Below, piece after piece: positions 1-64,000 of a DNA stretch of 64,000 nt (within the stretch, counting starts at the first letter, position 1; the number at the start of each line of letters is the position of its first letter). The notes beneath the pieces were generated by a model that did no database searches, had not been told where the DNA came from, and saw nothing but the letters and a program-made list of their open reading frames with translations. Location: positions 62,001-126,000 of the forward strand of contig NZ_VWPL01000005.1 in assembly GCF_008630065.1 (NCBI RefSeq). The letters are read 5' to 3'. The position numbers and the translations under genes are program-made. This stretch comes from Blastochloris sulfoviridis. Its GTDB lineage: Bacteria > Pseudomonadota > Alphaproteobacteria > Rhizobiales > Xanthobacteraceae.

Positions 1-828
1 GTGGTGCGCGCGATCGTGCTCGGCGGCGAAAACTGGTCGGCCGTTGACGCCTTCAAGGCGCAGTACCGGCTCGCCGAGCTTGTCCGCGCCGCCGAGGCGG
101 AATGGGCGAAGATGGACGTCCTGCTGCTGCCCACCGCGCCCACGATCTATCGCATCGACGAAGTGCTGGCCGACCCGGTTCGGCTCAACAGCAATCTCGG
201 CACCTACACCAATTTCGTCAATCTGATGGATCTGTCCGCCATCGCCATCCCGGCCGGCTTCCGGCCGGACGGCCTGCCGTTCGGCGTCACGCTGGTCGGC
301 CGGGCATTCGAGGATGAGCCCCTGGCGCTGCTCGCCGACGCGCTGCATCGCGCCTTGCCCGGCGCCCGCATCGGCGCGACCGGCGCGGGCCTCGCCACGA
401 CCCCGCCCGCGCGCATCGAGCCATCCGCCGGTCGCGTCCGGCTCGCCGTGGTCGGCGCCCATCTCGAAGGCCAGCCGCTGCACGGCCAGCTTGTCGAGCG
501 CGACGCCCGCCGCGTCGCCACCACGCGCACCGCGCCCGGCTACAGCCTTTATGCGCTCAAGGGCACGACGCCCGCCAAGCCCGGCCTGGTGCGCGACGAG
601 ACCGGCGCCGGCGGCATCGAGGTCGAGGTCTATGAGCTGGACCCTGCCGGGTTCGGCAGCTTCGTGGCGCTGGTGCCGCCGCCGCTCTGCATCGGCACGG
701 TGACGCTGGCCGATGGCAGCGAGGTCAAGGGCTTCCTGTGCGAAGGCCGGGCGGTGACGGACGCGCTCGACATCACCGCGCTTGGCGGCTGGCGCGCCTG
801 GCGCGCATCCTGCGCGGCATCGTCATGA
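1..828 (+). CDS. atzF: Allophanate hydrolase, 3' part (5' end outside window)
   Basis: The product hydrolyses allophanate to ammonia and CO2, the second step of the urea carboxylase/allophanate hydrolase route. The frame is open from base 1 with no convincing start, so the gene is cut by the window edge; 275 codons remain. What is visible is the end of the amidase-signature domain (residues about 1-115, with the LLLPTAPT and [13 protein letters not shown] stretches typical of AtzF) and then the separate C-terminal domain that ends in a GxxFxGAF-like region in the family (here [12 protein letters not shown], then the GFLCEGRA segment). The catalytic Ser-Ser-Lys lies upstream of the window. It is followed after 43 bp by a guanidinium exporter gene, a pairing that suggests guanidine or urea nitrogen use. 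Confidence 0.88.
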
Positions 829-871
829 GGGCTTGTGTCGTTCGTTAAGGCGCGCAGGAAGGGAGACGTCC

Positions 872-1192
872 TTGGCTTGGCTCACGTTGCTTCTCGCCGG
901 GCTGCTGGAGATCGTGTGGGCGTATGCGATGAAGCTGTCGGAGGGGTTCACCCGCCCGCTGCCGACCGCCATCACCATCACCGCGCTGATCGCCAGCCTC
1001 GTGCTGCTGTCCCTGGCGACGAAGGTGCTGCCGCTCGGCACCGCCTATGCGGTGTGGACGGGCATCGGTGCGGTCGGCGCCTTCGCCATCGGCATCGTCT
1101 TCCTGGGCGAACCGCTGACCGCGCTGCACCTCGTGGCCGCCGCGCTCATCGTCTGCGGCATCGCGCTGATGAAGCTCGCCTCGGGCGACTGA
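872..1192 (+). CDS. gdx: Small multidrug resistance family guanidinium exporter (Gdx/SugE)
   Basis: This is a 106-residue SMR protein, the usual length for four transmembrane helices. I chose a TTG start at 872 because AAGGGAG lies 7 bases upstream and the resulting N-terminus (LAWLTLLLAGLLEIVWA) aligns with E. coli SugE/Gdx. The essential membrane Glu is in GLLEIVWAYAMK, and GTAYAVWTGIGAVGA and the C-terminal GIALMKL are hallmarks of the Gdx subtype rather than EmrE. The known role of the subtype is electrogenic exchange of guanidinium for protons; some members export quaternary ammonium compounds. It lies directly downstream of allophanate hydrolase on the same strand, so co-transcription is likely. 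No guanidine riboswitch is visible in the 43 bp gap. Confidence 0.9.
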   Translation: MAWLTLLLAGLLEIVWAYAMKLSEGFTRPLPTAITITALIASLVLLSLATKVLPLGTAYAVWTGIGAVGAFAIGIVFLGEPLTALHLVAAALIVCGIALMKLASGD

Positions 1193-1488
1193 GCGCCGAC
1201 TGACGCGGCTTGAATTCACAGGGGACACCCGCCCGCAGCGCCAAGTCCGGCGGCCGACAAAATCCGCCACCGGACATCGGCATTGCATGCGGGCGTCGCC
1301 GGAACTTCATCGACGGAATCAAGACTGACGACCGACGCGCGCCCCGCCATCTGCGGATGTCCGCTGCGGTCATAGGAATCCGACAAGGCCGCCATACCAG
1401 GACGTGTGATACAAATTATTGCAACCTTTTCGTGCTAGGCGTAGGGAATACGGCTTCAGGCTCTCGACATTCAATGCGCGAGGCTCTC

Positions 1489-1839
1489 ATGGATATCGCA
1501 AATCTGACAGGCGCGCTCGTTTGGTTCCGAAGTAAGTCCTGGCTGCAGGACCAAATCAACGACCTGTTCATTCCAATAGAGGAAAGCCTCGGCTCGGATA
1601 TCCCGCCGAGCACCGAAGAGGTTCGCAGATATATTTCTGCAACCAGGCAAATCAGCAAACTTGTGAAGCTCAAGAGAGGGTATGGTCTCAACAGGGCCAC
1701 GGCAGAGCTTAGCGAAGCCCTCCAGGAGATGAAGTCGAAGCTCGGTCTCGCTCAGCCGGATGGCATCGCCCCCGCGTGCCAGCACGCCTTGTCTGCCGCG
1801 AAGAAGCTGAGACGGGCGATCGACCGGCTGGAGCCCTGA
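1489..1839 (+). CDS. Hypothetical protein, 116 aa
   Basis: I do not recognise a family. The likely start is ATG 1489 (MDIANLTGALVWF), with an in-frame ATG at 1474 as alternative. The product is soluble, predicted mainly helical, and rich in charged residues, with an N-terminal aromatic patch and a Lys/Arg-rich C-terminus (SAAKKLRRAIDRLEP). There is no signal peptide or membrane segment. Base composition is lower in GC than its neighbours (one 60-base line, 1501-1560, counts 32 G+C), and the region upstream is AT-rich around 1408-1440, which may hold its promoter. It stands alone, about 300 bp after gdx. It may be acquired DNA; function unknown. Confidence 0.55.
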   Translation: MDIANLTGALVWFRSKSWLQDQINDLFIPIEESLGSDIPPSTEEVRRYISATRQISKLVKLKRGYGLNRATAELSEALQEMKSKLGLAQPDGIAPACQHALSAAKKLRRAIDRLEP

Positions 1840-2246
1840 CGGCGCCAGCGCCTGCAACCGGTGGCAGAACGAAAGCTGGAGCTGTGGCGCAGGGCCGCTC
1901 CCCCTCGCTCACGCAGGGCTGTTCGGTTCTCAGGGCAGACTTAAGATTCTGAGGACGAGGGTGAGGTCGAGGACAAGGTCGAGGGCGGCACACCAACGGG
2001 GATTCGTGATGTTTCGCATCCGCCGGCCCGGAGCCGGCTGTCGGCGAAGGAGCGTAGGAGTTTCGCGTTCAGTTCGCCGAAAATCTCGCTCTCCACGGCG
2101 GATTTTCGGCGAGTCTTATTCCGCGGATCGCGACGTGATCACCCGGAAACCGAAGGAGAGAAGCAATAACGAAGATGGCCGGGACGAGCCCGGCCACGAC
2201 GTCGATCGATCAGACCGAAAGCGTCAGCCTGCCTGCGCCCTCGGCA
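1840..2246. other. Intergenic region with hairpin repeats
   Basis: No credible gene is visible in these roughly 400 bp. The stretch contains a short GGTCGAGG-type repeat cluster (about 1960-1985), a degenerate half of the family A element (about 2067-2118, with CGCCGAAAAT and ATTTTCGGCG arms), and a compact REP-like hairpin at 2174-2198. Confidence 0.5.
2174..2198. repeat. REP-like hairpin, family E copy 1
   Basis: The arms TGGCCGGG and CCCGGCCA flank a short ACGAG-type loop. The same arms recur at 4803-4831. Located just 3' of the PNPOx-like gene that reads on the opposite strand. Confidence 0.6.
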
Positions 2247-2894
2247 TCACGGTCGGAACGCCAGCGCCTCCGCCGGCATCTCCACGCCCGGCAGGTTGCG
2301 CGGATCGGGCTCCGGCGCCAGTACCTCGGTGCGGATGGGGATGACGCCGGCCCACACCGGGAAGGCGTAATCGGTCTCGTCATCCTCCGGCGGGCCGACC
2401 CGCACCTTCGCCGATGCCTCGTCGAACGGCATCGACATCACCGTGGTCGCCTCCAGTTCGTTCGGCTTCATCGGCCGCAGCCGCTCCCACTGCCCAGGAA
2501 TCAGGCGATTGACCATGGTGCGCAAATGGGCCTCCTTGGCCGCCGGGTCAGTGACCTTCGAGGGCCTGCCGAACACCATCACCGAGCGGTGGTTGACGTT
2601 GAAGTTGAAGGCCGAGCGCGCCATCACCAGCCCGTCGATGGCGCTGACCGTGAGACACACCTCCGCACCCTCGATCGCCCGGATCATCCGGCTCGCCGCC
2701 GAGCCATGCCAATAGAGCTGGTCGCCCTCGCGCCAGTGCAGCGTCGGCGTCACGAGCGGCTGGCCGTCGGCCACATAGCCGATGTGGCAGTGGGGGATGG
2801 CGTCGAGAATGGCGACGATGGTATCGCGGTCATAGCGCGCGAGCCAATTGTAGCGCCGGACGCGGGTGCGCTCGCTGGGCGGGGTGGGTGTCAT
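2247..2894 (-). CDS. Pyridoxamine 5'-phosphate oxidase-like FMN-binding protein
   Basis: A 215-residue protein of the split-barrel flavin-binding superfamily (Pyridox_ox_2/MSMEG-like). The start at 2894 is supported by AGGAGG about 8 bases upstream; a longer in-frame start at 2930 lacks one. Recognisable pieces are HIGYVADGQPLVTPTLHW near the N-terminus (the FMN-contacting strand pair), CLTVSAIDGLVMARSAF, and NHRSVMVFGRPSKV in the second half of the barrel. Such proteins bind FMN or haem and often act as stress-related oxidoreductases; the substrate cannot be told from sequence. It is transcribed divergently from anfA, and the shared 223 bp region holds the anfA control sites. Confidence 0.8.
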   Translation of the reverse strand: MTPTPPSERTRVRRYNWLARYDRDTIVAILDAIPHCHIGYVADGQPLVTPTLHWREGDQLYWHGSAASRMIRAIEGAEVCLTVSAIDGLVMARSAFNFNVNHRSVMVFGRPSKVTDPAAKEAHLRTMVNRLIPGQWERLRPMKPNELEATTVMSMPFDEASAKVRVGPPEDDETDYAFPVWAGVIPIRTEVLAPEPDPRNLPGVEMPAEALAFRP

Positions 2895-2991
2895 TCGCGA
2901 AGCCTCCTGTGCTGCATGCCAGCGGCCCACCGCGGATGCCGATCGGGCCAGCCTGCCCCGCCTCTTGCACAGAGCATGCCGACCGCCTCTT

Positions 2992-3020
2992 TTCGTTTTA
3001 TAGACATTTTATATAACGCA
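2992..3020. promoter_or_regulatory. Mo-box (ModE/Mop-type molybdate repressor operator) upstream of anfA
   Basis: An inverted repeat with arms TTCGTTTTATA (2992-3002) and TATATAACGCA (3010-3020) around a 7-base spacer. The right arm contains TATATAACG, the canonical ModE half-site, and 9 of 11 arm positions pair. The site lies 35 bp upstream of the -24 element of the anfA promoter. In relatives with alternative nitrogenases, ModE-type proteins bound to molybdate repress anfA through such sites; that function here is inferred. Confidence 0.75.
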
Positions 3021-3054
3021 AATAATTTTGCCGGAGATCCCCGCTCTTCCAAGA

Positions 3055-3071
3055 TTGGCCTCGAATTTGCT
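3055..3071 (+). promoter_or_regulatory. Sigma54 (-24/-12) promoter of anfA
   Basis: TTGGC at 3055-3059 and TTTGCT at 3066-3071 match the sigma54 consensus. The invariant GG (3057-3058) and GC (3069-3070) are separated by exactly 10 bases. Transcription would start near 3082, about 36 bases before the anfA ATG. This implies activation by an enhancer-binding protein such as NtrC; I see no clear NtrC dyad. Confidence 0.7.
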
Positions 3072-3117
3072 ATACGGTTTCAAGCTGGGTTCCCCCAGTC
3101 CAGCGCGAAGGGTCTCT

Positions 3118-4743
3118 ATGGACGAAACCACCGTCCTCACATTCGACATCGATGACTTTGTCGAGGAGTTCAGCCACTGCTTCACTGGCGAATGCCGCGT
3201 GAGCGTGCTGCCGATTCTCTACAAGATCAGCCAGATCAACACAAATTCCGCCGACCTCGCCCGCGCGCTGCCGATCATTCTCGGGGTGATGCGCCAGCAC
3301 CTCAAGATACAGCGCGGCATGGTGACGCTCTATGACCGCCACTCCGGCTCGATCTTCATCCACGACTCCTTCGGCCTTGCCGAGGCGGAGAAGACGGCCG
3401 GCGCCTACGCGCCCGACGGCGGCGTCACCGCCAGGGTGGTGGAGACCGGCAAGGCCGTGGTCGTGCAGCATCAGGGCGGCGACGCAGACGCCGAGGGCGC
3501 CTCACGCCGAAGCTCGTCGCGCGTCAAGTCCGCCTTCTTCTGCGTGCCGATCGTCCACGCCAAGCGGGTGCTCGGCACCATCGGCGCCGAGCGCGTCTAC
3601 ATGAACCCGCGCCTGCTGCGCCAGGATGTCGAACTCCTGGCGATGGTGGCCTCGATGATCGCGCCGGCGGTCGAGCTCTATTTGATGGAGAATGTCGACA
3701 AGGTGCGCCAGGAGCATGAGGCGCGCCGCATCCGGGCCGCGCTGAAGGAGCGCTTCCGGCCCTCCAACATCATCGGCAACTCCAAGCCGATGCAGGACGT
3801 CTACAACCTGATCGAAAAGGTCGCCGCGACCAAGGCCACCGTGCTGATCCTGGGCGAGAGCGGCGTCGGCAAGGAGCTGGTGGCCAACGCCCTCCACTAC
3901 AACGGCGCCACCGCGGAAGGGCCGTTCGTCACCTCCAACTGCGCGGCACTGCCGGAGAACCTCGCCGAAAGCGAGCTGTTCGGCCACGAGAAGGGCTCGT
4001 TCACCGGCGCGCTGGCCCTGCACAAGGGCTGCTTCGAGCAGGCCGACGGCGGCGCCATCTTCCTCGACGAGGTCGGCGAGCTCAGCCTCTCTATTCAGGC
4101 CAAGCTGTTGCGGGTGCTGCAGCAGAGGAAGTTCGAGCGGGTCGGCGGCACGCGGCCGGTGAAGGTCGACGTGCGCATCATCGCCGCCACCAACCGCAAC
4201 CTCGCCGAAATGGTCGAGCGCGGCACCTTCCGCGAAGACCTCTACTACCGCCTCAACGTGTTCCCGATCACCGTGCCGCCGCTGCGCGAGCGCGGCGCCG
4301 ACGTCATCACGCTGGCCGACCACTTCGTGACGTGCTTCTCCAAGGAGAACGCCAAGACCATCAAGCGCATCTCGACGCCCGCGCTCAACATGCTGATGAG
4401 CTACCACTGGCCCGGCAATGTGCGCGAGCTGGAGAACGTCATCGAGCGCTCGGTCATCCTGTCGGAGGACGACGTCATCCACGCCTACGATCTGCCGCCC
4501 TCGCTGCAGACGCCGAACGAAAGCGGCACCGCCTTCGGCGTCAGCCTGGAGTCGAAGCTGCGCGCCGTTGAATACGAGATGATCGTCGAGGCGCTGAAGA
4601 CATCGAACGGCCACATCGGCGATGCCGCCAAGGAGCTGGGCCTCACCCGCCGCATGCTCGGCGTGCGGATGGAGCGATACGGCATCAGCTACAAAAGCTT
4701 CCGCGGCGCCGATGTGCGCAAATGGAACGCCGACGAGGCCTGA
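3118..4743 (+). CDS. anfA: AnfA, sigma54-dependent activator of the iron-only nitrogenase genes
   Basis: A 541-residue enhancer-binding protein. An N-terminal GAF domain (about 45-190) is preceded by the metal-ligand-like motif HCFTGEC with Cys21 and Cys26, the position of the essential cysteine pair of AnfA proteins. The AAA+ domain follows with Walker A GESGVGKE (246-253), a GSFTGA loop (293-298; Ser replaces the usual Ala of GAFTGA), Walker B FLDEVG (315-320), and the arginine-finger region around [13 protein letters not shown]. The C-terminal Fis-type helix-turn-helix covers about 498-525 ([18 protein letters not shown]). The long interdomain Cys motif of alphaproteobacterial NifA is absent. 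The gene precedes anfH in the same direction. Its own promoter carries a Mo-box and a sigma54 site, so it should be made only when fixed nitrogen and molybdenum are scarce. Confidence 0.93.
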
Positions 4744-4957
4744 GCGCAGTGGCGCGATTTGCGCCGGATATCTCCGTTCCTCATCATTGAGCTCATTCGC
4801 CATGGTCCTGGCCGGGCTTGTCCCGGCCATCTCGACGATATGGCCGCACGCGCTTGAGCCTCTTCAATCGGGATCGCCGGAACAAGCCCGGCGATCACGG
4901 CGCCAATCGGCTCGCCCACCGCCCACCAGAATCTACCGCACCCGCACAATGCCGCGC
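4744..4957. other. anfA-anfH spacer, 5' half, with REP-like hairpins
   Basis: No gene is seen. Two GC-rich hairpins follow anfA: arms GGCCGGG and CCCGGCC at 4803-4831 (family E, also at 2174), and GATCGCCGG with CCGGCGATC around 4873-4898. They may help to terminate the anfA transcript; no T-run follows. Confidence 0.5.
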
Positions 4958-7742
<2,785 letters not shown>

Positions 7743-7753
7743 GGAGGACCGCC

Positions 7754-8170
7754 ATGGACGACATGACCAAGACCGCCTCCCCCACCGACGGCATCGTCGT
7801 GGGTGGGCTCGCCGTGCCGATCGACGCGGTGACCCACGACCGTCTCGAGCAGATGGTCGACTACATCATGAAATACTGCCTGTGGCAGTTCAATTCGCGC
7901 GGCTGGGACCGCAAGAAGCAGAATGCCGGCATCATCCCCAGGACCGCACAGCTTCTCTGCGGAGAGGAGATCGCGCGCGAAACGCCGGGCGACCGCTACT
8001 ATTGGGTGGAGGCAGTGAGCCTCGCCGAAGCCTACCGCGAACGCCTGCCGTGGCTTGCCGACATGACCAGGGAGGAGATCAAGACGCTGCTGCAACGGCT
8101 GCACGAGCGCATCGACTATCTCACCGTCGATGGCTCGCTGAACGAAGAACTCACCGTGCCGCACTATTGA
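7754..8170 (+). CDS. anfG: Fe-only nitrogenase delta subunit (AnfG)
   Basis: The 138-residue small subunit exists only in the alternative nitrogenases and stabilises the D-K core. The start at 7754 has GAGGAGG about 6 bases upstream. The motifs KYCLWQFNSRGWDRKKQN and YYWVEAVSLAEAYR are typical of AnfG and separate it from VnfG. Its presence between D and K is the clearest sign that the locus encodes a V/Fe-type rather than a Mo enzyme. The N-terminus is slightly longer than usual. anfK starts 11 bp downstream. Confidence 0.95.
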   Translation: MDDMTKTASPTDGIVVGGLAVPIDAVTHDRLEQMVDYIMKYCLWQFNSRGWDRKKQNAGIIPRTAQLLCGEEIARETPGDRYYWVEAVSLAEAYRERLPWLADMTREEIKTLLQRLHERIDYLTVDGSLNEELTVPHY

Positions 8171-8181
8171 TCGGAGATCCC

Positions 8182-9639
8182 ATGTCCAGCGAAACTACGT
8201 CCAGCGAAGCCATGTCCAGCGAAACCTGCGAAATCGAAGCCTGCGAATCCAAGTTCTGCCAGCTCAAGGCCAAGGAGCGGATCGGCACCATCAACCCGAT
8301 CTTCACCTGCCAGCCGGCCGGCGCGCAGTTTGTCTCCATCGGCATCAAGGACTGCATCGGCATCGTACATGGCGGCCAGGGCTGCGTGATGTTCGTGCGC
8401 CTGCTCATCTCGCAGCACCTCAAGGAGAGCTTCGAGCTCGCCTCCTCGTCGGTGCACGAGGATGGCGCGGTGTTCGGCGCCACCGGCCGCGTCGAGCAGG
8501 GCATCGACGTGCTTCTCGAACGCTATCCCCACGTCCGTGTCATCCCGATCATCACCACCTGCTCGACCGAGATCATCGGCGACGACTGCGACGGCGTCGT
8601 CAACAAGCTGGAGGAAGAGCTTCTCCCGGTGAAGTATGGCGACCGGGACGTGCACCTCCTCGTCATCAAGACGCCGAGCTTCGTCGGCTCGATGGTGTCG
8701 GGCTATGACATCGCGGTGCGCGACTTCGTCAAGAAGTTCGCCCGCAAGACCGAGCCGAACGGCAAGCTCAACCTCATCACCGGCTGGGTCAATCCCGGCG
8801 ACGTGAAGGAGCTGAAGCACCTGCTGGCCGAGATGGACATCGACGCCACCGTGCTGTTCGAGATCGAGGATTTCGACTCTCCCGTCATGCCCGATGGCAG
8901 CGCGGTCTCCCACGGCAACACCACCATTGAGGACCTGCAGGACACCGCCAACGCGCTCGGCACCATCGCGCTGAACCGCTACGAGGGCGGCAAGGCCGCG
9001 CAGTTCCTGCAGAAGAAGTTCAAGCTGCCCACCATCATCGGCCCGACCCCGATCGGCATCCGCAACACCGACACCTTCCTGCGGAACCTCAAGGAGATGA
9101 CCGGCAAGCCGATCCCGCCCTCGCTGGTCAAGGAGCGCGGCATCGCCATCGATGCGTTGGCCGACCTCACCCACATGTTCCTGGCCGACAAGAAGGTGGC
9201 GATCTACGGCAATCCCGATCTCGTCATCGGCCTCGCCGAATTCTGCCTCGACCTCGAGATGAAGCCGGTGCTGCTGCTCTTGGGCGACGACAACTCGTCC
9301 TATGGCGACGATCCCCGCATCAAGGCGATTCAGGACGGCGTCGATTATCCGATGGAGATCGTCACCAATGCCGATTTCTGGGAGCTGGAACGGCGCATCA
9401 AGGATGGCGAGATCGAGCTCGATCTGATCCTCGGCCACTCCAAGGGGCGCTTCGTGTCGATCGACTACTCGATCCCGATGGTGCGCGTCGGTTTCCCCAC
9501 CTACGACCGCGCCGGCATGTATCGCCATCCCGTCGTCGGCTATGGCGGCGCCACCTGGCTCGCCGAGCAGATGGCCAACGCGCTGTTCACCGACATGGAA
9601 TACAAGAAGAACAAGGAGTGGCTGCTCAACGTCTGGTGA
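8182..9639 (+). CDS. anfK: Fe-only nitrogenase beta subunit (AnfK)
   Basis: The 485-residue partner of AnfD shares the P-cluster through Cys43 (FTCQPAG), Cys68 (GGQGCVMF) and Cys127 (ITTCSTEI). The C-terminus YKKNKEWLLNVW is the usual AnfK end. It is about 23 residues longer at the N-terminus than the roughly 462-residue family norm. The extension repeats SSET (residues 2-5 and 12-15) and contains Cys16 and Cys21 before the conserved-position Cys26. The alternative ATG at 8212 would remove one repeat but keep all three cysteines; GGAG is at 8173, upstream of the first ATG, which I prefer. anfO follows after a 189 bp gap. Confidence 0.96.
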   Translation: MSSETTSSEAMSSETCEIEACESKFCQLKAKERIGTINPIFTCQPAGAQFVSIGIKDCIGIVHGGQGCVMFVRLLISQHLKESFELASSSVHEDGAVFGATGRVEQGIDVLLERYPHVRVIPIITTCSTEIIGDDCDGVVNKLEEELLPVKYGDRDVHLLVIKTPSFVGSMVSGYDIAVRDFVKKFARKTEPNGKLNLITGWVNPGDVKELKHLLAEMDIDATVLFEIEDFDSPVMPDGSAVSHGNTTIEDLQDTANALGTIALNRYEGGKAAQFLQKKFKLPTIIGPTPIGIRNTDTFLRNLKEMTGKPIPPSLVKERGIAIDALADLTHMFLADKKVAIYGNPDLVIGLAEFCLDLEMKPVLLLLGDDNSSYGDDPRIKAIQDGVDYPMEIVTNADFWELERRIKDGEIELDLILGHSKGRFVSIDYSIPMVRVGFPTYDRAGMYRHPVVGYGGATWLAEQMANALFTDMEYKKNKEWLLNVW

Positions 9640-9828
9640 CGCAGCGCTGGGCTGCCCTGTTCGCGCCCCCCTCACCCGCTCGCTTAACCCGCGACCTCTC
9701 CTTTCGGGGCGAGATCGAAGTCCCAATATGAGCGAGGGCACCGGGTGAGGGGGAGCAACCCGAGCGCACGCAAGCCGGCTCTGCGAACATCGTCCGGGAT
9801 CCCTCAACCTGCCTCGATCGAGCCTGCC
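9640..9828. repeat. anfK-anfO spacer with CTC-rich hairpin repeat (family C copy 2)
   Basis: The 9668-9752 segment has CCCCTCACCCG facing CGGGTGAGGGGG and a central CTCCTTTCGGGGCGAG hairpin. It is similar in design to the larger copy at 26405-26572. It may reduce transcription from anfK into anfO. Confidence 0.55.
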
Positions 9829-10470
9829 ATGATGCGGATCGCAGCCTTCATCGACGAGAACGGCGACCTCGCCGGCCTCCACGAGCTTGGCCGCATCGTG
9901 CTCTATGACGACGCCTCAGGCGCCTGGACCATCGAGCGGGACATCCCGTTTCCGGGCGCCGGGGCCCCCGCCACCATCGCCGGCCTCAAGGCGCGCCTCG
10001 CCGAGGTGGCACGCCAGCTTGAGGACTGCCGGCTGTTCGTCTCCGCCGGCTCCAAGGGCGCGCTCAATGCGGTGCTGCAGGAGGAGCTGGGCTTCCAGAC
10101 CTGGCACAGCCAAGGCTGCGCGCTCGACCTCTTGGACACAGTGGCGCTGAAGGAGGCCGAACGTCTGGCCGACCTCGCGGCGGCGGAACAGGCGGACGAT
10201 CCGCCACTGCCGATGTTGATATTGGAGCGGGTCGGCGCGGAGCACTACCGCGCCGACCTCACTCGCTTCCAGATCCCCGATGGCGGGCACGATTCGATGA
10301 CGGTGCTGCTGCCGGTCCTGGAAGAGCGCGCCTTCCGGCGGCTGGAGCTGGTGTGCGACCACAATCCGAAATGGCTGTGGCGCTCGGTGCGCGATCTCGG
10401 CCTCAAGCTCAAGCGCGAGATCGTCGTGCGCGACGGCGTGATGTCCACCATCACCATCTGCGCCGAATAG
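9829..10470 (+). CDS. anfO: AnfO, Fe-only nitrogenase accessory protein
   Basis: This 213-residue protein begins MMRIAAFIDENGDLAGLHE, the usual AnfO opening, followed by the LEDCRLFVSAG block and a C-terminal DRLxLKLKRE-like basic end (LGLKLKREIVVRD). AnfO is needed for reliable maturation of the FeFe protein, probably by guarding against the wrong cofactor. Starts at 9829 and 9832 are both possible. It lies in the same orientation 189 bp after anfK. The gap contains a CTC-rich hairpin repeat, so it may be read at a reduced level from the anfH promoter. The next gene begins 35 bp downstream. Confidence 0.85.
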   Translation: MMRIAAFIDENGDLAGLHELGRIVLYDDASGAWTIERDIPFPGAGAPATIAGLKARLAEVARQLEDCRLFVSAGSKGALNAVLQEELGFQTWHSQGCALDLLDTVALKEAERLADLAAAEQADDPPLPMLILERVGAEHYRADLTRFQIPDGGHDSMTVLLPVLEERAFRRLELVCDHNPKWLWRSVRDLGLKLKREIVVRDGVMSTITICAE

Positions 10471-10505
10471 GACCGACGATGCCCTCGGGGCGAAAGGACG
10501 CGATC

Positions 10506-11048
10506 ATGATGACCCGACTGAAGCCGCCGCCGATCCTCTACTTCGCCTACGGGCCGACCATGAACCCCGGCATCATGGCCTCGATCTGCCGCGCCGCGAA
10601 GCCGGTGGCGCCCGCCGTGCTGCCCCACCACGATCTCGGCTTCTTCGGCCATTGCGACACCTGGGACGGCGGCGAGAAGACACTGGTGCGCCGCGCCGAT
10701 GCGTCGGTCCACGGTGTCGTCTACCGGCTCTCGGTCTCCGATCTCGATCGGCTCGACGCCAGCCAGAGCGTCAAGCTCGACGGCAGCGGCCCCTATTTCC
10801 ACTACCCAGACGAGGTGATCGGCCTTGATGGCACGCGCTATGACACCCTGTTCTACAAGCGGGCGATGGAGGGCGAGCCGCAGGCGCCGAGCTGCGACTA
10901 CATCCAGCAGATCATCGCCGGCGCCGAAGCGCACGGCCTGTCCGCAGCCTATGTCGCGCGGCTCAAGCGCATCCCTTCGAGACCGGCGAGCTACAGCGTG
11001 CCGCTGCGCCGCCCAGCGCCCGCCTTCGCATCCTCCTGCGCCTGCTGA
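10506..11048 (+). CDS. Gamma-glutamylcyclotransferase-fold protein in the anf operon, probably not a standard cyclotransferase
   Basis: A 180-residue protein with the GGCT/AIG2 fold. LYFAYGPTMNP (11-21) matches the family's substrate loop FAYGSN, with Pro-Thr in place of Ser-Asn. HGVVYRLSVSDLDRLD (69-84) and YIQQIIAGAEAHGLSAAYV (132-150) follow the family closely. At the position of the catalytic Glu in the LDxxEG motif there is Gln87 (LDASQSV). The protein ends in SSCAC, so the last residues form a CxC. The start at 10506 is chosen for AAAGGA 8 bases upstream. It is 35 bp after anfO and probably in one transcript with it. A role in Fe-only nitrogenase function is inferred from position only. 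Confidence 0.75.
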   Translation: MMTRLKPPPILYFAYGPTMNPGIMASICRAAKPVAPAVLPHHDLGFFGHCDTWDGGEKTLVRRADASVHGVVYRLSVSDLDRLDASQSVKLDGSGPYFHYPDEVIGLDGTRYDTLFYKRAMEGEPQAPSCDYIQQIIAGAEAHGLSAAYVARLKRIPSRPASYSVPLRRPAPAFASSCAC

Positions 11049-11074
11049 CCGATCCGCAGCCTTAATGCCTGCGA

Positions 11075-11210
11075 CACGGTTTCCGGTTGATCCCTTCGGG
11101 ATACCGGAAACCGTCTCGCCGAAAACCCCAGTTCCGCAAGTGGTTCGCGATGACGGGGTTTTCGGCGATCGGAATACGGTTTTCCGGCTTTATCAGCCGG
11201 AGAACCGCAT
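11075..11210. repeat. Dispersed three-hairpin element, family A copy 1
   Basis: The copy runs from ACGGTTTCCGG through a CCCTTCGGG hairpin, a central pair CGCCGAAAAC / GTTTTCGGCGA, and a last hairpin ending CCGGAGAACCGCAT. It starts 26 bp after the stop of the GGCT-like gene. Orientation is opposite to copies 2, 3, 5 and 6. Confidence 0.85.
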
Positions 11211-11334
11211 GAGCCCACGCTTGCCGGCGAGGTCACCGACAGGCTGAAGCCATAGGCATCAGTCTTGAAAGGCCAAAGATCTTGATGGGCTCAAGGTCTC
11301 GATGGGCGGCGGTGTTGGCAGAACCGTCCCCGGC

Positions 11335-12114
11335 TCACGACGCGATGTTCGAGACGCCGCGCGATCGCGGATCCATGCCCGGCACCACGCCATCGAGCAG
11401 CGACCGCAGGCGCCGCGATCTGCCGATCGACTGCCAAAGCCGCAGGTCGTCGGTGGCCGAACGCATGATCCAGTCATAGCCGGTGCTGCGCCAGGGCATC
11501 ACGCGGTCCGACAGGTTGTCGAGCACATAGTCGCCGCGGTCGGTGCGGGCGACGACCACCAGATGGAACTCACCGGTACGCAGCCGCGCCACCGCCAGCG
11601 ACAGCGCGCCGCCCGGCCAGCCCTGGACGATGAGGTCGTGCCGCTTCTGCACGGCATAATCGTCGCAGTCACCCGCGGCGGCCCCGAGCGACCAGGTATC
11701 CAGCCCGCTGTCCGGCCGTGGCCTGATCCTGTCGTTGACCGACCGGTTGACCGACTCGAGTTCCGCCCAGCGCGCCTGGGTCAATTCGACCGCCTCCGAG
11801 CCATTGGCCCGGCAGTCCTCGGAATTGTCCAGGCAGAATCGGACCGCGGCCACCGGCGCCAACACCGCGCCGCCCGGCACCATGGCAGTGCTCTTGGGGA
11901 TAGGGTTCGCAAGCCGGGTCACCGCAAGCGGCGACGCAGCGGCGAAGCCGCCGGCCCCGACCGCCATGCTGAAGATGACCGCGCCCGCAACGCGCCGCGC
12001 GGCAAAAATCCACTGCTTCGCCGCACAGACACCAAAGATGCCGCGCGGCATACGCGCCGTTTCACACACGCCAGTTATGTTCATGTTCTTATCGCCCGTC
12101 TTCTTGTTGTTCAT
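11335..12114 (-). CDS. Periplasmic BTLCP-type cysteine peptidase (transglutaminase-like, family C93)
   Basis: A 259-residue protein with a basic N-terminus and a hydrophobic signal segment at about 37-61 (VAGAVIFSMAVGAGGFAAA). The Cys-His-Asp triad of bacterial transglutaminase-like cysteine proteinases is visible: Cys150 (GAAAGDCDDYAVQKR), His184 (GEFHLVVV) and Asp199 (YVLDNLSD). The family includes LapG, which cleaves surface adhesins; a similar role is possible but not shown. The start is uncertain, since neither 12114 nor the in-frame ATG at 12084 has a strong ribosome-binding site. It is divergent from the MBOAT gene, separated by 822 bp. Confidence 0.82.
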   Translation of the reverse strand: MNNKKTGDKNMNITGVCETARMPRGIFGVCAAKQWIFAARRVAGAVIFSMAVGAGGFAAASPLAVTRLANPIPKSTAMVPGGAVLAPVAAVRFCLDNSEDCRANGSEAVELTQARWAELESVNRSVNDRIRPRPDSGLDTWSLGAAAGDCDDYAVQKRHDLIVQGWPGGALSLAVARLRTGEFHLVVVARTDRGDYVLDNLSDRVMPWRSTGYDWIMRSATDDLRLWQSIGRSRRLRSLLDGVVPGMDPRSRGVSNIAS

Positions 12115-12936
12115 CGGTTGTCGTTACGGCGCAGTCCTACGTGCTGCGCTGCACACCAGATCAGCTCCAGCGCCCGGAAATGCTCCGCGATCCCCCCCGC
12201 GGCGAGGGTAGATCCAACAGATGTTGCGCTGCACTCGCCAAAATGATGAGACGTTCAAGCTCGCCCCGGCGGCCGCGCGGGGCGTGTCCCGTCGCGCGGC
12301 GTCGGTCGCGGAGCGCCGCCGCTCCCTCGCGAAAGCCGAGCCCGGCCTTGCCGCGGGCACAGATCCGAGGACGTGCCGGACGCAACACCGTGCGCCCGGC
12401 ACACGAAACCGGCCCGCCGCTCGCCGACGCCAATTCACACGGAGGCCGGCCGATCAAGCCGAGTCTTGACCCTGTCGTATTCCTCAAGCCCCGACCGCCT
12501 TCGTGCCGACCGTCGCCTCCGCCTGCGAATGTTCGTGAAACCGTTACCCGCGCCTGCCGGACACGGCGACACGCGCACGACACCTGCTCGCAGTCCGACC
12601 CTGCCATTTGCGCCTGCAATAGTCAGGCGACGCCTGCCCATAACATATTGATTTTAAAAATATTTTTCTCATACGCCTGACCCGTGCGGGTTCCAGGCGT
12701 CGGATTTCATCCACGAGAGCACCCTCCGCAGACCGGGAGCCGGTCGTGCAGACGGGATACGACAGATCAAAGCCCCGCAAACATTTGATCTGTCGCCAGA
12801 AATTCTTCGCTGTGCGTCCGTCTGCAGCCCGATTTGCCGCCCTGCCCCCGCTGTCTCGCAACGATTTTCCATCGCTGGCACCGATTACCAAGGTGCTGAC
12901 AAACAGCCGTAACATTCAGCCCTTATTATCCATTCG
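12115..12936. other. Long divergent intergenic region
   Basis: No convincing gene is seen; the open frames here are short, mutually overlapping and compositionally random. The region contains an AT-rich island at about 12640-12675, a likely promoter area, and a perfect 12-bp inverted repeat at 12760-12795. It separates the BTLCP gene (minus) from the MBOAT gene (plus). Confidence 0.5.
12760..12795. promoter_or_regulatory. Perfect 12-bp inverted repeat, possible operator
   Basis: Arms CGACAGATCAAA (12760-12771) and TTTGATCTGTCG (12784-12795) around a 12-base spacer. No T-run follows, so a terminator is unlikely. It lies 142 bp upstream of the MBOAT start. Confidence 0.5.
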
Positions 12937-14412
12937 ATGACGACAGAATATCACTATCTCTCAGGAGGTATTTCTGCAAGCGAGGCAGACAGATCGTCCG
13001 CATCGCGCCGGAATTCACAACAACAAAACAGTCCTTCGGATACATTTGACGCTACAGATCCGCAGATGATTCCCGCGGTTCTCGGGCCGAACAATACGCG
13101 CATCAGCGCACAAACCGCATCGGATTGGGATATTCGCGCCACCTGGCGACCTCCCGCGATTCCATTTGATACGACCCTATTTAGATACATCATATTCTGG
13201 CTGATTGGATTTTTTGCCCTCGCCACGTTGTCATTGTTTTCGAACGACACCTCGCCATTCATAATCAAGACGATCTATTCCACCTTGATCGTCCTCGGCG
13301 TCCTTTATCCAGTTTTGATTGCGCTGCCGGCCGCCCGCAATTTTTCGGCGATTCCCTATCTGCTGTTCTTTGCGATCTCCGCAACATCGTTCCTCGGCGT
13401 TACCGAGACGATGACCGGATTCCACGTCATCTCCTCCAATCCCGCAGTCTACGGCCTGTCGTTTTACGGTGCCAGCCTCGCCTACCACGTCTATCTGCGG
13501 TCGCTGACGGTCTCGACGGCGGTCACGTCCGCCAATCCGTTGCTGTTGTTTACCGGACCGATTGCCACGAGCGCCGGACTGATCAAATATTCCAGCCTCA
13601 AGAGGCGCCTGATACACTATTTTCCCTACGCGCTGATTGGATTCTTCTTCTTCAAGATCGTCGGCGCGCCGCTCGGCAACTTCTTCTGGATGATCGATTG
13701 CACGAACATCTTGACTTCCCTGCAGTTCGCCGCGATCTTCGAAATGTTCGTGTATTTCAATTTTGCCGGCCTGTCGCTGATCGTCTACGCCGTCTGCGGA
13801 ATAATTGGTCTTAAGATACCGCTCAACTTCCAGCAGCCGTTTTCCGCGCGCAACATCATCGAATTCTGGCGTGGTTGGCACATCAGCCTGTCGACGGTCC
13901 TCAAGACCCTGTTCTACACCCCGACGCGAAAAGCGTTCGGCGGCACGACCGCCCTCTTCATCGTCTATGTCAGTTCCGCGTTCTGGCACGGCGTCGCCAT
14001 AAATTTCGTAATTTGGGGCATTTTCCACGCGGTGTGCTTCTGGCTAACGATCAAATTATTGAAATCTGACTGGCGGCTGCTTACGACAATCCTGATGGTG
14101 TTCGCGATCGTGTACGGCCGGATGCTGTTCGTCGACAGCGACACGGAACGCCTCCTGGCCAAGATGACGTTCGACAGCACCTTCCCGGCACAGATCTCCG
14201 AGGCAAAGATACCCACCATAGCCTATATCAGCCTGGCCATGGCCTCGACGCTCGTGTTTCTGGAATTCGCGCTCGCAAAGCAGCGCCTCTTTCGCCAGCG
14301 AACCTACAAATACCTGAGAACGAACATCAGCCAGATACTCATACTCGCAGCGACCATACTGCTCATTCAGTCGGATGGGGGCGCAAGCTATGCAGTCTAT
14401 GGCCAACGCTAG
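12937..14412 (+). CDS. MBOAT-family O-acyltransferase (AlgI-like), membrane
   Basis: A 491-residue multispanning membrane protein. An unusually long hydrophilic N-terminus (about 85 residues, Ser/Gln-rich) precedes roughly ten hydrophobic segments. The MBOAT core is visible: the FWRGWHISLS motif after NFQQPFSARNIIE, and the catalytic His in SSAFWHGVAINFVIWG. AlgI/DltB-type enzymes move acyl groups across the membrane for transfer to a polysaccharide or polymer outside. The next gene overlaps it and encodes an SGNH-like protein, the usual acyl-acceptor partner. GC is lower than around it (29 of 60 bases on line 13201-13260). Confidence 0.85.
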   Translation: MTTEYHYLSGGISASEADRSSASRRNSQQQNSPSDTFDATDPQMIPAVLGPNNTRISAQTASDWDIRATWRPPAIPFDTTLFRYIIFWLIGFFALATLSLFSNDTSPFIIKTIYSTLIVLGVLYPVLIALPAARNFSAIPYLLFFAISATSFLGVTETMTGFHVISSNPAVYGLSFYGASLAYHVYLRSLTVSTAVTSANPLLLFTGPIATSAGLIKYSSLKRRLIHYFPYALIGFFFFKIVGAPLGNFFWMIDCTNILTSLQFAAIFEMFVYFNFAGLSLIVYAVCGIIGLKIPLNFQQPFSARNIIEFWRGWHISLSTVLKTLFYTPTRKAFGGTTALFIVYVSSAFWHGVAINFVIWGIFHAVCFWLTIKLLKSDWRLLTTILMVFAIVYGRMLFVDSDTERLLAKMTFDSTFPAQISEAKIPTIAYISLAMASTLVFLEFALAKQRLFRQRTYKYLRTNISQILILAATILLIQSDGGASYAVYGQR

Positions 14413-15379
14413 GACCGACAGCACATCGGGCGAGGCCGGTTCGAAGAGCGCAGCCAGAACCACGTCCCGCCGCAAGGCGTGGCTGGTCCGCTCAATCATG
14501 GCAGCCTTGGCTATTGCCTATGTCTGGCATATGATTGCTGTCAATATTCGTTATGCGGGAAACGACTACATAATTCATCTTCAGGAGATCGTTGACCGGC
14601 GCACCGCGCATTTGCGTGCAACGAACGACTTGGATGTCGTGATTGTCGGTGGCTCGAATTCCCTGTTCGGCGTGAGCGCCAAGCAGATTTCCCGCCAGAC
14701 CGGCTTGTCGGCCTACAACATATCGTTGATGCACGAAGGTCATTACGACAAGAATTACTTCAATTTCATGGAGGAAAGCATTCCGCGCGCCGTCCGCGCC
14801 AAGGTGAAGTTCGTCGTCCTGTCGACGATCGCGCCGTTCGGCGATCTCGCGCTGGAACGCAGGCGCCAGGACGAGAACCTGACGCATGATCTGGTCGGAC
14901 GGCAGCTTCACGTCACGCTGACACCGAATGAACCGCTGCTGTACGCGATCGCCGTCGTCGCCCCGCAACTCCTCAGGCCATCCAGAAAGGGCACGGACGC
15001 AGAGGGAAAGCTCTCGGTCGACGAAGCCTACGGCGATCTGAATTTCAAGATGATCACGTGTCGCTATGACAGCGAGAGACACATCTTGAATCGCGCGAGC
15101 GACGTTTTCGACGTCATTCTTCCACGCCTGCAGGGAATTCGAACCATCTTTCCGTATGCCACCGTCATCGTTTCCATCCCGCCGTTGGCGTCCGATACTG
15201 GAGGGATTACCGAGCAGTTCGTGAGGGAGTTGTCCGCACTGCTGCCGGAGAACATGCTGGTATCGGTGACGCCGGCACTGGACCGGAAATATTTCTGCGA
15301 TTCCGAAATCCACCCCAACGCGCAAGGCAGGATGATCCGGACAAACGGTATCGTAAGCGACATCCTGCGCGCCAGATGA
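14390..15379 (+). CDS. SGNH/GDSL-like periplasmic protein, partner of the MBOAT acyltransferase
   Basis: A 329-residue protein with one N-terminal membrane anchor (SIMAALAIAYVWHMIAV) and a periplasmic domain. The SGNH-type block I is VIVGGSNSLFGVSA, with the likely nucleophile Ser in GGSNS. The C-terminal Asp/His pair is CDSEIHPNAQG. This resembles DltD/AlgJ/AlgX-type proteins that finish O-acylation begun by an MBOAT protein. The start at 14390 has GGGGG 8 bases upstream; ATGs at 14375 and 14399 are alternatives. It overlaps the MBOAT gene by 23 bp, so the two are almost certainly co-translated. The acylated polymer is unknown. Confidence 0.75.
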   Translation: MQSMANARTDSTSGEAGSKSAARTTSRRKAWLVRSIMAALAIAYVWHMIAVNIRYAGNDYIIHLQEIVDRRTAHLRATNDLDVVIVGGSNSLFGVSAKQISRQTGLSAYNISLMHEGHYDKNYFNFMEESIPRAVRAKVKFVVLSTIAPFGDLALERRRQDENLTHDLVGRQLHVTLTPNEPLLYAIAVVAPQLLRPSRKGTDAEGKLSVDEAYGDLNFKMITCRYDSERHILNRASDVFDVILPRLQGIRTIFPYATVIVSIPPLASDTGGITEQFVRELSALLPENMLVSVTPALDRKYFCDSEIHPNAQGRMIRTNGIVSDILRAR

Positions 15380-15960
15380 GCGCCGGCATAAGACCAACGG
15401 CGACGATAGCCGACCGTTGGCGCCACGTGCGAAGTTCCATAAAATATTTGATTTCCCAAGAGAAAATTCGCGAGAGTCAACGGTCCCACGCCTCAGCGTT
15501 TGGGGCCGTTCGTATGATGCGGTGTCCGGTTGATCCCTTCGGGAGGCCGGAAACGGTACCACTCTCTTTCGCGACGCCGGTTCCCACATTTGCGGCGAGT
15601 GCGCCCGGGCAGGCGCGGTAGGCGCCAGCCGCGGCGGATTGGCACACCATGCTGCCGGCACGCGGCCTGCCGGATGAGAGGCTTGCGGCAAGACCACACG
15701 CAATGCCAAACCGCCTCGGGCGATATTAGAAATCGTTAAGTTTCAAACCGGCCAGGCCGAGGCTAAGCAGACCGGCGATGCATCGGATCAAACCGTCGCC
15801 CGCCGCCCGCCTTCGGGTTCTGCCCCAAGGGTGGGCGCCTTGCAACCGCGCCCGCGCCAACCCAAGGAGCCGGTGTGGGTGCTGGAGTCTGGTACCACCT
15901 GGGGCAGTCGATCCGGCGTCTTCGGATCGGCGGACGCTCCAATGCCCGCGGATCGTGAGA
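15380..15960. other. Intergenic region with partial repeats
   Basis: No gene is supported. It contains a truncated family A element at 15516-15558 (GATGCGGTGTCCGG, the CCCTTCGGGA hairpin, CCGGAAACGG), followed at once by a family D-like tract at about 15560-15602. The last 200 bp before the NodT-type gene are GC-rich and featureless. Confidence 0.5.
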
Positions 15961-17514
15961 ATGACAGACCAGAGGCCGAGTGACAGGCCGGCGGCCCCGG
16001 GGCCACGGTGGAGGCGGCGATACGGCGCCGCGGCCGGCGGCCTCGCGCTCGCGCTGGGCCTCGCCGGCTGCGCGGTCGGGCCGGATTACCGCACGCCGCT
16101 GCTCGATCTGCCCCAGCAGTACGGCAGCGCCAAGAAACGGCCGGCGGCGCAGCCGGCGCCCAAGAGCGACCTCACCCGCTGGTGGCAGGGCCTGCGCGAC
16201 CCGATCCTCACCGCTCTGATCGACGAGGCGGTAGCCGGAAACCTCGATGTCGCCACCGCCAAGGCCAAGGTGCGCGAGGCGCGCGCGCTGCGCCGCCAGG
16301 CCATCGGCGCGCTCTATCCCAATGTCGACGGCTTCGCCTCGGCCACCCGCAACAAGACGGCGACCAGCCGCGGCGCGTCGAGCACCGACACGGCCGGCTC
16401 CATCGCCTCCCCGCCCTACACGCTCTATCAGGCGGGCTTCGATGCCTCCTGGGAGCTCGACTTGTTCGGCGCCAACCGCCGCAATGTCGAGGCCGCCAAC
16501 GATGCGCTGGACGCCGCCTGGGACGATCTCGACGGCGCGCTGCTCACGCTGATCGGCGACGTCGCCGCCACTTATGTCGAGGCCCGCGGCTATCAGGCGC
16601 GCGCCGCGCTGGCCCGTCGCACGGCCGCCTCGCAGCGCGAAACCGCCGCCATCACCAAGAGCAAGTTCGACGCCGGCTCGGCCTCGGCGGTCGATGTGGC
16701 CAAGGCCACGGCCCAGGCCGCCTCGACCGAGGCCAATATTCCGGCGCTGGAGAGCGCCTATGCCGAGAGCGTCCATCGCCTGGGCGTGCTTCTCGGGCGC
16801 GAGCCATCGGCGCTGTCCGCCCCGCTCGCCCGGCCCCGGTCCATCCCGGCGCCGCGCCTGCCGCTGAAGCCCGGCGTGCCGGCCGACGTGCTGCTCAGCC
16901 GGCCGGACGTGCGCGCCGCCGAGCGCCGGCTGGCCGCGTCCACCGCCAATATCGGCGAGGCCGAGGCCGCGCTCTATCCCTCCGTCACGCTGACCGGCAA
17001 CATCTCCACCAGCGCGCAGAAATTCGGCGATCTCGGCAAGAGCTCGACCATCGGCTGGTCGTGGGGGCCGCAGCTCAGCGTGCCGATCTTCAATGCCGGC
17101 CGCCTGCTGGCTGCGGTCGGCGTCGCCGAGGCCCAGCGCGACCAGTCCCACATCGCCTTCCGCGCCGCCGTGCTGACCGCACTGGAAGACGTCGAGAACG
17201 CGCTGGTGTCGCTCGCCAAGGAACGCACCCGGGCGGCCCGGCTCAGCGAATCCGCCCTCGCTTATCGCGAGGCGGCGCGCCTGTCGCGCCAGCTCTTCCA
17301 GCTCGGCTCGACGAGCTTCTTCGACGTGCTCGATGCCGAGCGCTCGCTCTATTCGGCCGAGGATTCGCTGCTGCAGAGCCGGGTTTCCATTTCCACCGAC
17401 TACATCGCCCTCGCCAAGGCGCTGGGCGGCGGCTGGACCGACGCGGTCGACGTCTCGACCCCCGAGGTCGTCGACACCGGCACCGGGCCCCATTTCTATC
17501 GCGTAAGCCAATGA
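15961..17514 (+). CDS. NodT-family outer membrane efflux lipoprotein
   Basis: The 517-residue outer-membrane channel of a tripartite exporter. The start at 15961 (MTDQRPSDRPAAPG) places a signal with lipobox LGLAGCAVGPDY about 40 residues in; the CAVGPDY sequence is the standard mature start of NodT/OprM-type factors. Two OEP repeats follow, with PNVDGFASATRNKT and the second-repeat signature PSVTLTGNIS. The frame is open further upstream to 15778, but that part has no lipoprotein features. The stop overlaps the ATG of the MacA-like gene (ATGA), so the three genes to 20766 form one operon. Confidence 0.92.
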   Translation: MTDQRPSDRPAAPGPRWRRRYGAAAGGLALALGLAGCAVGPDYRTPLLDLPQQYGSAKKRPAAQPAPKSDLTRWWQGLRDPILTALIDEAVAGNLDVATAKAKVREARALRRQAIGALYPNVDGFASATRNKTATSRGASSTDTAGSIASPPYTLYQAGFDASWELDLFGANRRNVEAANDALDAAWDDLDGALLTLIGDVAATYVEARGYQARAALARRTAASQRETAAITKSKFDAGSASAVDVAKATAQAASTEANIPALESAYAESVHRLGVLLGREPSALSAPLARPRSIPAPRLPLKPGVPADVLLSRPDVRAAERRLAASTANIGEAEAALYPSVTLTGNISTSAQKFGDLGKSSTIGWSWGPQLSVPIFNAGRLLAAVGVAEAQRDQSHIAFRAAVLTALEDVENALVSLAKERTRAARLSESALAYREAARLSRQLFQLGSTSFFDVLDAERSLYSAEDSLLQSRVSISTDYIALAKALGGGWTDAVDVSTPEVVDTGTGPHFYRVSQ

Positions 17515-18722
17515 CACGAAACAAGAAACGCGCCGGCCTCGCCGTCGCAGCGCTCGTCATCGCCGGCCTCGCCGTGCTGGGGCTTCGGGCCTACCGGGCG
17601 CCGCCGGCAACAGAGTCGATGATGACCGCGCGGGCGACCACCGGGGACATCGAGCAGACCGTGCTGGCCAGCGGCACGCTGAAGCCGGTCAAGCTGGTCG
17701 CGGTCGGCGCCCAGGCGTCGGGCCGGGTGGTGTCGATGAAGGTCAAGCTCGGCCAGAAGGTCGCCGCGGGCGACCTGATTGCCGAGATCGACCCGGTCAA
17801 CCAGCAGAACGCCCTGCGCAAGGCGCAGGCCTCGCTGGAGAACCTGCGGGCCCAGCGCCTGGAGAAGATCGCGACGGTGGCGCTGGCCCGCGCCACCCTT
17901 GAGCGCCAGAAGCTCACGCTCGCCCAGCGTGCCACCTCGCGCGCGGAATTCGACACCGCCGAGGCCACCGTCAAGCAGACCGAGGCGCAGATCGCCGCGC
18001 TCGAAGCGCAGATCCGGTCGGGCGAGGTGGCGGTGGAGGATGCGAGAGCCAATCTCGGCTACACCCGCGTCACCGCCCCGATCGACGGCACCGTACTGTC
18101 GGTGGTGACGCAGGAAGGACAGACGGTGAATGCCACCCAGACCGCGCCCACCATGGTGGTGCTCGGCCAGATCGACACCATGACCGTCAAGGTGGAGATC
18201 TCCGAAGCCGACGTGGTGCGGGTGAAGCCGGGCCAGCCGGTCTACTTCACCATCCTGGGCGATCCCGACCGGCGCTACCACGCCACGCTGGAATCGATCG
18301 ATCCGGCGCCGGAATCGATCAAGTCGGATTCGAGCTTTACCACCTCGACCTCGGCGGCCTCGTCGTCCTCATCCTCGTCGTCGACGTCGTCCTCGGCGAT
18401 CTATTATTATGGCGTGTTCAACGTGCCGAACCCGGAACGGCGGCTGCGCACCTATATGACGGCGCAGGTGCGCATCGTGCTGGGCGAGGCCAAGGGCGTG
18501 CTGACCGTTCCCTCGGCGGCGCTGCGCCGCAGCGGCCGCGGCTACACGGTGGATGTGGTCGACGACGCCGGCACTGTCTCGACGCGCGACGTCGAGGTCG
18601 GGCTCGACAACAAGTCGACGGCCGAGATCCGCGCCGGTCTCAAGGAGGGCGAGCGCGTGGTCACCAGCCGCAAGTCGGATGCCGGCACGCCGAGCTTCCG
18701 CGGCCCGCCACGGCCGTTCTGA
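17511..18722 (+). CDS. macA: MacA-like periplasmic adaptor of an ABC efflux pump
   Basis: A 403-residue HlyD-family membrane fusion protein. It has an N-terminal anchor (AGLAVAALVIAGLAVLGL), a biotinyl-lipoyl-like half (GRVVSMKVKLGQKVAAGDL), a coiled-coil hairpin (about 95-185), the second lipoyl half (GYTRVTAPIDGTVLSV), and a beta-barrel domain. An unusual Ser-rich tract, about 22 residues long (TTSTSAASSSSSSSSTSS), sits within the barrel region near residue 275 before YYYGVFNVPN. A shorter loop is common in the MacA family at this place. It overlaps the outer-membrane gene by 4 bp and precedes the MacB gene by 25 bp. Confidence 0.92.
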   Translation: MTRNKKRAGLAVAALVIAGLAVLGLRAYRAPPATESMMTARATTGDIEQTVLASGTLKPVKLVAVGAQASGRVVSMKVKLGQKVAAGDLIAEIDPVNQQNALRKAQASLENLRAQRLEKIATVALARATLERQKLTLAQRATSRAEFDTAEATVKQTEAQIAALEAQIRSGEVAVEDARANLGYTRVTAPIDGTVLSVVTQEGQTVNATQTAPTMVVLGQIDTMTVKVEISEADVVRVKPGQPVYFTILGDPDRRYHATLESIDPAPESIKSDSSFTTSTSAASSSSSSSSTSSSAIYYYGVFNVPNPERRLRTYMTAQVRIVLGEAKGVLTVPSAALRRSGRGYTVDVVDDAGTVSTRDVEVGLDNKSTAEIRAGLKEGERVVTSRKSDAGTPSFRGPPRPF

Positions 18723-18747
18723 TCCGATCACAGCGGGTGGATTTGCC

Positions 18748-20766
18748 TTGGTTGACACCCTTCAAGCCGTCGATGTTCCCCTGGCGAGCGCGCAGCGCTC
18801 CGCGCCGGATGCGCCGCTGATCGAGATCCGCGGCCTGCGGCGGGAATACCAGTCTGGCGACGACACCATCGCCGCGCTGAAGGATGTCGACCTCACCATC
18901 GCCGCCGGCGAGATGGTGGCGATCGTCGGCGCCTCGGGCTCCGGCAAATCCACCTTGATGAACATTCTCGGCTGCCTCGACCGGCCGACCTCGGGCAGCT
19001 ACCGCATCGCCGGCCGCGAAACCGCGCAGCTCGGCCCGGACGAGCTCGCCGAACTGCGCCGCGAGCATTTCGGCTTCATCTTCCAGCGCTACCACCTGAT
19101 GTCGGAACTGACCGCGCTCGGCAATGTCGAGATCCCGGCGGTCTATGCCGGCCTGCCGCGCGCCGAGCGCCAGACGCGCGCGGCGCGCCTGCTCGACCGG
19201 CTCGGCATGGCCGACCGCGTCCACCACCGCCCCGGCCAGCTTTCCGGCGGCCAGCAGCAGCGCGTGTCGATCGCCCGCGCCTTGATGAACGGCGGCGAGA
19301 TCGTCCTCGCCGACGAGCCCACCGGCGCGCTCGACAGCCGCAGCGGCGAGGAGATGCTGCGCATCCTCGACGAGCTCAACGCCGAAGGCACCACGGTGAT
19401 CATCGTCACCCACGATGCCTCGGTCGCCGCCCGCGCCCAGCGCATCATCGAGCTGCGCGACGGCGAGATCATCTCCGACCGGCGAAACGCGACGCCGGCG
19501 CGCCCGTCGGCGGCCCCGCGGCTCGGCGGCGCCGGCACGCCGTCCACGCCCTGGCGCGCAGCGGTCGGCCGCTTCCGCGAAGCGTTCCGCATGGCCTCGT
19601 TCGCCATGCGCGCCCACGGCCTGCGCACCTTCCTCACCATGCTCGGCATCGTCATCGGCATCGCCGCGGTGGTGTGCATGGTGGCGCTCGGCGAAGGCTC
19701 CCGCCAGAAGGTGCTGGCGAACATTTCCAGCCTCGGCACCAACACCCTGGAAGTGTTCCCCGGCCTCAATTTCGGCGACACGCGCTCGGGCCGCATCCGC
19801 ACGCTGGTGGTGGCCGATGCCGACGCGCTGGCGCAGCAACCCTATGTCGCGGCGGTCACGCCCACTGTCTCCACCACCCGCTCCCTGCGCTACCGCTCGA
19901 CCGAGGCCAACGGCATGGTCAATGGCGTCGGCGACCGCTATTTCGACGTCAAGGGCACCAAGCTGCTTGAGGGCCGGCTGTTCGACGCCGATAGCGTCAA
20001 GCGCATCGCCCAGGACGTGGTGATCGACGAGACGGCGCGCGACGCGCTGTTCGCCGACGATCCCGGCAAGAGCCCGATCGGCGAGGTCATCCTGGTCGGC
20101 AACGTGCCGAGCCGCATCATCGGCTTGGTGCAGAAGCAGCAGGGCGGCTTCGGCTCCAGCGCCAACCCGTCCGTCTACCTGCCCTACTCCACCGTGCAGG
20201 CCCGCTTCCTCGGCACCACGGCGCTTCGCTCCATCACGGTGCGGGTCGCCGACGACACGCCGACCGACCTGGCGCTGGCCGCGGTGACGCAACTCCTCAT
20301 CCAGCGCCACGGCACCAAGGACTTCTTCATCCTCAACACCGACGACATCCGCAAGACCATCACCCAGACCACGGAAATCCTGGCGATGCTGATCGCCTCG
20401 ATCGCGGTGATCTCGCTGGTGGTGGGCGGCATCGGCGTGATGAACATCATGCTGGTGTCGGTATCCGAACGCGTCAACGAGATCGGCGTGCGCATGGCGG
20501 TGGGAGCGCGGCGCAGCGACATCCTGCAGCAGTTCCTGATCGAGGCGGTGCTGGTGTGCCTGATCGGCGGCGTGCTCGGCATCGCGCTGGCGCTCGGCTT
20601 CGGCGCGGTGTTCGCGATGCTTGAGACGCCCTTCACTTTGATCTACTCGACCGCCTCGATCATCGCCGCCGTGGTGTGCTCGACCCTGATCGGCGTCATT
20701 TTCGGCTATCTGCCGGCGCACAACGCCTCGCTGCTCGATCCGGTGGTGGCGCTGGCGCGGGACTGA
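18748..20766 (+). CDS. macB: MacB-like ABC transporter, fused ATPase and permease
   Basis: A 672-residue protein with an N-terminal ATPase: Walker A GASGSGKST, signature LSGGQQQRV, Walker B VLADEPTGALD. A MacB_PCD domain and an FtsX-type permease with four membrane segments follow (GLRTFLTMLGIVIGIAAVV, then three near the C-terminus). MacB exports macrolides, peptides or siderophores using MacA and an outer-membrane channel, both encoded just upstream. I favour TTG at 18748 because GGGTGG is about 8 bases upstream; no ATG fits before the ATPase domain. The family A repeat begins exactly at the stop codon. Confidence 0.92.
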   Translation: MVDTLQAVDVPLASAQRSAPDAPLIEIRGLRREYQSGDDTIAALKDVDLTIAAGEMVAIVGASGSGKSTLMNILGCLDRPTSGSYRIAGRETAQLGPDELAELRREHFGFIFQRYHLMSELTALGNVEIPAVYAGLPRAERQTRAARLLDRLGMADRVHHRPGQLSGGQQQRVSIARALMNGGEIVLADEPTGALDSRSGEEMLRILDELNAEGTTVIIVTHDASVAARAQRIIELRDGEIISDRRNATPARPSAAPRLGGAGTPSTPWRAAVGRFREAFRMASFAMRAHGLRTFLTMLGIVIGIAAVVCMVALGEGSRQKVLANISSLGTNTLEVFPGLNFGDTRSGRIRTLVVADADALAQQPYVAAVTPTVSTTRSLRYRSTEANGMVNGVGDRYFDVKGTKLLEGRLFDADSVKRIAQDVVIDETARDALFADDPGKSPIGEVILVGNVPSRIIGLVQKQQGGFGSSANPSVYLPYSTVQARFLGTTALRSITVRVADDTPTDLALAAVTQLLIQRHGTKDFFILNTDDIRKTITQTTEILAMLIASIAVISLVVGGIGVMNIMLVSVSERVNEIGVRMAVGARRSDILQQFLIEAVLVCLIGGVLGIALALGFGAVFAMLETPFTLIYSTASIIAAVVCSTLIGVIFGYLPAHNASLLDPVVALARD

Positions 20767-20880
20767 TGCGGTTTCCGGCCGATCAGGCCGGAGTTCCGTA
20801 TTCCGCTCGCCGAATAATCCGTCTCGGATCAAGGTTTTCGGCGAGACCGCTTCCTTCGATCCCGAAAGGACCAACGGGAA
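20764..20880. repeat. Dispersed three-hairpin element, family A copy 2
   Basis: It begins with the macB stop codon (TGATGCGGTTTCCGG), has the GATCAGGCC loop hairpin, a central CTCGCCGAATAAT / GGTTTTCGGCGAGA pair, and a terminal ATCCCGAAAGGA hairpin. Probably also a transcription barrier after the efflux operon. Confidence 0.8.
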
Positions 20881-21100
20881 GCCGAGTGAACTGCCGGGAA
20901 CCCCCGCGCCGCGGCAGGGTTAACGGGGGACGAACCCCGCCAGGCGATTTGGCGGTCAAATGCCAACCGGACCGAAATCGGAGTGCGCTAGGAGGATGCC
21001 GTGGACCGGACCCGCAAGTCCCGCCCACGCAGGTTCCATCGGCTGCAGAACGTCCGGCGCCGCCAGGGGCGGACCCGGACAACCGGCACAGGACGGCGTC

Positions 21101-21265
21101 ATGGCTCGCGCATTCTGGACCACGCTCACCCTTGCCCTGGGCCTCCAGGTCGCCGTGCTGTCCGCCGTTGTCGCCGTGGCCGTGCATGGCCAGGCTGGCG
21201 TGGTGTCAACCACGCTGCACCGCACCGCACACCTGACCGAGGTTGCCGTCGCCGGCGTGCGATGA
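21101..21265 (+). CDS. Small hypothetical membrane protein, 54 aa
   Basis: An ATG at 21101 with AGGA 7 bases upstream opens a 54-codon frame. The product has one hydrophobic segment (LGLQVAVLSAVVAVAVHG) and a short polar C-terminus with several His and Thr. I do not recognise a family. It lies between macB and the HigA-type gene. The frame extends upstream, but that part looks non-coding. Coding status is uncertain; a conserved small protein or a chance frame are both possible. Confidence 0.35.
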   Translation: MARAFWTTLTLALGLQVAVLSAVVAVAVHGQAGVVSTTLHRTAHLTEVAVAGVR

Positions 21266-21508
21266 GGGCTGGCGGAACCAGCCAAAGCGGGCTTGAAACA
21301 TTTCTCCGGCTGGGGGCCCGGGGGTGCGGGCTTCCGATCGTCAAGGCTTCCGGTCTCACCCGCGGATTTTCGGCGTGTGTGGTTCCGGGAACACAAAATG
21401 ATCACTCGGGGCCTGTAAGAGACCTGACGCTCCTGATTCCTGTTTTGTTGCATCTCATTCGCAAGACTGACTCCCGGTTCTGCGAGGAATGCGCCTGAGG
21501 ATGAAGCA

Positions 21509-21802
21509 ATGGCCGATTTCGCACCGCCCCACCCCGGCGAGGTCCTGCGCAAGGATTTCCTCAAACCGCTGAACATGAGCGAACATGCGGCGGCCAAGGT
21601 GCTGGGCATTCCCCAAGTGCGCCTCAGCGAGATCGTCAGTGGCCGGCGTTCGGTGTCGCCCAATACGGCGCTGCGCCTGGCCCGCTATTTCGGCACATCG
21701 ACGGAATTCTGGATCGGCATGCAGGCGGCCTACGACCTCGAACTGGCCCGCAACGCCGCGGCCTCCCGGATCGCGGCCAAGGAAACCCCTCGGGCGGCGT
21801 AA
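21509..21802 (+). CDS. higA: HigA-family antitoxin, orphan
   Basis: A 97-residue XRE-type helix-turn-helix protein with the HigA opening HPGEVLRKDFLKPLNMS, the HTH around AAKVLGIPQVRLSEIVSGRR, and the family tail TSTEFWIGMQAAYDLELAR. HigA normally neutralises the HigB mRNA interferase encoded just upstream and represses the pair. Here the 240 bp upstream do not encode a HigB-like protein in any frame I could read. It may therefore be a free-standing regulator or a remnant. The start at 21509 is preceded by GAGGATGAAGCA. Confidence 0.85.
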   Translation: MADFAPPHPGEVLRKDFLKPLNMSEHAAAKVLGIPQVRLSEIVSGRRSVSPNTALRLARYFGTSTEFWIGMQAAYDLELARNAAASRIAAKETPRAA

Positions 21803-21959
21803 TCTCGGCGGCCAGTACCGACAGCCAATATCGACAACCCAGAACGCTGACATCTCGGGCGGTCGACACGCGCGGAAGTTCTTTCCGGAGATCCGAGATG
21901 TCCGGAACATCCGCGACCGGGACCAACGGCCGACCTTCGCTGCCGTTGGTGGAAGCCGC

Positions 21960-22709
21960 TTACCGCCCCAGCCTTGCCCGCACCGTGGCCAGCATCGTCT
22001 CCACCTCGGCCCTGGCCGTCGTGAGCTTCTCCGCGTCGCGCCCCCGCACCACCAAGTTGGTGTTGGGCAGGCCGAGATCGTCCAGGAACGGATAGCTGCC
22101 GATCGTGACTTCGGGATGGGCCTGGGCCACCGCTGCCAACTCGGTGCCGATGTCGCCTTCGCGCAGGTCGGCGCGCACCGTCTCCGACAGCATCGGCAGG
22201 CCGGTTTCGAGCTTCGGGATCACCTCCTCCAGCATCGCCTGCATGATGGCCGGCACGCCCGCCATCACGATGACGTTGCCGATCCAGAACCCGGGCGCCT
22301 TGGAGATCCGGTTGGCGATCAGGTTGGCCCCGGCCGGGATGCGCGCCATGCGCAGGCGCGCCTCGTTGAGGTCGGCCTCGGCAAAGCGCTCCATCATCAG
22401 CGCCTTGGCGCGCGGGTCGACGCCGATCGCCACGCCGAACGCCTTGGCGATCGAATCGGCGGTGATGTCGTCATGGGTGGGGCCGATGCCGCCGGTGGTG
22501 AACACGTAGGTGTAGCGGGCGCGCAGCGCGTTCACCGCCTCGACGATCGCCGCCTCGTCGTCGCTGACCACGCGGACCTCCTTGAGGTCGATGCCGATCC
22601 CGGTCAGGCGTTCGGCAAGGTGGCCGATATTGCGATCCTTGGTGCGGCCGGACAGGATCTCGTCGCCGATGACGAGCACGGCGGCGGTGACGGATTTCGG
22701 CTCGGCCAT
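21960..22709 (-). CDS. Molybdopterin-binding domain protein, CinA N-terminal-like (MoaB/Mog fold)
   Basis: A 249-residue protein with a MoCF_biosynth domain: AAVLVIGDEILSGRTKDRN at the start and the binding loop FTTGGIGPTHDDIT. It contains only the N-terminal part of CinA plus a short C-terminal extension; the CinA deamidase domain is absent. Such stand-alone proteins are common in alphaproteobacteria and are annotated competence/damage-inducible protein A, with ADP-ribose or FAD pyrophosphatase activity in some members. A direct role in molybdenum cofactor synthesis is not implied. A family A repeat lies just upstream. Confidence 0.85.
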   Translation of the reverse strand: MAEPKSVTAAVLVIGDEILSGRTKDRNIGHLAERLTGIGIDLKEVRVVSDDEAAIVEAVNALRARYTYVFTTGGIGPTHDDITADSIAKAFGVAIGVDPRAKALMMERFAEADLNEARLRMARIPAGANLIANRISKAPGFWIGNVIVMAGVPAIMQAMLEEVIPKLETGLPMLSETVRADLREGDIGTELAAVAQAHPEVTIGSYPFLDDLGLPNTNLVVRGRDAEKLTTARAEVETMLATVRARLGR

Positions 22710-22730
22710 CGCTTACTCCCCCAGCGAACG

Positions 22731-22851
22731 GATGCGGTTCCCGGCCCGCTGGCCGGAGAACCGTGCTCCAGTCACCGGAAATCCCGTTCCCGGACAAGGA
22801 TTTTCGGCGAGATTGTTTCCGGACCACGACGTGAACTTCCGGAAACCGTGT
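22731..22851. repeat. Dispersed three-hairpin element, family A copy 3
   Basis: GATGCGGTTCCCGG opens a CCGGCCCGCTGGCCGG hairpin. The central pair GAAATCCCG / GGATTTTCGGCGA and a closing CTTCCGGAAACCGTG follow. It lies between the CinA-like gene (minus) and the ATP-grasp operon (plus), within a 377 bp gap that holds no gene. Confidence 0.75.
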
Positions 22852-23086
22852 GAAAATGCGTGTAGACCGAATTCAGGCGCGATCCCATACGATTGTCGCC
22901 GGAATCGGCCCCCGGCCGGACAGCGCCCGTCCGGCAGGCGGCCGCACGGCAAATTGCATAATTATTGGGCAGAGATGATCACTCCAGCGGAATTGCCGCA
23001 CAATGCAGCATTGGCTCTTCCATCGGCCCGGAATTTGCGTCTAAGTTTGCGTGCATGGCGCGCACGCGCCAGCGGAAAGGCGCCCG

Positions 23087-24502
23087 ATGACGGCCTTCGA
23101 TGAAATGCGGGGCATGAACGGCCAGGTCCGCCCCGGCTACAGGCAATTGGCCGACTGGCTTGCCGGGGTGCCGCGCGCCCTCCTGGAGGAACGGCGGCGG
23201 GAGGCGGAGTTCCTGTTCCGCCGCATCGGCATCACCTTTGCGGTCTATGGCGACGCGGAATCGACCGAGCGGCTGATCCCCTTCGACATTGTGCCGCGCA
23301 TCATCGCCCACGAGGAATGGACCCAGCTCTCCAAGGGGCTGGAGCAGCGGGTGCGCGCGCTCAACCTCTACATCCAGGACGTCTATTCCAAGCGCGAGGC
23401 GATGCGCGCCGGCATCGTGCCCGAGGAGCTGATCTTCCAGAACCCGGTGTTCCGGCCGGAGATGAACGGCCAGCGCGTGCCGCACGACATCTGGGTCCAC
23501 ATCGCCGGCATCGACGTGGTGCGGGTCGATCCCGAGACCTTCTATGTGCTGGAAGACAATGCCCGCACCCCCTCCGGCGTGTCCTACATGCTGGAGAACC
23601 GCGAGATCATGATCCGGCTGTTCCCCGAACTGTTCGCCACCCACCGCGTGGCGCCGGTCGAGAACTATCCGGACGAGCTGTTGGCGACGCTGAAGTCGGT
23701 GGCCCCGCTCACCAGCGCGGCCGAGCCGACCGCGGTGCTGCTGACGCCGGGCCTGTTCAATTCGGCCTATTACGAGCACTCGTTCCTGGCCGACAAGCTC
23801 GGCATCGAGCTGGTCGAGGGGCGCGACCTGTTCATCGAGAACAACATCGTCTTCATGCGCACCACCGAGGGGCCGCAGCGCGTCGACGTCATCTACCGCC
23901 GCGTCGACGACGACTTCCTCGACCCCCTCGCCTTCCGCCCCGATTCGGCGCTCGGCGTGCCGGGCCTGCTCGGCGCCTACCGGGCCGGCAACGTCACGCT
24001 CGCCAATGCCGTGGGCACCGGCGTGGCCGACGACAAGGCGGTCTATTCCTACATGCCGGACATCATCCGCTTCTTCCTCGGCGAGGAGCCGATCCTGAAG
24101 AACGTGCCGACCTGGCGCTGCCGCGAGCCCGAGTCCCTCGCATACGTGCTCGAACATCTGGAGGAGCTGGTGGTCAAGGAGACGCACGGCTCGGGCGGCT
24201 ACGGCATGCTGATCGGGCCGAAGGCCTGCAAGGAAGAGATCGAGACCTTCCGCGCCAAGCTGAAGCACGACCCCACCACCTTCATCGCCCAGCCGACCTT
24301 GGCGCTGTCCACCGCGCCGTGCCTGGTCGAGGAGGGAATCGCGCCGCGCCACGTCGATCTGCGCCCTTACGTGCTGCAGGGCAAGACCGGCGTGCGCATC
24401 GTGCCGGGCGGGCTCACCCGCGTGGCGCTGCAGGCCGGCTCGCTGGTGGTCAATTCCTCGCAGGGCGGCGGCACCAAGGACACCTGGGTGCTCGGCGCAT
24501 GA
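23087..24502 (+). CDS. Circularly permuted ATP-grasp protein
   Basis: A 471-residue member of the CP_ATPgrasp family (old DUF404/DUF407). The GGAAAGG site just before ATG 23087 fixes the start. Recognisable blocks are FAVYGDAESTERLIPFDI, the DNARTPSGVSYMLENR loop, and the ATP-grasp lysine region ELVVKETHGSGGYGMLIGP. These proteins are always found with alpha-E and transglutaminase-like partners, as here, and are predicted to ligate or modify peptides or peptide-like tags. No reaction has been proven for this set. The alpha-E gene starts 33 bp downstream. Confidence 0.92.
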   Translation: MTAFDEMRGMNGQVRPGYRQLADWLAGVPRALLEERRREAEFLFRRIGITFAVYGDAESTERLIPFDIVPRIIAHEEWTQLSKGLEQRVRALNLYIQDVYSKREAMRAGIVPEELIFQNPVFRPEMNGQRVPHDIWVHIAGIDVVRVDPETFYVLEDNARTPSGVSYMLENREIMIRLFPELFATHRVAPVENYPDELLATLKSVAPLTSAAEPTAVLLTPGLFNSAYYEHSFLADKLGIELVEGRDLFIENNIVFMRTTEGPQRVDVIYRRVDDDFLDPLAFRPDSALGVPGLLGAYRAGNVTLANAVGTGVADDKAVYSYMPDIIRFFLGEEPILKNVPTWRCREPESLAYVLEHLEELVVKETHGSGGYGMLIGPKACKEEIETFRAKLKHDPTTFIAQPTLALSTAPCLVEEGIAPRHVDLRPYVLQGKTGVRIVPGGLTRVALQAGSLVVNSSQGGGTKDTWVLGA

Positions 24503-24535
24503 TTTCCCTTCACCGTCTGTCCTCTGGCCACGCTC

Positions 24536-25477
24536 ATGCTGTCGCGCACCGCTGACAATCTCTATTGGCTGGCCCGCTATATCGAGCGAGCCGAGTTCGT
24601 CGCCCGCACCATCGAGGTCGCCCAGCGCATGGCCTCGCTGCCCACGTCCTATGGCGGTTCATCCAACGAGTGGGAGTCGGCGCTCGCCACAACCGGCTGC
24701 GCCGACTCCTTCCACAAGCACTACCGTGACGCCACCGAACGCACCGTCACCGAGTTCCTCGCCTTCTCGCCGGAGAACTCGTCCTCGATCGTGAACTGCC
24801 TGGAGACCGCCCGCGCCAATGCGCGCGCGGTGCGCACCGCGCTCACCGTCGAAATGTGGGAGGCGATCAACGACGTGTGGCTGGAGCTGAAGAAGCTCAA
24901 CCGCCGCAAGCTCGACCGCGACGATGTCAACCGTTTCCTCAACAAGGTCAAGGAGGCCTCGCTGCTGTTCGACGGCTCGGCCTCGCGCACCATGCTGCGC
25001 CGCGATTCCTACTGGTTCGAGCGGCTGGGCCACTATATCGAGCGTGCCGACAACACCGCCCGCATCCTCGACGTGAAATACCATCTGCTGCTGCCCGATC
25101 AGTCGCACGTCGGCGGCGCGCTCGACTACTACCAGTGGACCAGCGTGCTGCGCGCGGTCTCGGCAGTGACCTCGTTCCATTGGGTCTACCGCGAGAGCGT
25201 CAAGCCCTGGCTGGTCGCCGACTTCCTGATCCTCAACGAGCAGATGCCGCGCTCCCTGGCGAGCTGCTACGAGAACATCACCCGCTATCTCGACATGCTG
25301 GCGCAGGGGTATGGCCGCCAGGGGCCGGCCCAGCGCCACGCACGGGCCATGCGCGCCCGCCTGCAGAACGCCCGGATGGAAGCGATTTTCGGTACCGGCC
25401 TGCACGAGTTCATCACCGGTTTCCTCGCCGACAATCATCGCCTCGGCAGCGAAGTGACCGAACAATATCTGGTGTGA
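24536..25477 (+). CDS. Alpha-E domain protein
   Basis: A 313-residue, almost entirely helical protein of the alpha-E family. The opening LSRTADNLYWLARYIERAE and the internal repeat WFERLGHYIERADNTARILD are the two copies of the family's conserved helix. Its biochemical role is unknown; it is inferred to work with the ATP-grasp enzyme encoded 33 bp upstream and the transglutaminase-like protein encoded 29 bp downstream. The three-gene order is the conserved one. Confidence 0.92.
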   Translation: MLSRTADNLYWLARYIERAEFVARTIEVAQRMASLPTSYGGSSNEWESALATTGCADSFHKHYRDATERTVTEFLAFSPENSSSIVNCLETARANARAVRTALTVEMWEAINDVWLELKKLNRRKLDRDDVNRFLNKVKEASLLFDGSASRTMLRRDSYWFERLGHYIERADNTARILDVKYHLLLPDQSHVGGALDYYQWTSVLRAVSAVTSFHWVYRESVKPWLVADFLILNEQMPRSLASCYENITRYLDMLAQGYGRQGPAQRHARAMRARLQNARMEAIFGTGLHEFITGFLADNHRLGSEVTEQYLV

Positions 25478-25506
25478 TAGTCTCCTGACCCACCCGGCGC
25501 GACGCC

Positions 25507-26358
25507 ATGCGAATCTGCATCAGCCACGAAACCCGCTATCGCTACGAGCAACCGGTCAATGGGCTGACCCAGATCCTGCGTCTGGCGCCGCGCAACCATG
25601 ACGGCCAGTATGTCGTGGACTGGCGCATCGAGGTCTCGGCCGACTGCCGGCTGGAGCGCCACGAGGACGCCTTCGGCAACCTGACCGACACCTTCTCGGT
25701 GCAGGGGCATCTCGACCAACTCAGCGTACTGGTCGCCGGCGAGGTCGAAACCGAGAACAGCCATGGCGTGGTGCGCGGCACGGTCGAGCGGCTGCCGCCC
25801 TCGCTGTTCCTGCGCGAAACCGACCTGACCCGAGCCGACCCGGCGATCGAGGCGTTCGCGCTCGACATCGCCGCCAGCAGCGAGCCTGCCATCCTCAGCC
25901 GGCTGCACACGCTGCTCACCCGGCTGAACGAGGACATGGTCTATGACGGCGACCCCACCCACGCGGCCACCACCGCCGCCGAAGCCTTCGCGCTGAAACG
26001 CGGCGTCTGCCAGGACATCACCCACATCTTCATTGCCGCCGCCCGCCGCATCGGCATCCCGGCGCGCTATATCGCCGGCTACTACTACGGCGGCAACGAG
26101 GCGGATCAGGCGGAGGCCAGCCACGCCTGGGCCGAGGCGTTCGTGCCCGATCTCGGCTGGGTCGGCTTCGACGCCACCAATGGCATCTGCATCACCGACG
26201 CCCACGTCCGCGTCGCCATGGGCCTCGACTATCTCGGCGCCGCCCCGATGCGCGGCAGCCGCCGCGGGGGCGACGGCGAGAGCCTTTCCGTCGAGGTCCA
26301 TGTCGGACAGTCGCCGGTCCCCGCCCAGAGCCAGATGCAGCGGCAGAGCCAGAGCTGA
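25507..26358 (+). CDS. Transglutaminase-like cysteine protease with N-terminal Bact_transglu_N domain
   Basis: A 283-residue protein. The N-terminal beta-rich domain (HETRYRYEQPVNGLTQILRL) is followed by the transglutaminase core with Cys168 (KRGVCQDITHIF), His206 (SHAWAEAF) and Asp222 (GFDATNG), the complete catalytic triad. The last 20 residues are Gln/Ser-rich and look disordered. It is the third gene of the ATP-grasp/alpha-E set, where it is thought to cleave or transfer the product of the ligase. It could act as a peptidase rather than a transferase. Confidence 0.92.
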   Translation: MRICISHETRYRYEQPVNGLTQILRLAPRNHDGQYVVDWRIEVSADCRLERHEDAFGNLTDTFSVQGHLDQLSVLVAGEVETENSHGVVRGTVERLPPSLFLRETDLTRADPAIEAFALDIAASSEPAILSRLHTLLTRLNEDMVYDGDPTHAATTAAEAFALKRGVCQDITHIFIAAARRIGIPARYIAGYYYGGNEADQAEASHAWAEAFVPDLGWVGFDATNGICITDAHVRVAMGLDYLGAAPMRGSRRGGDGESLSVEVHVGQSPVPAQSQMQRQSQS

Positions 26359-26404
26359 CCGCCGCCGGCGGAATCGGCTCATATGTTTCCCGATTGGTCG
26401 CCGC

Positions 26405-26572
26405 GTTCTTCCCTCTCCCCTTTCGGGAGAGGGTGGCGAACCGAGCGTCAGCGAGGTTGAGCCGGGTGAGGGGTACGTGCGAACGCGCGCTTGAAGATTC
26501 ACCCCTGACCCGCCTCACGATCTGAAGATCGATCGGCACCCTCTCCCGCAAGGGGAGAGGGAAGAAAAGAGC
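26405..26572. repeat. CTC-rich inverted repeat, family C copy 1
   Basis: CCCTCTCCCCTTTCGGGAGAGGG near 26412-26434 and CCCTCTCCCGCAAGGGGAGAGGG near 26540-26562 bracket about 110 bp that contain GAGCCGGGTGAGGGG and CCCCTGACCCG. The whole can fold as nested hairpins. It fills most of the 348 bp gap between the transglutaminase and groEL genes, which converge. Confidence 0.75.
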
Positions 26573-26644
26573 CGAGCCGATCCCCTGGGAACAGCATCAG
26601 GATTCGCGTCGGTGAGCTTCAATCCACGCAGCACCAAACGCAAC

Positions 26645-26664
26645 GGGGCGGCCGAAGCCGCCCC
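26645..26664 (-). terminator. Hairpin terminator of groEL
   Basis: An 8-bp GGGGCGGC / GCCGCCCC stem with a CGAA loop, 43 bp after the groEL stop as read on the minus strand, followed by GTTGCGTTT. Confidence 0.7.
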
Positions 26665-26706
26665 GCGCATCCCAGTCGAATTGTCGGTCCTACTGATCGC
26701 GTGCGA

Positions 26707-28344
<1,638 letters not shown>

Positions 28345-28508
28345 TCAGTCCTTGGGTTGTCGCGCCGCAAAACGCGTGCGGGCGGAGTGGTCCGCCGTCA
28401 TTCCAATCGGGTCCGAGGTGGAGGCCGAGCGCAGCCCGGCCGGCTCGTCAGCGCCGTCTCAGGCGAAGTTTCTCGGGCAGCCTTCGCTCTTCAGGCAGCT
28501 TTGATGTT

Positions 28509-28551
28509 TCAAGCGGCCTTCAGCTTCAGGCGGCCTTCAGCTTCAGGCGGC
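28509..28551 (-). repeat. Short tandem repeat spanning the groES stop codon
   Basis: Two exact copies and a degenerate third of a 17-bp unit (TCAGGCGGCCTTCAGCT on the plus strand, starting at 28543, 28526 and 28509). Each copy repeats the last two Ala codons and the stop of groES. Likely slippage. Confidence 0.75.
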
Positions 28552-28857
28552 CTTCTTGGACGCCTCGGCGCCCTCGATCACGCCCATGATGTCGGACTCT
28601 TTCATGATCAGCACTTCGGTGCCGTCGACCTTGACCTCGGTACCCGACCACTTGCCGAACAGCACACGGTCGCCGACCTTGACATCGAGCGCGACCAGCT
28701 TGCCGGCTTCATCGCGGGCGCCGGGGCCAACCGCCAGAACTTCGCCCTGCTGGGGCTTTTCCTTGGCCGTATCGGGAATGATGATCCCCCCGGCGGTCTT
28801 CTGCTCAGCGTCGATGCGCTTGACCACGACGCGATCATGGAGCGGCCGGAACTTCAT
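28543..28857 (-). CDS. groES: 10 kDa co-chaperonin GroES
   Basis: A 104-residue Gro[21 protein letters not shown] is the conserved start; the mobile loop [19 protein letters not shown] and the roof region are intact. The ATG at 28857 is preceded by AGGAGG. It is the first gene of the groESL operon, and the CIRCE operator lies 133 bp upstream. Its last codons and stop are part of a 17-bp tandem duplication that continues into the spacer. Confidence 0.98.
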
Positions 28858-28989
28858 GTCATTCCTCCTGAAACATTGAGATTTCTGAATAAATCACGCA
28901 GGGACCGGCACCCCCTCCCCAGGCGGGCCACCGTCCGAGCGCCAGATAGGCGCCGCCAGACGGCCCCGCAAGAGGGGACCGGCAAAAAA

Positions 28990-29016
28990 TTGGCACTCAC
29001 CGCGGGGGAGTGCCAA
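28990..29016. promoter_or_regulatory. CIRCE operator (HrcA binding site) of groESL
   Basis: TTGGCACTC (28990-28998), a 9-base spacer, and GAGTGCCAA (29008-29016) form a perfect 9-9-9 CIRCE element. HrcA is known to repress groESL through it. Confidence 0.93.
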
Positions 29017-29186
29017 CATGTCGCTGGCCAGCGCCGCCTCGCGCGATGGCAGGTGCAACCGGCGTCTTCCATCCGGCTGCCATCGTGTAAGCTGCAACCG
29101 AAGCGTCCGGTGGGGCCGGCCGGCCCAGTCCGGCTGAAGGCAATGGCGTCAGGTCCGAATGGGCCGAAGACAATGGGGAGACGAGC

Positions 29187-29969
29187 ATGTTGAAGGGCAA
29201 AGTGGCGGTGGTGACCGGCTCGACCAGCGGCATCGGGCTGGGGATCGCGCAGGCGCTCGCCGCCAAGGGCGCCGACGTGATGCTGAACGGCTTCGGCGAG
29301 CCCGCCGAGATCGAGAGGCTGCGGACGGACATCGCCGAGACCCATAAGGTGCGCGCCGCCTACAATGGCGCCGACCTCTCCAAGCCCGCCGAGACCAAGG
29401 GGCTGATCGAGGCGGCGATCGCCCAGTTCGGCCGCCTCGACATTCTGATCAACAATGCCGGCATCCAGTTCGTCTCGCCGGTCGAGGACTTCCCGGAGGA
29501 GAAGTGGGAGCAGGTGCTCGCCATCAACCTGTCGGCGGCGTTCTACGCCATCAAGTACGCGCTGCCGGGCATGAAGGCGCGCAATTGGGGGCGCATCGTC
29601 AACATCGCCTCGGCGCACGGCCTCGTCGCCTCGGTCAATAAGTCCGCCTACGTCGCCGCCAAGCACGGCATCCTCGGCCTGACCAAGGTGGTGGCGCTGG
29701 AGACGGCGGAAACCGGCATCACCGCCAACGCCATCTGCCCCGGCTGGGTGCTCACCCCACTGGTGCAGAAGCAGATCGACGCCATCGCCGCCCGCAAGGG
29801 CATCAGCAACGAGGAGGCGAGCCGCGAGCTCTTGAGCGAGAAGCAGCCCTCCAAGCAGTTCGTCACCCCCGAGCAGCTCGGCGAGCTCGTGCTGTTCCTG
29901 TGCTCGGACGCCGCCTCCAACCTGCGCGGCACCTCCCTCAGCATGGACGGCGGCTGGACGGCGCAGTGA
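29187..29969 (+). CDS. bdhA: D-3-hydroxybutyrate dehydrogenase
   Basis: A 260-residue short-chain dehydrogenase that interconverts 3-hydroxybutyrate and acetoacetate in polyhydroxybutyrate breakdown. It has the TGSTSGIGLGIA NAD-binding motif, NNAGIQF, the catalytic Ser/Tyr/Lys set (Ser in NIASAHGL, YVAAK), and the BDH-specific region CPGWVLTPLVQKQI followed by LLSEKQPSKQFVTPEQLG. Length and C-terminal SMDGGWTAQ are standard. The ATG follows GGGGAGACGAGC. A strong hairpin terminator lies 23 bp after the stop. Confidence 0.93.
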   Translation: MLKGKVAVVTGSTSGIGLGIAQALAAKGADVMLNGFGEPAEIERLRTDIAETHKVRAAYNGADLSKPAETKGLIEAAIAQFGRLDILINNAGIQFVSPVEDFPEEKWEQVLAINLSAAFYAIKYALPGMKARNWGRIVNIASAHGLVASVNKSAYVAAKHGILGLTKVVALETAETGITANAICPGWVLTPLVQKQIDAIAARKGISNEEASRELLSEKQPSKQFVTPEQLGELVLFLCSDAASNLRGTSLSMDGGWTAQ

Positions 29970-29992
29970 ACCCGGCCTGCGACGCGACATCG

Positions 29993-30027
29993 GGCGGGCA
30001 GTCGGCACTGGCTGCCCGCCGTGTTTT
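29993..30027 (+). terminator. Rho-independent terminator of bdhA
   Basis: A 9-bp GGCGGGCAG / CTGCCCGCC stem with a TCGGCACTGG loop, followed by GTGTTTT. The remaining gap to 30313 is GC-rich and shows no gene. Confidence 0.8.
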
Positions 30028-30313
30028 CAGGCGATTCCGCATCCCGCCTGGTTTTTAAGCAGAACGCCTTGCGGCCGCGGCACAGCCCGGCCCCCTGCGG
30101 GTTCCTCAGGCCTTCGGCACCCGCGTACAAGACCGGCCCCGCCCCGGCTGACCCTCCGGGTGCGGCGTTTTCGCCTGCGGCCCGCCGGCCGGTCACGGAA
30201 GCGTCATCGTTAACGGATTGGCACCCCCCGCGGCTGGACCATCGCTTGCATGGTGATCGGTGCGGCCGTCCGCGCGGTCTTGTGGACGCACCGTCGACAT
30301 CGTGGAGGTCGAT

Positions 30314-30514
30314 ATGCTGGTTCGCTGCCTGTCCGTGCTGACCCTGTCGAGTGCCGGGCTGCTCGCGCTGTTTGCCGCCGCTGGGGAAGGCCCGGCCATC
30401 GCCGTCAAGGAACGCCAGGTCGTCGCGCTCGGCCTCACCGGCGAGCTGCCGGTCGGCCGCCAATCGGCGCACCGGCTGGCCGCCGTCGCGCCGCCGGCCA
30501 CGGTGTCCCACTGA
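30314..30514 (+). CDS. Small putative exported protein, 66 aa
   Basis: ATG 30314 has GGAGG 6 bases upstream. The product has a signal-like N-terminus (MLVRCLSVLTLSSAGLLALFAAA) and a short mature part with no recognised motif. The strong ribosome-binding site and signal support a real gene; nothing in its surroundings indicates a role. Confidence 0.45.
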   Translation: MLVRCLSVLTLSSAGLLALFAAAGEGPAIAVKERQVVALGLTGELPVGRQSAHRLAAVAPPATVSH

Positions 30515-30735
30515 ATCCGTCACCGCGAAGGATGACGGTTTTGCGACAGAAGCTGCGTCAGGGAGGCGACATCGCCCGTCCGCTCCGGCCCGGGCCGGAC
30601 ACACGAGATTTTGTCAGCAATTCGCCATCGATGCTGCCAACGCCTTGATTGGACGCTGGAAAACGAATTGTGACTTGTCCCTGGCCGCTGGTGTTCCGAC
30701 AATCCTCCGCCGACGCCTTGAAGGAGCACGACGAC

Positions 30736-31020
30736 ATGATGAGCCATGGTGTGGTGAGCGACGATTTCCGCAAGCAGGTCGCCGGTTACGGTCTGACCAC
30801 GGCCCAGATCTTTTATCGTCTGCCCGACTATCCCCGTTTCCTGCAGTCCTATGTCTGGCAGGAGTACGACCTCTACCCCGAGTTTCCGACACTGACGCGG
30901 TTTCTGGAGTTCTGGCAGCGCCAACTCGAAGGACCGCTGCATTCGGTGACGGTCGCCCATTGCCGGCTGATCGGGCCGGCCGAGTTCAAGATGGTCGACG
31001 GCCTGTTCCGGCTGCACTGA
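30736..31020 (+). CDS. Usg family protein
   Basis: A 94-residue protein of the Usg family, widespread in alphaproteobacteria and of unknown function (the name came from proximity to a trp gene). The start at 30736 follows AAGGAG. GYGLTTAQIFYRLPDYPRFLQ, YVWQEYDLYPEFP and LEGPLHSVTVAHCRLIGPAEF are all family signatures. An upstream open frame to 30649 lacks similarity. It stands alone on its strand, 132 bp before exoD. Confidence 0.85.
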   Translation: MMSHGVVSDDFRKQVAGYGLTTAQIFYRLPDYPRFLQSYVWQEYDLYPEFPTLTRFLEFWQRQLEGPLHSVTVAHCRLIGPAEFKMVDGLFRLH

Positions 31021-31151
31021 GAGATCGCGGGAAACGCGCATAAGAGGTAGCCGGATCGGATCGGATAGCGTGATGTCGCGAAGGGCTGCGGCCGACCCTT
31101 GATTTCGCCCGCAGCCTAAGACACCTAATGGCGGGCACAGGGAAGTTGAGT

Positions 31152-31757
31152 ATGTCCGCCGCCGGTCGTCGCACGTCCGATCTCTTGTCCGAACTGGCGG
31201 TCGGGGATCCCGACGGCCAAGTCACGTTCGGCGAGATTTTCCACCGCCTGGAGCACAAGGCGTTCGGCGCGCTGTTCCTGGTGCTCGCCATCCCGAACTG
31301 CTTCCCGATGGTGCCGGGCATCTCGGTGATTACCGGCTGCGCCATTCTGCTGCTGGCGATGCAGCTCGCCTTCGGCCGCGAGGAGCCCTGGCTGCCCGCC
31401 GCCATCCGCACCCGGGGATTTGCCCGCGGCAGCTTCGCCAAGGTGCTGGACAAGGCGCTGCCCTGGATCGTGCGGGTGGAGCGGCTGGCCTCGCCGCGCC
31501 TGCAGATTCTCACCTCCGGCACCGGCCGGCAGGTGTTCGGCGCGGTCATCGCCGTGCTGGCGGTGGCAATGATGCTACCGGTGCCCATCATCGGCAACAT
31601 TCCGCCGGGGATCGCCATCGCGGTCCTGTCGCTGGGCCTCCTGGAGCACGATGGCCGGGTGGTCGCGGTCGGCTACGCCTTGGGCACGGTGGCCGTCATC
31701 GCGGTGGCCAGCATGCTCGCCGGCTTGGTGATGGGCTTCGAGGCGATCGCCTTCTGA
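31152..31757 (+). CDS. exoD: ExoD family membrane protein
   Basis: A 201-residue inner-membrane protein of the ExoD family, linked in rhizobia to exopolysaccharide production and alkaline tolerance. Start 31152 is preferred over 31128 because AGGGAAG lies 7 bases upstream. The family block FGALFLVLAIPNCFPMVPG and two further hydrophobic regions (about 130-160 and 175-198) are present. The mechanism is unknown. It converges with the anbu gene, with a 22 bp spacer. Confidence 0.85.
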   Translation: MSAAGRRTSDLLSELAVGDPDGQVTFGEIFHRLEHKAFGALFLVLAIPNCFPMVPGISVITGCAILLLAMQLAFGREEPWLPAAIRTRGFARGSFAKVLDKALPWIVRVERLASPRLQILTSGTGRQVFGAVIAVLAVAMMLPVPIIGNIPPGIAIAVLSLGLLEHDGRVVAVGYALGTVAVIAVASMLAGLVMGFEAIAF

Positions 31758-31779
31758 CGCGCCGATCCCCCGCGCGCGA

Positions 31780-32526
31780 TCATTTCGGCATGCCGTAGGG
31801 CGGCCGCGGAATGGCGTTGTGGGCGGCGCGCAGGGCGGCCGACCAGCGCTCGCGCAGATCGTGGAAATAGGGCTCGCCGGGCTCGATCCGGTGGTTCAGC
31901 TCGGCGTGCAGCGAATCGCGGCGCACCACCAGCACGTCGAGCGGCATGCCGACGCCGAGGTTCGAGCGCATGGTCGAATCCATCGAGATCAGCCCGATCT
32001 TGAGCCCGTCATAAAGGTCGGTCTCGAAGGTGCAGGAGCGGTCGAGAATCGGCTTGCCGTACTTGTGCTCGCCGATCTGCAGATAGGGCGTGTCGCGGGT
32101 GCACATGATCGAGTTGCCGGCCGCATAGATCATGTACAGTTCCAGCTTGCCGTCGGCGATCTGCCCGCCGAACAGGAACGACACGTCGAACGACACCTTC
32201 GACTCCTCGAGACCCGCGGCATAGAGCGCGTGCACCATGCGGATCGCCTTGCCGATGCGCTGTGCTCCCTGGAACACGGTCGGCGCGCCGAGCAGCGTCT
32301 CGCGCTCGCCGGTGTCGAAATTCTCGATGCCTTCCGCCAGCAGGCTGACCACCGCCTGCGAGATCGACAGGTTGCCGGCGGAGGCGAGCCCCATAACCCG
32401 CTCGCCCGGCCGCTCGAACACGTGCAGCTTGCGGAAGGTCGACACATTGTCGAGGCCGGCATTGGTGCGGGTGTCGGCAATCATCACCAGGCCGTCGCGC
32501 ACCAGAAGTCCGCAGCAATAGGTCAT
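31780..32526 (-). CDS. Anbu-type proteasome-related protease subunit
   Basis: A 248-residue Ntn-hydrolase of the Anbu family, related to HslV and proteasome beta subunits. The nucleophile would be Thr2 after Met removal (TYCCGLLVRDGLVMIADTR), with Asp18 and the FRKLHVFE Lys as partners. It forms large self-compartmentalised assemblies in species studied. Across bacteria it is associated with ATP-grasp, alpha-E and transglutaminase-like genes, and that trio is present here at 23087-26358, about 5.4 kb away with groESL, bdhA, usg and exoD between. Substrates are unknown. Confidence 0.88.
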   Translation of the reverse strand: MTYCCGLLVRDGLVMIADTRTNAGLDNVSTFRKLHVFERPGERVMGLASAGNLSISQAVVSLLAEGIENFDTGERETLLGAPTVFQGAQRIGKAIRMVHALYAAGLEESKVSFDVSFLFGGQIADGKLELYMIYAAGNSIMCTRDTPYLQIGEHKYGKPILDRSCTFETDLYDGLKIGLISMDSTMRSNLGVGMPLDVLVVRRDSLHAELNHRIEPGEPYFHDLRERWSAALRAAHNAIPRPPYGMPK

Positions 32527-32676
32527 CGGTCGTCATCCCCAGGTTCGGGGCACTCATAGCAAAGCCGGATGTCAAATGGCAGGCGATCGGCGTCCGGTGC
32601 CGGCCGGGAACGAAGGTCCCCTGGTGTCCGGGAAGCCCGAGGTGATCTCCCGGAAGCCGTGTGATAGGGTCGCGGC

Positions 32677-33030
32677 GTGCTGAAGCTCGTGGCTGCGCTG
32701 TTCGCCGGGGTGCTGCTGGCCATCGTCGTCTCTGCGGCGCCGGTGGGTGTTGCCGGTTGCCACGCGGCCGCGCAGGCGACGTCACCGGACGCTGCGGCAA
32801 GCCTGCCCAATCTGCCCGCCCTGCCCGATCAAGCGCCGTCCGAGCACTCGCCGGCCGAGCGCACGGCGCCCGGCCTCGGGCTCGGCAGTTGCGGCCTGTG
32901 CGGCATCAAGCTGCCCGATGAACCGCCGGCCACCCTGGCCGAGAGGCTGGCGGCCCGCATCGATGCCGGCAGCGAACGCGACCCCGGCGCCCTCCCCGTG
33001 CGCCCGCCGACCCCGCCGCCGCGCGGCTGA
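32677..33030 (+). CDS. Putative lipoprotein with CxxC motif, 117 aa
   Basis: A GTG start at 32677 opens a 117-codon frame. The N-terminus is hydrophobic (LKLVAALFAGVLLAIVV) and ends in a possible lipobox, VAGC, at Cys28. The mature part is Pro/Ala-rich and contains SCGLCG near residue 72, a CxxC that could bind metal or haem-free thiols, and a Pro-rich tail. I do not recognise a family. The next gene on the same strand starts 77 bp later and encodes a membrane protein with a His/Met tail, so the two may work together. Confidence 0.5.
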   Translation: MLKLVAALFAGVLLAIVVSAAPVGVAGCHAAAQATSPDAAASLPNLPALPDQAPSEHSPAERTAPGLGLGSCGLCGIKLPDEPPATLAERLAARIDAGSERDPGALPVRPPTPPPRG

Positions 33031-33107
33031 TCGTCCGACCTCCCCAACGCAATCGCCGGCGCCCACCCGCGCCGGTCCATCTCTGCCTTGGATCGGATGA
33101 TCAACCG

Positions 33108-33617
33108 ATGAACATGACTCATTACATGGAGCTGCTGGCCGTCAACCAGCCCTGGAACCTCCTCATCTTCATGGCCGTGCCGGTGATCCTGGCCGAAACG
33201 GTCGCCGTGACCGAACTCTATCTCCTCTACACCCGCCGCTATCACGGCGCGGTGCGCACGCTGAACCGCACGGCGAGCATCGTCGTCGGGCTCTATTTCA
33301 TCGGCGTGTTCGCCTATCTCGTGCCCAACGTCGTGGTGCCGCTCACCAGCGATGGCGGCTGGCGCGGGCCGATCGACGTCGTCGCAGTGGTCGCCTATCT
33401 CGCCGGCGTCATCCCGCTCGCCGGCATCGCCGCGCTCGATCTCGGCCTGATCGGCCGGGGATTGAAGGACGATCACGCCCGCATGGGCCTGCATGCCGCC
33501 TTCGTCGGCCTGTTCCTGATCGTCGCCCATATCGCGATGATCGCCGGCATGACCGACCCGACGCTGGCCGGCGGCGTGATGCCCCAGCAGCCAAGCCACG
33601 GGCACGAGATGCATTGA
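33108..33617 (+). CDS. Conserved membrane protein (DUF6803-like)
   Basis: A 169-residue protein with four or five membrane segments. MNMTHYMELLAVNQPWNLLIFMAVPVILAE is the conserved opening of a small family I remember as DUF6803. Other segments are ASIVVGLYFIGVFAYL, IDVVAVVAYLAGVIPL and AAFVGLFLIVAHIAMIAG. The C-terminus is polar and His/Met-rich (QPSHGHEMH), suggesting metal contact. Function is unknown. The stop codon is the first base triplet of a family A repeat. Confidence 0.7.
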   Translation: MNMTHYMELLAVNQPWNLLIFMAVPVILAETVAVTELYLLYTRRYHGAVRTLNRTASIVVGLYFIGVFAYLVPNVVVPLTSDGGWRGPIDVVAVVAYLAGVIPLAGIAALDLGLIGRGLKDDHARMGLHAAFVGLFLIVAHIAMIAGMTDPTLAGGVMPQQPSHGHEMH

Positions 33618-33780
33618 TGCGGTTTCCGGCTGATCCCTTCGGGATGCCGGAAACGGTCTCGCCGAAAATCCTTGTTCGATAATGGGATTTTCGGTGATCG
33701 GAATACGGCTCGAAGGCCTGATCGGCCGGAAACCGCATGATGCGGTTTCCGGGAGGTCGCCTCGCGATCTCCCGGCAACC
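33615..33780. repeat. Dispersed three-hairpin element, family A copy 4, with partial second copy
   Basis: It starts with the stop codon of the preceding gene (TGATGCGGTTTCCGG), first the CCCTTCGGG hairpin, then CGCCGAAAATCC / GGATTTTCGG, then GGCCGGAAACCGCATGA at about 33737. A second, truncated end (TGCGGTTTCCGGGAGGTCGCC and its inverted arm) follows to 33780. Orientation as copy 1. Confidence 0.85.
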
Positions 33781-33783
33781 CCG

Positions 33784-34938
33784 TCAGTCCAGCGTGCGGC
33801 GGAAGCGGGTCACCGCGATCGTCATGGCGACCAGCATCAGGCCGGCGAGCGCCGCGGCCTCCACCTTGAGGTCGGTGAACGTCGCGCCCTTGAGGATCAC
33901 CGCCCGCACGATGCGCACGAAATGGGTGAGCGGCAGGCATTCGCCGATCCACTGCGCCCAGCGCGGCATGCCCGAGAACGGGAACATGAACCCGCTCATC
34001 AGGATGTTGGGCAGGAAGAACATCATCGTCATCTGCACCGCCTGAAGCTGGTTCTGGGCGATGGTCGAGAAGGTGTAGCCGATGGCGAGATTGGTGGCGA
34101 TGAACAGCGTCGTCAGCAGCGCCAGAAGTCGCAGGCTGCCGATGATCGGCACGTCGAACAGCAGCACGCCGGCCGTGAGGATGAGGCAGGCCTGGAAGGC
34201 GCCGATCAGGATGTAGGGCAGGATCTTGCCCAGCATGATCTCCAGCGGCGAGATCGGCAGCGCGAGCAGGCTCTCCATGGTGCCGCGCTCGGTCTCGCGC
34301 GTCACCGACAGCGCGGTGAAGATCAGCATGGTCATCGTCAGGATCGTGCCGAGCAGCCCCGGCACGATGTTGAGCTGGGTGACGCCGGCCGGGTTGTAGC
34401 GGCGGTGCTGGCGGATCTCGAAGGCGGGCGTCGTGGCCTCCGGTATGGCGCGGCTGTGCATCAGCGCGGTGGCGACCAGCTTGTCGAGCGCGCCCAGCGC
34501 CGAGCCGGTGGCGACCGGATCGGTGGCGTCGGCGGCGATCAGCAGCGCCGGCATCTCGCCGCGCCGCAATGCGCGCTCGAAGCCCGCCGGAATCTCGACG
34601 GCAAACAGCGCCTCGCCGGTGGCCAGCACCCGGTCGAACTCCTCCTTGGAGTGCAGGATGCGCGTGACCTTGAAATAGCGCGTGGCCTGGAGTGCCGCGA
34701 TGATCGAGCGCCCGACATCGCTCGATTCCTGCATCAGGACGGCGGTCGGCAGGAAGCGCGGCGTGGTGTTGATGGCGTAGCCGAACAGCACAAGCTGCAG
34801 CAGCGGGATCGACACCATGGTGGCGAGCGTGACGCGGTCGCGCCGGAGCTGCAGAAGCTCCTTCACCACCATCGCGAACACCCGGCGGAAGAAGCCAGCG
34901 CGGCGACGGGGCATGGTGTCGGCCGCGCTCATTGCCAC
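33784..34938 (-). CDS. ABC-2 type transporter permease
   Basis: A 384-residue permease of the YhhJ/YbhS type. One membrane segment follows a cytoplasmic start (VSIPLLQLVLFGYAINTTP), then comes a large extracytoplasmic domain, then five segments, including the conserved E(R)GTMESLLALPISPLEIMLGK box. It works with the ATPase and the HlyD-like protein encoded upstream on the same strand to export hydrophobic compounds. The 154 bp space to the ATPase gene contains a family B repeat, so this gene may have weakened coupling to the operon. Confidence 0.9.
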   Translation of the reverse strand: MAMSAADTMPRRRAGFFRRVFAMVVKELLQLRRDRVTLATMVSIPLLQLVLFGYAINTTPRFLPTAVLMQESSDVGRSIIAALQATRYFKVTRILHSKEEFDRVLATGEALFAVEIPAGFERALRRGEMPALLIAADATDPVATGSALGALDKLVATALMHSRAIPEATTPAFEIRQHRRYNPAGVTQLNIVPGLLGTILTMTMLIFTALSVTRETERGTMESLLALPISPLEIMLGKILPYILIGAFQACLILTAGVLLFDVPIIGSLRLLALLTTLFIATNLAIGYTFSTIAQNQLQAVQMTMMFFLPNILMSGFMFPFSGMPRWAQWIGECLPLTHFVRIVRAVILKGATFTDLKVEAAALAGLMLVAMTIAVTRFRRTLD

Positions 34939-34964
34939 GCCTCCACGACGTGAACATTGGATGC

Positions 34965-35078
34965 CTCGTCATCCCGGGCCGAGCGAAGCGAGGACCCGGG
35001 ATCGTCCGCATGAACAGACGCCCCATTCTGCAAACGATCCCGGCTCGCGCGGCTTCGCCGCTTGGCCGGGATGACGAG
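34965..35078. repeat. Dispersed inverted repeat, family B copy 1
   Basis: CGTCATCCCGGG at one end and GCCGGGATGACG at the other, with an inner CCCGGGATCGT / ACGATCCCGG pair. It lies inside the ABC exporter operon, between ATPase and permease genes. A second copy is at 60045-60153. Confidence 0.85.
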
Positions 35079-35092
35079 AGACCACGCCACGC

Positions 35093-36034
35093 TCATTGGA
35101 AATTGTCCTTCGCCCGCGTCATCAGGTCGATGAACACGTCCTCCAGCGTCGGCGCCGCCGGCTCGAACGCCAGCGACGCATCGCTGCGGTAGGGCGCAAT
35201 CGCCGCCTCCAGCGCCGCCCGGTCGCGGCCGCAGACGTGCAGGCTGGTGCCGAACGGCGCCACCATGTCGACGCCGGGCGCGGCCTCCAGCGCGCGGCCG
35301 AGCTGCGCCAGGCCGCCATTGTCGCCGCGGCCGCTGACGGTGAAGGTGACGAGGCCCGAGCCGGCGATCACCTCGTCCACCGTGCCGTGCGCCAGCAGGT
35401 CGCCATAGGCGATGTAGGCGATCTCGTGGCAGCGCTCGGCCTCGTCCATGTAGTGGGTCGAGACCAGCACGGTGAGCCCTTCGGCCGCCAGCGTGTGGAT
35501 CTGCGCCCAGAACTCGCGTCGCGCCTTGGGGTCGACGCCGGCCGTCGGCTCGTCGAGCAGCAGAAGCTGCGGCTCGGGCAGCGTGCAGGCGCCGAGCGCG
35601 AGCCGCTGCTTCCAGCCGCCCGACAGCGAGCCCGCAAGCTGCTCGCCGCGGCCCTCAAGCCCCAGCCGCCCGATCATCCGCTCGGCCGCGCCGCGCGCAT
35701 TGGGGATGCCGTAGAGCCGGGCGATGAACTCCAGGTTCTCCCGCACCGAGAGATCCTGATAGAGGCTGAAGCGCTGCGTCATGTAGCCGACGTGCAGCTT
35801 GATCTTGTCGGCCTCGGTGCGGATGTCGTAGCCGAGGCAGGTGCCGCGGCCGGAATCCGGGGTCAAGAGCCCGCACAGCATGCGGATGGTGGTGGTCTTG
35901 CCCGAGCCGTTGGGGCCGAGGAATCCATAGATGGTGCCGCGCTTCACCGTCATCGACAGGTTCCGCACCACCTGCCGGCCGTCGAACGACTTGGTCAGGC
36001 CCTCGACCTCGATGGCGATGGCCGGCGCGGTCAT
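35093..36034 (-). CDS. ABC transporter ATP-binding protein
   Basis: A 313-residue ATPase with Walker A GPNGSGKTTT, signature LSGGWKQRLALG, Walker B LLLLDEPTAGVD and the H-loop STHYMDEAERC. A C-terminal extension of about 90 residues is of the kind found in drug-exporter (DrrA/YbhF-like) ATPases. Its ATG overlaps the stop of the HlyD-like gene by 4 bp. It pairs with the permease at 33784-34938. Confidence 0.93.
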   Translation of the reverse strand: MTAPAIAIEVEGLTKSFDGRQVVRNLSMTVKRGTIYGFLGPNGSGKTTTIRMLCGLLTPDSGRGTCLGYDIRTEADKIKLHVGYMTQRFSLYQDLSVRENLEFIARLYGIPNARGAAERMIGRLGLEGRGEQLAGSLSGGWKQRLALGACTLPEPQLLLLDEPTAGVDPKARREFWAQIHTLAAEGLTVLVSTHYMDEAERCHEIAYIAYGDLLAHGTVDEVIAGSGLVTFTVSGRGDNGGLAQLGRALEAAPGVDMVAPFGTSLHVCGRDRAALEAAIAPYRSDASLAFEPAAPTLEDVFIDLMTRAKDNFQ

Positions 36035-36807
36035 CGCCGCGTCTCCCGCCCCGCCATCGCCGCGGTCCTCACCTGCACCGGCTGGCCGACCCGCAGCTTG
36101 TCCGGCTGGTCCGGCATCGCCTCGATCATGAACACCAGCTTGGCGCGCTCCTCCAGGCTGTAGATCACCGGCGGGGTGAATTCGACGCTGCGCGAGATGA
36201 ACGTGACCTTGGCGGAAAACCCCGCCGCGCAGCCGTCGCAGGCGACCTGCACCTTGTCGCCCAGCGCGATGCGCGCAACCTCGGTCTGCGGCAGGAAGAA
36301 GCGGACCTTGATGTTGCCGGGCGGCAGGATCGCCACCACCGGCCGGCCGGCGGCCACCAGTTCGCCGACGCGAAAATAGAGCTGCTCCACCGTGCCGTCG
36401 ACCGGGCTCGCCACCTTGCGGCGGGCGAGGCGCGTCTGCGCCGCATCGAGCCGCGCGGCGGTGTCGCGCAATTGCGCTTGGGCGTCGTCGAAATTCTTCT
36501 GCGAGCCGGTCTTGGTCTTCAGGAGTTCATTGGCGCGCTCGAAGGTGCGCTTGGCATTGGCCACCGCCGCCTCGGCAATGCCGAGGTCGGCCTTCTGCAG
36601 GTCGGCGTCGAGGGTGAAGAGATCGGCGCCGCGCGCCACCGTGTCACCCTCCTTCACCGTCAGCGTCTCGATGCGCCCCGCCTCGTCCGGCCCGACATAG
36701 ACGATGTCGGCCTCGACCCAGCCCTGAAAGGTGGTGGCCGGCTTGTCGCACGACGCCAGCGCCAGCGCCGCCAGCGCGGCGAGAATGGATGCGATCGGAC
36801 GCCTCAT
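36031..36807 (-). CDS. HlyD-family membrane fusion lipoprotein
   Basis: A 258-residue adaptor of the YbhG/YhiI type. The N-terminus ends in the lipobox LASC at Cys20, so it is probably anchored as a lipoprotein. The lipoyl half GRIETLTVKEGDTVARGADLF, a coiled-coil hairpin (about 65-130), and the second half ASPVDGTVEQLYFRVGELV are clear. It overlaps the tetR gene and the ATPase gene by 4 bp each. It should link the ABC permease to an outer-membrane channel, none of which is encoded in this operon. Confidence 0.92.
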   Translation of the reverse strand: MRRPIASILAALAALALASCDKPATTFQGWVEADIVYVGPDEAGRIETLTVKEGDTVARGADLFTLDADLQKADLGIAEAAVANAKRTFERANELLKTKTGSQKNFDDAQAQLRDTAARLDAAQTRLARRKVASPVDGTVEQLYFRVGELVAAGRPVVAILPPGNIKVRFFLPQTEVARIALGDKVQVACDGCAAGFSAKVTFISRSVEFTPPVIYSLEERAKLVFMIEAMPDQPDKLRVGQPVQVRTAAMAGRETRR

Positions 36808-37463
36808 GGCTCCCTCCCCGGCGCGAACAGCATGTCGAGATGGGCGCGCATCATCGCGGCGACATCGAGCGGCGCGAAGCGGTTGAACAGCCCGGTCCAG
36901 ATCAGCCCCATCATGATCGGCGCCATGACAAGCTGCGGAAACCGCACCAGCGCCTCGTGCCGGATCTCGCCGCGCTCCACCCCGATCTGGATCAGCCGCT
37001 GCAGCGCCGTCAGCGCCCGCTGCACCACCTCGCGATAATGGAATTCGGCAAGCGCCGGAAAGCGCCGCCCCTCGGCGAGCACCAGCCGGATGACATCGGC
37101 ACGCCGCGTCATCAGCACCTCGCGCACGAAGTGCTCGGCGAATGCCTCGACGCGGGCGCGCAACGGCCCCTCGGTTGGCATCGCCTCGATGGCGGCGATG
37201 TGCGGCACCAGATTGGTGCGCACCAGCTCCTCGAACAGCGCCTGCTTGTCCTTGAAGTAGAGATAGATGGTGCCCTTGGCGACGCCGGCCCGGCGGGCCA
37301 CGTCGTCGAGCCGGGCCGAAGCGAAGCCGCGCGCGGCGAATTCGTCGAGCGCGGCATCGAGAATGGCGGCGCGGCGCGCTGCGCCCTTCTCCGTGCGCTC
37401 GCCACCCTCCGGCGCCCTGGGGCGCCGGGTGCGGCTTGTTCCGGCTGGTTTCTGCGTGGTCAT
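36804..37463 (-). CDS. TetR-family repressor of the ABC exporter operon
   Basis: A 219-residue regulator. The N-terminal HTH is LDEFAARGFASARLDDVARR followed by AGVAKGTIYLYFKDK, and the C-terminal ligand domain is of the CecR/YbiH sort (PIMMGLIWTGLFNRFAP). It is the first gene of an operon with overlapping adaptor and ATPase genes. A perfect 28-bp palindrome lies 5 bp upstream of its start, a layout that predicts autorepression of the whole operon, relieved by an exported compound. Confidence 0.92.
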   Translation of the reverse strand: MTTQKPAGTSRTRRPRAPEGGERTEKGAARRAAILDAALDEFAARGFASARLDDVARRAGVAKGTIYLYFKDKQALFEELVRTNLVPHIAAIEAMPTEGPLRARVEAFAEHFVREVLMTRRADVIRLVLAEGRRFPALAEFHYREVVQRALTALQRLIQIGVERGEIRHEALVRFPQLVMAPIMMGLIWTGLFNRFAPLDVAAMMRAHLDMLFAPGREP

Positions 37464-37468
37464 GCCGA

Positions 37469-37496
37469 AATTATGACTGACCGGTCAGTCATAATT
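37469..37496. promoter_or_regulatory. Perfect palindromic TetR operator
   Basis: The 28-bp palindrome has the half-site AATTATGACTGACC (37469-37482) facing its exact inverse. The core TGACTGACCGGTCAGTCA is a typical TetR-family operator. It lies just upstream of the tetR start and also upstream of the divergent bcsS gene. Confidence 0.88.
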
Positions 37497-37568
37497 CATT
37501 GGGAATAGTCCGGATCGAATCAGTTGGCAGGCGCCCTGGACCCGCGGTGACTCGCAACCCCAGGCCCG

Positions 37569-37583
37569 TTAAGGTTGAGTTAA
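37569..37583. promoter_or_regulatory. Candidate CtrA box upstream of bcsS
   Basis: TTAA at 37569-37572 and TTAA at 37580-37583 are spaced by exactly 7 bases; the second half extends to TTAACC. This matches the CtrA consensus TTAA-N7-TTAA. The site ends 15 bp before the bcsS start, where binding could repress or mark a short leader. Confidence 0.55.
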
Positions 37584-37598
37584 CCTTGGGGGGCGGCG

Positions 37599-38336
37599 AT
37601 GTCCGGGTTGTCGGCAACGCGAGCGGCGGCGCTGTGCTGCATGGTTGCGGTGGTGGAAGCCGTCGCGGCCGAGGACGCCGCGCCGTCGCCCTCCCCTCTC
37701 CCGTCCTGGCTGATCTTCTCGGGCGCCGAGGCGACCGGCCGCGTCGCCAATGGCTGGATCGGCGCCGACTACGCCCCCGGCGGGATCGACCGCTCCGGCC
37801 TGCGCCTGCGGGGGACCGCCTCGGCCGGCGGCTACCGGACCAGTCATCCCGATGACAGCGCAACCGACATCACCGTCCGCAAGCAGACCGCCACGCTCGC
37901 CGCCGGCTATGGCTGGATCACGCCGAGCCGGCGCACCGCGTTGTTCGTCGGCGGCGAGGTCGATGCCCGCGAGCCGGACCACCCCGCCGTTCCGTCATCG
38001 GACCGCGGCACGCACTGGGGCGTGGCGATCGCCGGCGAGCTGTGGGCTGCCCCGTCGCCGCTGGTTCAGGTGATGGCGTCGGCGAGCTACGGCAGCGCGC
38101 GCGCGTCCTGGGCGCTGCGCGCCGCCGTCTGCGGCCGGATTGCCGGCGTCTGCCTCGGGCCGGAGACGGCCGCTGTCGGCGATGCCGCGGGCTCCGAGTT
38201 CCGCTTCGGCCTCGGCTTGACCGGCCTCTCGGTCGGCCCGTTCGAGACGCGGCTCGCGGCCGGCGTCGCCGATGACGCCGAGGGCGACGCCGACACCAGC
38301 GCCTATGGCCTCGTGTCGATGTGGCGGCGGTTCTGA
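37599..38336 (+). CDS. bcsS: BcsS-like outer-membrane beta-barrel (cellulose biosynthesis-associated)
   Basis: A 245-residue protein with a signal segment (ALCCMVAVVEAVAA) and alternating beta-strands throughout, ending in the aromatic C-terminal residue Phe (SMWRRF) expected of a barrel. PSWLIFSGAEATGR, GWIGADYAPGG and LRLRGTASAG follow the CBP_BcsS family pattern. The family is linked to bacterial cellulose operons in rhizobia, but no bcsA or bcsB is in this window, so a cellulose role is inference. It could be another short outer-membrane barrel. Confidence 0.65.
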   Translation: MSGLSATRAAALCCMVAVVEAVAAEDAAPSPSPLPSWLIFSGAEATGRVANGWIGADYAPGGIDRSGLRLRGTASAGGYRTSHPDDSATDITVRKQTATLAAGYGWITPSRRTALFVGGEVDAREPDHPAVPSSDRGTHWGVAIAGELWAAPSPLVQVMASASYGSARASWALRAAVCGRIAGVCLGPETAAVGDAAGSEFRFGLGLTGLSVGPFETRLAAGVADDAEGDADTSAYGLVSMWRRF

Positions 38337-38766
38337 TCCCGGCCGCCGCCTGGAGTCCGCCCGCCGCCGATAGGAGGTGGCCTATCTTGCCGCGAACGTG
38401 TAATCGCCCGACAGTCCGCGGCCGAAGCGGCGGCGGGCCGGCGCGTCTGAATGTGCCCGGCTCTCTTCCCCAGCCGTCGCCGGCCGAGATCGAGTCCCCC
38501 TGTCTCGATCGCCTGCGGACCGCCTCCCGCCGCGGCACCGCCCGCGGGCTGGGACCGTGGTTGGCTGGCCGTGCCGCCGATCGGGCAAGACGGTTTCCGG
38601 CTGATCAAGCCGGAGAACCGTCGTCCGATCGCCGAAAATCCCGTTATCGAGACTCTCTTGAGGACCTGGGGTTTTCGGCGAAACCGCTTCCGGTATCCCG
38701 AAGGGATCAACCGGAAACCGTATAAGACGGACGTTGCGTCATTCTGGCAGGAACAGGTGCGCTCAA
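38337..38766. other. Intergenic region between bcsS and the DHCR24-like gene
   Basis: No gene is seen. Its second half is family A copy 5. A Pro/Arg-rich frame present in the first half looks non-coding. Confidence 0.5.
38589..38721. repeat. Dispersed three-hairpin element, family A copy 5 (best-preserved)
   Basis: The hairpin GACGGTTTCCGG ... CCGGAGAACCGTC with the GATCAAGCC loop comes first, then the central CGCCGAAAATCCCG / GGGGTTTTCGGCGA pair around a 25-base loop, then TTCCGGTATCCCGAAGGG ... CCGGAAACCGT. It is a good type copy for the family. Confidence 0.9.
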
Positions 38767-40188
38767 ATGAGCCAGACTCATGAAGCCAAGGTCTTGAAGC
38801 TCCAGGCCCAGCTTGCGGACATCTTCAAGGAGAACCGAACCGTCCGCTTCAAGAGAAGCTCCACCAACAGCACGCGCCAGCGCGTGGCCGGCGGCAACGC
38901 CGCCGAGGTCGACCTGACCGACCTCAACGAGATCGTCGGCCTCGACAGCGCGGCGCGCTACATCGACATCGAGCCCGGCGTGCCGATGGACGCGCTGATC
39001 GCCGCCACGCTGCAGGCGAACCTCATGCCGCTCGTCGTGCCCGAGTTTCCCGGCATCACCGCCGGCGGCGCGGTGCAGGGCGGCGCGCTGGAAAGCTCGT
39101 CCTTCAAATACGGCCAGCTCAACGACACTGTGCTCGAATACGAGATGCTGCTCGGCGACGGCACGCGGATCGTCGCCACCCCGGACAATGAGTACGCCGA
39201 CCTGTTCCACGGCATCGCCACCTCGCACGGCTCGCTGTCGCTGGTGACGCGCATCCGCCTCAAGCTGGAGCCGGCCGCCAGATATGTTGCGCTCGATATC
39301 CAGCCCTATGGGTCGGCCGCCGCCTGCACCGAGGCGATTCGCACCCACACCCAAGACGACAGTATCGACTTCATTGAGGGGCTGCTGTTCAGCGAGACCC
39401 TAGGCGCGGTGATCACCGGCCGGCTGACCGACAAGGCCGACCATCCGATCCGCCGGTTCGGCCGCAACATCGACCCCTGGTATCACCGCTACATGCACCA
39501 GACGGCGGCCGAGGGTGGCAAGTCGATCGCCGTGCCGCTGGTCGACTACCTCTTCCGCTACGACAAGGGCGCGTTCTGGATGGGCGAGCACCTGTTCCCG
39601 CTGTTCGGCGTCAACAGCAACCCGGTGACCCGCTTCTTCCTCGCGCCGATCTCGCGCACGCGGAAGCTCTATGACGGCCTGCACGCCATGAACGTGCAGC
39701 ACGAATATGTCGTCCAGGACTTCTACATGGACTGGAACGACGCGGCACGCATCGTCAGCTACAATGCCAGCGGACCGAAGATCTATCCGGTGTGGATGTG
39801 CCCGATCAAATCGGTCACCACCCCGCAGAAGCTGTCGTCCCATTACCGGGACGGCGAGGAGATGCTGCTGAACGTCGGTATCTACGGTCAGCCCGCCACC
39901 GGTAACGCGGTGAACGACACGATCAACCTGGAGAAGATGATCCTCAATCTTCCGAGCCGCAAGATGCTCTACGCTCAGACCTTCTACAGCCAGGAGGATT
40001 TCTGGACGAAGTACGACCAGGACTGGTATTCCGCCCTGCGCACGAAGTACAAGGCTGCGCCGTTCCGCGAACTGTGGTCGAAGATCCACACGCCCAATTC
40101 CGCCTTCCAGTCGCGCAGGGTCCGCGGCTTCATCCAGGTCGCGGTCGAGGCGCTGTGGGGCAAGAACGTGGTGTGGGGCCGCAAATAG
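38767..40188 (+). CDS. FAD-binding oxidoreductase, DHCR24/DWF1-like
   Basis: A 473-residue flavoprotein with an FAD-binding (PCMH) domain: PEFPGITAGGAVQGGALESS followed by FKYGQLNDTVLEYEMLLGDG. The second half also tracks eukaryotic delta-24 sterol reductase, for example QHEYVVQDFYM, KIYPVWMCPI and YAQTFYSQEDFWTKYD. DHCR24 reduces the side-chain double bond of sterols with NADPH. Bacteria with this relative usually lack sterols, so the substrate may be another isoprenoid or lipid. The start at 38767 is chosen for similarity; it lacks a strong ribosome-binding site. Confidence 0.8.
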   Translation: MSQTHEAKVLKLQAQLADIFKENRTVRFKRSSTNSTRQRVAGGNAAEVDLTDLNEIVGLDSAARYIDIEPGVPMDALIAATLQANLMPLVVPEFPGITAGGAVQGGALESSSFKYGQLNDTVLEYEMLLGDGTRIVATPDNEYADLFHGIATSHGSLSLVTRIRLKLEPAARYVALDIQPYGSAAACTEAIRTHTQDDSIDFIEGLLFSETLGAVITGRLTDKADHPIRRFGRNIDPWYHRYMHQTAAEGGKSIAVPLVDYLFRYDKGAFWMGEHLFPLFGVNSNPVTRFFLAPISRTRKLYDGLHAMNVQHEYVVQDFYMDWNDAARIVSYNASGPKIYPVWMCPIKSVTTPQKLSSHYRDGEEMLLNVGIYGQPATGNAVNDTINLEKMILNLPSRKMLYAQTFYSQEDFWTKYDQDWYSALRTKYKAAPFRELWSKIHTPNSAFQSRRVRGFIQVAVEALWGKNVVWGRK

Positions 40189-40301
40189 CGCCGTCTCCCC
40201 CCGTCTCGCGATCGTCGCTCCGCACGCTTAACCACAAGCGCTTTCGCCGGGCCGCGATCAAGGGAAAACGACAATCCGAGCCGGCCAGGCCGGAATCCGA
40301 A

Positions 40302-40817
40302 TCACAGCCCGTGATAGGCGCGGTTGGCGTAGAGCAGCGCCGGCCGCGCCGGACCGAGGTGCACCGCCTCCACCTGTCCGATCAGGACCTGGTGGGTGGC
40401 AACGGGCCGCAGATCGACCACCCGGCAGTCGAACGCCACCAGCGCCCCACCGAGCACCGGCGCGCCGGTGGCGCGTTCCTCCCACGCGCCGTGCAGGAAG
40501 CGCTCCTCGCCGCCGATGCCGCCGCGACCGGCGAACACGTCGGCCAGCGCCTGATCCTCGGCTGCGAGCGTGTTGATGCAGAACACGCCGTTCTCCGCCA
40601 GCACGGCGGCGCTGCGGCCGTTGCGGTTGAGGCAGACCAGCACGGTCGGCGGCTCGTCCGACACCGAGGAGACGGCGGTGGCGGTGAAGCCGGCCCGCCC
40701 GGCGAGGCCGCCGGTGGTGATGATGTGGACCGCCGCGCCGACACGGCTCATGCCGTCCCGAAAGGTCTGCGCGGGAACCAGGATCGGAAATTCTGAGATA
40801 TCGAGCATCTGTGTCAC
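40302..40817 (-). CDS. Flavin reductase family protein (RutF/HpaC-like)
   Basis: A 171-residue FMN-binding split-barrel reductase that supplies reduced flavin to a monooxygenase. FRDGMSRVGAAVHIITT, GFTATAVSSVSDEPPTVLVCLNRN and FCINTLA are family motifs, with the GDH-like end replaced by PALLYANRAYHGL. GTG at 40817 is favoured because GGAGG is 5 bases upstream; ATG at 40808 or 40829 is also possible. No partner monooxygenase is adjacent. It converges with the DHCR24-like gene. Confidence 0.85.
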   Translation of the reverse strand: MTQMLDISEFPILVPAQTFRDGMSRVGAAVHIITTGGLAGRAGFTATAVSSVSDEPPTVLVCLNRNGRSAAVLAENGVFCINTLAAEDQALADVFAGRGGIGGEERFLHGAWEERATGAPVLGGALVAFDCRVVDLRPVATHQVLIGQVEAVHLGPARPALLYANRAYHGL

Positions 40818-41114
40818 GGGTGCCTCCATGCCCTGGAAATAGGCATTCGCGCAAGAGCCTGCGACGGGACGGTGCCGCAGTTCTGATCGGGCTGCCCCCT
40901 CCGGCCACCTCAAGCGGCGTTCGAGCCGGCATCGGCGCGGCGCGCGCCTGCGCCCGTGCCGTCACGTTTCGGTGCCTGGGGGCGAAGACCGGTTTCGTCA
41001 CGTTGCGACGAGCCGAAGGCCACGTTATGACGGTAATGTGGTCTATTGCGCGACGCGCTGGGCCGTCGCGGTCAACTGATCGCGCCAGCCGCTTGGCATG
41101 GCGCGTGCAGGAAT

Positions 41115-42041
41115 ATGTCGCACATGGAAGTGTTCGTTCAGCAATTGATCAATGGCCTGACGCTGGGCTCGATCTACGGCCTGATCGCCATCGGCTACAC
41201 TATGGTGTTCGGCATCATCGGCATGGTGAACTTCGCCCATGGCGACGTGTTCATGGTGTCGGCCTTCATCGCGCTGATCGCCTTCCTGATCCTGACGACC
41301 TGGCTCGGCGTCGGCTCGGTGGTGTTGGCGCTGTTGATCGTGCTGATCGTCTCAATGCTGTTCACCTCCATCGTCGGGTGGACCATCGAGCGCCTCGCCT
41401 ACCGGCCGTTGCGCGGCTCCTTCCGCCTCGCGCCGCTGATCTCGGCGATCGGCATGTCGATCTTCCTGATGAACTTCGTGCAGGTGACGCAGGGCCCGCG
41501 CAACAAGCCGGTTCCGCCGATGCTGTCGGACGTCATCGTGGTGATGCAGGAGGGCTCCTATCAGGTGACGATCTCCTACAAGCAGATCATTATCATCGTC
41601 GTCACCTCGGTGATGCTCGCCTGCTTCTGGTACGTGGTCCAGAAGACGCCGCTCGGTCGCGCCCAGCGCGCCTGCGAGCAGGACCGCAAGATGGCCGCCC
41701 TGCTCGGCGTCAATGTCGACCGCACCATCTCGCTCACCTTCGTGATGGGCGCCGCGCTCGCCGCCGTCGCCGGCACCATGTACCTGATGTATTATGGTGT
41801 TGTGAGCTTCGCCGACGGTTTCGTGCCGGGCGTCAAGGCGTTCACCGCCGCGGTGCTGGGCGGCATCGGCTCCCTCCCCGGCGCCGTATTGGGCGGGCTT
41901 CTGATCGGCCTGATCGAGACCCTGTGGTCGGCCTATTTCTCGGTCGAATACAAGGACGTCGCGGCCTTCTCCATTCTCGCCATCGTTTTGATCTTCATGC
42001 CGCAGGGCATTCTCGGCAAGCCAGAGGTCGAGAAGGTGTGA
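41115..42041 (+). CDS. livH: Branched-chain amino-acid-type ABC permease LivH
   Basis: A 308-residue inner-membrane permease. MEVFVQQLINGLTLGSIYGLIAIGYTMVFG is the LivH start; the cytoplasmic coupling region TPLGRAQRACEQDRKMAALLGV is intact. It has about eight membrane segments. Start 41115 follows GCAGGAAT. The next gene (livM) starts one base after its stop. The system imports branched-chain amino acids or related substrates such as urea or amides; the genes alone do not decide which. Confidence 0.95.
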   Translation: MSHMEVFVQQLINGLTLGSIYGLIAIGYTMVFGIIGMVNFAHGDVFMVSAFIALIAFLILTTWLGVGSVVLALLIVLIVSMLFTSIVGWTIERLAYRPLRGSFRLAPLISAIGMSIFLMNFVQVTQGPRNKPVPPMLSDVIVVMQEGSYQVTISYKQIIIIVVTSVMLACFWYVVQKTPLGRAQRACEQDRKMAALLGVNVDRTISLTFVMGAALAAVAGTMYLMYYGVVSFADGFVPGVKAFTAAVLGGIGSLPGAVLGGLLIGLIETLWSAYFSVEYKDVAAFSILAIVLIFMPQGILGKPEVEKV

Positions 42042-42042
42042 C

Positions 42043-43419
42043 ATGAAGAGCGACGCTGCGACCGCCCGCGCCGATTTCGCCGCCGCCCTCAAGGATGCCG
42101 CGATCGCCGCTTTGATCGCGCTCGGCGTCACCCTGCCGCTGGTCGGCTTCCGCACCGACCAGGGTCCCGACTACAAGTTGATCCTGACCACCCGCTTCGA
42201 CCTCGTGGCGGTGATGGTCGCTCTGGTGTTCGCAGCCCGTCTGGCGCTCACGCTGTGGACCGGCCACCGCCCGCACGCGGCCGGCTCCTCGGCGGTGCTG
42301 GAGCGGCTGAAGCCGGCCGGCAGCGCGCTGTTCCGGCTGGCCGGCCCGGCGCTGCTCGGCTTGGCACTCGTGCTGCCGTTCCTGCCCGTCACCGGCCGCT
42401 ACGAGCTCGACCTCGGCATCCTCATCCTCACCTACATCATGCTGGGCTGGGGGCTGAACATCGTGGTCGGCCTCGCCGGGCTGTTGGACCTCGGCTATGT
42501 CGCCTTCTATGCGGTGGGTGCCTATTCGTTCGCCATCATCTCCACCCAGGTGATCCCGGCGACGCTGCCCGCACTCGGCCCCTGGGCGTTCTGGATCTGC
42601 CTGCCCATCGCCGGCCTGCTGGCGGCGTTCTGGGGCATCGTCCTCGGCTTTCCGGTGCTGCGCCTGCGCGGCGACTATCTCGCCATCGTCACTTTGGCGT
42701 TCGGCGAGATCATCCGCATCGTGCTGCTGAACTGGCAGGACTTCTCGGGCGGCCCCAACGGCATCGCCTCCATCCCGCGCCCGACCTTCTTCGGCCTGCC
42801 CTTCACGCCGGGCAAGGACGGGTTTGCCGCGACCTTCGGCCTTCACTTCGACCCCACCCACCGCATCGTCTTTCTCTATTACGTCATCCTGATGCTGGCA
42901 CTCATCACCGCCTTCGTCTCGACGCGGCTGCGCCGCCTGCCGATCGGCCGCGCCTGGGAGGCGTTGCGCGAGGATGAGATCGCCTGCCGCTCGCTCGGCA
43001 TAAACACCACCAACACCAAGCTCACCGCCTTCGCGCTGGGCGCGATGTTCGGCGGCTTCGCCGGCTCGTTCTTCGCCACGCGGCAGGGCTTCATCTCGCC
43101 GGAATCCTTCAACTTCATGGAATCGGCGATGATCCTGGCCATCGTGGTGCTGGGCGGCGCCGGCAGCCTGCTCGGCGTGGTGATCTCGGCCATCGCCATG
43201 GTCGGCGGCGTCGAGATGTTGCGCAATCTCGAATTCCTCAAGAGCGTCTTCGGACCGAACTTCGATCCCACCCAATACCGCATGCTGATCTTCGGCCTCG
43301 TGATGGTGCTGATCATGATCTGGCGGCCGCGCGGCCTCATCGCCACGCGCCGGCCCTCGATCGCGCTGAAGGAGAAGAAGACCATCTCCAGCGACCTCAT
43401 CCAGGAGGGCCACGGATGA
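42043..43419 (+). CDS. livM: Branched-chain amino-acid-type ABC permease LivM
   Basis: A 458-residue permease, longer than the average LivM because of an N-terminal segment of about 120 residues with three hydrophobic stretches. The core begins at LGILILTYIMLGWGLNIVVG, followed by GLLDLGYVAFYAVGAY, and the coupling loop LRRLPIGRAWEALREDEIACRSLGIN is present. The ATG is separated from the livH stop by a single base, and its stop overlaps livG (ATGA). Confidence 0.95.
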   Translation: MKSDAATARADFAAALKDAAIAALIALGVTLPLVGFRTDQGPDYKLILTTRFDLVAVMVALVFAARLALTLWTGHRPHAAGSSAVLERLKPAGSALFRLAGPALLGLALVLPFLPVTGRYELDLGILILTYIMLGWGLNIVVGLAGLLDLGYVAFYAVGAYSFAIISTQVIPATLPALGPWAFWICLPIAGLLAAFWGIVLGFPVLRLRGDYLAIVTLAFGEIIRIVLLNWQDFSGGPNGIASIPRPTFFGLPFTPGKDGFAATFGLHFDPTHRIVFLYYVILMLALITAFVSTRLRRLPIGRAWEALREDEIACRSLGINTTNTKLTAFALGAMFGGFAGSFFATRQGFISPESFNFMESAMILAIVVLGGAGSLLGVVISAIAMVGGVEMLRNLEFLKSVFGPNFDPTQYRMLIFGLVMVLIMIWRPRGLIATRRPSIALKEKKTISSDLIQEGHG

Positions 43420-44328
43420 GGCGCTGGGAGAACGAGCCGATTCTCGCGGTCGAGCACCTGACGATGCGCTTCGGCGGTCTGATCGCCGTCAACGACCTGT
43501 CGTTCCAGGCCGGCCGCGGCGACATCACCGCCATCATCGGCCCCAATGGCGCCGGCAAGACCACGGTGTTCAACTGCGTCACCGGCTTCTACCGGCCGAC
43601 CGAGGGCCGCATCGCCCTTGTGCATGGCGATGCTGCGACGCTGAAGGCCCATCTCGGCCCGGTGACCGCGCACGACCGCGGCTTCGCTCGCTTTGCGGAC
43701 GGCGCGGTGTTCCTGCTGGAGCGCCTGCCCGACCATCTGGTCGCCCGCCACGCCCGCGTCGCCCGCACCTTCCAGAACATTCGCCTGTTCCAGGGCATGA
43801 CCGTGCTGGAGAACCTGCTGGTCGCCCAGCACAACGGGCTGATGCACGCCTCCAATTTCACCGTCGGCGGGCTGATCGGCCTGCCCGGCTTCCGCAAGGC
43901 CGAGAAGGCCGCGGTCGCGCGCGCGGTGCACTGGCTGGAAAAGGTCAATCTGGTGGCGCGCGCCGACGATCCGGCCGGCGACCTGCCCTATGGCGACCAG
44001 CGGCGGCTGGAGATCGCCCGCGCCATGTGCTCGGACCCGGTGCTGCTCTGCCTCGACGAGCCGGCCGCCGGCCTCAACCCGCGCGAGAGCGCGGCGCTGA
44101 ACGCGCTCCTGCTGTCGATCCGTCAGGAGACCGGCACCTCGATCCTCTTGATCGAGCACGACATGAGCGTGGTGATGGAGATCTCCGACCACGTCGTCGT
44201 GCTCGACTATGGCGTCAAGATCGCCGACGGCAGCCCCGAGGAGATCAAGAACGATCCCAAGGTGATCGCCGCCTATCTCGGCGTCGAGGACGAGGCAGAG
44301 GTGGAGAAGATCGTGGAGGAGGTCGGCC

Positions 44329-44336
<8 letters not shown>
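43416..44336 (+). CDS. livG: Branched-chain amino-acid-type ABC ATPase LivG
   Basis: A 306-residue ATPase with Walker A GPNGAGKTTVF, signature LPYGDQRRLEIARAM (Tyr-Gly-Asp in place of the usual Ser-Gly-Gly, as is common in LivG), and Walker B LLCLDEPAAGLNP. Between EGRIAL and RTFQNIRLF there is an insertion of about 25 residues that is not in the E. coli protein and includes FARFADGAVFLLERLPD. A C-terminal Glu-rich tail (EDEAEVEKIVEEVG) is also extra. It overlaps livM by 4 bp and livF by 8 bp. Confidence 0.94.
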
Positions 44337-45096
<760 letters not shown>

Positions 45097-45207
45097 AGCC
45101 GTGCGTGTACGAGCGGGAGCCGGTGTTGCGAACGGGGATGCGATGACGCAGGAATCCGAGACGCGTTCGCGGAGTCAATCGAACCTGCGGACGCTGGAGA
45201 CATCGCG

Positions 45208-45693
45208 GTGAATACGGCCATGGACCACGCCTCCGACAATCCGCTCTCCGGCGGCTCGTTCTTCGCGGCGCAGTCGCTCGGCCCGCTCCTCGCCCTCGCC
45301 GCGGTGGTGGCATTGCTGGTCGTCGATCCCGCGCTGGTGATCGAGGTTTCCACGGGCGACTTCATCATCGTCACCGTGCTGCTCGGCGGTGGCGCGGCGT
45401 GGCTGTCGGGACAGGCGGTGGCCGAAACCTGGCGGCCCTATGTGCAGCTTCTCGCCTATATGCTGATCCTGGCCGCGGCGGTTCGGTTCATCCATTACGC
45501 GCTGTTCCACGGCACGCTGCTGTCGCTGCCCTATTACACGGTCGACTTCATCATCCTTGCCGCCATCGCCAGCCTCGGCTACCGGACGACGCGGGCGCGC
45601 CAGATGGCCACGCAATATGGCTGGCTCTATGTGCGCCGCGGCCCGCTCGGCTGGTCGATCACGAGGGACGACGAGACATCCGCCAGCCCGTGA
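45208..45693 (+). CDS. Small membrane protein of the liv cluster (DUF6867-like)
   Basis: A 161-residue protein with about four hydrophobic segments. GTG at 45208 follows TGGAGA; the first Met inside would be residue 5. The blocks GGGAAWLSGQAVAETWRPY and RFIHYALFHGTLLSLPYY and the ending RRGPLGWSI recall a family that I know from liv operons of Hyphomicrobiales (DUF6867). Its function is unknown. It lies between livF and livK on the same strand, so a role in the importer or its assembly is plausible. Confidence 0.7.
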   Translation: MNTAMDHASDNPLSGGSFFAAQSLGPLLALAAVVALLVVDPALVIEVSTGDFIIVTVLLGGGAAWLSGQAVAETWRPYVQLLAYMLILAAAVRFIHYALFHGTLLSLPYYTVDFIILAAIASLGYRTTRARQMATQYGWLYVRRGPLGWSITRDDETSASP

Positions 45694-45771
45694 CCGGAAC
45701 GCGGATGGCGGCGACCGAAGGCTTCGGCCACCCGGTCGGACGGGTGTTGCAAGGTCTTGAGTTATCGCATG

Positions 45772-45815
45772 TTCCTTCGCAGGACCGGTCTCCACTTTTG
45801 CGGAGAATGCTCTAA
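45772..45815. repeat. Dispersed repeat, family D copy 1
   Basis: GTTCCTTCGCAGGACCGGT followed by CCACTTTTGCGGAGAATGCTCT. This is the inverted counterpart of the copy at 58501-58543. The motif AGAGCATT...GTGGATACCGGTTC is frequent in genomes of this order. Confidence 0.75.
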
Positions 45816-45933
45816 GCTGCCGATTGCGAACCGGCGGATCCGTCTTTTCTTGCGCGCAGGATCAGCCGGCTCCGTCGAGTTGTTCGAAGCTCCACGGCTC
45901 AACCCCCACGCCAACTGACACTGGGAGAACCGT

Positions 45934-47040
45934 ATGAAAAAGCTCACCTTCGCGAGTCTGGTGCTCGGCGCCAGCCTGGCGTTCGGCGGTGCCGCCGCCG
46001 CCCAGGAGGACATCGCCATCGCGGTCGCGGGGCCGATGACCGGCGGCGAGGCCACCTTCGGCCTGCAGATGCGCAACGGCGCCGAACTGGCGGTGGCCGA
46101 TCTCAATGCCGCCGGCGGCGTGCTGGGCAAGCAGATCCGCCTCCTGGTCGGGGACGATGCCTGCGATCCGAAGCAGGCCCGCGCGGTGGCCGAAAAGCTG
46201 GCCGGCGAAGGCGTGGTGTTGGTCGCCGGACATTTCTGCTCATCGTCGTCGATTCCCGCGTCCGACGCCTATGCCGAGAACGGCGTGCTGCAGATCACCC
46301 CGGCCTCGACCAACCCGCAGTTCACCGAGCGCGGGCTGTGGAACACCTTCCGCGTCTGCGGCCGTGACGACCAGCAGGGTGCCGTCGCCGCCGCCTACAT
46401 CGCGAAGAACTTCAAGGGCAAGAAGATCGCCATCCTTCACGACAAGTCGACCTACGGCAAGGGACTTGCCGACGCCACCAAGGCCGCGCTCAACAAGGCC
46501 GGCGTCAAGGAGACGATGTACGAAGCCTACACCAAGGGCGAGAAGGACTTCTCCGCCCTGGTGTCGAAGATGAAGGCCGCGCGCATCAATGTCGTCTACG
46601 TCGGCGGCTATCACACCGAATCCGGCCTGATCCTGCGCCAGTTGCGCGAACAGGGCCAGAAGACCCAGCTCATCTCCGGCGACGCCATGGTCACCAAGGA
46701 GTTCTGGCAGATCACCGGCCCGGCCGGCACCGGCTCGCTGATGACCTTCGGCCCCGACGCCCGCAAGAAGCCCGCCGCCGCCGCGGTGCTGGAGAAGTTC
46801 AAGGCCAAGGACATCGATCCGGAAGGCTACACCCTCTACACCTACGCCGCGATCCAGATCTGGGCGCAGGCCGTCGAGAAGGCCGGCACCACCGATCCCA
46901 AGACGGTGGCTGAGACCATCCGCGCCGGCCAGTGGGACACGGTGCTGGGCAAGCTCGGCTTCGACGCCAAGGGCGACATCACCGTCATCGACTATGTGTT
47001 CTACATCTGGAACAAGGACGGCACGTACAACGAGATGTGA
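45934..47040 (+). CDS. livK: Periplasmic branched-chain amino-acid-type binding protein LivK
   Basis: A 368-residue type I periplasmic binding protein. It has a clear signal peptide (MKKLTFASLVLGASLAFGGAAAAQ), the PBP-I start IAIAVAGPMTGGEATFGLQM, a disulfide-forming DDACDPKQARAVAEK, and the ligand-site region GHFCSSSSIPASDAYAE. It supplies substrate to LivHMGF. GGGAG lies 7 bases before the ATG. A strong terminator follows. Confidence 0.95.
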   Translation: MKKLTFASLVLGASLAFGGAAAAQEDIAIAVAGPMTGGEATFGLQMRNGAELAVADLNAAGGVLGKQIRLLVGDDACDPKQARAVAEKLAGEGVVLVAGHFCSSSSIPASDAYAENGVLQITPASTNPQFTERGLWNTFRVCGRDDQQGAVAAAYIAKNFKGKKIAILHDKSTYGKGLADATKAALNKAGVKETMYEAYTKGEKDFSALVSKMKAARINVVYVGGYHTESGLILRQLREQGQKTQLISGDAMVTKEFWQITGPAGTGSLMTFGPDARKKPAAAAVLEKFKAKDIDPEGYTLYTYAAIQIWAQAVEKAGTTDPKTVAETIRAGQWDTVLGKLGFDAKGDITVIDYVFYIWNKDGTYNEM

Positions 47041-47079
47041 GCCTGGGCGCTGCCCAGACGATCGCCACACACGATCACG

Positions 47080-47106
47080 ACGCCCGCCCCTCGGGGCGGG
47101 CGTTTT
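47080..47106. terminator. Strong rho-independent terminator after livK
   Basis: A stem of about 11 bp (ACGCCCGCCCC / GGGGCGGGCGT) with a TC loop, followed by TTTT on the plus strand. It is near-symmetrical and may also stop the ccdA transcript that converges from the other side. Confidence 0.9.
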
Positions 47107-47121
47107 CATATCCTCCGAGCC

Positions 47122-47850
47122 TCACCCGAGCTTGCCCAGCGCCGGGACCGCTTCGAGGATGAGATAGGCGGCATCCGCCACCCAGCCGAACAGGAAGGCG
47201 AGGCCGGTGACGACCAGCAGCACCCCCATCGCCTTCTCGATCAGGCCGAGATGGCGCTTCAGCCGGCCGGCGACGCGCAGGAACGGCCCCACGAACAGCG
47301 CCGCGGCCAGGAACGGCACGCCGAGCCCGGCCGAATAGACCGCGAGCAGCCCCGCCCCCTTGCCGAGCGTCGAATCCGCCGCCGCCACCGCCAGGATGGT
47401 GGCCAGCACCGGGCCGATGCACGGCGTCCAGCCGAAGGCGAAGGCCAGCCCCATGCCGTAGGCACCGGCGAGCGACACCGGCCGGCGCACCTCGGCCCGC
47501 ACCTCGCGCATCAGGAACGGGATGCGGAACAGGCCGAGGAAATGCAGGCCCATGATGATGATGGCGATGCCGGCGACGGTGGACAGCACCGTCGAATAGG
47601 TGCGCAGCACCTGGCCGATCACCGAGGCCCCGGCGCCGAGCGCCACGAACACGCTGGAGAAGCCGAGCACGAACAGGGCCGCCGCCGCCAGCGCCCGGCG
47701 CGCCGCCGCCGGCTCGGCCTCGGTCTGCAGCCGGTCGAGCGTGGTGCCGGCGAGATAGACCAGATAAGGCGGCACCAAAGGCAGCACGCAGGGCGACAGG
47801 AAGCTGATCAGTCCTGCGACGAACGCGGCCGGAAAGGTGACGTCGGTCAT
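47122..47850 (-). CDS. ccdA: CcdA-family cytochrome c biogenesis / thiol-disulfide transporter
   Basis: A 242-residue protein with six membrane segments. The two redox cysteines are visible in GLISFLSPCVLPLVPPYL and FAFGWTPCIGPVLATI, the standard CcdA/DsbD pair. The family carries reducing power from thioredoxin to the periplasm for cytochrome c or disulfide-isomerase pathways. The start at 47850 (MTDVTF) follows AGAAGG. No other cytochrome c maturation gene is adjacent. Confidence 0.92.
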   Translation of the reverse strand: MTDVTFPAAFVAGLISFLSPCVLPLVPPYLVYLAGTTLDRLQTEAEPAAARRALAAAALFVLGFSSVFVALGAGASVIGQVLRTYSTVLSTVAGIAIIIMGLHFLGLFRIPFLMREVRAEVRRPVSLAGAYGMGLAFAFGWTPCIGPVLATILAVAAADSTLGKGAGLLAVYSAGLGVPFLAAALFVGPFLRVAGRLKRHLGLIEKAMGVLLVVTGLAFLFGWVADAAYLILEAVPALGKLG

Positions 47851-48450
47851 GGATCGCCCTTCTGGATCGCCCTCTTTGGAACGGAAGCGCACGGGCGAAG
47901 GCGCGGGCGTTTCTTACACCAGCCGCCATCAGAATCGAGGCGAGATCGCGCGGGGCTGTCGTGCACCGGTACGGCGGACCGCACAAAAAGCAAATCCCGC
48001 GCCATTCTCGCCGGACTTGCCGCCGGGCAGCCGGCATCGACGATACCGGGATTCGAAAAATTTGAAGAAAATTGAACGCGATGGTCGTCATGGCCGACCG
48101 GCATTATATGCGTTTATACGCACCACTTTTCACAGTCATTCTCACCTCGGCTTAAGGCCAAGAGCGGTAGGCTTCACCGTCACCGCCGGACAGAAGGCGA
48201 GCGCGAAGCTCGCTCTCGCCGATCGTCCGGTCGGGCGCGTCCGTCCGTGGTCCACACGGCGCTGCGGCCGGTGCATCGCCCCGATGCGCCGGCCGCCCAC
48301 CCGGCGGCCGATCCAGCGGCGCACCGCCGCCGCCCGGACATCCACCTTCATGACATCCGCCTTTATGACACCCGCCGGCATGGAACCACGCCCGGCCGCA
48401 GTCATTGACCCTGCGACCGCCGCAATCTGAGACTGCAAACTCGAGAGGGG
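47851..48450. other. Intergenic region, no gene seen
   Basis: About 600 bp upstream of both ccdA (minus) and the sugar dehydrogenase gene (plus). An open frame spans part of it, but the translation is Arg/Pro-rich without any recognisable pattern and I treat it as non-coding. There is a short imperfect tandem repeat (TTCATGACATCCGCC / TTTATGACACCCGCC) at about 48346-48376 and an AT-richer patch at 48057-48135 that may hold promoters. Confidence 0.45.
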
Positions 48451-49596
48451 ATGATGCGCGCCATCCCTTACATCACCCGCCTCCTGCTCGCCGCCCTGCT
48501 GCTGGGCGCCGCGGCGACCGTGCCCGCGCGGGCGCAGGTCCACACGCTGCGCACCGCCGACAGCGTCCTCCAGGTCGAAACCGTCGCCTCCGGCCTGGAG
48601 CATCCCTGGGGCCTCGCCCAATTGCCGGACGGCAATCTCCTCGTCACCGAGCGCCCGGGCCGGCTCAGGGTGGTGTCGCCGGACGGCCGGCTGTCGCCGC
48701 CGCTGAGCGGCGTGCCGAATGTGTTCGCCGAGGGCCAGGGCGGCCTGCTCGACATCGCGCTGGCACCCGACTTCGCCACCAGCCGGCTGGTCTATCTGGC
48801 CTTCGCCGAAGCCGGCCGCGACGGCGCCGGAACCGCGCTGGCCCGCGCCCGGCTGGCCGAGAGCAATGATGCGCTCACCGACCTCAAGGTGATCTTCCGC
48901 CAGGAGCCGAAGGTGCCGGGGCCGAACCATTTCGGCGCGCGCATCGTCTTCCGGCCGGACGGCACGCTGTTCCTCACGCTCGGCGAGCGCTTCAAGTTCC
49001 AGCCGGCGCAGGATCCGCGCAGCCACCTCGGCAAGATCGTGCGCCTCGGCCCGGACGGCACGGTGCCGAGCGACAACCCGTTCGCCGGCCGCAAGGAGAT
49101 GCGGCCCGAGATCTTCTCGCTCGGCCACCGCAACATCCAGGGCGCGGCGCTGCATCCGCAGACCGGCAGGCTGTGGGTCGCCGAGATGGGGCCGCGCGGC
49201 GGCGACGAGATCAACATCGTCGAGGCCGGTAAGAACTATGGCTGGCCGAAGGTGAGCTGGGGCACCCATTATGACGGCAGGCCGATCCCGCTGCCGCCGA
49301 GCCATCCGCGATACGCCGACGCCATCCATCATTGGACGCCGTCGATCGCGCCATCGGGCCTGGCGTTCTATGCCGGCGACGCCTTTCCCGCTTGGCGCGG
49401 CAACCTCCTGGTCGGCGCGCTGGCGGGGCAGAGCCTGGTGCGCCTCACGCTCGACGGCGACAAGGTCACCGGCGAGGAGCGCATCCCCGTGAGGTCCCGC
49501 ATCCGCGACGTGCGCGTCGCCCCCGATGGCGCCATCCTGCTGCTGACCGACGAGAATGACGGCGCAATCCTGCGCCTCACCCCGGCGCGCAATTGA
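48451..49596 (+). CDS. PQQ-dependent aldose sugar dehydrogenase (YliI/Asd-like)
   Basis: A 381-residue secreted six-bladed beta-propeller. The signal peptide ends near TVPARAQ. The blocks GLEHPWGLAQLPDGNLLVTERPGRL, GGLLDIALAPDF, GARIVFRPDGTLFLTLGER, SLGHRNIQGAALHP and WAEMGPRGGDEIN are those of soluble PQQ aldose dehydrogenases, which oxidise sugars in the periplasm. It is complete and of normal length. No PQQ synthesis gene is in the window. The next gene follows after 31 bp. Confidence 0.92.
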   Translation: MMRAIPYITRLLLAALLLGAAATVPARAQVHTLRTADSVLQVETVASGLEHPWGLAQLPDGNLLVTERPGRLRVVSPDGRLSPPLSGVPNVFAEGQGGLLDIALAPDFATSRLVYLAFAEAGRDGAGTALARARLAESNDALTDLKVIFRQEPKVPGPNHFGARIVFRPDGTLFLTLGERFKFQPAQDPRSHLGKIVRLGPDGTVPSDNPFAGRKEMRPEIFSLGHRNIQGAALHPQTGRLWVAEMGPRGGDEINIVEAGKNYGWPKVSWGTHYDGRPIPLPPSHPRYADAIHHWTPSIAPSGLAFYAGDAFPAWRGNLLVGALAGQSLVRLTLDGDKVTGEERIPVRSRIRDVRVAPDGAILLLTDENDGAILRLTPARN

Positions 49597-49627
49597 CGCC
49601 GCCGCGGCGACAGGCTCCACTTCCCAT

Positions 49628-50620
49628 ATGCGCAACCTGATCACCGACGTTCCCGGCCTCGCGGTCGGGCAGGCCGAAGACCCGACGGTCGCCTCCGGCG
49701 TCACCGCCATCCTGTTCGACACGCCGGCCACAGCCTCGGTCGACGTGCGCGGCGGCGCACCGGGAACCCGCGAGACCGACCTGCTGTCGCCCGAGAAGAC
49801 GGTCGGCGCCATTGATGCCATCGTGCTGTCGGGCGGCTCGGCCTTCGGGCTCGACGCCGCCGCCGGCGTGCAGGCGCTGCTGGCCGAGCGCGGGCGCGGT
49901 TTCGCCATCGGCGATGTGCGGGTGCCGATCGTCACCGCCGCCGTGCTGTTCGATCTCCTCAATGGCGGCAACAAGGCGTGGGGCCGCTTTCCGCCCTATC
50001 GCGAGCTGGGCTACGCCGCGGCTGCCGCCGCCGGTCCGGACTTCACGCTCGGCACGGCCGGCGCCGGCTACGGCGCCACCACCGCCGATCTCAAGGGCGG
50101 GCTCGGCTCGGCCAGCACGATTGCCGACAGCGGCCACATCGTCGGCGCGCTGGTCGCGGTCAATGCCGTGGGCAGCGCCACCATCGGTCTGGGCGGCCAT
50201 TTCTGGGCGGCGCCGTTCGAGCAGGACGGCGAATTCGGCGGCCGCGGCCTGCCGTCCACATGGCCCGCCGATGCCGCCAAGCTGAAGATGAAGGGCGCCG
50301 ATCCTGGCGCCAACACCACCATCGCCGTGGTCGCCACCGACGCCGTGCTGACCAAGCCCGAGGCGCGCCAGCTCGCGGTGATGGCGCAGGATGGGCTGGC
50401 ACGCGCGCTTCACCCCGTCCACACCCCGCTCGACGGCGACACGGTGTTCGCCGCCGCCACCGGCCACCGGCCGATGGCCGACCCAATCTACGACCTGGCG
50501 CGGCTAGGCGCGGCGGCGGCGATCACGCTGGCGCGGGCGTGCGCCCGGGCGGTGCATGCCGCGAGCGCCCTCCCCCTGCCCGGCGCGCTGCCGGCTTGGC
50601 GCGACCGCTTCGGTGGTTGA
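49628..50620 (+). CDS. P1-family N-terminal nucleophile hydrolase (DmpA/NylC-like)
   Basis: A 330-residue protein of peptidase family S58. ITDVPGLAVGQAED, VLSGGSAFGLDAAAGV and GGNKAWGRFPPYRELGY are family blocks. The expected self-cleavage site is Asn229-Thr230 (GANTTIAVVATDAVL), which would release Thr230 as the nucleophile, as in NylC and related enzymes. Substrates in the family range from D-aminopeptides to nylon oligomers; here unknown. ATG 49628 lies 31 bp after the sugar dehydrogenase stop. Confidence 0.88.
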   Translation: MRNLITDVPGLAVGQAEDPTVASGVTAILFDTPATASVDVRGGAPGTRETDLLSPEKTVGAIDAIVLSGGSAFGLDAAAGVQALLAERGRGFAIGDVRVPIVTAAVLFDLLNGGNKAWGRFPPYRELGYAAAAAAGPDFTLGTAGAGYGATTADLKGGLGSASTIADSGHIVGALVAVNAVGSATIGLGGHFWAAPFEQDGEFGGRGLPSTWPADAAKLKMKGADPGANTTIAVVATDAVLTKPEARQLAVMAQDGLARALHPVHTPLDGDTVFAAATGHRPMADPIYDLARLGAAAAITLARACARAVHAASALPLPGALPAWRDRFGG

Positions 50621-50626
50621 GGGTCC

Positions 50627-51298
50627 CTACTCGGCCGCCTGATGGGCGTCCTCGTCGTCCGGCCCGGCGCCGGTGAGAAAGGCGTGGGTGCGCGGCGCGC
50701 CGGGACTTCCCCGCAGCAGATCGAGGTCTTCCGGGCCATCGACATCGAGCGCGAAGGAGCCGAGCTCCAGCACCCGCACCGTCAGGCCGGCCCGGTTGGC
50801 ATTGTCGATATGCGCAAGGCAGCTGTCGGGGCCGAAGGCGAAGGCCGGCGGCCGCGCCAGCCGGAACGCCAGCGCATTCGTGCCACGGCCGTGGCGGTCC
50901 GGCACCACCACCAGATCATGCTCGGCCGTCGCCCGCAGCAGGCGGACGATCTCGCGCGGCTGCACCATCGGGATGTCGGCCGCCAGCACCAGCGCCGCGG
51001 TGTCCGGCCGATGCGCGCCGAGGATGGCCACGGCGCAGGCGAGATGAAGATTGAGCCCGGCGCCGGGCGCCGCCTCGACCACCAGACCGCGGCGGCCGGC
51101 CAGCCGCCGCGCCGACAGCGGATCTTCGGCGACCAGCGCCACGTCGGGCACCGGGCGCAACGTGCGCGCCGCCGCCACCACGTCCTGCGCCATCGCCCGC
51201 TGCAGGCCGCGGCGCTGGCGCGGATCGAACGCGTCCGCGAGCCGTCCCAGCGTGCCGGCGGCCGCCCTGAGAGGAATGATGACGATCGGTTTGATCAT
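50627..51298 (-). CDS. CofC-like nucleotidyltransferase (2-phospho-L-lactate guanylyltransferase family)
   Basis: A 223-residue protein. PDRHGRGTNALAFRL and FGPDSCLAHIDNANRAG are the strongest CofC signatures, and DVDGPEDLDLL matches the C-terminal block. At the N-terminus, however, PLRAAAGTLGRLA replaces the usual PVKPLxxAKSRL, so both usual lysines are missing. CofC activates phospholactate or a relative with GTP during F420-type cofactor synthesis. No cofD, cofE or F420-dependent enzyme is visible here, and it sits 64 bp behind pxpA on the same strand. It could serve a different sugar-acid or phospho-acid substrate. Confidence 0.8.
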   Translation of the reverse strand: MIKPIVIIPLRAAAGTLGRLADAFDPRQRRGLQRAMAQDVVAAARTLRPVPDVALVAEDPLSARRLAGRRGLVVEAAPGAGLNLHLACAVAILGAHRPDTAALVLAADIPMVQPREIVRLLRATAEHDLVVVPDRHGRGTNALAFRLARPPAFAFGPDSCLAHIDNANRAGLTVRVLELGSFALDVDGPEDLDLLRGSPGAPRTHAFLTGAGPDDEDAHQAAE

Positions 51299-51362
51299 GT
51301 CCCTGAATCCTCAACGCACACCGGCAGCGGAAGAGCACCTGCCTGCGGCATGGCTGCCCCGC

Positions 51363-52136
51363 TCATGCCAGCATCTCGGGCAAGGTGACGACCGCGATGC
51401 CGGCGGCATCCAGCGCATCGCGACAGGCGCGGGCCACCGCCAGCGCGGTCGCCTCGTCGCCGTGCACCCCGAGCGAATCGAACCTGGTTGGCAGGCGCCT
51501 GCCGCTCGCCGACACGATTTCCCCCGTCACAACCATCTGCACGCACCGCTCGGCGGCGACCCTGGGATCGGTGATCACCGCACCGGCCACCTTACGCGAC
51601 AGCAGGTTGCCGTCGTCGCCATAGGCGCGGTCGATGAACGCCTCGCGCGCCAGCGGCAGCCCGAGTGTCTTCGCCGCCCGCTCCATCGCCGAGCCGGCCA
51701 GCGCCAGATAGACGAGGTCGCGGTCCACCGCCTTGATGCCCCGGCCGATAGCTAGGGCATAATCGTCATTCACCGCGGCCATGTTGTGGAGCGCGCCATG
51801 CGGCTTGACATGCGTCACTTTGAGCCCGCCATAGGCGGCGATGCCGGCCAGCGCGCCGATCTGGTAGGCGACGAGGTATTCGAGATCGGCAGTCGACATG
51901 TCGATGCGGCGGCGCCCGAACCCCCACAGATCGTTGAAGCCGGGATGGGCGCCGACCGAAACGCCGCGCGCCTTGGCTTTCAGCACGGCCTCGTGCATCA
52001 CCGTCGGGTCGCCAGCGTGCATGCCGCAGGCGACATTGACGCTTCGCACGATCTCCATGATCGCTTCGTCATTGCCGATAGCGTAAAGTCCGAAGCCCTC
52101 GCCGATATCAGCGTTAAGGTTTATGCGTTCGGCCAC
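51363..52136 (-). CDS. pxpA: 5-oxoprolinase subunit A (PxpA, LamB/YcsF family)
   Basis: A 257-residue subunit of the bacterial ATP-dependent 5-oxoprolinase, which opens pyroglutamate to glutamate. INLNADIGEGFGLYAIGNDE, SVNVACGMHAGDPTVM and HVKPHGALHN are classical YcsF motifs. I prefer GTG at 52136, with GGAAGG about 6 bases upstream; an ATG at 52157 lacks one. It is transcribed divergently from pxpB and pxpC, unlike the usual single-operon order, and is followed by the CofC-like gene. Confidence 0.94.
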   Translation of the reverse strand: MAERINLNADIGEGFGLYAIGNDEAIMEIVRSVNVACGMHAGDPTVMHEAVLKAKARGVSVGAHPGFNDLWGFGRRRIDMSTADLEYLVAYQIGALAGIAAYGGLKVTHVKPHGALHNMAAVNDDYALAIGRGIKAVDRDLVYLALAGSAMERAAKTLGLPLAREAFIDRAYGDDGNLLSRKVAGAVITDPRVAAERCVQMVVTGEIVSASGRRLPTRFDSLGVHGDEATALAVARACRDALDAAGIAVVTLPEMLA

Positions 52137-52298
52137 CAAGCACCTTCCTTCCGGCAAGCACCCCGTCCGGCAGGGACCAAAATAATCCGTAAAATTGATT
52201 CAAATACATCGTTTTCACTCGCAAACTCGGCCTATGATTAATTCGTTAAGGTTTACAACCAGCACGAAAACCCCGAAGTCGCGCACACTGGAGCAGTC

Positions 52299-53012
52299 AT
52301 GCGCTTCCTGCCGTCCGGCGACAGCGCCCTTGTCGTCGAATTCGGCGACACCATCGACGCCGAGGTGAGCGCGCGGGTCACCCGCCTCGCCGGCCGCATC
52401 GCCGCCTGCGCCATCCCCGGCGTGCGCGAGCTGTTGCCGACCTTCCGCTCGCTGATGGTGTTCTACGATCCGCTTCTCATCGGCCAGGGCGAGCTGATGG
52501 CCGCCATTGCGCCGCTGGCCGCCGACAGCGTTGCGGCAGCCGCGCCAGGCCGGCTGTGGACGATCCCCGTCTGCTACGCGCCGGAGCAGGCGCCGGATCT
52601 CACAGCGGTCGCAGAGGCAACCGGGCTCGGCACGGACGAGGTGGTGCGCCGCCACGCCGGCATCACCTACCACGTCTATATGCTCGGCTTCCTGCCGGGC
52701 TATCCCTATCTCGGCGATGTCGACGCCGCATTGCGGCTGCCGCGGCGCACGACGCCGCGCACCCGCCTGCCGGCGGGCTCGGTGGCCATCGCCATGGCCA
52801 TGACCGCGATCTATCCGGTCGAAAGTCCCGGCGGCTGGCATCTGATCGGCAACACGCCGGTGAAGCTGTTCGACCTCGCCGCCGATCCGCCGGCCCTGCT
52901 GGCGCCCGGCGACAGGGTGCGCTTCCGCCCCATCCCGCAAGCGGAGTGGCAGGCCATCGCCGCGGCAGTGGCGGCAGAGCGCTTCCGGCTCGACCCGGAG
53001 CCGCTGCCGTGA
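52299..53012 (+). CDS. pxpB: 5-oxoprolinase subunit B (PxpB, KipI-like)
   Basis: A 237-residue protein. MRFLPSGDSALVVEFGD, the ITYHVYMLGFLPGYPYLGDV block and PAGSVAIAMAMTAIYPVESPGGWHLIGNTP are hallmarks of PxpB/KipI. It forms a complex with PxpC and PxpA for ATP-dependent 5-oxoproline cleavage. Its stop overlaps the GTG start of pxpC. The 162 bp shared with pxpA are AT-rich and must hold both promoters. Confidence 0.93.
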   Translation: MRFLPSGDSALVVEFGDTIDAEVSARVTRLAGRIAACAIPGVRELLPTFRSLMVFYDPLLIGQGELMAAIAPLAADSVAAAAPGRLWTIPVCYAPEQAPDLTAVAEATGLGTDEVVRRHAGITYHVYMLGFLPGYPYLGDVDAALRLPRRTTPRTRLPAGSVAIAMAMTAIYPVESPGGWHLIGNTPVKLFDLAADPPALLAPGDRVRFRPIPQAEWQAIAAAVAAERFRLDPEPLP

Positions 53013-54031
53013 GCACCCTCCTCGTCCACCGTCCGGGCCTTTCCACCACGGTGCAGGACCGCGGCCGCTTCGGCCTGCAGCGGTTCGGCGTGCCGACCTC
53101 TGGCGCGCTCGACCCCGAGTCCTATGCGCTGGCCAACGCCCTGGCCGGCAACCCGCCGGACGCCGCGGCCCTGGAGATCCGGCTGGCCGGGCCGGCGCTC
53201 GAAGTGGAGGCCGAGAGCGCCATCGTCGCGCTGGTCGGCGGCGACACGCCGCTCGCGATCGGCGGCCCCGCCCCGCGCACCGTTCCGCCCGGCCGCAGCG
53301 TGCGGGTGGTGACGGGCGACGTCATCGAGGTTGCGGGCCTGCGCGCAAGCTCGACCGCCTATCTGGCGGTGCGCGGCGGCATCGATGTGCCCGCCGTGCT
53401 CGGCAGCCGCTCGACCTTCCTGCGCGGGCCGTTCGGCGGGCTGGAAGGCCGGGCGCTGCGGTCCGGCGACCGGGTGCCGCTCGCCAACGCCAGCGCGCCG
53501 GACGCGCCGGAGCGCGCTTTGCCCACCGGCACCCTGCCGAAACGGCCGGACACGCTGCACGTGGTGCTCGGCCCGCAGGCCGACCTGTTCACCCAAGAGG
53601 CGATCGAAACGTTCCTCGCGGCCACCTACACCGTCACCCACGAGGCCGACCGCATGGGCATCCGCCTGGAGGGCGAACGGCTTACCCACGCCGGCGGCTT
53701 CGACATCGTCTCCGACGGCATCGCGCCGGGCGCCATCCAGGTGCCGGGCTCCGGCCAGCCGATCGTGCTGCTCGCCGACCGCCAGACCACCGGCGGCTAC
53801 CCCAAGATCGCCACCGTGATCTCCGCCGATATCGGCGGCGCCGGGCGGCTCGGCCCCGGCGATCGCGTGCGCTTTTCCGCGCTCGACGTGGCCACAGCCG
53901 AGCAGCGCGCCCGCGCCCACCATCGCGCGCTCAAAGCCGCGCTCGCGCGCATCGCCCAGGCCACGGTGGGCATGATCGACGAGGCCGCGCTGTACTCGGA
54001 GAACCTGATCCACGCCGGGCCGTTCGAGTGA
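53009..54031 (+). CDS. pxpC: 5-oxoprolinase subunit C (PxpC, KipA-like)
   Basis: A 340-residue biotin-dependent-carboxylase-like protein. VHRPGLSTTVQDRGRFGLQRFGVPTSGALD at the start and SGQPIVLLADRQTTGGYPKIATV near the end are family signatures. The GTG start overlaps the pxpB stop (GTGA), so translation is coupled. It is homologous to a domain of urea carboxylase; the partner pxpA and pxpB genes nearby favour the oxoprolinase role. A DUF2259 gene converges from the other strand 13 bp after the stop. Confidence 0.93.
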   Translation: MSTLLVHRPGLSTTVQDRGRFGLQRFGVPTSGALDPESYALANALAGNPPDAAALEIRLAGPALEVEAESAIVALVGGDTPLAIGGPAPRTVPPGRSVRVVTGDVIEVAGLRASSTAYLAVRGGIDVPAVLGSRSTFLRGPFGGLEGRALRSGDRVPLANASAPDAPERALPTGTLPKRPDTLHVVLGPQADLFTQEAIETFLAATYTVTHEADRMGIRLEGERLTHAGGFDIVSDGIAPGAIQVPGSGQPIVLLADRQTTGGYPKIATVISADIGGAGRLGPGDRVRFSALDVATAEQRARAHHRALKAALARIAQATVGMIDEAALYSENLIHAGPFE

Positions 54032-54044
54032 CGAGGTTTCCGGC

Positions 54045-54770
54045 TCACTTCACCGCCAGATCGGTGGTGGCGACGAGGTAGCGCCGGTCGATGCCGGTGA
54101 GGCCGACCTTGAACACCGCGAACACCACCGCCACCACCGGCGGCTTGGTCTTGCGGTCGAGCACCACCACCTCGGCGATGGCATAGCCGATCGGGCAGCC
54201 GCGGCTTGACGGGATGCGGCTGTCCTCCTGCAGGCGGCGGATGCGGCTGCCGTCGAGCTTGAGCAGATCGACCACCAGCCCCACCGACTCGCCGGCAAAG
54301 CCCTCGCAGCCCTCGGCCGGCAGCAGCTTGGGCGTCAGCCGCACCTTCGCCGGCCCGATCGCCGGGATGGTCACCACCACCTCGTCGCCGCGGTCGATCG
54401 GCTCGCCCGGCGTGCGTTCGAGCAGCGTCACGCCCGGCGTGTCGAGCCCGAGCTTGCCCCAGCGCTTCTCGGCGCTCTCGCCGATCTCGCGGCGGGCATC
54501 GCGCGGGGTCTTCTCGCGGTCGCGCAGCACGATGGAGATCGGGCTGTCGGGCAGCCACTTGTCGCTGGTGACGTCGATGGCATGGACCGACGCATAGGGA
54601 AACCACGTATCCGGCTCGCGTCCGGACTGGGCGTAGGCGAAGTAGCGGCCGTCGGCGGAGAAGCCCAGCACCAGCAGTTCCGCCTCGTCGCCCGGCGTCG
54701 CACCCACCCGCCAGGGCCAAAGCCCCACCAGCAGCACGGCGAACAGGATTGAAACAACGCGGCGTACCAT
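54045..54770 (-). CDS. Predicted secreted protein, DUF2259
   Basis: A 241-residue exported protein with a signal peptide (VSILFAVLLVGLWPWRVGA). ELLVLGFSADGRYFAYAQSGREPDTWFPYASVHAIDV is characteristic of the DUF2259 family, which has a beta-propeller-like start and two Cys in the mature part (EGCEGF and SRGCPIG) that could form a disulfide. The function is unknown. It converges with pxpC. Confidence 0.82.
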   Translation of the reverse strand: MVRRVVSILFAVLLVGLWPWRVGATPGDEAELLVLGFSADGRYFAYAQSGREPDTWFPYASVHAIDVTSDKWLPDSPISIVLRDREKTPRDARREIGESAEKRWGKLGLDTPGVTLLERTPGEPIDRGDEVVVTIPAIGPAKVRLTPKLLPAEGCEGFAGESVGLVVDLLKLDGSRIRRLQEDSRIPSSRGCPIGYAIAEVVVLDRKTKPPVVAVVFAVFKVGLTGIDRRYLVATTDLAVK

Positions 54771-55005
54771 GAGACCCGGCCAATCCGAACGGCGGCATCG
54801 TGGTCGCTCCCACCCCGCCCGGCACAGGCGGATGCCGGGCCACAGCCGACGTCACAAGCGTTTCCGTCATCAGCGATTTATCAAATTTTAGCAGTAACCG
54901 GAACCTCCCCCCGCGCACGCCGCGGTTGCGGGCGGAAATCGGCGTCACCATAACCTCTCGTCAATCGGTAGATTCGATGGTGGTTCTCCACGCTCGCGGT
55001 GAACC

Positions 55006-57615
55006 ATGCACTCCTTCCGCCTTCCTGCCGATGAAACCCAGCGTCTCGACGCGCTGCGCCGCTACGACGTTCTGGACACCCCGCCCGAGGAGTCGTTCGA
55101 TCGCCTCGTGCGGCTGGTGACGCGGCTGGTCGGCACCACGGCGGCGGCGATCGGCTTCACCGACGCCGACCGCCACTGGCTGAAGGCGCGCATCGGCATC
55201 TCCCAGCAGGAGTTTCCGCGCGACATCTCCTTCTGTGCCCAAACCATCCTCGAAGACCGGCCGCTGGTGGTCGAGGATGCGCAGGACGACCAGCGGTTTT
55301 CCACCAATCCGCTGGTCTGCGGCGAGCCGGGCGTGCGCTTCTATGCCGGCGTGCCGATCCGCACCCGCGACGGCTTCAACATCGGCGTGCTGTGCGCGCT
55401 GGACACACGGTCGGACCGCGGCCCGCTCACCAACGAGCAGATGGCCAGCCTGCGCGAGCTGGCCGAGCTTGTGGCCGACGAACTCGAGCTGCGGCGAACG
55501 GTCAAGCGGCTCGGCTGCGAACTCACCCGCCGCGCCGAGGCCGAGGCTGCCCGCGCGCTGAGCGAGCAGCGCCTGCAGGACTTTCTCGACACCGCGACCG
55601 ACTGGCTGTGGGAGACCGACGAGCAGCACCGCTTCGTGTTCGAGACCAGCAGCGGCGCGGAGCGCTGGGGCTTGTCGCCGGCCCTCGGCCGCACCCGCAT
55701 GGAGCGCTCCGGCGGCGATCCGAGCGATCCGAAATGGCGCGCCCACCTCGCGGATCTGGAGGCACGCCGGCCGTTCCGCGGCTTCCGCTTCGCCATCCGT
55801 GCCGCCGACGGCTGCCTCGTCTACATGTCGGTCAGCGGCAAGCCGGTGTTCGACGCCGACGGCACCTTCCGCGGCTATCGCGGCACCGGGCAGGACGTCA
55901 CCGCGCGCATCGAGGTCGAATCGGCGCTGCGCGACATGAACGCGCGGCTGTCGCTGCTCTACACCTCCGGCGTCATCGGCGTGGTCACCTGCGAGGGCGA
56001 CCGCATGGTCGAGGCCAATGACGAGTTCCTGCGGATCATCGGCTATTCCCGCGCCGACGTCGCCGCCGGCATCCGCTGGTCCTCGTTGCGGCCGGCCGAC
56101 CAGACCAGCCGGGACGCCGAGGTGCTGGCCGAGATGCGCGCGACCGGGCGCAGCCGGCTCTACGAGACCGAGTGCCTCACCAAGGCCGGCGGCCGCGTGC
56201 CGGTGTCGATCAGCGCGGTCTCGGTCGACCGTGCCCAGCGCCTGTGGATGGCGCTGGTGCAGGACATCAGCGAGCGCAAGGCGGCCGAGGCGCAGATCCG
56301 CGACCTGGCGTTCCGCGACACGCTCACCGGCCTGCTCAACCGCCGCGCCTTCAACGAGGAGCTGGGGCGGCGGCTCACGAGCTGCGATGCGCACGACGCG
56401 ATCGGCGCGCTGCTGTTCATCGACCTCGACCATTTCAAGGATGTCAACGACGCCATCGGCCATGACGCCGGCGATGCGCTGCTGCAGGAGATCGCCCGCC
56501 GGCTCCAGCACGGCGTGCGGCGGCACGATCTGGTGGCGCGCCTCGGCGGCGACGAGTTCGCGGTGGTGCTGAGCGACATCGGCTGCGCCGACGACGCGGC
56601 GGTCAAGGCCTCGCGCCTGCTCGAATCCTGCCGCCAGCCGGTGCGCCACGCCGGCCACCTGATCCACACCAGCGCCTCGATCGGCGTCACCATGTTCCCC
56701 CGGGACGGGATGGAGCCGGCGCAGCTCCTGAAGAACGCCGATGTCGCGCTCTACCGCTCGAAGTCGAGCGGCCGGCGCACCGTGTCGTTCTTCAACCCGG
56801 CGATGATGGCCGAGACCGTGGCCCGCATGGAGCTGATCGCCGAGCTGCGCAAGGCGATCGAGGACCAGCAGTTCCGCCTCGCCTACCAGCCGATCATCGA
56901 CCTGTCCGGCCGGCGCCGGCTGGCCGGGTTCGAGGCGCTGGTGCGCTGGCAGCACCCCGAGCGCGGCGTGCTCGGCCCCGGCGCGTTCCTCGACGTCGCC
57001 ACCTCCGCCGGGCTCGACGGCGAATTGTGCGCCTTCACCATCAAGGTCGCCGCCCGCCAGATGCGGGCCTGGCTCGACCAGGGATTCGACCCCGGCTATG
57101 TGGCGATCAATCTGTCGGCCACCGAATTGCGCGACTCGTCGGTGCCCGCCCGGGTGGTTGCCGCGCTGGCGGAGAACCGGCTGCTGCCGCGTCACCTCGA
57201 AATCGAGATCACCGAGAACGTGGTGATCTCGCAGGACAGCAAGATCGAGGCAAACCTGGAAGCGCTGCATCACCTCGGCGTGCGCATCGCGCTCGACGAT
57301 TTCGGCACCGGCTATTCCTCGCTCGCCCACCTCAAGCGCTTCCCGGTGGACGTGCTCAAGATCGACCAGTCCTTCGTCCGCGACATGGAGACCGATCCGG
57401 AGGACGCGGTGATCGCCCGCACCATCGTGCGCCTCGCCCACAGCCTCGATCTCAAGGTGGTGGCGGAGGGTATCGAGACCGAGGGCCAGCTCGCCCGCCT
57501 GCGGCGGATGGGCTGCGACCACGGGCAGGGGTTCCTGATCGCCAGGCCGGCGCTGGCGGAGCCGACGACGGCCTGGCTGGCCGCCCGCCAGCGCCGCGGC
57601 CCGAATGTGGCCTGA
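55006..57615 (+). CDS. GAF-PAS-PAS-GGDEF-EAL cyclic-di-GMP signalling protein
   Basis: An 869-residue cytoplasmic protein with no membrane segment. A GAF domain (about 20-165) opens with LDALRRYDVLDTPPEESFDRL; two PAS domains follow at about 185-305 and 315-425 (the first with LDTATDWLWETDEQHRFVF). The cyclase domain has GGDEF at 514-518, preceded by a possible I-site RRHD five residues upstream. The phosphodiesterase domain has EAL at 643-645 and DDFGTGYSSL. Both catalytic signatures are intact, so it may make and degrade c-di-GMP depending on signals. The stop codon is the start of a family A repeat. Confidence 0.94.
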   Translation: MHSFRLPADETQRLDALRRYDVLDTPPEESFDRLVRLVTRLVGTTAAAIGFTDADRHWLKARIGISQQEFPRDISFCAQTILEDRPLVVEDAQDDQRFSTNPLVCGEPGVRFYAGVPIRTRDGFNIGVLCALDTRSDRGPLTNEQMASLRELAELVADELELRRTVKRLGCELTRRAEAEAARALSEQRLQDFLDTATDWLWETDEQHRFVFETSSGAERWGLSPALGRTRMERSGGDPSDPKWRAHLADLEARRPFRGFRFAIRAADGCLVYMSVSGKPVFDADGTFRGYRGTGQDVTARIEVESALRDMNARLSLLYTSGVIGVVTCEGDRMVEANDEFLRIIGYSRADVAAGIRWSSLRPADQTSRDAEVLAEMRATGRSRLYETECLTKAGGRVPVSISAVSVDRAQRLWMALVQDISERKAAEAQIRDLAFRDTLTGLLNRRAFNEELGRRLTSCDAHDAIGALLFIDLDHFKDVNDAIGHDAGDALLQEIARRLQHGVRRHDLVARLGGDEFAVVLSDIGCADDAAVKASRLLESCRQPVRHAGHLIHTSASIGVTMFPRDGMEPAQLLKNADVALYRSKSSGRRTVSFFNPAMMAETVARMELIAELRKAIEDQQFRLAYQPIIDLSGRRRLAGFEALVRWQHPERGVLGPGAFLDVATSAGLDGELCAFTIKVAARQMRAWLDQGFDPGYVAINLSATELRDSSVPARVVAALAENRLLPRHLEIEITENVVISQDSKIEANLEALHHLGVRIALDDFGTGYSSLAHLKRFPVDVLKIDQSFVRDMETDPEDAVIARTIVRLAHSLDLKVVAEGIETEGQLARLRRMGCDHGQGFLIARPALAEPTTAWLAARQRRGPNVA

Positions 57616-57733
57616 TACGGCTTCCGGCTGACCAAGCCGGAAACCGCATACCGATCGCCGAAAATCCCGCTATCGAAGAAGGGGTTTTCGGCGAGACGTT
57701 TCCGGTATCCCGAAGGGATCGACCGGAAACCGT
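57613..57733. repeat. Dispersed three-hairpin element, family A copy 6
   Basis: It begins at the stop codon of the GGDEF-EAL gene (TGATACGGCTTCCGG), with an ACCAAGCC loop, then CGCCGAAAATCCCG / GGGGTTTTCGGCGA, then TATCCCGAAGGGAT and CCGGAAACCGT. Same orientation as copies 2, 3 and 5. Confidence 0.88.
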
Positions 57734-57758
57734 CTGATCCGAAATCCGGCTGATGGAA

Positions 57759-57779
57759 CGCCGGCCCCAGGGGCCGGCG
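57759..57779 (-). terminator. GC hairpin after the HdeD-like gene
   Basis: CGCCGGCCCC faces GGGGCCGGCG around one central base, allowing an 8-bp stem with a short loop, 13 bp past the stop of the minus-strand gene. No T-run is present, so its strength is uncertain. Confidence 0.45.
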
Positions 57780-57792
57780 CTCGCATCGCGCA

Positions 57793-58392
57793 TCACGCCG
57801 CGGGCTGGTGCGACAGGCGGCGCTTCAGCGTGATCGCCAGCGAAACCATGGTGATGCCGAACACCGCGGCGTAGACGCCGAGCCACCACGTCACCACCAG
57901 CGCGCCGATGAACGGCGCCGCGAACAGGGCCACGCCGAACAGCACCGAGGCAACGCCGGCAAGGCCGAGCCACACCCGGCCGTGCTCGGCCTTGAGGCGG
58001 AACGCCGCGCCGATTTCGAGAAAGCCGGAGATGATCGCCCACATCGCGAGCAGCACGATCAGCGCCTCGACCGAGATGCTCGGCCACACCACCAGGATGC
58101 CGGCCGCGGTGAGGCTGACCAGCCCGTCGAACACCAGCGACGCCCACTGCTCGCCCATCCGTGCCGCCCGCACCGCCGAGACGATGCTGAACACGCCGTC
58201 GACGGCGGCATAGGCGGCGACGAACACCACGAGCGAGACCAGCGTCGGGCCGGGCAGCACGAAGGCGCACAGGCTGAAGGCCAGCGCGGCCAAGCCGCGG
58301 ATGAGGATGGCCCACCAGTTCTTGGCCAGCATGCCGCTGGCGTCCACCGGCTCATACGCCGCGGTTCCGGCCGTGGAGTTGAAGTCGGACAT
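57793..58392 (-). CDS. HdeD family membrane protein
   Basis: A 199-residue membrane protein with six segments arranged as three pairs, typical of HdeD. NWWAILIRGLAALAFSLCAFVLPG and GLVSLTAAGILVVWPSISVEALIVLLAMWAI are family blocks. HdeD helps acid resistance in E. coli; the role elsewhere is little known. The start at 58392 (MSDFN) follows AGGAGA; a longer frame to 58497 is not needed. Confidence 0.88.
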   Translation of the reverse strand: MSDFNSTAGTAAYEPVDASGMLAKNWWAILIRGLAALAFSLCAFVLPGPTLVSLVVFVAAYAAVDGVFSIVSAVRAARMGEQWASLVFDGLVSLTAAGILVVWPSISVEALIVLLAMWAIISGFLEIGAAFRLKAEHGRVWLGLAGVASVLFGVALFAAPFIGALVVTWWLGVYAAVFGITMVSLAITLKRRLSHQPAA

Positions 58393-58500
58393 TCTGTGCT
58401 CTCCTGAATCGGGCTGTTGTCGAGCCAAGTGAAGGGCCGCCTGAATCACTTGAACCCAAGCTTGGGCTGAGGTGGGCGCGGGGGCATGCAGGCGCAAGTC

Positions 58501-58543
58501 TCTAGAGCATTTTCCTTAAAAGTGGATACCGGTTCTGCGAAAG
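58501..58543. repeat. Dispersed repeat, family D copy 2
   Basis: TCTAGAGCATTTTCC, TTAAAAGTGGATACCGGTTC and TGCGAAAGA. The inverse copy is at 45772-45815, and a diverged copy lies near 15560-15602. It occupies part of the 329 bp gap before purB; no gene is seen there. Confidence 0.8.
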
Positions 58544-58721
58544 ACGCGCCGGGCTGCGTTCGCGAAAATGCAGCCCTCCGGGGTCTTGAGAGGCCGCTTG
58601 CCGTCCTCGCCGGATCGGCGGGCGCTCCCGCCGGCGCCGCTCGCGTCGGGCCGCGGGCCGGCTGGCCTCCGATCGGCCGATCTGCTACAGCGCGGCCAAC
58701 CCTCCAACCTTTTGAGCGACC

Positions 58722-60029
<1,308 letters not shown>

Positions 60030-60044
60030 AAGCCGTGGCAGACT

Positions 60045-60153
60045 CCTGTCGTCCCGGGCAAGCGGCGCACGCCGCGCCACCCGGGATCGTTTTCAGGAAG
60101 GGCGTCTTGTTCTGAGAACGATCCCGGCTCACGCCTCGGCCGGGATGACGACA
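60045..60153. repeat. Dispersed inverted repeat, family B copy 2
   Basis: GTCGTCCCGGG at the left, CCGGGATGACGAC at the right, and an internal CCCGGGATCGTTTT / GAACGATCCCGG pair. Similar to 34965-35078. It sits 16 bp after the purB stop. Confidence 0.85.
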
Positions 60154-60217
60154 TCGTCAGCTATTGCGCCCTACGGGATGGCGTCGATCACGCGCAGAAC
60201 GTCCCCGGGGAAAGCAC

Positions 60218-60541
60218 TCAGCTCCCGGCCTTCAGCTCGAGGAGGGCCTGCGCCAGCAGCTCTTCCATGGTGCGGCGGATCTGGTGATCCGACTGCTGCA
60301 CGCCGGCGTCGTCGAAATCCTTGCGGATCTTGCGGAACACGTCCTCGTCACCGGCCTCCTCGAAGTCGCTCATCACGACCTCGCGGGCGTAGACGTCGGC
60401 GTCCTCGCCGGTCTTGCCGAGCTTTTCGGCCGCCCACAGCCCGAGCAGACGATTCCGGCGCGCCGTCGCCTTGAAACGCAGTTCCTCGTTTTGCACGAAT
60501 TGCTTTTCGAACGCATCCCCGCGCTTATCGAAAGTGGTCAT
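60218..60541 (-). CDS. DUF1476 protein, ATP synthase zeta-type inhibitor
   Basis: A 107-residue helical protein. TTFDKRGDAFEKQFVQNEELRFKATARRNRLLGLWAAEKLG is the hallmark of the DUF1476 family, whose Paracoccus member is the zeta subunit that blocks ATP hydrolysis by the F1-ATPase through its N-terminal region. The acidic middle (VMSDFEEAGDEDVFRKI) and C-terminal helices are present. It is next to purine genes, an arrangement I know from many alphaproteobacteria. Whether it inhibits the ATPase in this species is inferred. Confidence 0.88.
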   Translation of the reverse strand: MTTFDKRGDAFEKQFVQNEELRFKATARRNRLLGLWAAEKLGKTGEDADVYAREVVMSDFEEAGDEDVFRKIRKDFDDAGVQQSDHQIRRTMEELLAQALLELKAGS

Positions 60542-60979
60542 GGTGGCGCTCTCGTCCCTTGCTCGTCCCTTGGCAGGATTGTCTTAAGCTGTCGCCTTGC
60601 GGCACGCTGAAAAACCCCGCATCCGTTTCGTGTCTCGAAGGATTGCACACCCCAGGCCAGCGGCCGAAACGGCGAAACTCTGCCCGGGAAATGCTGCGAT
60701 GTTCGGCATCATGCAAACTCTGGCGCGCGATCGGCCACGCACGTCCGCCTGTGAATATAGAGCCCCCCCTGGCAAATCAACTGCCGCCACCCCGTCCGGC
60801 CGGTGCAAACGCCCCCCGGATGGCCCGCGTTGTATCCGCTGCCTCAATCGGCTAGTGTCCCGCCGGTCGCGGACCTGCTCCGCGACACGACTCGCGACGC
60901 GTGATGCTCACGCGCGGCCGGACCAGATCCACCGGAGACCCGGCAGGCAATGGATTTTCTTAAGCCCAGGTACACCCCT
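60542..60979. other. Intergenic region between the zeta gene and purC
   Basis: About 440 bp with no supported gene, riboswitch or repeat family. It must contain the promoters for the zeta-type gene (minus) and purC (plus); I cannot assign them. Confidence 0.4.
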
Positions 60980-61747
60980 ATGAGCCGTCGTCGGCGCATT
61001 TACGAAGGCAAGGCCAAGGTTCTCTATGAGGGCCCCGAGCCCGGCACCTTGATTCAACACTTTAAGGATGATGCCACGGCCTTCAACGCCAAGAAACATC
61101 AGGTGATCGACGGAAAGGGGGTGTTGAACAACCGCATCTCCGAGTTCATTTTCCAGAAGCTGAACGACATCGGCGTGCCGACGCACTTCATCCGCCGGAT
61201 GAATATGCGCGAGCAGCTTATTCGCGAAGTCGAGATCATCCCGCTTGAAGTCGTGGTCCGCAACGTTGCGGCTGGCTCGCTGTCGACCCGCCTCGGCATT
61301 GAGGAAGGCACCCAGCTTCCGCGTTCGATTATCGAGTTCTACTACAAGAACGACCAACTGAACGACCCGCTGGTGTCGGAAGAGCATGTGACGGCGTTCG
61401 GCTGGGCGACCCCCCAGGAGATCGACGACATCATCGCCCTCGCCATCCGGGTCAACGACTTCCTGTCCGGCCTGTTCCTCGGCGTCGGCATCCGTCTGGT
61501 CGACTTCAAGATGGAATGCGGCCGGCTGTGGGAAAACGACATGATGCGGATCGTCGTCGCCGACGAGATCTCGCCCGACTGCTGCCGCCTGTGGGACATG
61601 AAGAGCGGCGACAAGATGGACAAGGACCGTTTCCGCAAGGACATGGGCGGGCTGATCGAGGCCTACACCGAAGTGGCCCGCCGGCTCGGCATTCTCGGCG
61701 AGAATGAACGGCCCCAGGGCTCCGGCCCGATTCTCGTCAAGGGCTGA
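60980..61747 (+). CDS. purC: SAICAR synthetase (phosphoribosylaminoimidazole-succinocarboxamide synthase)
   Basis: A 255-residue enzyme that joins aspartate to [24 protein letters not shown], the [12 protein letters not shown] segment and DFKMECG with [12 protein letters not shown] are conserved. I take ATG 60980 ([10 protein letters not shown]), which fits the family length; an in-frame ATG at 60950 would add ten residues. A hairpin with a T-rich tail follows the gene, yet purS is only 111 bp further on the same strand. Confidence 0.95.
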
Positions 61748-61771
61748 CGTTACGCCGCCATGACGGCTATG

Positions 61772-61804
61772 CCGCGGGGGCCGAGTGCCCCCGCGGTTGT
61801 TTGT
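61772..61804 (+). terminator. Terminator or attenuator between purC and purS
   Basis: A 10-bp CCGCGGGGGC / GCCCCCGCGG stem with a CGAGT loop, then TTGTTTGT. It may partly uncouple purC from purSQL. Confidence 0.7.
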
Positions 61805-61858
61805 CCCCCCGCGAACGTTTCAGGACCGCACCGGCCGCGGTGCGAAAGGAGGCCGCCG

Positions 61859-62101
61859 ATGAAGGCCCGCGTGTATGTCACGCTCAAGACCGGAATTCTC
61901 GATCCGCAGGGCAAGGCGATCGAGGGAGCGCTGAAGTCGCTCGGCATCGAGGGCATCGCCAGCGTCCGCCAAGGCAAGGTGTTCGACATCGAGATCGCGC
62001 CGACGGCGGACCGGGCCGGCACCGAGAAGCTTCTGGCCGCCGCCGCCGACAAGCTGCTCGCCAACACGGTGATCGAGAACTACCGCGTCGAGATCCTCTG
62101 A
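61859..62101 (+). CDS. purS: FGAM synthase subunit PurS
   Basis: An 80-residue subunit of the three-part formylglycinamidine ribonucleotide synthase. KARVYVTLKTGILDPQGKAIEGALKSLG and the ending NTVIENYRVEIL are characteristic. AAAGGAGG lies about 7 bases before ATG 61859. It is required to transfer ammonia from PurQ to PurL, both encoded just downstream. Confidence 0.95.
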   Translation: MKARVYVTLKTGILDPQGKAIEGALKSLGIEGIASVRQGKVFDIEIAPTADRAGTEKLLAAAADKLLANTVIENYRVEIL

Positions 62102-62185
62102 TCCGCCTGCGGGCCGCGGCCGTCGCAAGGGCGGCTTTATCGGCCCGGCAGGCTGCCTCGATCTCCGCCAGGTTGGAGACTGCTC

Positions 62186-62887
62186 ATGAACGCCGCCGTC
62201 ATCGTCTTCCCCGGCTCGAACCGCGAGCGCGACGTCGCCTTCGCGTTGGAGTTGGTGTCCGGCCGGAAGCCGGCGCTGGTGTGGCACGCCGACACCCAGC
62301 TTCCCCCCGGCACCGACCTCGTGGTGCTGCCCGGCGGCTTCTCCTATGGCGATTACCTGCGCTGCGGCGCCATCGCCGCCCGCGCCGCCATCATGGAGGC
62401 GGTGCGTGCCCACGCCGCCCGCGGCGGGCTGGTGCTCGGCATCTGCAACGGCTTCCAGATCCTGTGCGAGGCGGGCCTCTTGCCGGGCGTGCTGATGCGC
62501 AACAAGGACCGCCGCTTCGCCTGCAAGGTGGCGCATCTCAAGGTCGAGCGCACCGACACACCCTTCACCCGCGCCTATGCGCCCGGACAGGTGATCGCCA
62601 TTCCCTGCGCCCACGGCGAAGGCAACTACATCGCCGACAGGAAGACGCTGGAGAAGATCGAGGGCAACGGCCTCGTCGCCTTCCGCTACTGCTCCGCTGC
62701 GGGCGAGGTCGGCCCCGCCTTCAATCACAATGGCTCGACCAATTCGATCGCCGGCATCTTCTCGCCAAAGCTCAACGTGCTCGGCATGATGCCCCACCCT
62801 GAGAACCACGTCGACGCCCGCCTCGGCCCCACCGACGGCCGCGGCCTGTTCGCGGGCTTGGTCGACGCGCTCGTGAAGGCGGCCTGA
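62186..62887 (+). CDS. purQ: FGAM synthase glutaminase subunit PurQ
   Basis: A 233-residue class I glutamine amidotransferase. The nucleophile Cys lies in LVLGICNGFQILCEAG, and the His/Glu pair in MMPHPENHVD. VIVFPGSNRERDVAFALE is the family start. It supplies ammonia to PurL. A Uma2-type gene, 72 bp downstream, stands between it and purL. Confidence 0.97.
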   Translation: MNAAVIVFPGSNRERDVAFALELVSGRKPALVWHADTQLPPGTDLVVLPGGFSYGDYLRCGAIAARAAIMEAVRAHAARGGLVLGICNGFQILCEAGLLPGVLMRNKDRRFACKVAHLKVERTDTPFTRAYAPGQVIAIPCAHGEGNYIADRKTLEKIEGNGLVAFRYCSAAGEVGPAFNHNGSTNSIAGIFSPKLNVLGMMPHPENHVDARLGPTDGRGLFAGLVDALVKAA

Positions 62888-62959
62888 CCGCCCACCCTCG
62901 TCGCCAGGGCTGCAACCCGGCAGCGTGACCGCCGGGGCGGTTTCGGCTAGTCTTGCGGC

Positions 62960-63553
62960 ATGAATGCCCCCCTCACCCGCGCCCCCATTACCGCCGCCGC
63001 CACCGACCTGCCGCGCCGCGCCTTCAGCGTGGCCGAGGTCGAGCGCATGGTCGAGGTCGGCCTCTTGCTGGAGGACGAGCGGCTGGAGCTGATCGGCGGA
63101 GAGCTGGTGATGATGTCGCCCAAGGGCCTTCGGCACGAAGTTATCAAGAAGGCGCTGCTGCGACACTGGTTTCAGCGGCTGCCCGAAGCACTGGATTTGA
63201 TTCCGGAAACCACCTTCCGCTTGGCGCCCGACACTTATCTCGAACCTGACATCGTCGTGTTCGACCGCGCCCGCGGCCTGAAAGCGCTGAACGGCGATAC
63301 CGCCCTGCTGGCGGTCGAGATCGCCGATTCCAGCCTCGGCTACGACCTTGCCCGCAAGCCGCGCATCTACTCAGCCTTCGGCGTGCGCGAGCTGTGGGTG
63401 ATCGACGCCGTCCACCTCGTCACCCATGTCCACCGCGACCCGGCGCCGCTTGGCTATCGCGACGTCGTCGCCCACGCCGCCTATGAGACCCTGACGCCGC
63501 TGTTGGCCCCCGCCCTGCCCCTGACGCTCACGGCGCTCGATCTGGCGGAATAG
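62960..63553 (+). CDS. Uma2 family restriction endonuclease-fold protein
   Basis: A 197-residue protein of the Uma2 family (DUF820), which has a PD-(D/E)XK nuclease fold. RAFSVAEVERMVEVGLL, LIGGELVMMSPKGLRHE and the active-site strands YLEPDIVVFDRA and LLAVEIADSSLGYDL are all present. The biological role of the family is unknown, and it is abundant in cyanobacteria and scattered elsewhere. It interrupts the normally tight purQ-purL order and is probably a lateral insertion, in the same direction and with short gaps (72 and 102 bp). Confidence 0.88.
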   Translation: MNAPLTRAPITAAATDLPRRAFSVAEVERMVEVGLLLEDERLELIGGELVMMSPKGLRHEVIKKALLRHWFQRLPEALDLIPETTFRLAPDTYLEPDIVVFDRARGLKALNGDTALLAVEIADSSLGYDLARKPRIYSAFGVRELWVIDAVHLVTHVHRDPAPLGYRDVVAHAAYETLTPLLAPALPLTLTALDLAE

Positions 63554-63655
63554 CCCGCCTCATCGCCGGGGTGCGCAATCCGCAAATCCGGGTTAGAAGC
63601 CCCCTCGACCTCCCGCACGGACCCAGGTCGGTCCCGATCGCGCACGTTCAATCGC

Positions 63656-64000
63656 ATGACACACGCCACCACCCCGCCCGAGCCCGCCATCACGCCCGCG
63701 CTCATCGCCGAGCACGGGCTCAAGCCCGACGAATACCAGCGCATCCTCGACCTGATCGGGCGCGAGCCGACCTTCACCGAGCTCGGCATCTTCTCGGCGA
63801 TGTGGAACGAGCACTGCTCATACAAGTCCTCGCGCATCCACCTGCGCAAGCTGCCGACCGAGGCGCCCTGGGTGATCCAGGGTCCGGGCGAGAACGCCGG
63901 CGTCATCGACATCGGCGACGGCGATGCGGTGGTGTTCAAGATGGAGAGCCACAACCACCCCTCCTATATCGAGCCCTACCAGGGCGCGACCACCGGGGTT
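63656..64000 (+). CDS. purL: FGAM synthase subunit PurL, 5' part (3' end outside window)
   Basis: The first 115 codons of PurL, which performs the ATP-dependent amination of [46 protein letters not shown] and [20 protein letters not shown] are the standard opening blocks of the small-type PurL used with PurS and PurQ. No stop occurs before base 64000. No strong ribosome-binding site is seen before ATG 63656. Confidence 0.95.

Follow-up and report, generated by a model that had tools for sequence, protein, structure and literature searches.

Predicted molybdenum control of the back-to-back sigma54 promoters that separate anf3 and anfA in Blastochloris

In Azotobacter vinelandii, the anfA gene possesses an RpoN-dependent start and a putative ModE site, all of its transcripts are repressed by molybdenum, and AnfA activates the expression of its own gene (PMC9542535). 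In Rhodobacter capsulatus, anfA is activated by NtrC together with RpoD, and MopA and MopB act at a Mo-box (PMC6925177). The ModE operators of E. coli have the form ATCGCTATATA-N6-TATATAACGAT (PMC2700814). Against this background, we analyzed the anfA upstream region of a Blastochloris genome.

The region between anf3 and anfA

The window, a 64-kb stretch of DNA, is part of a 3.85 Mb genome that was used for the genome-wide scans and was compared with two complete sister genomes of 3.9 and 3.7 Mb (three Blastochloris genomes in all). The photosynthetic reaction centre L subunit differs at 23 of 273 positions (counted by hand in the alignment) from that of PDB 1prc, which we take to be Blastochloris viridis. 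The anfA gene (3118-4743, plus strand, with the ATG at 3118) encodes a predicted sigma54-dependent activator with GAF, AAA+ and HTH_8 domains and is followed by anfHDGK. The divergent gene (2247-2894, minus strand), the identity of which had been missed in the first-pass annotation, is anf3, encoding the heme/FAD oxidase of the Fe-nitrogenase system, judging from the match of its product to Pfam PF12900 and from its best PDB match, 6rk0_A (E-value 9e-89), which is the A. vinelandii Anf3 (PMC6579470); it is 61% identical to the gene in the A. vinelandii locus. The two genes are separated by 223 bp.

This intergenic region contains a ModE-type dyad, TCGTTTTATA-N7-TATATAACGC (2993-3019, assigned to neither strand), which reads TTCGTTTTATA (2992-3002), spacer GACATTT (3003-3009) and TATATAACGCA (3010-3020). 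The dyad matches the consensus TCGTTATATA/TATATAACGA in 18 of 20 positions, compared with a top score of 14 when the intergenic region was Markov-shuffled 2000 times; when described by the half-sites CGNTATATA/TATATAACG, it agrees in 17 of 18 core positions, with a single mismatch. A scan of the window with up to three mismatches allowed yields this site only, with none in 100 whole-window shuffles. At the same threshold, the complete genome contains two sites, of which the anfA dyad is the best (one mismatch) and the second (three mismatches) lies near modE, whereas the genome-wide controls, with the pattern reversed or with N6 spacing, yield no sites at all. A separate genomic copy of TATATAACG (C88:74039), which has no second arm, was considered as a Mo-box and dropped. 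Of the 18 arm columns, 15 are identical in all three Blastochloris genomes, compared with none of the seven spacer columns (hypergeometric p ~2.5e-4, calculated by hand); this selective conservation of the arms settles that the Mo-box is more than a chance match. The two half-sites are the same as in the E. coli operators, but the spacer is 7 rather than 6 bases long, and N7 spacing is shared by the two sister genomes and by several anfA-like regions of alphaproteobacteria. We regard the dyad as a candidate ModE operator at which binding of Mo-loaded ModE would bring about repression by molybdate.

The predicted sigma54 promoter of anfA, TGGCCTCGAATTTGCT (3056-3071, plus strand), displays a near-consensus -24/-12 pattern with GG at 3057-3058 and GC at 3069-3070 separated by N10, and a transcription start is expected near 3082. 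On its own, this match is not a rare one: about 2% of random sequences of 223 bp equal its score. In each of the three Blastochloris genomes, however, the box begins at the same point, exactly 62 bp upstream of the ATG, and 8 of the 10 columns of its -24 and -12 elements are invariant, compared with one of six in the middle (hypergeometric p ~0.02, by hand). The distance from the Mo-box to the -24 element is about 35-36 bp and varies by 2 bp across the three species. A direct reading of the letters bears out the earlier description of a Mo-box about 35 bp upstream of a sigma54 promoter with exact GG-N10-GC spacing.

Describing the Mo-box as upstream of the promoter is correct with respect to anfA but incomplete, given that a divergent sigma54 promoter, predicted to serve anf3, is only 11 bp away on the other side. 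This promoter, CGGCATGCTCTGTGCA (2966-2981, minus strand; start expected near 2956), also has the GG-N10-GC arrangement and a near-consensus -24/-12 pattern, is conserved in the three Blastochloris species, and maintains the 11-bp gap between its -24 element and the Mo-box identically in all of them. Its match to the consensus is weaker than that of the anfA promoter, with two deviations (an initial C in place of T, and GTGC for TTGC); it is located 87-89 bp from the anf3 start codon in Blastochloris, compared with 84-85 bp for strong sigma54 boxes in Telmatospirillum. Thus, a feature overlooked in the first-pass annotation is that the Mo-box sits between back-to-back predicted sigma54 promoters. 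The block TTGCAC-N3-GCRTGCCG (2965-2981) was also considered as an NtrC-type upstream activator site, but its GCAC-N5-RTGC spacing does not fit NtrC; there are no other perfect copies of this block in the three Blastochloris genomes, its conservation taken alone is not striking, and it is better explained as the minus-strand sigma54 promoter of anf3.

Farther downstream, the predicted sigma54 promoter of anfH, TGGCACGCCGGTTGCG (5192-5207, plus strand), matches the full consensus and is located at -73/-74 in the window and in genome G001. It is preceded by an AnfA-type site TAC-N6-GTA, TACCGGAATGTA (5020-5031, neither strand assigned), which occupies the same place in G001. The AnfA-type elements upstream of anfH (4960-5031) also include GAATTTACCGG-A-CCGGTGAATTC, an imperfect palindrome immediately before this site.

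Regulatory proteins and molybdenum genes

The first-pass annotation had made its proposal dependent on the presence of a ModE-like protein, and the genome does encode, on another contig (C29), a full-length ModE of 268 aa with an HTH and two TOBE domains that is alignable with E. coli ModE from end to end. A second ModE-like protein, of 148 residues (1426-1872 in locus L002, contig C66), consists of the HTH DNA-binding domain only and lacks the molybdate-binding TOBE domain. One rpoN gene was found in the genome. Homologs of NtrC and NifA score above the NCBIfam cut-offs, and both carry GAFTGA, the motif that contacts sigma54; for NtrC, this matters because its R. capsulatus counterpart has RpoD as its partner, also in the activation of anfA. 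Taken together, the sequence of the region, its genus-level conservation and the presence of ModE, RpoN and sigma54-type activators lend good support to the prediction that anfA is doubly controlled, through the Mo-box and through sigma54.

No canonical sites for NtrC (GCAC-N7-GTGC), NifA (TGT-N10-ACA) or AnfA (TAC-N6-GTA) are recognizable at 2247-3400, and this lack of a recognizable activator site is the main gap in the proposal. An AnfA site, in the form of either TAC-N6-GTA or GGTAAAT, is absent upstream of anfA in the window genome and in both sister genomes. Motif searches in the roughly one half of the genome that was read did not detect the NtrC targets glnB/glnK, glnA and amtB.

As suggested in the first-pass annotation, other copies of the dyad were sought in the genome, and the one further site with three or fewer mismatches overlies a transporter gene near modE. 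In this gene, which encodes a substrate-binding protein, an N7 Mo-box covers the start codon (C29:7691-7715), an arrangement seen in three genomes of two genera (the window genome, G002 and G011); in the window genome, a TonB-receptor gene comes next and modE lies alongside. Extending the scan for N7 dyads with three or fewer mismatches to genomes of the genus and the family revealed one ahead of a mop-containing cluster in G001, with a weaker copy in the window genome (C11:151436). Their placement at the substrate-binding-protein gene beside modE or at mop genes ties the N7 dyads to molybdenum genes, and the substrate-binding protein and TonB receptor possibly serve molybdenum uptake under ModE control. 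Just before modA of modABC (6512-6537 in locus L097, contig C77), there is a degenerate dyad with N6 spacing, GCGCTATATTcggtagAAAATAGCGC, compared with N7 in the anfA Mo-box, and the window genome may use both 6- and 7-base spacings. A testable Blastochloris molybdenum regulon is thereby outlined that includes anf3/anfA, the substrate-binding protein with its TonB receptor, modABC and mop.

Proposed mechanism and alternatives

Based on the observed sites, their conservation and the proteins encoded in the genome, we propose, with a probability of about 0.68, that the 223-bp region consists of molybdenum-gated divergent sigma54 promoters. When molybdate is present, a dimer of Mo-bound ModE would occupy the Mo-box and turn anfA off. 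The anf3 gene would probably be shut off through the same Mo-box, because the latter ends 11 bp from the anf3 -24 element, compared with 36 bp for the corresponding element of anfA. In the absence of molybdenum, the Mo-box would be free and both promoters open; under nitrogen limitation, an activator with GAFTGA, most likely NtrC, would then drive RpoN polymerase at the anf3 and anfA promoters, and AnfA would afterwards activate anfHDGK via its own site before anfH. Taking the sigma54 starts to be about 12 bp past the GC, ModE-Mo would cover approximately -37 to -63 at anf3 and there abut RNA polymerase or stand in its way; at anfA, it would cover approximately -63 to -89 and interfere with the activator, with DNA looping or with both. 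Blocking of the activator or of enhancer contact at anfA, as suggested earlier, is a possible mode of repression.

Other arrangements can be envisaged. The Mo-box could serve anfA alone, with the nearby anf3 promoter escaping molybdenum repression or its sigma54 box being nonfunctional. The weaker consensus match of the anf3 box and the A. vinelandii arrangement, in which the Mo-box abuts the anfA promoter far from anf3, would fit such exclusive service, but the Blastochloris Mo-box is closer to the anf3 promoter than to that of anfA, and it is the former distance that is the same in the three species while the latter varies, so we consider it unlikely. Somewhat less probable again is a two-promoter logic in which a basal sigma70-type promoter overlapping the Mo-box is the true target of ModE, with sigma54 amplifying expression later through AnfA autoactivation. 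There is a precedent in A. vinelandii, where the ModE site contains one of the anfA starts and the RpoN start is autoactivated by AnfA (PMC9542535), and a sigma70-like match, TTTATA-18-AATAAT, does overlap the Blastochloris Mo-box. Its -10-like hexamer, however, is not retained in the sister genomes (the aligned hexamers are GAAGTC and CTAATC), so this promoter, once considered, is not conserved, and AnfA sites are lacking before Blastochloris anfA, yet one is present before anfH.

It is quite improbable that NtrC and RpoD drive anfA and that the sigma54 box is incidental: R. capsulatus anfA operates in this manner (PMC6925177), and Rhodobacter maris has a Mo-box without a sigma54 box, but the anfA sigma54 box of Blastochloris is conserved at a fixed position and its NtrC contains GAFTGA. 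Finally, short AT-rich dyads can arise randomly, but zero are expected in the window and in the controls, and the selective conservation, which spares the two arms and not the spacer, leaves almost no credence for a functionless chance palindrome.

The Mo-gated divergent promoters, if they function as proposed, imply that one short region can merge molybdenum and nitrogen signals to set the timing of synthesis of the costly Mo-free nitrogenase, and that the Anf3 oxidase is tied to the same switch as anfA.

Comparison with known systems

We surveyed anfA-like upstream regions, most of which have a sigma54 box and few a Mo-box. Among the loci with a nitrogenase reductase gene seen downstream (those without one may be vnfA or incomplete loci), both elements are combined only in A. 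vinelandii and the three Blastochloris genomes. In the AnfA tree, Blastochloris is placed near Telmatospirillum, Azotobacter/Azomonas and Rhodoblastus, with support values (84/92) that are not firm; with a single exception, genomes that have a divergent anf3 belong to this part of the tree. The three Telmatospirillum loci resemble Blastochloris in having divergent anf3 and anfA genes with a sigma54 box each, and a similar distance of the anf3 box from the start codon, but they lack a Mo-box and instead contain a GGTAAAT AnfA-type half-site in the middle of the region. It is conceivable, albeit at slightly less than even odds, that in Blastochloris the Mo-box has taken the central place held by the AnfA enhancer in its relatives, such that one ModE operator gates both promoters and anfA no longer autoactivates. 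If true, this would be a rewired circuit that combines tight molybdenum gating with direct activation by nitrogen status of the Fe-nitrogenase regulator and the Anf3 oxidase together.

The purple-bacterial precedent invoked in the first-pass annotation holds only in part. R. capsulatus does offer an alphaproteobacterial anfA that is nitrogen-controlled and repressed at a Mo-box by ModE-type proteins (PMC6925177), but this best-studied case depends on NtrC and RpoD, not on sigma54, and anf3 is not reported as a divergent partner; Blastochloris would accordingly be an alphaproteobacterium that employs sigma54 in place of the RpoD used by that model. The actual precedent is a gammaproteobacterium, A. 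vinelandii, where RpoN and ModE control of anfA is already known, with an RpoN promoter and a ModE site before anfA, a divergent anf3 and repression by molybdenum (PMC9542535). From this system, the predicted Blastochloris arrangement differs in three respects: the spacing of the Mo-box (N7 as opposed to N6), its position (36 bp from the anfA -24 element as opposed to 9 bp, within an intergenic region of 223 bp as opposed to 732 bp) and the AnfA-type enhancer, represented at A. vinelandii anfA by TACCTAACGGTA, with no counterpart found in Blastochloris. The different spacing and position suggest, short of proof, independent origins for the Mo-boxes of Azotobacter and Blastochloris.
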